Part shown: positions 1 through 39,634 of the stretch, piece by piece
How the letters are laid out: each line of letters opens with the position of its first letter
How positions within the stretch are numbered: position 1 is the stretch's first letter
Assembly (NCBI GenBank): GCA_030018495.1
Contig: JASEFS010000033.1
Span: 1 to 39,634 of the forward strand
Reading direction: 5' to 3'
Origin: Deltaproteobacteria bacterium
Lineage (GTDB): Bacteria; Desulfobacterota; Desulfobaccia; Desulfobaccales; 0-14-0-80-60-11
Length of the DNA stretch: 39,634 nt
The notes under the pieces: model-generated
Told to the model about the DNA's origin: nothing
The model's input: only the letters and a program-made list of their open reading frames with translations
Database searches by the model: none
Position numbers and translations under genes: made by a program

Positions 1-2
1 CT

Positions 3-1889
3 CTTACGGACCTGAACCGCCCCGGCGAGGCCATCCAGGAAATCAACAAGTCCATTGAGCTGAACGACAACGTGGCCATGTTCCGCGGCCGCCAATCCCT
101 GGACCAGGACCGGGCGGTGCGAAATACAAACCTGGCCCGCTCTTATCAGCAACTGGGTTTGAGCGAGTGGGCCTTCAGCAAGGCGGTCACCGCGGTCAAG
201 CATGACCCGTACAACAGTTCGGCCCACCTTTTTCTGCAGGACAGCTATGACGTGGGCGGGCCTTTCTTCCTGAACTCAGGACAACTCTTAGTAGCCTTAG
301 AAACAGAAGGGCTCCTCTACCGCCTGCTGTCCCCGGCCAACCAGAACACCTTCAGCAATCTTGTACTAGTAGGGGCAGAAAATCTGGGCCTCACGCTGGA
401 CTATACCCCCATGTACGAAATGCCCTACGGCCGCGTTATCGCCTCGGGGGGCATCGGCGCCTGGGACGGCAGAGAGAGCATCCAGAGCCATCAGGGCTGG
501 TTGTATGGGGGTTTGCCCGGGGCTGCGTTTATCGGGGGGGCGCGATATTTTGACGACAGAGGTTTCGGAGCCGTAAATGACTTTTTCCGGCAATACAGCT
601 TCGTGGGGGGCATTAAATGGTCACCCACTGTAAAAGGAACCCTTACAGGTTCAGTGCAATACGCGGATGATCGGTTCGGAGACCTTAGCAACCGGGCGAA
701 TTTCAGCGCGCCTGTCAATCCCAGCCTCCATACAGCAATGCGGACAAATTTATATGAATTCGGCTATCATCATCGCTTTAATCCGCAGGCGGGCTTTCTG
801 GCCTATTTTACCCATCGAAAGAAAACCTTCCATGAGAACTCGATGCTTGACATCGGTATTCCCAACTCTCTCACCCAGGCGTTGGATCAAGAGTGGGACA
901 ATTTTCAGTTTCAGCAACATCTCACAATAGGAAAGCATTCTTTCATTGCGGGTTTTGATTATTATTCCTGCAACGTCAGCATGAGAGGGAAGTTAAGTTT
1001 CCCTCCGCCTTTCGATATATTCAACGACAGCGTTGATTTCCGACCGCCTTCACGCTCCTACAGCTTCTACCTTTTGGATTATTGGCGTCTCAGGCCCAAC
1101 CTGGTGGCGGAGTTGGGTTTGTTCAAAGACTTCAGCAAGGACCCTGTTTTTGTTGCGCCCAATACCGTGTACCAGTCACTCTGGAGCCCCCGCTTCGGCG
1201 TCAACTACCAGTTCAACCTGGCGAGCACTCGCCACACCCTGCGCCTGGCTCTGGAGCGCCATCTGACCACGCATTTCATTAATCAGCCGATACTTGTGCC
1301 CTCTGAAATCGCCGGCTTCCCGTGGGCCATCAACGCCAACACGGGCTCGGAGGTGCGCCAGGCCGGGGCTGCCTGGGAGGCTCAGTGGGATCCAAAAACC
1401 TTTACAACCCTGCGCCTCAATGCCTTGCGGATATCGACCCCCGATTTCGTCACCGAAACAGACGCGATATCACTTAAATGGAAGCGCTATCAAGCCTCCC
1501 TGACCTTAAACCGGATACTGGTCAATTCCCTGGGATTGTCCGCGGGCTTCTCGGGCAAGAGGTTTGTCCCCGACCTTTCCTTTCAGCCCGCCTTACATGA
1601 TTATTATGAAATTAACGGCTTTCTGGGGCTTTCCTATCTGAACCGCCGAGGTTTTTTGGCAGGCATCAGGACCTTTCTGGTGCAGCAATTTCTGGAAAAC
1701 CGGGCGGACAACCCCTTTGCCCTGGTAAATCTGCGCCTGGGTTGGGAATTCCCCAAAAAGCGGGGGTTGGCGCTGTTTGAGGTGGAGAATCTGTTCAACC
1801 GGCATTTCTTTTATGCCATTGAGCCCCGGCGGGACATAGAATTTTCTCCGGCTCGCCGGTTTTTGTTCCGCCTGGCTTTCTATTTTTAA
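3..1889 (+). CDS. TPR protein with C-terminal outer-membrane beta-barrel (5' end cut by window)
   Basis: The reading frame is open to the left edge, so the true start lies outside the window; about 628 residues are visible. The first ~80 residues read as tetratricopeptide helices (residues like NTNLARSYQQLG followed by a second helix pair). From there to the end the sequence alternates polar and aromatic residues as in a transmembrane beta-barrel. It finishes like a TonB-dependent receptor: a strand containing EVENLFNRHF and a last residue Phe, which is typical for recognition by the BAM machinery. I infer an outer-membrane protein whose periplasmic TPR part binds a partner. No plug domain is visible, though it could lie upstream. 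The next gene encodes a Tat-exported protein, which suggests a shared envelope function. Substrate unknown; confident about the barrel, not about the role. Confidence 0.75.
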   Translation, partial: LTDLNRPGEAIQEINKSIELNDNVAMFRGRQSLDQDRAVRNTNLARSYQQLGLSEWAFSKAVTAVKHDPYNSSAHLFLQDSYDVGGPFFLNSGQLLVALETEGLLYRLLSPANQNTFSNLVLVGAENLGLTLDYTPMYEMPYGRVIASGGIGAWDGRESIQSHQGWLYGGLPGAAFIGGARYFDDRGFGAVNDFFRQYSFVGGIKWSPTVKGTLTGSVQYADDRFGDLSNRANFSAPVNPSLHTAMRTNLYEFGYHHRFNPQAGFLAYFTHRKKTFHENSMLDIGIPNSLTQALDQEWDNFQFQQHLTIGKHSFIAGFDYYSCNVSMRGKLSFPPPFDIFNDSVDFRPPSRSYSFYLLDYWRLRPNLVAELGLFKDFSKDPVFVAPNTVYQSLWSPRFGVNYQFNLASTRHTLRLALERHLTTHFINQPILVPSEIAGFPWAINANTGSEVRQAGAAWEAQWDPKTFTTLRLNALRISTPDFVTETDAISLKWKRYQASLTLNRILVNSLGLSAGFSGKRFVPDLSFQPALHDYYEINGFLGLSYLNRRGFLAGIRTFLVQQFLENRADNPFALVNLRLGWEFPKKRGLALFEVENLFNRHFFYAIEPRRDIEFSPARRFLFRLAFYF

Positions 1890-2006
1890 ATGCTTGGCAG
1901 CGTGGCTGATTTTAGGCAATCAAAGGAGGTGAGGGAACAGCATAAGATGGCTTTCAGAGATTCCTCAGGACAATTGAACCCCCTGGCCCGCAAAGGAGAC
2001 AATTTC

Positions 2007-2672
2007 ATGAGCACTTCCCGTAGAAATTTCTTTAAAAGATTGGCTGGCGGAGTCGGCGCTCTCAGCCTGGGTGGCATCATCCTGTCAAAGCGAGGCTGGT
2101 TCGGGTTGCCGGGTCCTGCTGAAGCCTTCGCCCAACCTGGCCGGTATTACGAATTGAGATCAGGATTCACTTTTTTCGAAGGCTATCGGACAGGGCCCCC
2201 CTCTCCAAGTATCCCGGCATTTATTAAAGGGATTTACAGGGTAAGACCAAACGATGAACAGGGCGTGCTTGAATCCATTAGACAAAGAGTAAATAAACTT
2301 CCTCCTCGTGGGAGAGCCGTTAGAGATATGGGAGAAAACGAGCTTAGGCCACAAATAGTCGATCACAACGCGTCTCCTAAACAAACCTATGAACTCAGCG
2401 ATGAGGCCGCCTATATCACTCGCTTACTCTTGGTTGACGTGGATGTAAACTCTCTCGCCAGCATGTATGCTTCGCGTTACAACCTCGCCACCGAAGCTGC
2501 CTTGCAAGCTGTTAATAGTTTCATCAACAACAACCCCTTCTTTCAAGTGAAAGCCGTAGTGGGCCAACCACATCAAACTCCCAGGGTAAACAGGAAAAAT
2601 TTCACCGAGATTTGGGCCGATTTTTCCATAGGAAGTGTTTGGGTAAGCAAGGTTAGTTCCTTTCCGGCATGA
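2007..2672 (+). CDS. Tat-exported protein of unknown function
   Basis: The protein has 221 residues. The ATG at 2007 is chosen because a strong AAAGGAGA ribosome site lies just before it and because translation from there opens with a classical twin-arginine signal (S-RRNFFK, then a hydrophobic stretch, with AEAFA before the likely cleavage). Earlier in-frame starts would bury the signal behind 39 residues. The mature part has no cysteine and no fold I recognise. It is polar, with an Asn-rich stretch near residues 170-180 and several Pro/Tyr. The stop overlaps the next start by four bases, so translation is coupled to the radical SAM gene. It could be the substrate of that enzyme, or an exported partner of the upstream barrel; both are inference. 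Confidence 0.75.
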   Translation: MSTSRRNFFKRLAGGVGALSLGGIILSKRGWFGLPGPAEAFAQPGRYYELRSGFTFFEGYRTGPPSPSIPAFIKGIYRVRPNDEQGVLESIRQRVNKLPPRGRAVRDMGENELRPQIVDHNASPKQTYELSDEAAYITRLLLVDVDVNSLASMYASRYNLATEAALQAVNSFINNNPFFQVKAVVGQPHQTPRVNRKNFTEIWADFSIGSVWVSKVSSFPA

Positions 2673-3685
2673 GAGTAATAATCCTGGAACCCACAAACCG
2701 GTGCAATCGGGCCTGCCTCCACTGTTTACGGAATCGGGAGGACCCGCGCCATGACCTGCCCCTGGAAATCGCAGGGCACATTCTCGAGCAGGCCAGGGAG
2801 TTGGAGATTCGCCTTGTTTGTCTGACCGGGGGTGAGGTGTCTCTTTACCCTTACCTGGAGGATTTGATCGCAAAGGTAGTATCCCTTGGGTTTGATTTTT
2901 CCCTGGTGACCAACGGCTTCCGCTTTCGGGAGTATGTTTTGCCCCTCTTGCTGGAAGCAAAAGTGAAGCCCTGCATACACTCGGTTTGCTTCAGCCTGGA
3001 CGGCAACACCCACTCGGCGCACGACGCCCTGAGGGGTCAGGGCTCGTATGCGGAGGTGAGAGAAGCTATACATTTCTGCCGAAAAAACCACCTTCCCCTT
3101 GCCCTGAAAAGCGCCATTACCATACTCAATCAAACGGAACTCGCTCAACTGGCGCTTTTGGGGGCCCGATTGGGAGCCCGGGAGCACGAATTTCTCTTTC
3201 TTGACCCAACGCCCACCTTGATTGAGAAAGGTCTTCTCCCTTCTCCCGAAGAATTAAAGGGAATCGCCCATTGGATCAGGAGCGATTTGGCAGGCGCAGT
3301 CACCACCAAGATTACCGTGGAGGGCTATGTCCAGGAAGGCCCCATTCTGCACTGTGGCACTATAATGAACTCCCTTAATGTGGATTACCTGGGGAATTTA
3401 ATTTTGTGCTGCCAGCTCTCCCATGTGACTATGGGCGACCGCGTGCCCACCCGGTTTAATGGAGAGCTGGTGGCGGATTTAAAAGAGGTGTCCCTGAAAG
3501 AAGGCATCATCCGGCAATACCGACTGGCAGCCAAGCTCATGGAGCACAAGCTGGAAAGCACCGGGAAGCCGGCGGGAATCAGCCAGACTCCGTGCCATTG
3601 GTGTCTTTATCACTTCGGCAAGCTGGAATGGCTGAAAAAATTTCCCGCCTCGCCCTGGGCCCAGGAATTGTTGCCGAATAGCTGA
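2669..3685 (+). CDS. Radical SAM protein with SPASM-like C-terminus
   Basis: The protein has 338 residues. The radical SAM cluster motif is at the very N-terminus (C12-x3-C16-x2-C19), followed by the TGGE motif that contacts the SAM methionine. The C-terminal third has extra cysteines (C229, C247, C248, C309, C312) spaced like a SPASM/twitch auxiliary cluster. SPASM enzymes usually modify peptides or proteins (thioether or C-C crosslinks, epimerisation) or mature enzymes. The ATG overlaps the stop of the Tat-protein gene (ATGA), so the two products are made together. No other peptide substrate gene is visible nearby. The enzyme is certainly radical SAM; its reaction is unknown. Confidence 0.85.
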   Translation: MRVIILEPTNRCNRACLHCLRNREDPRHDLPLEIAGHILEQARELEIRLVCLTGGEVSLYPYLEDLIAKVVSLGFDFSLVTNGFRFREYVLPLLLEAKVKPCIHSVCFSLDGNTHSAHDALRGQGSYAEVREAIHFCRKNHLPLALKSAITILNQTELAQLALLGARLGAREHEFLFLDPTPTLIEKGLLPSPEELKGIAHWIRSDLAGAVTTKITVEGYVQEGPILHCGTIMNSLNVDYLGNLILCCQLSHVTMGDRVPTRFNGELVADLKEVSLKEGIIRQYRLAAKLMEHKLESTGKPAGISQTPCHWCLYHFGKLEWLKKFPASPWAQELLPNS

Positions 3686-3839
3686 GTTGCGAAATACTGA
3701 TAGAGTTGACTTAGATATGAGATCATTTCCAAGCGGGAGCTTGGGAACGAGAGGTTTAAGCTTGGGAACGAGGTCAGCGAGGTTTATAAAGCGGTCTTTT
3801 TCGCGGGCAGTGCCCGTTTTGCAACTCGGGCTCTTAAAA

Positions 3840-3865
3840 GGTGGCACAGGCTTTCCAGCCTGCGC
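3840..3865. repeat. REP-like hairpin, copy 1
   Basis: GGTGGCACAGGCTTTCC followed by AGCCTGCGC. The arms GCACAGGCT and AGCCTG(C)GC pair around TTCC with one mismatch. A second copy with perfect arms lies at 32741-32766, about 29 kb away, so this is a dispersed element. Confidence 0.75.
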
Positions 3866-3958
3866 GGTGAGGGGCTTTGCAATCTCGACTTATCCAGCCT
3901 GCCGGTGCCTGGTATCGTAACATGATAAATGAACCTGATCGTACAACCGATATACAAG

Positions 3959-3978
3959 GGGCGCAATTTATTGCGCCC
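3959..3978. repeat. Short palindrome
   Basis: The arms GGGCGCAAT and ATTGCGCCC form a perfect 9-base inverted repeat with a 2-base centre. No T-run follows, so a terminator role is not favoured. Confidence 0.7.
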
Positions 3979-3982
3979 TAAA

Positions 3983-4002
3983 GGGCTTGATGAATCAAGC
4001 CC
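3983..4002. repeat. Short palindrome
   Basis: The arms GGGCTTGAT and ATCAAGCCC form a perfect 9-base inverted repeat around GA. It starts five bases after the previous palindrome, giving a twin-hairpin unit as in REP doublets. Confidence 0.7.
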
Positions 4003-4037
4003 CTACAAAAAATTATGCTTTGGCGTCAATTTAAAAT

Positions 4038-4092
4038 ATAGGGCGGCCTGTGGCCGCCGCGTCAACACGATGGCGGCCGCGGCCCGCCCTAT
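4038..4092. repeat. Nested inverted repeat
   Basis: The outer arms ATAGGGCGG and CCGCCCTAT enclose inner arms GGCCGCC and GGCGGCC, giving a long GC-rich cruciform-like structure. Confidence 0.6.
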
Positions 4093-4233
4093 GGGAAACC
4101 GCACGCGGCCCTTCCGGTTCCGGTGATTCGATTTGCAAGGGGCAACCGGGCGGACGAAGCACCGCGGCCTAATCCTATGAACTTGCAGCATTTGCAGGTC
4201 TTAAAAGCCTGTCTGGGTTTTGAGTTTTTGCAG

Positions 4234-4250
4234 GGTGCGCACTGCGCACC
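4234..4250. repeat. Short palindrome
   Basis: GGTGCGCA and TGCGCACC form a perfect inverted repeat about a single central base. Confidence 0.6.
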
Positions 4251-4269
4251 GTTAGCCCAGGCAGCTACA

Positions 4270-4291
4270 GGCCCAAGCAGGAGCTTGGGCC
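4270..4291. repeat. Short palindrome
   Basis: The arms GGCCCAAGC and GCTTGGGCC are perfect and enclose AGGA. The AGCTTGGG half recurs in the TTGGGAACGAG repeats of the same patch, so the families may be related. Confidence 0.65.
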
Positions 4292-4464
4292 GTCAATGTC
4301 GTTAACATGCAGGAGTTTGGGAACGAGGTCAGAAAACCTCCCCCGGCCTCTGCATCCTGCATCTTGCCCCCCCGATCCCTGCCCCCTGACCTCTGTCCCC
4401 TGGCCACCGGCCACTAACCACTGGCCACTGTTTAACGAGGTTTATAAAGCGGGTCCCCATGTTC

Positions 4465-5493
4465 TCAGGCTATCCTAAGCACCTTGGCCCCTCTGATCTT
4501 CCTCTCCTTGAGTTCCAGGAGGGCCTGATTTGCTTCCTCCAGCCGGTACTCCTGCACCTCGGGCTTAAGGGGTATTTCTGCAGCAATTCGGAGAAATTCC
4601 CCCACATCCCGCCGGGCCACATTGGCGACGCTTTTGATTTCTTTTTCCAGCCAGAGGTGTTCCGGATAATGCAGCTGCAGGAGGGCGTCCTTGTCCAGGT
4701 CTTCTTTGCGGATGGCGTTGATGACCAGGCGGCCGCCGCGCTCCAGATACCTGAGCCCATGCACGATGGGGCTCCACACCGGCGTGGTGTCGATGGCCCG
4801 GTGGAGCCCGGCGGGCGGCGCCTCGTGAAAATCCCCGGCCCACACTGCACCCAATTCCAGGGCGAAATGCCGCTCTCCGGGAGTCCGGGAAAAAGCATAG
4901 ACCTTCACTCCGGGATAGAGATGCTGCACGAGCTTCATGACCAGGTGGGCCGAGGCGCCGAACCCCAGGAGGCCCAAATTTTCGCCGTCCTGAATCTGGG
5001 TGAGTCGCAGAGAGCGGTAGCCGATGGCTCCGGCGCAGAGCAGCGGCGCGGCCTCGGCATCGCTGAAGACGGCGGGGATGGGAAACGCAAAGTCTTCGCT
5101 CGCGACCATGTACTCGGCATAGCCGCCTGGCGCATCCCTGCCGGTAGCCTTAAAGTCCCGGCACAGGTTTTCATTGCCGGCCGCACAGAATTCGCACCGC
5201 CCGCAAGAGGAAAAAATCCAGCCGAGGCCCACCCGGTCGCCCAAGTCGAATTTCCCGGTCCCAGGTCCGAGTTTTGCCACCCGGCCCACCACCTGGTGGC
5301 CCAACACCATAGGGAAGCGGGACGGAGGCGTGCGGCCCTCGATTTCATCCAGCTCGGTGTGGCACACCCCGCAGGCGGACACCTTTACCAGGATTTGCCG
5401 CTCCCCGGGCTCCGGCACAGGAATTTCCGTAAGAGAAAGAGGGATGCGATTTTCCGGCAGCCTGGCGAGGTCGGTCAGGACCATGGCTTTCAT
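4465..5493 (-). CDS. Zinc-dependent alcohol dehydrogenase family protein
   Basis: The 342-residue length is typical of medium-chain dehydrogenases. The catalytic zinc residues are visible: C44-H45 in GVCH, H66 in GHQVVG, and C153. Q67 stands where Glu is usual in GHE. The structural zinc loop is complete (C97, C100, C103, C111). The nucleotide-binding fold follows with GLLGFGASAH at about 173-182. It should oxidise an alcohol or reduce an aldehyde with NAD(P); the substrate cannot be read. The overall pattern resembles the family sometimes called adh_fam_2. It is the last gene on its strand, and the palindrome patch lies beyond its stop. Confidence 0.9.
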   Translation of the reverse strand: MKAMVLTDLARLPENRIPLSLTEIPVPEPGERQILVKVSACGVCHTELDEIEGRTPPSRFPMVLGHQVVGRVAKLGPGTGKFDLGDRVGLGWIFSSCGRCEFCAAGNENLCRDFKATGRDAPGGYAEYMVASEDFAFPIPAVFSDAEAAPLLCAGAIGYRSLRLTQIQDGENLGLLGFGASAHLVMKLVQHLYPGVKVYAFSRTPGERHFALELGAVWAGDFHEAPPAGLHRAIDTTPVWSPIVHGLRYLERGGRLVINAIRKEDLDKDALLQLHYPEHLWLEKEIKSVANVARRDVGEFLRIAAEIPLKPEVQEYRLEEANQALLELKERKIRGAKVLRIA

Positions 5494-5590
5494 GACAAAA
5501 TTCCCTCAAATGATTCTAAGACCGTCTCTCTGCCCTGAAAATTACCTTCGATCCAGGTCAGCGAGTTCACTGCGGTGGATGCACATTCCT

Positions 5591-5634
5591 GAAAACCAAA
5601 AACCACAAGCTAAGAACCATAAACCAAAAACCGC
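5591..5634. repeat. A/C-rich simple repeat
   Basis: Repeated AACCA/AAACC units lie between the dehydrogenase and DUF169 genes. No palindrome and no coding potential are seen. Confidence 0.5.
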
Positions 5635-5635
5635 A

Positions 5636-6361
5636 TTATTTCCCCTGGGCGGCGAACAGCATGGCGATGGGTTTGGCCATGCTCTGAATGTGGGCATGAA
5701 TCGGTGCCAGATCACAAACGTTTATTCCCATCATCAGGTGGCAGGCGTCCAGCCCGGTCTTGATGCGGCAGCCCAATCCCAGAAAAGTGATGTTCGGCAA
5801 GCCGGTGAGAAGAGGCAGCGCGGTTATATCCGAGCAGCCCCCCAAAGCTCCCCCGGATTGGGGCAGGTTCTGACGGCCGCCTCGCTCATAGTTGGCCGCA
5901 TAGAGAAGCCACATGACCTGCTCGCTGTTGACCGTGAACACCACTACCTGGGGTTCGGCCGGGCAGGCCGACAAGGGGGCGATGAGGACCGCCTGGGTCT
6001 TGCCTTTCTCCAGATAAGTCGAATCCATAATGGTGCGGGCGGAGGCTTCTTCGGTGGCAAATAAGCCCACGCCATATTTTTCCAAAATGCCGTCGTCCAG
6101 GATAGCCTCCGTGTCCGGCTCCATGCCCAGGACCGCGGTTCCCAGCTTGCAGCCCATGTTCTCCCGCTTGAGCAGAAGCGTACGGCCCTGGCCTGCCAGC
6201 ACCAGGGCTTGGCAATAGCTCTTCAGATTTTCCGATGTAAAGGCAAGGCCCGAGGGCAAAGCTTCCTCTTGCCGGTAAAGGGTCACCCCCACCGGTTCAT
6301 ACGCGAGGCGGAGACTTTGTCGTAGATTTTTGGAAATCTCCTTTATTTCCTGCACCTTCAT
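5636..6361 (-). CDS. DUF169 family protein
   Basis: The protein has 241 residues. Recognised from the overall DUF169 pattern: an N-terminal LRQSLRLAYEPVGV segment, a central CKLGTAVLGM region, then PLLTGLPNITFLGLGCRIKTGLD. The family is common in anaerobic archaea and deltaproteobacteria and its biochemistry is not established. The ATG at 6361 is preferred over an in-frame GTG two codons earlier because GGAGGT overlaps that GTG and stands four bases before the ATG. It is divergent from treZ, sharing a 116-base spacer. Scattered cysteines might bind metal, but I see no clear cluster motif. Confidence 0.85.
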   Translation of the reverse strand: MKVQEIKEISKNLRQSLRLAYEPVGVTLYRQEEALPSGLAFTSENLKSYCQALVLAGQGRTLLLKRENMGCKLGTAVLGMEPDTEAILDDGILEKYGVGLFATEEASARTIMDSTYLEKGKTQAVLIAPLSACPAEPQVVVFTVNSEQVMWLLYAANYERGGRQNLPQSGGALGGCSDITALPLLTGLPNITFLGLGCRIKTGLDACHLMMGINVCDLAPIHAHIQSMAKPIAMLFAAQGK

Positions 6362-6383
6362 GTGCACCTCCGTTCATATCCTA

Positions 6384-6412
6384 TTGATTTTCGCGCCAAA
6401 TTGTACTATATT
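6384..6412 (+). promoter_or_regulatory. Sigma-70-type promoter for the treZ operon
   Basis: TTGATT (6384-6389), 17-base spacer, TATATT (6407-6412). The -10 box sits inside an imperfect dyad TTGTAC...GTACA (6401-6419), a possible operator. It lies 66 bases before the likely start of treZ. Confidence 0.6.
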
Positions 6413-6477
6413 TTGTACATCTTCTGATTTATTCCGCTTAAATTCAGCTTTTTTCCGGTTCGGCGCAGACAGGAGGA

Positions 6478-8328
6478 TTGGTTATTTTTGCCACGAGTCT
6501 CGGCGCCACGTATCTGGGTGACAATCAATGTTTTTTCAGGGTTTGGGCTCCCAAGGCGCGGACTCTTGAGGTCCATATCTTGTCCCCTGAGGACCGGCTG
6601 GTGCCTCTTAAAAAGCATGACCGCGGCTACTTTCAGGGAATTGTTCCTGATGTCGAGCCGGGGGCCCTTTACTTTTACAGATTGGACGGGGACAAAGAGC
6701 GCCCCGACCCGGCTTCGAAGTTCCAGCCTCAGGGAGTGCATCAGCCCTCCCAGGTAATCGACCCGAATTTCCCTTGGGAAGACGGCCATTGGTCCGGCCT
6801 GTCCCTCTATAACTATGTAATCTATGAGCTGCACGTGGGGACCTTCACCCCGGAGGGCACTTTTGAGGCCATCATACCCCACTTGGATGAACTCAAAGAC
6901 TTGGGAATCACGGCCATAGAGCTCATGCCCGTGGCCCAGTTTCCGGGCAGCCGCAACTGGGGCTACGACGGGGTGCATCCCTTTGCGGTCCAGAACACCT
7001 ATGGCGGCCCCGAAGGCTTGAAAAAACTGGTCAATGCCTGCCATCGCCGAGGACTGGCCGTAGTCCTGGATGTAGTTTACAACCATTTCGGCCCCGAGGG
7101 CAATTACATCCAAGAGTACGGCTACTATTTCACCAAGCGCTACCGCACCCCGTGGGGGGATGCCGTCAACTTCGACGACGCATACAGCGACGAAGTGCGT
7201 CGATTCTTCATCGAAAACGCGTTGTACTGGATCACCGAGTGCCACATCGACGCCCTGCGGCTGGACGCCTTGCATGCCATCCTGGACCACTCTGCCCAAA
7301 CTTTTCTCAAGGATTTGGCAGAGGCCGTGCATGAGCAGGCCGATAAGCTCAACCGCCGGGTTTACCTGATGGCCGAAAGCGACTTGAACGATGTCCGGCT
7401 GATCAACCCTCCGGAGCTCGGGGGCTTTAACCTGGACGCCCACTGGCTGGACGACTTTCATCATGCCCTGCATACCCTTTTGACCGGAGAAGATGCCGGG
7501 TATTATCAGGATTTTGGGGGTGTCCGACATCTGGCCAAGGCCTTCCAGGAAGGCTTTATCTATTCCGGCCAGTATTCCCGGTTCCGCCGGCGGCGGCACG
7601 GCTCTTCCACGCGCCACATTGCGGCACATCGCTTCATAGCCTTCGCCCAGAACCACGACCAGATCGGCAACAGCATGCTGGGCAAGCGTCTGAGTCAGAT
7701 TGTCTCCCTGGAGGGCCTCAAACTGGCAGCCGGAGTCCTCATTTTATCGCCTTTTATTCCCCTGTTGTTCATGGGGGAGGAATATGCGGAAACTGCGCCG
7801 TTTCAATATTTTATCAGTTTTTTGGACCAAGACCTGGTGGCCTCGGTGCAACGCGGCCGCAAGGTGGAGTTCGAGGCCTTCCATGCCGGGGGGGAGCCTC
7901 CAGATCCCCAAAGCGAAGCCACCTTCCAGCGCTCCACCTTGAATCACGGCCTCAAAACCCAGGAACCGCACCGCACCGTATGGGAATTTTATCGGGAGCT
8001 TCTGCGCCTGCGCCGGGAATTGCCTCCTTTGGCCCATTTGAGCAAAGAGCATCAGGAAGTGCTCGTTTTTGAACAGGCCAAGGTCTTGTGGATCAAGCGC
8101 TTGTATGACAGACAGGCAGCCTTGCAAATCTTCCATTTCGGCTCCGAACCTCTGGACGCGGCCATGCCCGTGCCCCAGGGGGAGTGGCAAAAGGTGGTGG
8201 ATTCGGCTGACAGTATGTGGCGCGGTCCAGGCTCCCGCGTTCCCGCAATCCTGGCATCAACCGGAGAGGTGGGTCTGACCTTCGCTCCCTGGTCATTCGT
8301 GGTGTTCACCAATACCGGAGCCCTATGA
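6478..8328 (+). CDS. treZ: Malto-oligosyltrehalose trehalohydrolase
   Basis: Cuts trehalose from maltooligosyl-trehalose, the second step of the TreY/TreZ route in the cytoplasm. It is a GH13 enzyme of about 616 residues, the usual size. An N-terminal CBM48-like beta domain (to ~100) precedes the barrel, with the nucleophile in LRLDALHAI (D263), acid/base in MAESD (E300) and the third acid in QNHDQIGN (D394). GlgB was considered, but the NHDQIGN block and the treY partner favour TreZ. The start is odd: a strong AGGAGGA (6471-6477) directly touches the TTG at 6478. An ATT at 6484 has the better spacing of six bases, and no ATG or GTG is available upstream of the conserved SLGA. The stop overlaps the next start (ATGA). 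Confidence 0.93.
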   Translation: MVIFATSLGATYLGDNQCFFRVWAPKARTLEVHILSPEDRLVPLKKHDRGYFQGIVPDVEPGALYFYRLDGDKERPDPASKFQPQGVHQPSQVIDPNFPWEDGHWSGLSLYNYVIYELHVGTFTPEGTFEAIIPHLDELKDLGITAIELMPVAQFPGSRNWGYDGVHPFAVQNTYGGPEGLKKLVNACHRRGLAVVLDVVYNHFGPEGNYIQEYGYYFTKRYRTPWGDAVNFDDAYSDEVRRFFIENALYWITECHIDALRLDALHAILDHSAQTFLKDLAEAVHEQADKLNRRVYLMAESDLNDVRLINPPELGGFNLDAHWLDDFHHALHTLLTGEDAGYYQDFGGVRHLAKAFQEGFIYSGQYSRFRRRRHGSSTRHIAAHRFIAFAQNHDQIGNSMLGKRLSQIVSLEGLKLAAGVLILSPFIPLLFMGEEYAETAPFQYFISFLDQDLVASVQRGRKVEFEAFHAGGEPPDPQSEATFQRSTLNHGLKTQEPHRTVWEFYRELLRLRRELPPLAHLSKEHQEVLVFEQAKVLWIKRLYDRQAALQIFHFGSEPLDAAMPVPQGEWQKVVDSADSMWRGPGSRVPAILASTGEVGLTFAPWSFVVFTNTGAL

Positions 8329-10811
8329 AACGATACCTGTGCGTTCACGGTCACTTCTATCAGCCCCCTCGGGAAAACCCGTGGCTTGAAGCCATAGAAA
8401 TGCAGGATTCAGCTTATCCTTATCATGATTGGAACGAAAGGATTTCGGCTGAGTGCTATAATGCCAATGCCGCTTCCCGCATTCTGGACTACCAGGGCCG
8501 GATAGCGAGCATTCCCAACAATTACGCCAATATCAGCTTTAATTTCGGCCCTACCCTCCTGGCTTGGCTGAAAGATAAAGACCCGGAGACGTATCACAGG
8601 ATATTGGCGGCCGATAAGGAGTCAAAAAGAAGGTTTTCAGGCCACGGCTCAGCCCTGGCTTTGGCGTATAATCACATGATTCTGCCCCTGGCCAACGGGC
8701 GGGACAAATACACCCAGGTGCTGTGGGGGATTCGGGATTTTCAGCATCGCTTCAAGCGCAAGCCGGAGGGCATGTGGCTGCCGGAAACCGCGGTGGACCT
8801 GGAGACTCTGGATATTCTGGCGGCTCTGGGCATCAAGTTTACCATTCTGGCCCCCAACCAGGCCAAAAGGGTGCGGCCCAAGGGGCGGCGCCTCTGGATG
8901 GATGTGAGCGGCAGCCGCATCGATCCTACCATGGCCTACATCCAGCGGCTCCCCTCGGGGAGAAAAATCAATCTCTTTTTCTACGACGGCCCTATTTCCA
9001 GGGCCGTTGCTTTTGAAGGACTGCTCGCGGATGGCGTGAAATTTGCCGAAAGGCTCTTAAGCGGCTATGACTCCAACCGGCCCCATGCTCAGCTTGTGCA
9101 CATCGCCACGGACGGAGAAAGCTATGGCCACCATCATGCCAAGGGCGACATGGCTCTGGCCTATGCCCTCCGGTATATCGAAGAAAACGACCTGGCTCAA
9201 CTGACCAACTACGCCGAGTACCTCAAGAAGCATCCGCCCACTCACTACGTGGAAATTTTCGAGAATTCCTCCTGGAGCTGCGTCCATGGAGTGGACCGCT
9301 GGTGGCGCGATTGCGGCTGCAATTCCGGCGGCTACCCCCAATGGAACCAGGCCTGGCGCACCCCGTTGCGGGATGCCCTGGATTGGCTCCGGGACAATCT
9401 GGCCATCAAATACGAGCAAGTCGCCGGTCGTCTGCTCAATGACCCCTGGGCCGCCAGGAACGACTACATCAATGTCATCCTGGACCGCTCTCCTGAAAAC
9501 ATCGCCGGGTTTTTGAGAAAGCACGCCATCCGCAATCCAGCTCCAGACAATGTCACCACCATCCTCAAACTTATGGAGTTGCAGCGCCATCTCATGCTCA
9601 TGTACACAAGCTGCGGCTGGTTTTTTGACGAACTGAGCGGTATTGAAACGGTGCAGGTGCTGCAATACGCCGGCCGGGCCGTGCAGTTGGCCCAGGAGGT
9701 TCTCGGGGATGAGACTGTGGAGCCGGAGTTTCTGCACCGGCTGGAGGGTGCCAAAAGCAACATCCCCGAGCATAAAGACGGCCGCCGCCTTTACGAAAAG
9801 ACGGTAAAGGGCACCATGGTGGACCTCCTCAAGGTGGGAGCCCATTACGCGGTCAGTTCCCTGTTTGAAGAATACCCTGTCAAGACCAGAATTTTTGCTT
9901 ACTCGGTGGAGCAGGAGGCTTACCAGGTTCACGAGTCCGGCAGGCTGCGCCTGGCCCTGGGGCGGGCCCGGTTCACTTCTGAAATCACCCGGGAATCGGC
10001 CGCCTTGAGCTTCGGCGTGCTCCATTTCGGCGACCATAATCTCAACTGCGGCGTGCGGGAATTCCGGGGGGCGGAAGCTTACGACGCCATGGTGCGGGAA
10101 GCCACCGACATTTTCAAGCGGGCGGATATCCCTGAAACCATCCGCTGTCTGGACCGCCACTTCGGCGCGTCCATTTATTCGCTGAAGTCCCTCTTTTATG
10201 ACGAGCGCCGCAAAGTCCTGGACATGGTCATGGAGTCAACGCTCCTGGAAGCCGAGGCCATGTATCGCCAGATTTACAATCAGCAAGCCCCGCTGATGCG
10301 GTTTTTGAAAAGCATGGACGGCATGCCTCTGCCCAGCGCCTTTCTCAATGCCGCGGATTTCCTTCTGAACTTTCACCTGCGCAAGGCCTTTGAAGAGGAA
10401 CGCTTTGACGCCGCTCCCGCCTTGCTTGAGGATGCCGGACTCTGGGAGATCAAACTGGACGCGGCCGGATTGGGGTTCGCCCTGAAGCAGACCATGGCAC
10501 GGCTGGCCTTAAACCTGAGATACCAGCCCGATAATATCGAGACTCTGGAAACCCTGACCCGGGCCGCGGGGTTAGCCGCAGACCTGCCCTTTGACGTGGA
10601 TATCCGCCAGGTGCAGAATATTTATTTCACCATGCTGCAGACCGTCTATCCCGAGTGGCGCCGGCTGGCCGATCAGGGAGAGAAGACGGCGCGGCATTGG
10701 GTTGATCTTTTCCAGTCCCTGGGGGAGAAGCTGGCAGTGTGCGTGGAGTATTGCATTTCTGAGTCAGCAACCTCTGAAGGGGTGCTACGGTTGGTCTCCC
10801 ATGAAAACTGA
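8325..10811 (+). CDS. Glycoside hydrolase family 57 protein with DUF3536
   Basis: The protein has 828 residues. The GH57 motifs are clear: HGHFYQPPRENPW at the N-terminus, WLPE with the nucleophile E154, and HIATDGESYGHHH with the acid D263. A long C-terminal helical region matches DUF3536. GH57 enzymes act on alpha-1,4 or alpha-1,6 glucans (amylase, 4-alpha-glucanotransferase, branching enzyme); the exact activity of the DUF3536 type is not known to me. The gene starts inside the treZ stop codon (GGAG upstream) and overlaps treY by 11 bases, so the three are made together. It probably prepares or trims the maltodextrin that TreY uses, the place usually filled by the debranching enzyme TreX. 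Confidence 0.9.
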   Translation: MKRYLCVHGHFYQPPRENPWLEAIEMQDSAYPYHDWNERISAECYNANAASRILDYQGRIASIPNNYANISFNFGPTLLAWLKDKDPETYHRILAADKESKRRFSGHGSALALAYNHMILPLANGRDKYTQVLWGIRDFQHRFKRKPEGMWLPETAVDLETLDILAALGIKFTILAPNQAKRVRPKGRRLWMDVSGSRIDPTMAYIQRLPSGRKINLFFYDGPISRAVAFEGLLADGVKFAERLLSGYDSNRPHAQLVHIATDGESYGHHHAKGDMALAYALRYIEENDLAQLTNYAEYLKKHPPTHYVEIFENSSWSCVHGVDRWWRDCGCNSGGYPQWNQAWRTPLRDALDWLRDNLAIKYEQVAGRLLNDPWAARNDYINVILDRSPENIAGFLRKHAIRNPAPDNVTTILKLMELQRHLMLMYTSCGWFFDELSGIETVQVLQYAGRAVQLAQEVLGDETVEPEFLHRLEGAKSNIPEHKDGRRLYEKTVKGTMVDLLKVGAHYAVSSLFEEYPVKTRIFAYSVEQEAYQVHESGRLRLALGRARFTSEITRESAALSFGVLHFGDHNLNCGVREFRGAEAYDAMVREATDIFKRADIPETIRCLDRHFGASIYSLKSLFYDERRKVLDMVMESTLLEAEAMYRQIYNQQAPLMRFLKSMDGMPLPSAFLNAADFLLNFHLRKAFEEERFDAAPALLEDAGLWEIKLDAAGLGFALKQTMARLALNLRYQPDNIETLETLTRAAGLAADLPFDVDIRQVQNIYFTMLQTVYPEWRRLADQGEKTARHWVDLFQSLGEKLAVCVEYCISESATSEGVLRLVSHEN

Positions 10812-13677
10812 CCGAATTCCCGCGGCCACTTACCGGTTTCAGTTTCATCATGGCTTCAGCTTCTCCCAAGCCTGGTCCCTGGCGATATACCTGCATGAAC
10901 TGGGCATTTCCGACATTTACGCCTCTCCCCTGTTCAAGGCCCGGAAGGGCAGCCTCCACGGGTATTCCGTCACCAATCCCCTGGAACTGAACCCTGAGGT
11001 CGGCTCCAAAAAAACTTTCGACAACCTGGTGCGCAAGCTCAAATCCCGCCAAATGGGGCTGGTCCTGGACATGGTTCCCAATCACATGGCCATCAGCGCG
11101 GAAAACCCCTGGTGGATGGATGTGCTGGAAGACGGCCCCGGCTCTCCTTATGCGGTGTTTTTCGATATCGACTGGCACCCGCCCCAGCGCATGCTGCAGG
11201 GCAAGGTGCTGATCCCGGTCCTGGGCAAGCCCTACGGCGAGGCCCTGGAAAATCAGGAGCTGGTGGTAAAACTGCACAAGGACGGCTTCGCGGTGCACTA
11301 TTGGGATCACAAATTTCCCCTGGACCCCAAATCCTACACCATGATCCTGAAGCATCGCCTGGATGAGCTGGAGCAAAACCTCGGCTCCGGCAATCCGGCG
11401 TTTCTGGGGCTGGCGGGCATCATCACCCTGACCGAACACCTGCCCCCCCGGACCGGCGTCAGTCTCAAGCGGCTGCGGGAGCGGCAAAAAACCAAGGAAA
11501 TCATCAAAGAACGCCTGTGGCTGCTGTACCAGGGCTCGCCGGAGATCAAGGAGTTCCTGGACCGCAATATCGCCATTTTTAAAGGCAAAAAGGGTGATCC
11601 GGCCAGCTTTGAGCTTTTGGACAACCTGCTCACGGAGCAGGCCTACCGGTTGGCTCACTGGCAGGTATCACTGGAAGTCATCAATTACCGGCGCTTTTTC
11701 AGCATCAACGACCTGATCAGCATCCGCATCGAGGACCCGGCGGTGTTTGAAGCCACCCACAGCCTGCTCGTCAAGCTGGCCGCGGACGACAAGATCTCCG
11801 GGACCAGAATAGATCATATTGACGGTCTCTACGATCCCCAGGGCTACCTGGAGCTTCTCCAAAGTCGCCTGACTCCCAAAAACAAGAAAAATTCCGTTGA
11901 GGGAGGCGCCTATGTCGTGGTGGAAAAAATCCTGGAGGCGGGGGAGAAGCTTCCCGAAGACTGGCCGGTGGCCGGCACCACGGGCTATGACTTCCTGGAC
12001 ATGGCCGGCGGCCTTTTTGTTGATCCTCAAGGCTTCGAGCGGCTGAAACAAATCTATGAAGATTTCACCGGCAAGGTCACGGATTACCATGCTTTGGTAT
12101 ATGACAAGAAGAAGTTCATTATGATCTCGCTCTTCGGAGGCGAAATCGAATCTTTGGGACATCAGCTCGGCCTGTTGGCTGAGGAGGACCGCTACGCCAA
12201 AGATGTTCATCAAAGCTCCCTCACGAAATGCCTGTTTGAGTTGACCGCGTGTCTGCCGGTTTACCGGACCTATATCAGAAACTATGAAGTCTCAGACAGG
12301 GATCGGGCTTACCTTGAGCAGGCCCTCCAGGAAGCACGGCAGCGGAACCCGGGGCTCGATCCCGAAGCTTTCAACTTCCTGAACCGGGTTTTGACCCTGC
12401 AGTTTCCCTTTAACTTTACGGAAGAGAAGAAACAAGGCTGGCTGCGCTTTGTCATGCGCTGGCAGCAATTTACCGGCCCCATTATGGCCAAGGGACAGGA
12501 AGACACCGCGCTTTACATCTATAATCCGCTGGTTTCGCTGAACGAAGTGGGCACCAGCTTAAAGCCGGTATCAGTGGCTCAATTCCACAGCTTTAACCAG
12601 GAACGGCTGGAAAAATGGCCTCATACCCTGAACGCCACCTCCACCCATGACACCAAGCGCAGTGAAGATGTGCGCCTGAGAATTCACGCGCTGTCGGAAA
12701 TGCCGGAGGAATGGGAGGCTTGCCTTAACCGCTGGCGCCGCCAAAATCAGCGGCACAAAACCGAGCTTAACGGCCAGGAGGCGCCGGATGCCAATGACGA
12801 GGTTTTGCTCTACCAAACATTGCTCGGCATGTGGCCCTTGTGGAAAGAAGAAATGGCCGAGGTCGAATCCCGCCTGGAAGCTTATCTGATCAAAGCGGTG
12901 CGGGAAGCCAAGGTCAAAAGCAACTGGATCGCTCCCAACCAGGATTATGAAAACGCGCTGACCGATTTTGCCGCAAAAATCGTGCAGCCGGGCAAAGACA
13001 ACAAATTCCTCCCTGACTTCCTGGCGTTCCAGAGCCGCCTGGCCTATATAGGAGCCCTGAATTCGCTTTCCCAGGTGCTCTTGAAAATCACCTCTCCCGG
13101 CGTACCGGATTTTTACCAGGGCACCGAACTGTGGGATCTGAGTTTGGTAGATCCGGACAACCGGCGGCCCGTGGATTTTCAGAAGAGGCGTAGTTTTCTG
13201 GATGAACTGATCCGCGCCGACGAGCACAATGGCCCTGATTTTTTAAAAGATTTGCTCTCTAACTGGCAGGACGGCCGCATCAAACTTTACCTCACCGTCA
13301 AGGCGCTCAATTTTCGCAGGAACCATCTGGACTTATTTCAAAAAGGAAATTATATCCCGGTTGACGCCGCCGGCCCGCAAAAGGGCAAGGTGGTGGCTTT
13401 CGCCCGGCGCCTTGAGGATGCCTGGATTCTGGCAGCCGCCCCCCGATTGGTGTCTGATCTGGTTAAACGCAACAAAGCTCCTCTCGGACCGAAGGTTTGG
13501 GGGGAGACCGCCCTCTCTTTGCCCCAGCAAGCCCCTGATGCCTGGCACAATGTGCTAACGGGTGAAGTGGTGGAAGTTTCCCGGAAAGGGGGGGCCGGCG
13601 CCCTGGCTCTGGGCGATGTGTTTGCTTCCTTCCCGACGGCCCTGCTCTTCAGCGTGCCTGCATCGAAAGCTGACTAA
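10801..13677 (+). CDS. treY: Malto-oligosyltrehalose synthase
   Basis: Converts the reducing-end alpha-1,4 bond of a maltodextrin into an alpha,alpha-1,1 bond, giving the TreZ substrate. The protein has 958 residues, within the family range of about 750-1000. GH13 residues are visible: MVPNHM in the first conserved block, GTRIDHIDGL with nucleophile D338, VVEKI with E375, and STHDTKR with D617. The opening RIPAATYRFQFHHGFSF is characteristic of TreY. The ATG at 10801 lies within the end of the GH57 gene; the reading frame is open further upstream, but that part is out-of-frame GH57 sequence. It is the last gene of the operon. I see no hairpin terminator in the 90 bases before the convergent carB. 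Confidence 0.95.
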   Translation: MKTDRIPAATYRFQFHHGFSFSQAWSLAIYLHELGISDIYASPLFKARKGSLHGYSVTNPLELNPEVGSKKTFDNLVRKLKSRQMGLVLDMVPNHMAISAENPWWMDVLEDGPGSPYAVFFDIDWHPPQRMLQGKVLIPVLGKPYGEALENQELVVKLHKDGFAVHYWDHKFPLDPKSYTMILKHRLDELEQNLGSGNPAFLGLAGIITLTEHLPPRTGVSLKRLRERQKTKEIIKERLWLLYQGSPEIKEFLDRNIAIFKGKKGDPASFELLDNLLTEQAYRLAHWQVSLEVINYRRFFSINDLISIRIEDPAVFEATHSLLVKLAADDKISGTRIDHIDGLYDPQGYLELLQSRLTPKNKKNSVEGGAYVVVEKILEAGEKLPEDWPVAGTTGYDFLDMAGGLFVDPQGFERLKQIYEDFTGKVTDYHALVYDKKKFIMISLFGGEIESLGHQLGLLAEEDRYAKDVHQSSLTKCLFELTACLPVYRTYIRNYEVSDRDRAYLEQALQEARQRNPGLDPEAFNFLNRVLTLQFPFNFTEEKKQGWLRFVMRWQQFTGPIMAKGQEDTALYIYNPLVSLNEVGTSLKPVSVAQFHSFNQERLEKWPHTLNATSTHDTKRSEDVRLRIHALSEMPEEWEACLNRWRRQNQRHKTELNGQEAPDANDEVLLYQTLLGMWPLWKEEMAEVESRLEAYLIKAVREAKVKSNWIAPNQDYENALTDFAAKIVQPGKDNKFLPDFLAFQSRLAYIGALNSLSQVLLKITSPGVPDFYQGTELWDLSLVDPDNRRPVDFQKRRSFLDELIRADEHNGPDFLKDLLSNWQDGRIKLYLTVKALNFRRNHLDLFQKGNYIPVDAAGPQKGKVVAFARRLEDAWILAAAPRLVSDLVKRNKAPLGPKVWGETALSLPQQAPDAWHNVLTGEVVEVSRKGGAGALALGDVFASFPTALLFSVPASKAD

Positions 13678-13767
13678 GGCCTCTGGAGGGCGGCGAACCG
13701 ACCTGCCCGAGGCATCAGGACATTAAGCCGGGCTCTCCTCTTCTTTCCTCTCGGAATGCCTATGCAG

Positions 13768-16968
<3,201 letters not shown>

Positions 16969-17029
16969 GAAATGTCCTCCTGGAAATTTGGGAAGAAAAA
17001 AACGGGCGGTGTGGCGAAGCCTGGGGAGG

Positions 17030-17058
17030 AATATAGGCGAGGGTGACGGAGGTGTCAA
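17030..17058 (-). promoter_or_regulatory. Sigma-70-type promoter of carB
   Basis: On the minus strand: a perfect TTGACA (17053-17058), a 17-base spacer, and TATATT (17030-17035). The expected transcript begins about 55 bases before the carB ATG. Confidence 0.8.
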
Positions 17059-17164
17059 GGGCTCATTTAAGTATGACTGAATCGGCGATTGAAACTTTAA
17101 GCTGCTAAACGAGGCATCAAGACAGGTCCAAAAATAACCAGCGGCGTTTTGCCGGCAGGGGGAA

Positions 17165-17587
17165 TTAAAGCACGGCTAACTGTTTTTCCTTCACCATCTC
17201 AAACCGCTCCGCCATTTGCCGTGATTCGCTTTCTTTGAGCACCTCTGCACCTTGCGGGAAAATTTCCTTTTCCTCTTCCTCGAAGTGATGTTCGGTGTAT
17301 TCTTCCAGGACCTCAAGTTTTATGGCCCAGCGCTCATGTTCCCGGGGAAAGTTCTCCAACTCGACCAGCATGATTTCGATAATATGATGCTCCTCCACCG
17401 CTTCGATGGCATCCTTTCTGGTCTTTTCCCTGGTCTGCAGAACATCATAGAGGATTTTCTCTTCATTCCTATGGTGCACCCGCAGATGATTTTTCAACTC
17501 TTCGAAGAAATCGCGGTTTTCCGCCGCCTTGGCGAAAAGCTCCCGCATGGTTTCGTGATGCCTGGTCAATGCAGCAAAAATATCCAT
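17165..17587 (-). CDS. Hemerythrin HHE domain protein
   Basis: The protein has 140 residues. The four-helix HHE pattern is visible: RHHETM, HLRVHHRNEE, EEHHIIE and EYTEHHFEEEE, supplying His and Glu ligands for a di-iron site. In anaerobes such soluble hemerythrins are linked to oxygen or nitric-oxide sensing or scavenging and to iron handling. The ATG at 17587 has AAAGGAGAGG upstream; the 26 upstream in-frame residues look like leader translation. It follows the frhB-like gene on the same strand but is separated from it by 208 bases with a hairpin, so it is probably expressed apart. Confidence 0.88.
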   Translation of the reverse strand: MDIFAALTRHHETMRELFAKAAENRDFFEELKNHLRVHHRNEEKILYDVLQTREKTRKDAIEAVEEHHIIEIMLVELENFPREHERWAIKLEVLEEYTEHHFEEEEKEIFPQGAEVLKESESRQMAERFEMVKEKQLAVL

Positions 17588-17683
17588 CTTCCTCTCCTTT
17601 GGGAAACAGGTGATTAATGACAAAGATAAGTGAAAATTTCTTTTCAACAAGTGGCGGGAGGGCAAAGATCAGGCCTGCAAAAG

Positions 17684-17722
17684 CTTCCCTTTCTCTCCGT
17701 CAGAGCTTTATAAAAAGGGAAG
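17684..17722 (-). terminator. Possible terminator after the frhB-like gene
   Basis: The arms CTTCCCTTT and AAAGGGAAG (9 bases, perfect) enclose a 21-base loop downstream of the frhB-like stop. The T-run after it on the minus strand is short (CTTTTGC), so intrinsic termination is only possible. Confidence 0.4.
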
Positions 17723-17795
17723 GCGAACCGATTTCTCAGCCGCCTCCCCGTATTACCTCCCATCTTGTGCAATCGAGCTTTAAAAGCCCTCCCTT

Positions 17796-18902
17796 TTACA
17801 CCGCCCGCCTTGCCAGCTCCCGGTTGCGCTCCTCGGCCGCCTGCTTTTTCTTTTCGGACCATTCATGCACCTTGGCCATGAGAGCCTGAGACAGCGCCGG
17901 GCTTTCCCGATAGTTGGAGGCCTCTACCGTTGACCCCAGGGCCTGGGTTAAGATGGCCCGGCCCACCGTCGAGCGCACGATGACCGTGGTCCAGCCCTCG
18001 GGCGCGCCCAGGCCGCCGAAGGACAGGTCCGCATATTCCGCGGCATAGTCATCGCAAAACAGGCAGGCGCGGCGTTTCATAAAGGCCAATTCCTCCAGAG
18101 GAATGTGACGGATGGCTCCATCCCGCAAGTGGACCATCAAGTCTTCTTTCAGGTTCACTTTATAGACCTGGGGCCACTGGAAATTGCCCAGGGTTTCCAG
18201 GCGCCGGCGCTCATCTTCACCGAATTGGAAGTTCCCGGCGCAGAACAGGCCGAAATGGATTTTGATGGCGTCAGAGGGCACCACGCCCAGCACCTCCATG
18301 CGCCGCAGCGCGTTGATCTGGCAGGGCGTCCCGACGAACGCCACGCGCCTGACAGCCTTCTTGGCCACCTCCCGCAATTCCATGATGGAGGGGGAATAGG
18401 TCGAGTACATTTGGGAAAAATGAGCGATATTAGGCACGGTGTCGAAATGGAAGCCTGCGGCTTCCAGGATCTCTTCCCGGGACTTCGCCAGCCAGGGCAG
18501 CCGCAGGAAAGGTCCGCCTTTCTTGCTGACGATGGCCGCGTCAATGCGCCCCTGCTCAAACAGATGCAGGAGCAGGGCGGTCACCACCCCGCCGTCCGTG
18601 CCCCGGGCCTGGACTTCCGGGTCCATGGCCCTGGCCGTGGCGGTCCCCAGAACAGGGCCCATGGGGGGGCTCCAGGAGACAAGTTTTTTGGTTTCCTCGT
18701 CCAGTTCATTGATTACCGGGCAAATGGCATAACAGATGCCGCACTCGATGCATTTGTCCTTATCGAGGTAGCGCGGCCTGCCGTCCGCTCCCAGCCACAG
18801 GGCGCCGTAATTGATGGCAGTGCAGAAGGCCACGCAGCCGCCGCAATGATGGCAAAGGCCTTTTTCCTGCACTTCCGTTATCAGATCGGTGAAGGTTTTC
18901 AT
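17796..18902 (-). CDS. FrhB/FdhB-like iron-sulfur flavoprotein
   Basis: The protein has 368 residues and is related to the beta subunit of F420-reducing hydrogenase. Two N-terminal [4Fe-4S] sites are complete (C17, C20, C23, C27 and C51, C54, C57, C61). The FrhB core has GTPCQINALRR, then CLFCDDYAAEYADLSFGG. Family members carry FAD and pass electrons to F420 or, in bacteria, to ferredoxin or other carriers. Here it ends an operon with an HdrA-MvhD fusion and a NuoEF-like module. I infer it is the outlet or inlet flavin subunit of that complex. F420 use cannot be judged from this window. AAAGGAGGA precedes the ATG; the 70-base gap from hdrA is GC-rich. Confidence 0.88.
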   Translation of the reverse strand: MKTFTDLITEVQEKGLCHHCGGCVAFCTAINYGALWLGADGRPRYLDKDKCIECGICYAICPVINELDEETKKLVSWSPPMGPVLGTATARAMDPEVQARGTDGGVVTALLLHLFEQGRIDAAIVSKKGGPFLRLPWLAKSREEILEAAGFHFDTVPNIAHFSQMYSTYSPSIMELREVAKKAVRRVAFVGTPCQINALRRMEVLGVVPSDAIKIHFGLFCAGNFQFGEDERRRLETLGNFQWPQVYKVNLKEDLMVHLRDGAIRHIPLEELAFMKRRACLFCDDYAAEYADLSFGGLGAPEGWTTVIVRSTVGRAILTQALGSTVEASNYRESPALSQALMAKVHEWSEKKKQAAEERNRELARRAV

Positions 18903-18972
18903 GGCGTCCTCCTTTGGCGACCCGAGTCCCGGCCTGTGCCGGAACCCGGGTCCGGGACGAAGTAAATCAGCC

Positions 18973-21396
18973 TTATCCTTTACCCATGGCGTAAATGGGA
19001 TAACCCTTTTCCCAACCCTTGGTGATGATGCGGCCGTCTTTAGCCATATCCGTCAGGATGGGGGTGAGGTTTTTCACCGGTTCATCCAGGGTCCGGGCCA
19101 GTTCCGGCGGGCTGAGCGGCTGAGTGGTCAGAGCCTTGAAAATCCGGGAGACGGTGTACTCTTCCTTGAGCACGTCCAGCATGGTTTCGTCCGCGTCCAC
19201 CGCGTTGAACTGGGAGCCGGGGAACTCTTTCTCCGTCGGCCTCCGCAAGCTGGTCCCCAAGACCCAGCGCACCCGGGGCCGATGCATGGTAGCGTGAATG
19301 GCCCACAGCTTGGCCATGGTCCTGTCGTCCTTGGGGAGGGGCGGCAGGTTCTCCAGGGCGTCCAGATGGGACTCCACCATGCGCACGAAAGATTCCGGCT
19401 CGTTGACTTCCACATAGCCCACCGCGATCCGCCGCCGCTCCAGGCCCGCCAAGGCAAGGAGCTTCTTCATGGCGTTGATCCGATACCAGCAGTGGTCGAC
19501 GCCGTAGTGATAATGACAGGAGTGGGTGGGGGTGCAGCCGGCCAGCATGATGCCCTTGACGCCGTTCAAAAAGGCCATGGACAGGATGCTGGGGTCGATG
19601 GAGCCCAGGCAGTTCACCGGGATGAGGTAAATGCCGCTGGGGTACTTGAGCCCCTTGACCGCGGCCTGCTCTGCCGAGGACAGCCCGCCCCAGCCGCAGA
19701 CAAAGCCCAGAATTTCATGCTCCTGCATCTGGGCCGAAATGGCCTTGACCCGGGCCTCCAGTTGCTGAGCGGTGTTATTGAGAACCTTGATGGCCTCATA
19801 AGGGCAGGTGGCCGCACAGGTGCCGCCGCCGCTGCACAGGTGGTTGTCGGTCTCCCGCGGCACCGGACCGCTGCCCGGCTTGACATGCTCGATGCCGCCG
19901 CACGGGCAGATCTCGGTGCACAGGCCGCAGCCCTCGCAGAGCTCTTTGTCCACGTGCACCACCACCGGGCTGACGAGTCTCCCCTGGCGGGCCTTTTCCC
20001 GCAGACTCAAAACTCCCCGGGCCGCCTTTTTGCCTTGCTGCAACACCTCGTTCAGGTCGCAGATGCCCCCGGCCGAGCCGGTGAAAAAGAGGGACTCGTC
20101 GGGGAGTTGATCGGGCCAGAATTTAATGTGGCTCTTCTTCAGGCTGCCGCCGTTCTCCGGGTAAATAGGCAGCCAGCGCAGCAGTTCCTGAGCCTTGACG
20201 GCGGGGTCTTCCGGTACCCCCGGAACCACCAGAGTGTCCCACTCCACTTCATGCTCCAGGCGGTCAGCGGGACTCACAAAGCTCATGAAGCCGGACTGAA
20301 CCACCGGATGCACTTCCGGGATGTAGGATTGCAGACCGATGCCGTGCGCCCGGGCTTCCACCAGATCGGCGCCGGTGAGGGGGAGAGTGACGTTGGCCGG
20401 GTAGAGCACCGTAGGCTTCACCTGCGGATTTTCCCGGACCATCAGGAGGCTGTCCCGCCAAGCGGCCACCGCGGCGAACTCCTGGGCGGCCCGGCCGTGT
20501 TGGGGGCTGTTCACCCAAAAGACCACCTTGCCGGCTTGGATGTCACCTTCCACCAGCCGTTCCTCCAAGTCCTGGAGGGTGCACACTCTATCCATGCCCC
20601 CGATGGTGGTGACGTCCGCCGGGGAGAATTCCCGGTCCAGGGCCACGATGATGGCGGCCCCCTCCACTTCGGTCACGCTGCCGTCGGCCTGCTTGAGACC
20701 CACGTGGTAGTCGCCCACGCCGCCGATAATGTACTCCACAGGCTGATCCGGCACTACTTTGACCAGGGGATTGGTGAACACCTCGCGGAAAAGCTCGCCC
20801 AAATCACCGCAGAACAGCCGGCAGCCTGGAAAGGTATGGTGCAGCCCGTCCATCACCTTTTCGGGCGTGAGGGCTTTGGCGAACAGGATGCTTTCCATGC
20901 CCTTGCGCGCCAGTTCCCGGGCCGCGGCGAAGCCGGAGACGCCGCCTCCCACAATGAGAGCCGGCCCCTCAAAGCTTAGGGACACCGGTTCGTAGGGTTC
21001 CAGCAACTTAAGGCTGGCCAGGCCGCCGCTGATCAAGGCCGCGGCTTTGCGGGCCAGTTCTTGGGGGGCACCTTCATGCACGGTTGCTACATGGTCTTTC
21101 AGGTTGATCATCTCCACCTGGTGCCTTTCAATTCCTACAGAAGCCAGTGCCGTAGTGAATCTCTTCTTCATGACCCGGGAAGAGCAGCCGCCGATCAGAA
21201 TTCGGTCCAGACCCTTGGCCTGGATTTCCTTTTTCATGGCCTCCAAACCGGGAGCCAGGCACGGGTGCGGATAGATTTCCAGGTGCCCCCAGGGTGAGTA
21301 CCTGAGAAACTCGCAGACTTTTGGCAAATCTATGCGGCTGCTGATTTTACCCCCGCACTCACAGAGGAAAATCCCGATATTGTCTTCCTTATTCAT
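18973..21396 (-). CDS. HdrA-type flavoprotein fused to an MvhD domain
   Basis: The protein has 807 residues. Domains in order: an N-terminal HdrA part with CECGG (C12, C14); a FAD-binding fold with GGGVSGFAAARELA near 150; a ferredoxin pair at 487-531; an MvhD/FlpD-like [2Fe-2S] domain at about 560-690 ending in GCTPTHSCHYHYG; and a short winged-helix-like tail. HdrA is the bifurcating flavin subunit of heterodisulfide-reductase complexes. The first ferredoxin motif is complete (C487, C490, C493, C497). In the second, C521-S-G-G524-G-T-C527-x3-C531, the second cysteine is Gly. The MvhD part reads FVCGWGG where FxCxxC is usual. The HdrA signature FP..C..C..P is also altered. There are no hdrB or hdrC genes nearby. 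AAAGGAG precedes the ATG. Confidence 0.88.
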   Translation of the reverse strand: MNKEDNIGIFLCECGGKISSRIDLPKVCEFLRYSPWGHLEIYPHPCLAPGLEAMKKEIQAKGLDRILIGGCSSRVMKKRFTTALASVGIERHQVEMINLKDHVATVHEGAPQELARKAAALISGGLASLKLLEPYEPVSLSFEGPALIVGGGVSGFAAARELARKGMESILFAKALTPEKVMDGLHHTFPGCRLFCGDLGELFREVFTNPLVKVVPDQPVEYIIGGVGDYHVGLKQADGSVTEVEGAAIIVALDREFSPADVTTIGGMDRVCTLQDLEERLVEGDIQAGKVVFWVNSPQHGRAAQEFAAVAAWRDSLLMVRENPQVKPTVLYPANVTLPLTGADLVEARAHGIGLQSYIPEVHPVVQSGFMSFVSPADRLEHEVEWDTLVVPGVPEDPAVKAQELLRWLPIYPENGGSLKKSHIKFWPDQLPDESLFFTGSAGGICDLNEVLQQGKKAARGVLSLREKARQGRLVSPVVVHVDKELCEGCGLCTEICPCGGIEHVKPGSGPVPRETDNHLCSGGGTCAATCPYEAIKVLNNTAQQLEARVKAISAQMQEHEILGFVCGWGGLSSAEQAAVKGLKYPSGIYLIPVNCLGSIDPSILSMAFLNGVKGIMLAGCTPTHSCHYHYGVDHCWYRINAMKKLLALAGLERRRIAVGYVEVNEPESFVRMVESHLDALENLPPLPKDDRTMAKLWAIHATMHRPRVRWVLGTSLRRPTEKEFPGSQFNAVDADETMLDVLKEEYTVSRIFKALTTQPLSPPELARTLDEPVKNLTPILTDMAKDGRIITKGWEKGYPIYAMGKG

Positions 21397-21436
21397 GGCC
21401 TACTCCTTTGCCCCTTTCGATCAAGGCCGTGAATCC

Positions 21437-22009
21437 TCATGCCCCGACCTTGTCAAACAATTGCTCCATGGCCCCGGTGGGACAGACATAAAGGCAAGTC
21501 CCACAGCTCAAGCACTCTTTGCTGCCGGTATGAAAAGGACTGGTGATCTCCTTGCGCAGGCCCCGGTTGCCGAACGTGAGGGCCTGGGCGCCCACCACCT
21601 CATGGCAGGCCCTTACACATAGGCCGCAGAGGTGGCAGGCGAAATCAACCCCGGCTTTTTTGAACCTCGAAGGGGTTACGCCGAATTTTGTGGCCAACTC
21701 CTGCATTTTGGGAGAGGCCGGACTTTCATCCAGCAGAAGCTGCACTATCCAGCGGCGCACATTGTTTATCCGGGGGGTGTCCGTCAGGACCTTGATGCCT
21801 TCCCGGATAGGGTACATGCAGGAGATTACCACCCTGCTCCTCCTGCCGTCGTCCACTTCCACTACGCAGAGACGGCAGGCACCGTAAGGCTCCACGGCCG
21901 GATGGTAACAAAGAGTGGGAATGTCAATGCCGTGCCATTTAGCCACATCCAGGACCGTCCAGTCCTCTTGCCCCTGGACTTCTTTGCCGTCGATGGTGAA
22001 GGTGATCAT
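21437..22009 (-). CDS. NuoG/HoxU-type iron-sulfur subunit, short form
   Basis: The protein has 190 residues. A plant-type [2Fe-2S] domain (C34, C45, C48, C64) is followed by two [4Fe-4S] motifs (C125, C128, C131, C135 and C166, C169, C172, C176). This equals the N-terminal electron-wire part of NuoG or of the HydA/HndD hydrogenase, but stops before any H-cluster or molybdopterin domain; the His-Cys3 motif is not visible either. It therefore relays electrons and does not catalyse. The ATG at 22009 is preferred because AGAGGAGAG stands six bases before it; a TTG six codons upstream overlaps the preceding stop. Confidence 0.9.
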   Translation of the reverse strand: MITFTIDGKEVQGQEDWTVLDVAKWHGIDIPTLCYHPAVEPYGACRLCVVEVDDGRRSRVVISCMYPIREGIKVLTDTPRINNVRRWIVQLLLDESPASPKMQELATKFGVTPSRFKKAGVDFACHLCGLCVRACHEVVGAQALTFGNRGLRKEITSPFHTGSKECLSCGTCLYVCPTGAMEQLFDKVGA

Positions 22010-22023
22010 GACCTGCTCTCCTC

Positions 22024-23934
22024 TCAAAAGACTTCCACCGCTTTGAACTTGCAGACCTCATGACAGGCGCCGCACTTGATGCAAAGCGCGGCGTTCAGTT
22101 GGTGAGGCTTTTTCTTCTCTCCGGTTATGGCCCCCTGGGGGCACTCCTGGACGCAGGCGGTGCAGCCGTTGCACAGCTCCTGATTAATGGAGTAAGTGAT
22201 CAGTTCTTTGCAGACTGCGGCCGGGCATTTGCGCCGGAGGACGTGGGCTTCGTATTCCTCGCGGAAATAGCGCAGGGTGGAGAGCACCGGGTTGGGAGCC
22301 GAGCCCCCCAGGGCGCAGAGCGATCCATCCTTCACCGCTTCGGCCAGGGACTGCAGCTCATCCAGGTCGGCAACGGTGCCTTTCCCGGTGGAGAATTCCT
22401 CCAAAATCTCCCGCATCCGTTTCAGACCCAATCGGCAGGGGATGCACTTGCCGCAGGATTCGTCGATTAAAAAGTCCAGGAAGAATTTGGCCACATCCAC
22501 CATGCAGGTGGAATCGTCCATGACGATCATGCCGCCGGAGCCCATTATGGCGCCCGCATCCCACAGGGAGTCGAAATCGATGGGCAAATCCCACAGCTCC
22601 CTGGGGATGCACCCGCCCGAGGGGCCCCCGATTTGAATGGCTTTGAACTCTTTGGTTTCCGGTACGCCGCCGCCTATGAGATTCACCATGTCCTTAATGC
22701 TGATTCCCATGGGAACCTCCACCAGGCCGACGTTTTTCACCTGGCCCACCAAAGAGAAGATCTTGGTGCCCTTGCTGCCTTCCGTGCCGATATCCCGATA
22801 CCAATCCGCGCCCTTGGCGATGATGAGGGGCACATTGGCCCAGGTCTCCACATTGTTCAGGTTGGAGGGCCGGTTCCACAGGCCCTTGTCCACGGTGTGG
22901 ACATACTTGGCCCGGGGTTCACCGGGTTTCCCCTCGATGGAGGCCATGAGTGCGGTGGATTCGCCGCACACAAACGCGCCGCCACCCAAATTGAGCTTGA
23001 TATCGAAGCTGAACCCGGTGCCGAAAATGTTTTCTCCCAAGAGCCCGGCCTCCCGGGCCGCCAGGATCGACCGCTGCAAGGTCTTGACCGCCAACGGGTA
23101 CTCGGCCCGGACATAGACGTAACCCTCACTGGAGCCGATGGCATAGGCGCCGATGAGCATTCCCTCCAAAATTGCGTGAGGGTCGCCTTCGATGAGGCTT
23201 CGGTCCATATAAGCGCCAGGATCCCCTTCATCGGCGTTGCAGAGCACATATTTGGGCCACCCTTGGGCCTTGCGGCACGAAGCCCATTTAACCCCGGTGG
23301 GAAAGCCTCCTCCTCCCCGCCCCCTGAGGCCGGCAACCGTGACCGCTTCGATCACTTCTTCAGGGGCCATCTCCGTCAGGGCCTTGTAGAGAGCGAAATA
23401 GCCGCCTCGCGCTATGTAGTGCAGAATATTGTCCGGGTCGACGAAGCCACAATTGCGCATGGCCAAGTGGCGCTGCAATTTGAAAAAATCCAGATCTTCA
23501 TAACGAGGCGCCTTGGCCAGAAAGCCTTTGAGTTTGCCCTTGTAAAGCTTGCGAGGGCCACCGTCCAGAATCGGGTCATCAATGTCCAGCCTGGCCAGGA
23601 AATGCTTCTCCGGAATCTTCCCGGCCGAGATCTCGCTCCAGAGCTCCTCGGCAACGTCAGGGGTGACCTGCTCATAAGTCAGCCGGGGCTTGTCCGGGAG
23701 AATAAAGTCCACCAAGGGCTCTTTGTAACAGAAGCCGATGCAGCCGGTCTTCTCCACCACACCGTCCCAGTGTTCGTGCTGGGCCTTGCGCTGGAACAGG
23801 TCAAAGACCTTTTGCGCTCCCGCGGCCAAGCCGCAGGTGGCCATGCCCACCAAAATTTTGGGTTTATCCGGATAGAGCTGGGCGAGGCCGAGTTTCTTTG
23901 CCGTTTGCATGTCTTCAAGAGTCTTTATCTGCAT
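22024..23934 (-). CDS. NuoF/HydB-type NADH-oxidising flavoprotein
   Basis: The 636-residue length matches the large HydB/HndC form. In order: a thioredoxin-like [2Fe-2S] domain (C34, C65, C69 visible; the usual fourth ligand is not obvious); the FMN/NADH site GLRGRGGGGFPTG at about 202-214; an SLBB-type segment; the NuoF [4Fe-4S] motif ESCGKCIPC (C494, C497, C500); and a C-terminal two-cluster ferredoxin domain from about 590. It oxidises NADH or reduces NAD, and in bifurcating complexes its FMN can be the bifurcating site. It starts five bases after the nuoE-like stop, so both are translated together. Confidence 0.95.
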   Translation of the reverse strand: MQIKTLEDMQTAKKLGLAQLYPDKPKILVGMATCGLAAGAQKVFDLFQRKAQHEHWDGVVEKTGCIGFCYKEPLVDFILPDKPRLTYEQVTPDVAEELWSEISAGKIPEKHFLARLDIDDPILDGGPRKLYKGKLKGFLAKAPRYEDLDFFKLQRHLAMRNCGFVDPDNILHYIARGGYFALYKALTEMAPEEVIEAVTVAGLRGRGGGGFPTGVKWASCRKAQGWPKYVLCNADEGDPGAYMDRSLIEGDPHAILEGMLIGAYAIGSSEGYVYVRAEYPLAVKTLQRSILAAREAGLLGENIFGTGFSFDIKLNLGGGAFVCGESTALMASIEGKPGEPRAKYVHTVDKGLWNRPSNLNNVETWANVPLIIAKGADWYRDIGTEGSKGTKIFSLVGQVKNVGLVEVPMGISIKDMVNLIGGGVPETKEFKAIQIGGPSGGCIPRELWDLPIDFDSLWDAGAIMGSGGMIVMDDSTCMVDVAKFFLDFLIDESCGKCIPCRLGLKRMREILEEFSTGKGTVADLDELQSLAEAVKDGSLCALGGSAPNPVLSTLRYFREEYEAHVLRRKCPAAVCKELITYSINQELCNGCTACVQECPQGAITGEKKKPHQLNAALCIKCGACHEVCKFKAVEVF

Positions 23935-23939
23935 GGCTG

Positions 23940-24407
23940 CTACCTCTTTCTGAACTGCTTGAGCAAGGTCCCAGCCTTTCTCTGGCTGAGACCGCCGTGG
24001 ACCTCTTCATCAATCTGCGCCACCGGCGCCATGGAGCAGCAACCCAGGCACCTGACTTGCCGCAGGGTGAACTTGAGATCCTTCGTAGTCCCTTCCTCCC
24101 CGGGGATGGCCAGGTCGCGCCGGAATTTTTCATACACATTGCGCGCCCCCCGCACGTGGCAAGCCGTCCCCAGGCAGACGCTGATTTCATGCTCTCCCTT
24201 GGGTTCCAGGCTGAAGGCTTTATAAAAAGTCGCCACGGCCCACCCCCGGGACACCGGGACCCCTAAGTGGTCACACACGGCCGTCATCGCTTCTTTGGGG
24301 ATGTAACTGAACTTGGCCTGGACATCCTGAAGCGCGCTGATGAGATGTTCAGGATTGGGGGGATATTGATCTAAAATGGTTTCCAGACTTTTAAAGGTTA
24401 CACTCAT
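23940..24407 (-). CDS. NuoE/HydC-type [2Fe-2S] thioredoxin-like subunit
   Basis: The protein has 155 residues, standard for NuoE. The four cluster cysteines are present (C78, C83, C120, C124), in CLGTACHVRGA and CLGCCSMAP. It docks on the NuoF-like subunit and carries one electron. The ATG at 24407 has GGAGGAC eight bases ahead. It is the first gene of the operon, and a sigma-54 promoter lies 50 bases upstream. Confidence 0.95.
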   Translation of the reverse strand: MSVTFKSLETILDQYPPNPEHLISALQDVQAKFSYIPKEAMTAVCDHLGVPVSRGWAVATFYKAFSLEPKGEHEISVCLGTACHVRGARNVYEKFRRDLAIPGEEGTTKDLKFTLRQVRCLGCCSMAPVAQIDEEVHGGLSQRKAGTLLKQFRKR

Positions 24408-24456
24408 GGCGCTGTCCTCCCTTGCCGGATTCAAGTGGTTGCCTGAAACCTGAAAC

Positions 24457-24472
24457 AGCAAGGACGGGGCCA
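24457..24472 (-). promoter_or_regulatory. Sigma-54 promoter of the nuoE-nuoF-nuoG-hdrA-frhB operon
   Basis: On the minus strand it reads TGGCCCC-GTCC-TTGCT, with the GG and GC elements exactly ten bases apart, as sigma-54 requires. Transcription would begin near 24446, about 40 bases before the nuoE-like ATG. A sigma-54 activator gene lies directly upstream. Confidence 0.72.
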
Positions 24473-24624
24473 CAAGTTTAACTATCTAATATTACGTATT
24501 TTTTATGAAGAGAAGCAGCAAAGTGGGGAATCAGGATTAAAGCAGTGTGGGCGAAAGTAAAACGCTTTTCGGGAGCCTGAAAAAATTATCTCATTATATT
24601 AATAACTTATAAATTGAGAGACGA

Positions 24625-24636
24625 ATGTCGCGAAAA
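24625..24636 (-). promoter_or_regulatory. Candidate activator-binding site 1
   Basis: On the minus strand TTTTCGCGACAT. The same 12 bases recur at 24755-24766. The site lies about 180 bases upstream of the predicted start, normal for a sigma-54 enhancer. Confidence 0.45.
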
Positions 24637-24691
24637 GGCATCTGTGTTTTAGTTTTGAAAAAAATGATTAAAACAAAAATGGTCGAAAATG

Positions 24692-24747
24692 AAACAGATA
24701 ATCTTCTGTTCAATTTAATTTCAATAAATTCAGAAGATTATCTGTTT
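24692..24747 (-). terminator. 17-base inverted repeat downstream of the activator gene
   Basis: The arms at 24692-24708 and 24731-24747 (AAACAGATAATCTTCTG and its exact complement) enclose a 22-base AT-rich loop. On the minus strand the hairpin is followed by T-rich sequence after about ten bases, so it may end the activator transcript. Its length and spacing would also suit a protein-binding dyad. Confidence 0.5.
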
Positions 24748-24754
24748 TGAAAAA

Positions 24755-24766
24755 ATGTCGCGAAAA
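24755..24766 (-). promoter_or_regulatory. Candidate activator-binding site 2
   Basis: TTTTCGCGACAT on the minus strand, identical to the copy at 24625-24636. A degenerate third copy (CATTTTCGACCAT) lies at about 24679-24691. Confidence 0.45.
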
Positions 24767-24771
24767 TGAAT

Positions 24772-26199
24772 TTAAGTATCCTTTTTGAAATCAACATCGC
24801 ATATTTGGTAAAGCCTCATTTTTCTCCATAGCTTGCTGCGGCTGATCTTCAGCATTTTGGCCGTTTCCTGCTTGTTGCCTTGGGCCATCTCCAGGGCCGT
24901 AAGGATGGTGCGTTTCTCCAGGGTCTCCAGAGGGCTCATGGATTCATCACCGGTGGGCAGTTCCAACTCCCGGCCCACCCAGGCGGACTCGAGGCGCGGC
25001 AGGTGGCGCTGCGTGATGAATGCGCCTTTGGCGAAAACGAAGCAATACTCCAGGACGTGCTGCAGTTCCCGGACGTTGCCCGGCCAGGGGTGGCGGCAAA
25101 AGAGTTTCATCACTTTCGGGTCAACGCCTTTGACGCGCTTGTTGAATTTCCGGTTGAGTTTTTCCAGCATGTACTTGACCAGGATGGGGATGTCCTCCCG
25201 CTTTTCGCGCAACGGCGGCAGATAAATGGGCACCGTGAAAAGCCGGTAATACAGATCATCCCGGAATTTGCCCCGGCGCATGGCTTCTTTCAGGTTCACG
25301 TTGGTGGCCGCGACAATTCTGGCCTCCATGGGAATTTTGCGGGTGCCGCCCACCCTCATAAAGGCTTTCTCTTCCAGGACGCGCAACAGCTTCACCTGGA
25401 GCTCGGGTTTGAGGTCGCCGATCTCATCCAAAAACAAGGTGCCGCCTTTGGCCAGCTCGAAGCGCCCCGGCTTGCTGGCTATGGCGCCGGTGAAGGCCCC
25501 CCGTTCATGCCCAAAAAGTTCCGATTCGATCAAGGTTTCGGGAATCGCCGAACAATTCACCGCCACAAAAGGCCCTTTTTTGCGGGAGCTATGAAGGTGA
25601 ATAGCCCGGGCCACCAGCTCTTTGCCGGTGCCCGACTCGCCTTGAATCAGTACGTTGGAGTCGGATGCCGCGATAATGGGCAGGGTGTGGATAATTTCCT
25701 GCATCCGGGGGCTGACTCCGACAATGTCCGCAAATACATGATCCTCAAGCTTTTGGTCTTCCGCCTCGGGGCAGACCAGCTCATGGAAAGTCTCCACCCC
25801 GCCCAGCACCTTATTCCCAGGCTTCTTGATCTGGGCTGTGTTGATCAATATCAGCTTCTTTTGGCCCGTCTTGGTGACAATTTCCACCTCCCGGTCCAAC
25901 AGGATTTCTCCGCTGTTCATGGAAATGCGCATGGGACAATTTTTATGGCACAGGTCCGCCTGAAAGATGTCCCAACAGAACTTGCCGATGGCCTCTTCCC
26001 GGGTGAACCCGGTGATTTCCTCGGCTGTTTGGTTGAAATAGCCGATCTGCCAGCGGGTGTTGACCAGGAAAACCCCTTCCGGGAAAGAATCTAATATGTC
26101 GCCGTAATTGAGACCCAGGAACTTGAGAGAGGGCAGAAGATCCTCATTGCCATGCCTGTTGGCGTATAAGGGATGCTGAAGATTTGTGAGGGGCGCCAT
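24772..26199 (-). CDS. PAS-domain sigma-54-dependent transcription activator
   Basis: The protein has 475 residues. A PAS domain (about 30-125) carries a cysteine trio (C75, C84, C88 in CHKNCPM) that could sense redox state or bind a metal. The AAA+ domain has Walker A GESGTGKE (187-194), the sigma-54-contact loop GAFTGA (234-239) and Walker B GGTLFLDEIGD (252-262). A Fis-type helix-turn-helix (about 430-466) ends the protein. There is no receiver domain, so the PAS domain is the likely input. The gene stands just upstream of, and in the same orientation as, the sigma-54-promoted Nuo/Hdr/Frh operon, so that operon is its probable target. GGAGGAGG precedes the ATG. Confidence 0.93.
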   Translation of the reverse strand: MAPLTNLQHPLYANRHGNEDLLPSLKFLGLNYGDILDSFPEGVFLVNTRWQIGYFNQTAEEITGFTREEAIGKFCWDIFQADLCHKNCPMRISMNSGEILLDREVEIVTKTGQKKLILINTAQIKKPGNKVLGGVETFHELVCPEAEDQKLEDHVFADIVGVSPRMQEIIHTLPIIAASDSNVLIQGESGTGKELVARAIHLHSSRKKGPFVAVNCSAIPETLIESELFGHERGAFTGAIASKPGRFELAKGGTLFLDEIGDLKPELQVKLLRVLEEKAFMRVGGTRKIPMEARIVAATNVNLKEAMRRGKFRDDLYYRLFTVPIYLPPLREKREDIPILVKYMLEKLNRKFNKRVKGVDPKVMKLFCRHPWPGNVRELQHVLEYCFVFAKGAFITQRHLPRLESAWVGRELELPTGDESMSPLETLEKRTILTALEMAQGNKQETAKMLKISRSKLWRKMRLYQICDVDFKKDT

Positions 26200-26462
26200 G
26201 ACCTCCTCCTTGTTACTGCTCAGGGAACTGCTAAAAAAACGGCCTCATTCCTCCAAGCTCTTTAATAGGTGGACGCTTTAAAAAAGTCGCCCCCAAACGG
26301 GCGGTTAAAATATGAGCTGGTGAGACTTGCGAAGTCCTCAGAAAGACCGGCAGGAGGGGCCGGTTGGGCCGGAATTTTCCCGACTGGAAGGGTGTTGGCA
26401 AAGTCCTTATAAATTCTTTCACTTCTGCCCTCACATGGGGCCGGGAGCGTGAAAAGGCAACC

Positions 26463-26651
26463 CTAAGGGCCGCGTCCGGCCTTGAAATGCCGCTCCTTGA
26501 GGAAAAGAAAAATTCGCTTCAACTTGCTGAAAATCGACTTTAAGAAGTTCAGACCTGAATACCTGTCATAATATAAAAGCAAATTCCGTACCAATTCAAC
26601 CGTTTCTTTCAGAAAAATTTCCGGCCCTCCATCAGGATTATTGCCGGTCAT
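26463..26651 (-). CDS. Possible small protein, 62 residues
   Basis: A weak candidate in the 744-base gap 26200-26943, which otherwise holds no gene I can support. The peptide is Lys- and Leu-rich with two amphipathic helices (ETVELVRNLLLYYDRY and SKLKRIFLFLKER), more ordered than random translation. The ATG at 26651 has no clear ribosome site. It may be non-coding. Confidence 0.25.
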   Translation of the reverse strand: MTGNNPDGGPEIFLKETVELVRNLLLYYDRYSGLNFLKSIFSKLKRIFLFLKERHFKAGRGP

Positions 26652-26781
26652 GCCCAAATGCCACGCAGTACCGCAATGCCGGAAGGAGGGGTCCTTTTGA
26701 AGGAACGCAGGTCGAGCCGTTATCAGTTAATGGGAGCCCACCCCGCCCCTTATCTCCTCAGAGTGGAAGAATAAGCCTTTA

Positions 26782-26808
26782 TCCGCCAAGGCAGACCTGC
26801 CTAAGGCG
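26782..26808. repeat. Short palindromic element
   Basis: Arms CCGCC/GGCGG and AGGCAG/CTGCCT nest around a 2-base centre, upstream of the PRC-barrel gene. No T-run follows. Confidence 0.45.
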
Positions 26809-26943
26809 GTAATTCTACCAGTATACGTTTGCATCGCCTTAAGAATACGACAGCCGCGTCCATTGATGCAAATCCGCAAAATCCTAAGTTTAAGAAGGGT
26901 AAAGATTTCAAAAAACGAATACGAAAAGGGAGGATCGAATAAT

Positions 26944-28596
26944 ATGAACGCCAGAAAAATTTCGGCAGTAATGACCATGTCGGCGCTTGTTGGTGTTTTA
27001 TTCGGCATGCCGGCCTTGGCTGCGGGAACGGAAAAACAGCGGAGCGAGAGTTACGAGCGCGGGGCTTACCAGGAGCGGCGGATGAGCACCGGCGAACAAT
27101 CTCGGATGGCTGAACAGGCTCTGGTGAACCGGGCCGGGAAAATGATCGGTCTCACCGTCAAAGACGACAAAGGTGAAGAGCTGGGAACGGTGAAGGACTT
27201 TTTGATCGACAACAGGGGAGAGGTGCAATACCTGATCCTGTCCAGGGGCGGTATCCTGGGCATCGGCGACAAGCTTACCCCGATCCCGTTCAGGGCGGCT
27301 GAGGCGGACATCAGGGAAGAATCCGTGGTTCTGCAGAATGTGGACAAGCAGAAGCTCGAGCAAGCCCCCACCTTTAGCGAGCGGGAATGGGTGGTACTCG
27401 CTGACCCTGAATTCGAAAGAGAAGTTTACAGCTATTACGGACAGGAGCCGCAACACCAGTTTCAGGAGCAGCGGCAGCGGGAACAGTTTCAAAAGGAGAG
27501 CCGGCCTTATAAGCGCGGGACTTACCAGCAACAGCAGATGAGCACAAAGCCATATGGCCGGATGTCTGAACAGGCCATGATGAACCGGGCGGGCGAGATG
27601 CTCGGGCGCACCGTCAAGGACGACAGAGGCAAACGGTTAGGCACGGTCAAAGACTTGGTGATCGATGACAGAGGCGAGGTGCAATATCTGGTCCTTGACC
27701 CCTCTGCCAAACGGCAGGTCAGCGAACAAATGCCCGGCTGGGCGGGTCAAGTTCTTGGCAGCACTGCCATAGATGACCAGGGGCGCCTGCTGGGCACGGT
27801 CGAAGATGTCGTGGTGGATAAGCGCGGCAAGGTGCAGCACCTGGTCCTGTCTTCCGATACTCGCCAACGTCTCAGCCGGCAGCTGATTCCCGTCCCTTTC
27901 AAGGCGGCTGAAATGGACATCAGGGAAGGAGCCGTGGTTTTGGAAAACGTCAATCAGCGGAAGCTCGAACAGGCCCCCAATTTTAGCGAACAAGAGTGGC
28001 GGAAATTGGCAGAGCCCGAATTCGAGAGAAGAGTTTACAGCTATTACGGCAGGGAGCCGGAGCGGCAAATACAGGAGCAGCGGCTGAAAGAACAGCTTGA
28101 AAGAGAGGAGAGCCGCACTCAAGAGCGTGGGGCTTATCAAAGACAGCCGGTGGGCATCGGCGAACAGAGCCGGATGGGTGAACCGTCCATGGTGAACCGG
28201 GCCGCGAATATGTTCGGCCGCACCGTCAAGGATGACAAAGGCGAACGGCTGGGCACAGTGAAGGATGTTGTGTTTGACAACAAGGGCGAAGTGCAATACC
28301 TTGTCCTGTCTCCCGACCGTTCCCTGGGCCTGGGCGACAAGCTGATCCCGATCCCTTACCGGGCGGCTGAGCTGGACATGAGAAGAGACGTCGTATTTCT
28401 GGAAAAAGTGGACAAGCAGAAGCTCCAACAAGCGCCTAATTTTAGCGAGCAGGAGTGGAGAAAACTCGAAGAGCCTGAATTCGAGAAAAGGGTCTTCAGC
28501 TACTACGGGCAGGAACAACCGGCCGAATCCAGCACCATGAAAAGATGGGTGCCGGAACGGCAAATGCAGGAGGAGCAGAGGCAGGAGCTGCGTTAA
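26944..28596 (+). CDS. Exported protein with four PRC-barrel units
   Basis: The protein has 550 residues. A Sec signal peptide (KIS, hydrophobic core, ALAAG) is followed by four PRC-barrel repeats starting near residues 67, 219, 270 and 423. Each begins like V-KDD-G--LGTVKD and continues to VQYL-L. Units 1, 3 and 4 also carry a shared tail (LEQAPNFSEQEW, then a YSYYG motif). Unit 2 lacks this second half and runs directly into unit 3. The linkers are Gln/Glu/Arg-rich. PRC-barrels bind proteins or RNA and are mostly cytoplasmic; an exported multi-copy form suggests an envelope scaffold or stress protein. The ATG at 26944 is chosen for GGGAGGA and for the signal peptide. Confidence 0.85.
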   Translation: MNARKISAVMTMSALVGVLFGMPALAAGTEKQRSESYERGAYQERRMSTGEQSRMAEQALVNRAGKMIGLTVKDDKGEELGTVKDFLIDNRGEVQYLILSRGGILGIGDKLTPIPFRAAEADIREESVVLQNVDKQKLEQAPTFSEREWVVLADPEFEREVYSYYGQEPQHQFQEQRQREQFQKESRPYKRGTYQQQQMSTKPYGRMSEQAMMNRAGEMLGRTVKDDRGKRLGTVKDLVIDDRGEVQYLVLDPSAKRQVSEQMPGWAGQVLGSTAIDDQGRLLGTVEDVVVDKRGKVQHLVLSSDTRQRLSRQLIPVPFKAAEMDIREGAVVLENVNQRKLEQAPNFSEQEWRKLAEPEFERRVYSYYGREPERQIQEQRLKEQLEREESRTQERGAYQRQPVGIGEQSRMGEPSMVNRAANMFGRTVKDDKGERLGTVKDVVFDNKGEVQYLVLSPDRSLGLGDKLIPIPYRAAELDMRRDVVFLEKVDKQKLQQAPNFSEQEWRKLEEPEFEKRVFSYYGQEQPAESSTMKRWVPERQMQEEQRQELR

Positions 28597-28642
28597 GCTT
28601 CTGTCCCATGGGCGCTTTTCTGCGACCTGCTCCCAAATAAAA

Positions 28643-28673
28643 GCCGGCGATGCCAAGGATCGCCGGCTTTTTT
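28643..28673 (+). terminator. Intrinsic terminator of the PRC-barrel gene
   Basis: The arms GCCGGCGAT and ATCGCCGGC are perfect around a 7-base loop, followed by six T. It lies 46 bases after the stop. Confidence 0.92.
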
Positions 28674-28848
28674 GCCGTTAAACTCAAATGGCCTGATTGA
28701 AAGTTTGGCAGGAACATGTACTGCAAATGGGCTTCCTGGTCAGCTTTCCAGTTGACAAAACGTCCCGGCCGCTTACCTGAACAAAAAACTCTTAAGTCTG
28801 TTTCGCGCTGGAATCAGGTAGTAATTGCAAAAGAAAAGGAGTCTGATC

Positions 28849-29034
28849 ATGAATTGGGACCAGATCGAAGGAAACTGGAAGCAATTTAAAGGCAAGGTCA
28901 AGGAAAAGTGGGGCAAACTCACCGATGATGACCTGGACGTCGTGGCCGGCAAGCGCGATCAACTAATCGGCAAACTCCAGGAAAGATATGGCCTCTCCAA
29001 GGAAGAGGCGGAAAGGGAAATCAATAGCTGGTAG
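28849..29034 (+). CDS. CsbD family stress protein
   Basis: The protein has 61 residues. The whole length matches CsbD: opening MNWDQIEGNWKQFKGKVKEKWG, then a Leu/Asp segment and GKLQERYGLSKEEAE. The family is small, charged, helical and stress-induced, with unknown mechanism. AAAGGA lies eight bases before the ATG at 28849. A TTGACA at 28752 is a possible -35 box, without a convincing -10. It lies close to the PRC-barrel gene, a common pairing of stress genes, but the terminator between them makes it a separate unit. Confidence 0.92.
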   Translation: MNWDQIEGNWKQFKGKVKEKWGKLTDDDLDVVAGKRDQLIGKLQERYGLSKEEAEREINSW

Positions 29035-29120
29035 CTTTCTGAAACAGCCGGCATGCTTTCCTGCAACCAGTCCCAATCCCGGCATCTCGGGGATGGGAAC
29101 GGCATATTTTTGATTCAGAA

Positions 29121-29153
29121 GGGTCGGCAGGCTAACCTGTGCTCTGCCGACCC
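29121..29153. repeat. GC-rich hairpin
   Basis: The perfect 10-base arms GGGTCGGCAG and CTGCCGACCC enclose a 13-base loop, in the 348-base gap between csbD and the GDP-fucose synthase gene. No T-run follows, so it may be a REP-type element or mRNA 3' protection. Confidence 0.6.
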
Positions 29154-29249
29154 GAACCACGATTCCCCTTGAAATCCGGATCTGCCCCGCGATAAAGGGG
29201 GTGGATTCGGCCTATGCGGTTCCCCTCTAAGTGGCGTTCCCGGTGCACA

Positions 29250-29278
29250 TTGTCAACCATCGGGGAAAATGCTAATAA
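29250..29278 (+). promoter_or_regulatory. Sigma-70-type promoter of the GDP-fucose synthase gene
   Basis: TTGTCA (29250-29255), a 17-base spacer, and TAATAA (29273-29278). It lies about 100 bases before the ATG. Confidence 0.6.
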
Positions 29279-29382
29279 TTAATCGTTCCGAAAATAAATG
29301 AAGCCGGTTCAGCGGATTCGATTCCGGGGAGGGGCCTGCGGCTGGGGCCTCCTCCTCTTGTTGACTTCTCAAGGCGACCATC

Positions 29383-30321
29383 ATGGAAAAATCGACAAAG
29401 ATTTTTGTGGCCGGCCATAACGGCCTGGTGGGTGGGGCAATAACCAGGGCTTTGAAGAAGGCCGGTTACGACAACCTGATACTCCGAACCAGGGCTGAAG
29501 TGGACTTACGGGAGCAAGCGGCAGTGGCTGCCTTTTTTGCCCAAGATCCGCCGGATTACGTCTTTCTCTCCGCGGCGAAAGTGGGCGGCATCCTGGCCAA
29601 CTCTACCTACCCGGCTGAATTTATTTATGACAACCTGATGATTCAGACCAATGTCATCCATCAGGCTTATGTGCACAAGGTTAAAAAGCTGTTGTTTCTG
29701 GGAAGTTCCTGCATTTATCCCAAGCTTTGCCCTCAGCCCATGAAGGAGGAATATCTGCTGGACGGCAAGCTGGAGCCCACCAATGAACCTTATGCGGTGG
29801 CCAAGATCGCGGGCATCAAGATGTGCCAGTCCTATAACCGGCAGTACGGCACCTGTTTCATCTCCGTGATGCCCACCAATCTTTACGGACCGGGCGACAA
29901 TTTCCACCCCCGGGATTCCCATGTCATCCCCGCCCTGATTCGCCGCTTCCACGAAGCCAAAGTCTCCGGAGCCGAAGAGGTGGTCATCTGGGGCACCGGC
30001 TCTCCCCAACGGGAATTCCTTTATGTGGACGATCTGGCGGATGCCTGCCTGTTTTTAATGGAGCACTACGATGAAGGGGAAATTATTAATGTGGGGGTGG
30101 GGAGGGATTTGACCATCGCGGCCTTGGCCCGCCTGGTCGCCGACGCGGTGGGCTTCACCGGCCGCCTGACGTTTGATCCCGGCTATCCCGACGGCACGCC
30201 GCGCAAGCTCCTGGACGTCAGCCGTCTCTCCCGGCTGGGCTGGCAGGCCAAAACGCCGCTCAAAGAAGGGTTGGCGGCAACCTACAAGTGGTTTCGCGAA
30301 AGCCTCCGGGCACAGAAATAA
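29383..30321 (+). CDS. fcl: GDP-L-fucose synthase
   Basis: Epimerises and reduces GDP-4-keto-6-deoxymannose to GDP-L-fucose with NADPH, for surface polysaccharide. The 312-residue length is normal. The short-chain dehydrogenase features are GHNGLVG (11-17), the LGSSCIYP segment with the catalytic Ser, and Y137-x3-K141 in PYAVAK. The family-specific [19 protein letters not shown] is also present. Gene order gives no help: no gmd or glycosyltransferase is next to it. It is convergent with the GAF gene, 27 bases away. Confidence 0.94.
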
Positions 30322-30348
30322 CCCATTCTTATCCTCAAATATGCCTCT

Positions 30349-31455
30349 TCAAACCTCCAGCCCAGCCGTCTCCTCCCGGTAACGGACGCATGGCGTCCAG
30401 GAACCCAGCGGCCTCTTGCAGCCCTTACAGGTGTTAAGCCCCTGGCGCTGCTTGCAGTAGCTTTTAACCACCACCTCAAACAGCTTGGCATTGCGGATGG
30501 CAAAAGCGATTTCTTCGGCGATGGTCTGGAGAAACAGCAGGTCGTCATCAGTAAAGGGGCCGTCAATTTTATTGATGATTTCGAGCACCCCGATCTTTTC
30601 TGCGCCTGCGGTCAGAGGTATGGCAATCATGTTCCGGGTGGTGAAGCCGGAATCATCATCGAATTTGCTGTAAAACCTTGGATCTGCCTGGACTTCATTA
30701 ATAACTTCCGCCTGTTGGGTCGCCAGCACTGCGCCCGCCAACCCCTGGTCCGCCGGAAAGGAAGCCGTGAGCAGGACGGGTTTGGCGGGTCCCTCGGCGC
30801 TGTAAAAGCGGAAGTTCTCCTTGGCGAAATCCAGGAGCAGCACCGACGCGGCTTCGGCCGCCACTCTATCCATGCAGAAATAAAGAACCGCCTCCAGGAC
30901 ATCGCGCAAATCCAGGGCTTGGGCAATCATGGTGCTGACACTGAGATAGGCGTTCAGGTTGTTAATCTGTTTTTCACAATCCAGGCGCTCCAGCAGGTTA
31001 TTCAAAGCGTGGCCGAGCAGGGCCAGGACCTGCAGCAGCATCGCCTCCTGGGCGCTGCGGGAGGCTTCATTTTGGGCCAGGCCCAAAAAGCCACAAGGCC
31101 TTTCCTGCCGTTTGATGGGGTAGAGAATAAACTGCGGCAGAAGGCCCTGGCCGGGAGGCAAAGGGCCGGCAGGCAGGTCGGTTTGGGCCAGCAGCTTGAA
31201 TTGCGCCTCGCAGGCCGATTTGTCAGGCAGTGCGGTATCCGTCAGGAGACCGGCATGGAATAAGCAACTTGAGGCGGGGCGCTCGTCGCTCACATAGAGG
31301 AGGGCGGCCGGAGCCTCTGTCAGCCTGAGCACCGTCTTAAGGAAGATATCCGCCAATTCGGCGATATCCCGGCAATAGAGAGCCGCCTCCGCCAGGCTCA
31401 GCAGATGATGCGCGTTATCCGCCGCGGGATGGTTTTCGGGACGGGAAGCATCCAT
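30349..31455 (-). CDS. GAF-domain sensor-like protein with cysteine tail
   Basis: The protein has 368 residues. The N-terminal half (about 20-160) looks like a degenerate GAF domain, then a helix (LLERLDCEKQINNLNAYL), then a clear GAF domain (about 185-330, with FPADQGLAGAVL and NMIAIPL). The last 30 residues hold five cysteines (YC, CKGC and TPC), which may form a zinc site. There is no kinase, cyclase or DNA-binding output, so it must act through a partner or as a sensor adaptor. The ATG at 31455 is chosen (AAGG upstream) over a TTG 21 codons earlier. Confidence 0.75.
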   Translation of the reverse strand: MDASRPENHPAADNAHHLLSLAEAALYCRDIAELADIFLKTVLRLTEAPAALLYVSDERPASSCLFHAGLLTDTALPDKSACEAQFKLLAQTDLPAGPLPPGQGLLPQFILYPIKRQERPCGFLGLAQNEASRSAQEAMLLQVLALLGHALNNLLERLDCEKQINNLNAYLSVSTMIAQALDLRDVLEAVLYFCMDRVAAEAASVLLLDFAKENFRFYSAEGPAKPVLLTASFPADQGLAGAVLATQQAEVINEVQADPRFYSKFDDDSGFTTRNMIAIPLTAGAEKIGVLEIINKIDGPFTDDDLLFLQTIAEEIAFAIRNAKLFEVVVKSYCKQRQGLNTCKGCKRPLGSWTPCVRYREETAGLEV

Positions 31456-31509
31456 GATGGCCTTCTGCCCAAGGATGGGGCTTATATGGCACTTTCTGCT
31501 GCCGCTGAG

Positions 31510-31562
31510 GCCCGGCAAAAATTATCAAAGCCCGATGCACCTAATTAAGGTTGCCGGGCTTT
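31510..31562 (-). terminator. Structured element between the HD and GAF genes
   Basis: On the minus strand, AAAGCCCG pairs with CGGGCTTT (31555-31562 with 31527-31534), followed by GATAATTTTT, which resembles a terminator for the HD gene. The same 5' arm can instead pair further on as GCCCGGCAA with TTGCCGGGC (31551-31559 with 31510-31518), giving two mutually exclusive hairpins. Confidence 0.5.
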
Positions 31563-31663
31563 AGGAATTGTTTTTATCATGGCTCCCTCCAATCACGCGG
31601 GGACGCCTGCGGGAGTAATTAATTATCGCGGCAAGCTGCTGCTTGTTCAAGCAAATAGATTTC

Positions 31664-32599
31664 TCATTGAACCGTCGCGGGGGAATCTCCTTTTTCTTTC
31701 CTCAGGATTCTGAACATCATAGCGCGGCGCAGGTACCTGCGATAATCATCGGGATGGTTTTCGATAATGTATTTTAAATAAAAGATATGGATTTCCACTG
31801 CCTCGCTTACCAGATCTCGATCGATGCCCCATCTGACCCGGAAGTGATCTCGCAGGAAGCGCCGCATGTCGCCCAGGTCTTTGGCCAACCTTGTCTTGGT
31901 GAACTCCCAGAAATCAGGGGTTTTTTGCAGCAGTTCGAACTCATCCCGGTAGCCCGGCACCTGGCCCTCTTTAAATTCTTGATATAGGGCCGGAAGCTTT
32001 TCCAGGTAGTTCAAATTGGCCATCTGCCCCAGCAAGTCCGCGGTTCCCAGAATTTTGCCCATGATCTCGTTTTCCAAAGATTGGAAATGGATTTTGTCGA
32101 TCCTGACGTTGAGACCGGTGCACTGGAGGCAGGCCTCGCAAAAATGAAAATCATCCTCCGGATAATTCCGGCGGGCGAAATACCCCTTCATAAAGTCAAT
32201 GCTGCGCTCAATGTGAAGCAAGCTGTATTTCGCCCCGGTACCGCGTTTGTCCTTTTTTGTCTGAATATAGCCGCTGTCGTGCATGAGCGCGGCAACGATT
32301 CCCAAGGTGATGGCCCGCTCGGAAAAAGGGATGCCATTGATCCGTGCCCCGTGCATGAGCCTGACCATTTGCAGGAGGCAGTCCTCGGTGTGGGACAGAT
32401 CGTGATAGCCGGTGCTGCATTTGCGGTAACCGGGATAGGTGCCGTTAAAAAGGCGGACGATATCCTGATACACCGCCTTGATCCGGGAGAAATCAAAACG
32501 GGGAGCTATTAATAAAACAATCCTTTTGACTTCCGGAAACAGATGGCGGGGCCTGACGAGCTTGGCATGATGGTCCAGATTAAGGAAGAATAAGTCCAT
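31664..32599 (-). CDS. HD-domain metal-dependent phosphohydrolase
   Basis: The protein has 311 residues. Metal ligands of the HD fold are visible: H66 in GYHDLSH, H107-D108 in LMHDSG, and D188 in GTADLL. Such proteins hydrolyse nucleotides or signalling phosphoesters. There is no GYP motif, so a cyclic-di-GMP phosphodiesterase of the HD-GYP type is not supported. The neighbouring GAF protein might be a regulatory partner, but the hairpin between the genes argues for separate transcripts. The substrate is unknown. Confidence 0.82.
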   Translation of the reverse strand: MDLFFLNLDHHAKLVRPRHLFPEVKRIVLLIAPRFDFSRIKAVYQDIVRLFNGTYPGYRKCSTGYHDLSHTEDCLLQMVRLMHGARINGIPFSERAITLGIVAALMHDSGYIQTKKDKRGTGAKYSLLHIERSIDFMKGYFARRNYPEDDFHFCEACLQCTGLNVRIDKIHFQSLENEIMGKILGTADLLGQMANLNYLEKLPALYQEFKEGQVPGYRDEFELLQKTPDFWEFTKTRLAKDLGDMRRFLRDHFRVRWGIDRDLVSEAVEIHIFYLKYIIENHPDDYRRYLRRAMMFRILRKEKGDSPATVQ

Positions 32600-32740
32600 A
32601 CCCGCCTGGGCTAAGGTTATCCGGGCGCGTTCAAGGCAAGAGACTCAAGAAAAAAACTACATCTTTAAATGTGCGGCAAAACCCGCTGCAAAGTCAATAA
32701 ATTTTATCAGTCCGGATAATTCACCAAGGACCGGAGACTC

Positions 32741-32766
32741 GGTGGCACAGGCTTTCCAGCCTGTGC
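32741..32766. repeat. REP-like hairpin, copy 2
   Basis: Same element as at 3840, here with perfect arms GCACAGGCT and AGCCTGTGC around TTCC. It lies in the 317-base gap 32600-32916, which otherwise shows only AT-rich sequence with a run of nine A. Confidence 0.8.
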
Positions 32767-32916
32767 AAAAAAAAACACTCTGCTTTTCGGAAATTTCCGT
32801 TTTAATCATATATTTCGATGCGTTGCCGCATATTTTGAAAAGCTCATGAATAAAGCGGGTTAGATGGTTTGATCCGTTTTATGGGAAAAAAGGTTCAACT
32901 TCATTAAACTCTGGGG

Positions 32917-33867
32917 TTACAAGCACACGATCCCCACCGTAGACCGGGTGCTGCGATGTACCACCTCGCTGGCAACGCTGCCGATGAGGAGGTCTGCAAC
33001 GACGGACCTGCCCTTGTGCCCCATAAGGATGAGGGCGACACCGTGTTCCCGGCCATAATCGGCGATAGCGTCAGCCGGTCTGCCGTAAAGGAGCTTTTCT
33101 TGCATAGGCCCTCCGAACCCGGCCTGCTGAAGCAATTCCCGGCTTTGAGCCAAAATGGCCTCGCCTTCCTCTACCAGTCGATGCGCTCCGGTTTCCATCA
33201 CCATGGTGAGCAATGCCAGATCGATGACGTGCAGAAGCGTCATCTCAACCTGATGTTCTCCGAAGGCCCGGGTCAGGAGCGCGGCCTGCCGCACCGCGGC
33301 CAGGCTCGGCTCGGAGCCGTCCACGGGAAGGAGCATCGGGGTTATGGGGCAATCGGGATTAATTTGCCCCTCGCTGCCCGCCACAAAAATGGTCACGCCG
33401 CGGGCCCGAAGCAGAACCGTGCGGGTCACGCCGCCCAACAGCAGTTCCTTCACCGGCGACAAGCCTCGCCGGCCCATGATAATGCCGTTAAAGCCCTCGG
33501 CCGCCGCCAGTTTGACAATCTCTTCGCCGGGTCGGCCTTCGGCGAAGCGCGTTTCCACGGGAATAGCCACCCCTTGCTCTTGAAGAAAAGTTTTGGCCTC
33601 CTGAAGCTGCGGGGTTATTTCCTGTTCGAGGTAATGCTGGCGCACCCGCTGCCAAGCCTCCACCTGGTCCATGCGGGTGACCCGCAGGTCCACATTTTGG
33701 ATGTGCCGCGCCAGGTAGCCGCCGCCGATGACGCGCAAAACGGTTATATGCTTCACCAGCCGGTCGCGCCGGGCCAAAGCGGCGCCGAACTGCAGCGCCT
33801 GCCTGGCATGGGAGCTGCCGTCGTAGGGGATCAGGACTTTTCCGAAAGCTTGTGCGGCCTCTGTCAT
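32917..33867 (-). CDS. Tandem universal stress protein (UspA)
   Basis: The protein has 316 residues, built of two UspA domains. Each begins with a VLIPYDGSSHARQAL- or MLLPVDGSEPSLAAV-type strand-helix and ends with an ATP-binding loop: GRRGLSPVKELLLGGVT (from about 132) and GHKGRSVVADLLIGS near the C-terminus. It probably binds ATP and acts in stress or starvation survival. The ATG at 33867 has GAGGAC upstream; 42 further in-frame codons before it do not look like UspA. Confidence 0.92.
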   Translation of the reverse strand: MTEAAQAFGKVLIPYDGSSHARQALQFGAALARRDRLVKHITVLRVIGGGYLARHIQNVDLRVTRMDQVEAWQRVRQHYLEQEITPQLQEAKTFLQEQGVAIPVETRFAEGRPGEEIVKLAAAEGFNGIIMGRRGLSPVKELLLGGVTRTVLLRARGVTIFVAGSEGQINPDCPITPMLLPVDGSEPSLAAVRQAALLTRAFGEHQVEMTLLHVIDLALLTMVMETGAHRLVEEGEAILAQSRELLQQAGFGGPMQEKLLYGRPADAIADYGREHGVALILMGHKGRSVVADLLIGSVASEVVHRSTRSTVGIVCL

Positions 33868-34027
33868 AATGTCCTCAATTCCAAGAATAAAATTTGTAAA
33901 TACCGGCAAAAGGTTCGAGCCGTGCATCACTTCCTGGATGTGATTATTATAATTTACAACGGAAAATGCCGGAATAAAAGCGGCCGGAAGCAATAAGCAA
34001 AAACGAATTTTTCAAGGGAGAAGCCGC

Positions 34028-35422
<1,395 letters not shown>

Positions 35423-35506
35423 GAGATGGGTCCGCCGCCGGCCGCCGGAATTTGTGGCCCGGCACCGCCAGCCGAAAGAAAAAGGTTGATTACGGGAGGG
35501 GAAGCT

Positions 35507-35689
35507 CTATCTGTGCAGCCGCCAGACCAGCAACACCAGGGCTAGCAAAACCAGGAGCGCGACGAGGGGATGTTTCAGCACGGCCAGGCCCAGCCATTTC
35601 ACCAGGCGCCCGAATGGTTCGAGCAGTTCTTCGACCCAGCCTTCGGCCTCGGATTTGGGGACGATCATGCGGGCTTTGACTTCGAGCAT
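35507..35689 (-). CDS. Small membrane protein, 60 residues
   Basis: Not a family I recognise. The N-terminal half is charged (EVKARMIVPKSEAEGWVEEL) and the C-terminal half is one clear transmembrane segment (PLVALLVLLALVLLVW) ending in basic residues. It would be anchored by its C-terminus. The ATG at 35689 has only a weak AAGG site. It stands alone, facing fumC. Confidence 0.55.
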   Translation of the reverse strand: MLEVKARMIVPKSEAEGWVEELLEPFGRLVKWLGLAVLKHPLVALLVLLALVLLVWRLHR

Positions 35690-35860
35690 GCTGCGGCCTT
35701 ACTGAAATTAATGAATACCACGAATTTATGACAAGTGTCCGTCTGTTGGCAAGGAAAATTGGCAGACTATCGCCGGAAGGCAGAAGGCCGGTCAATGCGG
35801 GACAAAGGTCTGGATGTCCCGTCAACAAGGATGGGCTTATGAAATTTGCAGAGAAGCGGC

Positions 35861-35888
35861 AAGAGCGGGCCCGAACAGTCCCGCTCTT
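35861..35888 (-). terminator. Hairpin after the ferredoxin gene
   Basis: The perfect 9-base arms AAGAGCGGG and CCCGCTCTT enclose a 10-base loop, 17 bases past the ferredoxin stop. There is little T after it, so it may be a weak terminator or a 3' stabiliser. Confidence 0.5.
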
Positions 35889-35905
35889 CCCGACTTATGA
35901 CAATA

Positions 35906-36118
35906 TCAGGCGGCCTTCTGGCTAAGCTGCTTTTTAACCTTTTGCGGCTTGATCATTTTTTGGCCGAAAGTCATGCAAGCCGTGCTGCAGGAGCCGCAGG
36001 AAATGCACTTGCCGGAGTCGATGGAAACCCCGCCGTTGTTGCTGACGATAGCCCGTACGGCGCAAACGTGCACGGCATAACAATCTTTGCAGTTTTGGGG
36101 ACAAACAACACTTTGCAT
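35906..36118 (-). CDS. Small two-cluster ferredoxin
   Basis: The protein has 70 residues. The second cluster motif is standard (C38, C41, C44, C48, in CISCGSCSTAC). The first is unusual: C6-x3-C10-x2-C13-x5-C19 instead of CxxCxxCxxxC. It starts 14 bases after the stop of the glutamate-synthase-like gene, so it is probably that enzyme's own electron donor. The ATG at 36118 is preferred, eight bases after AAGGAG; an ATG two codons earlier lies too close to that site. The C-terminus is Lys/Gln-rich. Confidence 0.88.
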   Translation of the reverse strand: MQSVVCPQNCKDCYAVHVCAVRAIVSNNGGVSIDSGKCISCGSCSTACMTFGQKMIKPQKVKKQLSQKAA

Positions 36119-36132
36119 CTTCATTACTCCTT

Positions 36133-37698
36133 TTAACCCAGGATTTTTTCCACTTCTTCGCGGTCCGAATCCATGACGTACGGGATGCCGGAAATTTCGG
36201 CGGCATCCCGGGTCAGGGCCACCAGGTCGTTGCGGTCGATATATTTGATGGCGAACTTTCGGGCTCCGGCCATAAGCTGCTGCAGGCCCTGCTTCAGGCG
36301 GTCGATATAGGAATACAGACCGATGGCGCCGGCCGGCAGCTTGGCGAAGTCTTTCCCGTATTTTTCCTTGAGTTGAGAACCCACCGCGAAGAGACGTTCA
36401 TAGCCTTCCGCCAGGTCGCCGCCCTCCAGTTCCACCTTCTCCTGCATGAGTCTGCCGTGGGTCTTGCCCACCATGGCCGCGGTCATGATGGCCCGGCCCA
36501 GGCAGACGGCCTTCACGTAAGGAGCCGCCAGGGCGATGGCCTTAAAGATGTGGTCTTCCATGGACATGCCGCCGGCAATGGCTATGGGCGGGATGTAGGC
36601 ACCCTTGGCCTTCAGGCGCTCGCACATCTGATAGGTGAGGCATTCCAGGTGCACCGTGGGGATGCCCCACTCATTCATCATGCGCCAGGGGCTCATGCCG
36701 GTGCCGCCGCCGGCGCCGTCGATGGTAAGCATATCGATCTTGGCTTCGGAGGAAAATTTAAGAGCCCGGGCCAGGTCCGCAGGCCGGTAGGCACCGGTTT
36801 TCAGAGTGACATACTTGGCTCCCAGCTTGCGCAGGCGCTCCACTTCTTTGTAGAAGCCCTCCTCCGTCACCATGCCCAGGCGGGAATGGCGCTCGAATTC
36901 ACTGATGCCGCCCATTCTGAAAGCTTCCTGAGCGGCCTTGTCCCGAGGATCGGGGAGCACGATATAGTTCCGCTCCTTGAGCTGCAGGGCTCGTTCCAGG
37001 GTCTTGAGTTTGACTTCGCCGCCGATGTCCTTGGCTCCCTGGCCCCACTTGAGTTCCAGGATTTCCACACCATGCTTTTCGACGACGTACTCCATGGCCC
37101 CCAGGCGGGTGTCCTCGACGTTGGCCTGGACGATAATGCCGCCGTCGCCGTTATACCACTGCTTGAAAGAGTTAATCCGGCGGTCCATTTCCGGGGACTT
37201 CACCACCCGGCCCTTTTTCAGCTCCAGTTGGGGGTCCATGCCGCAGACGTTTTCGCCCACAATGACGATGATGCCGGAAATCGCGGCGCCCACCGCCATC
37301 TCTTCCCAGTTGATGCGGGCGATGTCAGTAGAGCCCACCGCGCCGGTGAACACCGGGAAGGCCAGCTTGATGCTGCCGTCCGCGCCCACCGCGGTGGTGC
37401 AGTCAACGGTCGGGAAGGTGGCTTTGTCCGAGTCCGCGGCCGTGCCGATGGCACCCACGCAGGTGCCCTGAATATTGAAATGGGAAAAGTCAGCCGGATA
37501 GTCCTTTTCCGCACCTGCGGTGATTTTGCCGAAGGGCTGGGGGTAGATCATTTCCCGGCCCTTCAACGCGGAGCGGCCGATTTCGCAAGGGCCTTCACAG
37601 CCATCCAGACAGGTTACGCAAATTCCCGAAACAGGCGCCGGGGCCACGCGGTTGGAACTGATGGTCGCGGCGCTGCGATTAGGTTTGCTCAGGGACAT
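36133..37698 (-). CDS. FMN-binding glutamate synthase family protein (archaeal type)
   Basis: The protein has 521 residues and is the FMN/synthase core of GOGAT, made as a stand-alone subunit. An N-terminal cysteine motif (C27, C30, C34, C38) is likely a [4Fe-4S] site. The central barrel carries GAGGGTGMSPWRMMNEWGIP and IAIAGGMSMEDH, typical of the Glu_synthase domain. The glutaminase domain of full GltB is missing, so ammonia must come from a separate protein or from solution. With the ferredoxin gene behind it and glnA in front, a ferredoxin-dependent GS-GOGAT path is likely. Some relatives act on other substrates, so the activity is inferred. AAAGGAG precedes the ATG. Confidence 0.88.
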   Translation of the reverse strand: MSLSKPNRSAATISSNRVAPAPVSGICVTCLDGCEGPCEIGRSALKGREMIYPQPFGKITAGAEKDYPADFSHFNIQGTCVGAIGTAADSDKATFPTVDCTTAVGADGSIKLAFPVFTGAVGSTDIARINWEEMAVGAAISGIIVIVGENVCGMDPQLELKKGRVVKSPEMDRRINSFKQWYNGDGGIIVQANVEDTRLGAMEYVVEKHGVEILELKWGQGAKDIGGEVKLKTLERALQLKERNYIVLPDPRDKAAQEAFRMGGISEFERHSRLGMVTEEGFYKEVERLRKLGAKYVTLKTGAYRPADLARALKFSSEAKIDMLTIDGAGGGTGMSPWRMMNEWGIPTVHLECLTYQMCERLKAKGAYIPPIAIAGGMSMEDHIFKAIALAAPYVKAVCLGRAIMTAAMVGKTHGRLMQEKVELEGGDLAEGYERLFAVGSQLKEKYGKDFAKLPAGAIGLYSYIDRLKQGLQQLMAGARKFAIKYIDRNDLVALTRDAAEISGIPYVMDSDREEVEKILG

Positions 37699-37780
37699 GC
37701 ATTCCTCTCCTTTATGCAGGTTTATCCGAATTCATGATTGCTTTTTGACAAAAATGAACAGATGACATCTTAATTGAAAA

Positions 37781-37796
37781 TGCAAGAGGCGAGCCA
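37781..37796 (-). promoter_or_regulatory. Sigma-54 promoter of the glutamate synthase-ferredoxin genes
   Basis: On the minus strand it reads TGGCTCG-CCTC-TTGCA, close to the consensus TGGCACG-N4-TTGCA with GG and GC ten bases apart. It lies about 85 bases before the ATG, within AT-rich DNA, and fits nitrogen control. Confidence 0.78.
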
Positions 37797-37959
37797 GTTG
37801 TTTATATTGAGATATTGCTTTTAAAAACAACAGCTTAGGAATAATTTGGCGGGAAACGCAGCTTAAAAATATTACATACTTGTTAGTTTCACTAAACTTT
37901 TTATGCAAATTTGTATAAGTACCACTAAATTTTTGGAGGAAATTTAATTTTCAGTTAAG

Positions 37960-38117
37960 CGGTGGAATCAGGCGCCCTTTGCCGGAGGCGGGGCTGTCCC
38001 TGCCTCCTGCCAGAATTTAGGACCTCCGGCACGTAGACCGAACCACAGGGGGAAGAGATATCATTTTGCGGATATTCGGTCGGGGAGCCCAGCGCCGCAG
38101 GGCTCCCCGAATTTTTT
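37960..38117 (+). ncRNA. Candidate structured RNA between glnA and the glutamate synthase gene
   Basis: Three hairpins follow each other on the plus strand: TGCCGGAGG/CCTCCGGCA (37980-37988 with 38023-38031), GACCGAA/TTCGGTC (38036-38042 with 38075-38081), and a terminator-type hairpin at 38081-38109 followed by six T. Only the plus strand has the T-run, so a plus-strand transcript ending against the 3' end of glnA is suggested. No known RNA family is recognised. The 5' end is a guess; AT-rich sequence before it could hold a promoter. Confidence 0.4.
38081..38117 (+). terminator. Intrinsic terminator, plus strand
   Basis: The 10-base arms CGGGGAGCCC and GGGCTCCCCG enclose a 9-base loop; GAATTTTTT follows. 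The T-run overlaps the glnA stop codon on the other strand. Confidence 0.7.
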
Positions 38118-39444
38118 ACAGCATAGGCAGGTACTTCTCTATTTCGTATTGGCTGACGTGCAGCCGGTAGCTGTCCCATTCGATCTTTTTGTTCTCGATG
38201 AATTTGAAAAAGATATGATCGCCCAGGGCCCCGCGCACCAGTTCGCTTTTTTCCATCTCCTGGATGGCCTCAAACAAATTGCCGGGCAGGTTGCGTATGC
38301 CCAGGCGCTGGCGTTCGGGCTCAGACATGTGGTAAATGTCCTCCTCCACCGGCGTCGGCAGCTCATAGCCGGCCTCGACGCCTTTCAGCCCCGCGGCCAG
38401 CATTACTGCGAAGGCCAGGTAGGGATTGCAGGAAGGATCGGGGGCCCGGTATTCAATGCGGGTGGCCACTTCTTTGCCCGGCTTGTACATGGGCACCCGG
38501 ATCAGGGTGGAGCGGTTGCGCCGGGCCCAGGAAATGTACACCGGCGCTTCGTAGCCCGGCACCAGGCGTTTGTAAGAGTTCACCCACTGGTTGCACACCG
38601 CGGTGATTTCCCGGGCGTGTTTCAGGAGGCCGGCAATGTATCCTTTGGCCAGTTGGGAAAGGTGATGGGGATCCCCCGGCTCATAGAAGGCGTTTTTCTC
38701 GCCCAGGAACAGGGATTGATGAGTGTGCATGCCGCTGCCGTTGATCCCGAAAATGGGTTTGGGCATGAAAGTGGCGTAATGGCCGTGGAGCCTGGCCACT
38801 TCCTTGACGGCCAGCTTGTAGGTCATGACCTTGTCCGCCATGCGCAGGCCTTCGTCATAGCGCAGGTCAATCTCATGCTGGGAGTAAGCCACTTCATGGT
38901 GGCTGTATTCCACTCGAATGCCCATCTGCTCCAGCATCAGGACGGTGTCCCGGCGCATGACGTTGCCGCGGTCCAGGGCCGTAGTATCGAAATATCCCCC
39001 CTTATCGATGGGAACGGGCTCGCTGTCGCCGGTGAAATAAAAATATTCCAATTCCGGCCCCAAAAAGAAAGTAAAGCCCTTATCTCTGGCCCTGGCCAGA
39101 ACCCGTTTGAACACATACCGGGGGTCCCCCGGGTAAGGGGAGCCGTCAGGTTGGAGGATGTCGCAAAACATCCGGCCCACCGGCCGATCCTGGGGGCGCC
39201 AGGGCAGAAGCTGAAAAGTGGCGGGGTCCGGTTTGGCGATCATGTCGCTTTCCTCGATGCGGGCAAAGCCCTCGATGGAGGAGCCGTCGAACCCCATGCC
39301 CTCGGTCATGGCCTCCTCCAATTCCGACGGACGGATGGAAAAGCTCTTGAGCATTCCCAAAACATCGGTAAACCACAATTGAATGAAACTGACGTCCCGG
39401 TCTTTGACGATCCGGTGGACATCATCAAAAGATCGGCATTCCAT
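38116..39444 (-). CDS. glnA: Glutamine synthetase type I
   Basis: Makes glutamine from glutamate, ammonia and ATP. The protein has 442 residues, the size of the GSI-alpha group. Active-site blocks are visible: GFDGSSIEGF, FFLGPELEYF, the HHEVAYSQHEID metal site, KPIFGINGSGMHTHQSL, and NRSTLIRVP. The C-terminal part reads DIYHMSEPERQRLGIRNLPG; the adenylylation loop with NLYDLPPEE of the GSI-beta enzymes is absent, so control by GlnE is unlikely. The ATG at 39444 has GGGAGGT upstream. The next gene on the strand is the glutamate-synthase-like one, 417 bases on, with its own promoter. Confidence 0.96.
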   Translation of the reverse strand: MECRSFDDVHRIVKDRDVSFIQLWFTDVLGMLKSFSIRPSELEEAMTEGMGFDGSSIEGFARIEESDMIAKPDPATFQLLPWRPQDRPVGRMFCDILQPDGSPYPGDPRYVFKRVLARARDKGFTFFLGPELEYFYFTGDSEPVPIDKGGYFDTTALDRGNVMRRDTVLMLEQMGIRVEYSHHEVAYSQHEIDLRYDEGLRMADKVMTYKLAVKEVARLHGHYATFMPKPIFGINGSGMHTHQSLFLGEKNAFYEPGDPHHLSQLAKGYIAGLLKHAREITAVCNQWVNSYKRLVPGYEAPVYISWARRNRSTLIRVPMYKPGKEVATRIEYRAPDPSCNPYLAFAVMLAAGLKGVEAGYELPTPVEEDIYHMSEPERQRLGIRNLPGNLFEAIQEMEKSELVRGALGDHIFFKFIENKKIEWDSYRLHVSQYEIEKYLPML

Positions 39445-39532
39445 GGAGACCTCCCGGCTGAAATACCTGCATAACCGTCCGGCTTGAAGCTTTGCAACGG
39501 TTTCCATGGCTATACCATAAAGAGGCCCCCTG

Positions 39533-39553
39533 AGGCAAAGAAAGCCTTTGCCT
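39533..39553. repeat. Inverted repeat upstream of glnA
   Basis: The perfect 8-base arms AGGCAAAG and CTTTGCCT enclose five bases, about 90 bases before the glnA ATG. It could be an operator. No sigma-54 element with correct spacing is seen here. The last bases of the window begin a C-rich repeat cut by the edge. Confidence 0.4.
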
Positions 39554-39634
39554 TAGAAGCTATTTCAAAACCTTATATGCAGTGGAAGATTGTTGGTCAT
39601 TGACTCCCCCTCACCCTGCCCTCTCCCCAAAGGG

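Follow-up and report, generated by a model that had tools for sequence, protein, structure and literature searches.

A putative RRE and radical SAM modification pair beside a TonB-receptor-type outer-membrane barrel in a Desulfobacca-like bacterium

The window analysed here, a 39,634-nucleotide stretch from the genome of a sulfate-reducer-like deltaproteobacterium (GCA_030018495.1, contig JASEFS010000033.1), opens with three collinear forward-strand genes, encoding in order an outer-membrane barrel, a Tat-signal RRE protein (P0003) and a radical SAM enzyme (P0001), the layout that a preliminary description of this DNA had given (Table 1). Window and contig begin at the same base, where the barrel frame is still open, and about 600 N-terminal residues of the protein (signal peptide, FecR domain and most TPRs) are missing past the contig edge. 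We placed the start of the Tat gene at the ATG at 2007 rather than at the first ATG, at 1890, because both AAAGGAG (1992-1998) and the N-terminal SRRNFFK fit the former. The four-base overlap of the last two genes was also described correctly, and this ATGA suggests that they are translationally coupled. The same overlap occurs at locus L026 (7019-7022), and at other loci the gene in the slot upstream of the enzyme lies 1-92 nt from it.

Table 1. Features of the three-gene cassette in the window (nucleotide positions unless residues are stated).
Feature	Position	Strand	Basis
C-terminal 628 residues of outer-membrane protein	3..1889	+	AF2 model, structure matches, full-length relatives
End of TPR arm (helices), barrel protein	residues 7-109	+	AF2 prediction
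Predicted 22-stranded TonB-receptor-type barrel, ends in FYF	residues 142-628, nt 426-1886	+	AF2 prediction
Shine-Dalgarno AAAGGAG of the Tat gene	1992..1998	+	sequence
P0003, Tat-signal RRE protein, 221 aa, no cysteine	2007..2672	+	sequence, profile, structure comparison
Predicted Tat signal peptide, 42 residues, SRRNFFK...AEAFA/Q	2007..2132	+	TIGR01409
RRE (PqqD-fold) domain	residues 45-181, nt 2139..2549	+	VIA, family HMM
Low-confidence insertion inside RRE domain, 52 residues	residues 60-111, nt 2184-2339	+	AF2 model
Disordered C-terminal tail, ...FTEIWADFSIGSVWVSKVSSFPA, proposed modification site	2550..2669	+	pLDDT ~33
ATGA stop/start overlap, RRE gene/enzyme gene	2669..2672	+	sequence
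P0001, radical SAM enzyme, cysteine set for one auxiliary cluster	2669..3685	+	Pfam Radical_SAM E 4.5e-19
CxxxCxxC radical SAM cluster motif (C12, C16, C19)	2702..2725	+	invariant, 7 intact loci
Auxiliary cysteines C229-x12-G-x4-C247 and C309-x2-C312	3353..3604	+	9/9 family members

P0003 lacks cysteine and bears a Tat signal, as first proposed; it scores 18.9 bits against the NCBIfam profile TIGR01409 (cut-off 16.7), the twin-arginine signal typical of Tat substrates is present, and export is predicted. Over residues 1-39 it shares 49% identity with the N-terminal end of another Tat protein encoded in this genome, which resembles formate dehydrogenase. The preliminary description saw no known fold in this protein, which proved wrong, as structure comparison and a family HMM both identify an RRE/PqqD fold. 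RREs are the domains by which radical SAM maturases recognise their substrates, and they are cytosolic presenters of peptides that normally work in trans on a separate peptide. In VIA comparisons the RRE domain matched TfuB1 (6jx3; Z 10.3, rmsd 1.5 over 78 residues), TbiB1 (Z 9.8) and PqqD (Z 7.3), and the best structure matches of P0003 are leader-bound lasso B1 proteins and PqqD. The AF2 model shows the strand-strand-strand/three-helix winged-helix order of this fold, with a core pLDDT of 71-89, and a family HMM built without P0003 recovers it at E 1.6e-14, compared to 0.65 for the best of 2000 shuffles. Against Pfam PqqD (PF05402) P0003 reaches 15.1 bits, below the cut-off of 23.4, which two sister slot proteins exceed (L070, 32 bits; L029, 24.6 bits). 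A DUF1439 identity was considered and dropped, since its Pfam E of 6e-4 is below cut-off and structure and family HMM favour the RRE. As judged from model and profile, P0003 holds an RRE fold of the PqqD/lasso-B1 type. It resembles PqqD and the stand-alone lasso RREs TfuB1 and TbiB1 in its beta hairpins and three helices and in adjoining a radical SAM or other peptide-modifying enzyme; unlike them, it bears a Tat signal, an insertion of 52 residues and a C-terminal tail of 40, and no separate precursor gene is seen. We found no report of an RRE carrying a Tat signal in the open-access literature.

The third gene encodes a clear radical SAM enzyme, in agreement with the first reading, with both the CxxxCxxC motif and the Pfam match expected of the superfamily. 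No NCBIfam equivalog comes near its cut-off; the best, the SynChlorMet enzyme ScmE, scores 67.3 bits against 400, and P0001 therefore falls outside the ScmE/ScmF equivalogs. Its PDB relatives are SkfB, BlsE, PqqE and YydG, and the nearest solved ones include the peptide modifiers SkfB, PqqE and YydG. SynChlorMet (Scm), GeoRSP and similar NCBIfam systems likewise pair a radical SAM enzyme with a PqqD partner, but P0001 shares homology in the radical SAM half only, and the cassette content differs. The cysteines had been called SPASM-like: Cx12Gx4C and Cx2C are indeed present, but these are the only parts of the seven-cysteine motif Cx9-15Gx4C ... Cx2Cx5Cx3C ... C that the enzyme has, and Pfam SPASM gave no match up to E 1. 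Because it lacks both Cx5Cx3C and a Pfam SPASM match, P0001 should hold one auxiliary cluster at most. Four C-terminal cysteines, enough for one such cluster, are found in all nine members of the enzyme family, as is the signature CxxC[LY]xxx[GR]KLxWL around C309-x2-C312, and one auxiliary Fe-S cluster is possible, twitch-like rather than full SPASM.

For the first gene, the proposed outer-membrane TPR-barrel is borne out by the AF2 model (pLDDT 79, pTM 0.83), which predicts TPR helices followed by the 22 strands characteristic of TonB-dependent receptors. Among the matches listed, Foldseek and VIA-align returned TonB-dependent receptors only (best Z 20.3, PirA; Foldseek E as low as 2e-17). 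The strand number is that of PirA, FpvA and Cir, but unlike those receptors the protein family has a TPR arm and a FecR domain, and Pfam receptor and plug domains are not matched by the barrel. Full-length relatives run to about 1240 aa with FecR (PF04773) and TPRs; in two of them Pfam, up to E 1, detected FecR and TPRs and no plug domain. In Campylobacterota, FecR outer-membrane proteins, TPR proteins and CHASE2 cyclases form gene clusters (PMC9239204); here, by contrast, FecR, TPR and barrel are fused, and certain copies have acquired an RRE/radical SAM pair.

The barrel does not go with the enzyme alone. It is widespread in its Desulfobacterota class, where 16 of 29 genomes encode it and 6 encode an intact enzyme, and it is usually found next to a CHASE2 adenylate cyclase rather than a radical SAM enzyme. 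In the barrel tree, those that adjoin the enzyme group in two clades (2 changes versus 6.5 in shuffles, 0/500 as low), and the cassette keeps to particular barrel lineages beyond chance. A comparison of enzyme and barrel trees for congruence was dropped because support in the enzyme tree is too low (one starred branch; p-AU 0.21 for group B). The source genome has a CHASE2 cyclase of its own (C52, 58% identical), and the 16 kb read around it contain neither barrel nor enzyme.

Seven intact copies of the cassette, spread over six genomes, all come from one Desulfobacterota class (Desulfobacca-like MAGs); the barrel mostly stands without the enzyme. A further enzyme, at L080, was left out of this count, being truncated at about 91 residues and fused to a barrel, and we read it as a rearrangement or misassembly. 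Six of the seven enzymes, including one case with no readable partner, are without a Tat-bearing partner, the pattern that the preliminary description had set against its own model; yet the upstream slot holds a protein of 146-221 aa at all six readable enzyme loci. Nor is Tat export a property of the system, as that account supposed: of eight such proteins examined, a Tat signal is present in that of the window only, a Sec signal in one (L029 m188) and no export signal in the other six. The RRE family occurs in 3 of 395 phylum genomes, each time adjoining the enzyme or a remnant of it, and profile comparison of the slot proteins m159 (from the genome's own second cassette) and m146 (L027, L028) with RREs scored no higher than shuffled controls. 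L070 retains an intact slot protein and a barrel beside a decayed enzyme fragment, and the slot protein may therefore not need the enzyme.

Conservation in relatives of P0003 is usually higher over the final 20 residues than over the body (65, 60 and 45% identity versus 34, 25 and 33% for three sister proteins; 90% versus 75% for the m146 pair), but not in P0003, whose tail is 10-20% identical to those of its RRE-type sisters over this length. At L029 the paired proteins m188 and m164 have closely similar tails. A genome-contig scan found five Desulfobacca-like relatives and one distant match in Slackia (24% identity), and IMG/VR viral contigs contained no enzyme relative. The enzyme's nearest relatives outside the class are two homologous enzymes side by side at the outgroup locus L089, among two PqqD genes in a peptide-maturation island that also encodes an HprK-like protein, NTP_transf_5, an S24/S26-like peptidase, an ABC transporter, another radical SAM protein and a possible precursor of 78 aa. 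For the cassettes themselves, we compared ORFs of at least 18 residues from eight loci mutually, a search confined to the cassettes within their genomes, and found that neither the gaps nor the flanks of the genes hold a conserved small ORF that could serve as a separate precursor; the candidates that matched were pieces of known genes and their antisense frames only.

Genes two and three probably form an RRE/radical SAM modification pair of the RiPP-maturation type. The modification system with an exported partner that had been suggested at the outset still fits best, and the RRE in the Tat protein and the PqqD genes around the enzyme's nearest outside relatives strengthen the case for it. 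Our best overall explanation, in which this pair is attached to the FecR-TPR-barrel family and yields a modified, exported RRE protein, is held tentatively, at a little under even chances. The substrate could well be the protein's own tail, again at not quite even chances, and that the product works with the barrel is possible, slightly less so. The enzyme would dock on the RRE domain and modify the disordered C-terminal tail of the same protein in the cytosol, before export, making the RRE a folded leader carried by its own substrate. As P0003 lacks cysteine, the product cannot be a thioether; the modification would need to be a C-C, C-N or C-O crosslink or an epimerised residue. The product would leave through Tat here and Sec at L029, and in the periplasm or at the cell surface would serve the barrel, together with the CHASE2 cyclase at loci that have one, as a ligand or adaptor. 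The complete chain, from folded leader and tail modification through Tat or Sec export to a ligand or adaptor of the FecR-TPR-TonB-type barrel and CHASE2 cyclase signalling, is unlikely to be right in every part.

Parallels exist among known systems. Proteusins are RiPP precursors with a long folded leader (PMC10858898), and under our best explanation a folded N-terminal domain would likewise carry a short modifiable C-terminal region; unlike their nitrile-hydratase-like leaders, the folded domain here would be the RRE itself. The DUF2063-type RREs with DUF2282 precursors form a peptide-modification system with an export signal (PMC12710340), which there is a Sec signal on the precursor and here lies on the RRE protein. 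We counted the lack of a conserved small ORF, the conserved sister tails and the export signals on two slot proteins in favour of an own-tail substrate. Counted against the best explanation were the dissimilarity of the P0003 tail to its sisters' tails, the six of eight slot proteins without export signal, the failure to establish m159 and m146 as RREs, the L070 slot protein with its decayed enzyme, the normal action of RREs in trans and the barrel's frequent occurrence without the enzyme.

The RRE protein might instead be a presenter acting in trans that binds the leader of a separate precursor encoded elsewhere, with the enzyme modifying that precursor and the Tat-borne RRE carrying the product out at this locus. 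Characterised RREs each bind a different peptide, at its leader or follower (PMC12710340, PMC7470986), leader-bound RREs give the best fold matches, most slot proteins resemble ordinary PqqD in having no export signal, and L089 keeps separate PqqD and candidate precursor genes. However, the eight loci offer no conserved small ORF, a presenter does not require extra conserved tails or export signals, and a periplasmic RRE cannot serve a cytosolic enzyme, so that we consider this arrangement somewhat unlikely.

It is improbable that in the slot protein an RRE fold has been recruited to bind or signal in the periplasm on behalf of the barrel and its CHASE2 cyclase, with an enzyme that is linked by neighbourhood only and has an unrelated target. 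Such re-use is consistent with L070, which keeps RRE protein and barrel beside an enzyme remnant, and with the clustering of FecR-domain outer-membrane proteins and CHASE2 cyclases in other bacteria (PMC9239204), but in 395 genomes no RRE family member was found that lacked the enzyme or a remnant of it as neighbour, and the stop/start overlap suggests translational coupling. The barrel or its TPR arm could also be the enzyme's substrate and the RRE protein a docking factor, given that the barrel gene comes first in the cassette and that enzyme-associated barrels form two distinct lineages. This is very unlikely: same-family barrels function without the enzyme in most genomes, a 1240-residue Sec-bound protein would need to be held for modification before export, and a search of limited depth identified no barrel segment as an RRE recognition motif.

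An RRE beside a radical SAM enzyme is a known kind of pairing, and it is the setting here that is unusual; we did not find FecR, PqqD and radical SAM combined in this way in the open-access literature. Familiar components of peptide modification seem to be newly arranged at this locus, beside a surface sensing or transport barrel. With two overlapping genes, the cassette is small enough for direct testing, and the naturally occurring versions, some lacking a signal and others bearing a Sec or a Tat one, provide a ready comparison series. If our best explanation is true, an RRE exported with its own tail would widen RiPP-type substrates from short peptides to folded exported proteins, and a modification enzyme would be tied to an outer-membrane sensing or transport barrel.

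We found that P0003, the window's 221-residue Tat-signal protein, resembles RREs (the PqqD/lasso-B1-type peptide-recognition fold). Its start lies at 2007 and its Tat signal scores over the curated cut-off; the model is confident only at residues 45-58 and 112-180, comprising two hairpins and three helices. The top structural matches are all RREs (TfuB1, Z 10.3, rmsd 1.5 over 78 residues; TbiB1, 9.8; PqqD, 7.3), and Foldseek puts the same proteins first. An HMM built on four slot proteins (small proteins encoded between barrel and enzyme) from other loci, with P0003 left out, retrieved P0003 at E 1.6e-14 (best of 2000 shuffles, 0.65) and the true PqqD of the outgroup locus L089 at E 8.5e-4, and two sister slot proteins pass the Pfam PqqD cut-off. 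Together these results identify P0003, by model and sequence, as an RRE that carries a Tat signal, a 52-residue insertion and a tail of 40 residues for which disorder is predicted, replacing the 'no known fold' of the preliminary description. That description also over-read the Tat signal as a trait of the system: among the RRE-family slot proteins (window, L026, L070 and two at L029), L029 m188 carries a Sec signal and L029 m164 no signal.

Besides the CxxxCxxC motif of its radical SAM core, the enzyme has four cysteines that are kept in all nine family members (C-x12-G-x4-C, where the spacing ahead of the glycine differs by one or two residues among members, and CxxC within CxxC[LY]xxx[GR]KLxWL); the full SPASM cysteine set is absent from these nine. 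An NCBIfam search placed it in no named equivalog, and its relatives of solved structure include SkfB, PqqE and YydG. Named relatives in a genome scan were Desulfobacca, Syntrophobacterales and Deltaproteobacteria MAGs, which places the source among the Desulfobacca-like Desulfobacterota. The only strong relatives beyond the class, in 395 genomes of the phylum, were the tandem pair at L089. This locus is a peptide-maturation island, the pair being adjoined by two PqqD genes, HprK-like, NTP_transf_5 and S24/S26-like peptidase genes, an ABC transporter and a third radical SAM protein.

Coordinates of features in the window and at related loci
Feature	Location	Strand	Remark
Alcohol dehydrogenase, zinc-type	window 4465-5493	-	
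DUF169 protein	window 5636-6367	-	
Second cassette, same genome	L013 (C7) 8372-12051	-	slot protein ends KTCCF
Radical SAM remnants flanking barrel	L070 5182-5406 and 9796-9951	both -	cysteine motif lost in first
Enzyme-barrel junction	L080 8517-8840 and 5780-8533	both -	enzyme cut at ~residue 91, fused to mid-barrel gene
L089, other Desulfobacterota MAG	G347:C168 3243-13119		two tandem homologues of window enzyme
Candidate precursor, 78 aa	L089 7661-7897	-	

An RRE adjoining a radical SAM enzyme speaks for peptide recognition for modification. The substrate may be the C-terminal tail of the RRE protein itself: no conserved small ORF was found in the cassettes, which points to this tail, and in three sister slot proteins the tails are 45-65% identical over 20 residues, compared with 25-34% for the bodies (...DVDLNQMGGGGYKIPPR, ...GVDLNQTGTLYYKIPPR, ...DVEHNQMGGVGIKIPPT). 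Both L029 paralogues, one predicted to be exported and one not, have the tail pattern in common. However, the P0003 tail is unlike the sister tails, and the L070 slot protein persists beside a dead enzyme, both of which count against an own-tail substrate. From its sequence, a thioether is excluded for P0003 because the protein has no cysteine; by analogy, a carbon-carbon link from an aromatic residue to a nearby residue is a possibility. Tat transports folded proteins, and the enzyme, an Fe-S protein that lacks a signal, stays in the cytosol, so P0003 would be modified in the cytosol first and exported afterwards.

In full-length barrel relatives (~1240 residues) a signal peptide precedes a FecR domain (E 6e-11) and a long array of TPRs, and no Pfam family was recognised in the C-terminal region. 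The window's piece is predicted to consist of TPR helices and, after them, 22 strands (AlphaFold2 with 20 relatives; pLDDT 79, pTM 0.83). Every match shown by Foldseek and VIA-align is a TonB-dependent receptor (best of those shown, Z 20.3, rmsd 3.5 over 420 residues); the 22-strand barrel is alike, but no plug domain was seen in two full-length relatives, FecR and TPRs taking its place. Of 29 genomes of the class, 16 have the family, often in several copies, and most copies are without a radical SAM neighbour, so the preliminary description tied it too closely to the enzyme. A CHASE2-adenylate/guanylate cyclase adjoins the barrel at at least 14 of 27 loci examined, and the barrel belongs to a known kind, since in Campylobacterota CHASE2 cyclase is described as clustering with a FecR outer-membrane protein and a TPR protein (PMC9239204).

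The window spans the entire contig C43 (39,634 bases; genome 3.46 Mb, 99.97% complete), whose edge truncates the barrel gene. The end of contig C7 repeats the first 120 bases of this gene at 95% identity, and the assembly probably broke in a repeat common to both contigs. C7 also bears a second, diverged cassette (barrel 54% and enzyme 47% identical to the window's). Window positions 3700-4460 hold no obvious gene; repeated words such as GCTTGGGAACGAGG look like dispersed intergenic repeats. The alcohol dehydrogenase and DUF169 genes, on the opposite strand and facing the cassette, seem unrelated to it.

The preliminary description was right that the three-gene cassette is real, and its type was well guessed. 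Intact enzymes are present at seven loci in six genomes. A slot protein of 146-221 aa lies between barrel and enzyme at all six loci with the upstream gene on the contig; at the seventh, L025, only 36 bases of contig precede the enzyme, and an open frame whose product ends in ...VNWFGTGCCKF reaches into the enzyme start. Two other slot-protein types, of unproven fold, are m159 (C7) and m146 (L027, L028). Some cassettes have decayed, at L070 and at L080 with its truncated enzyme. At L070, the intact slot protein is followed by an enzyme fragment without the cysteine motif, a second fragment lies upstream of the barrel and a leftover barrel C-terminus precedes the cyclase, which points to recombination between barrel cassettes in tandem. 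The L080 junction would reflect rearrangement or misassembly; an unrelated 163-aa frame lies upstream of the truncated enzyme. When the barrels are placed on a tree, those associated with the enzyme fall into two supported clades (window, L029, L070, L026 and L025; C7, L027 and L028), requiring 2 changes versus a shuffled mean of 6.5, and RRE-type slot proteins sit in the first. Across families of the class, then, the cassette travels with barrel lineage and type of slot protein, and it is gene order and these shared lineages that suggest a role for the P0003 product with the barrel.
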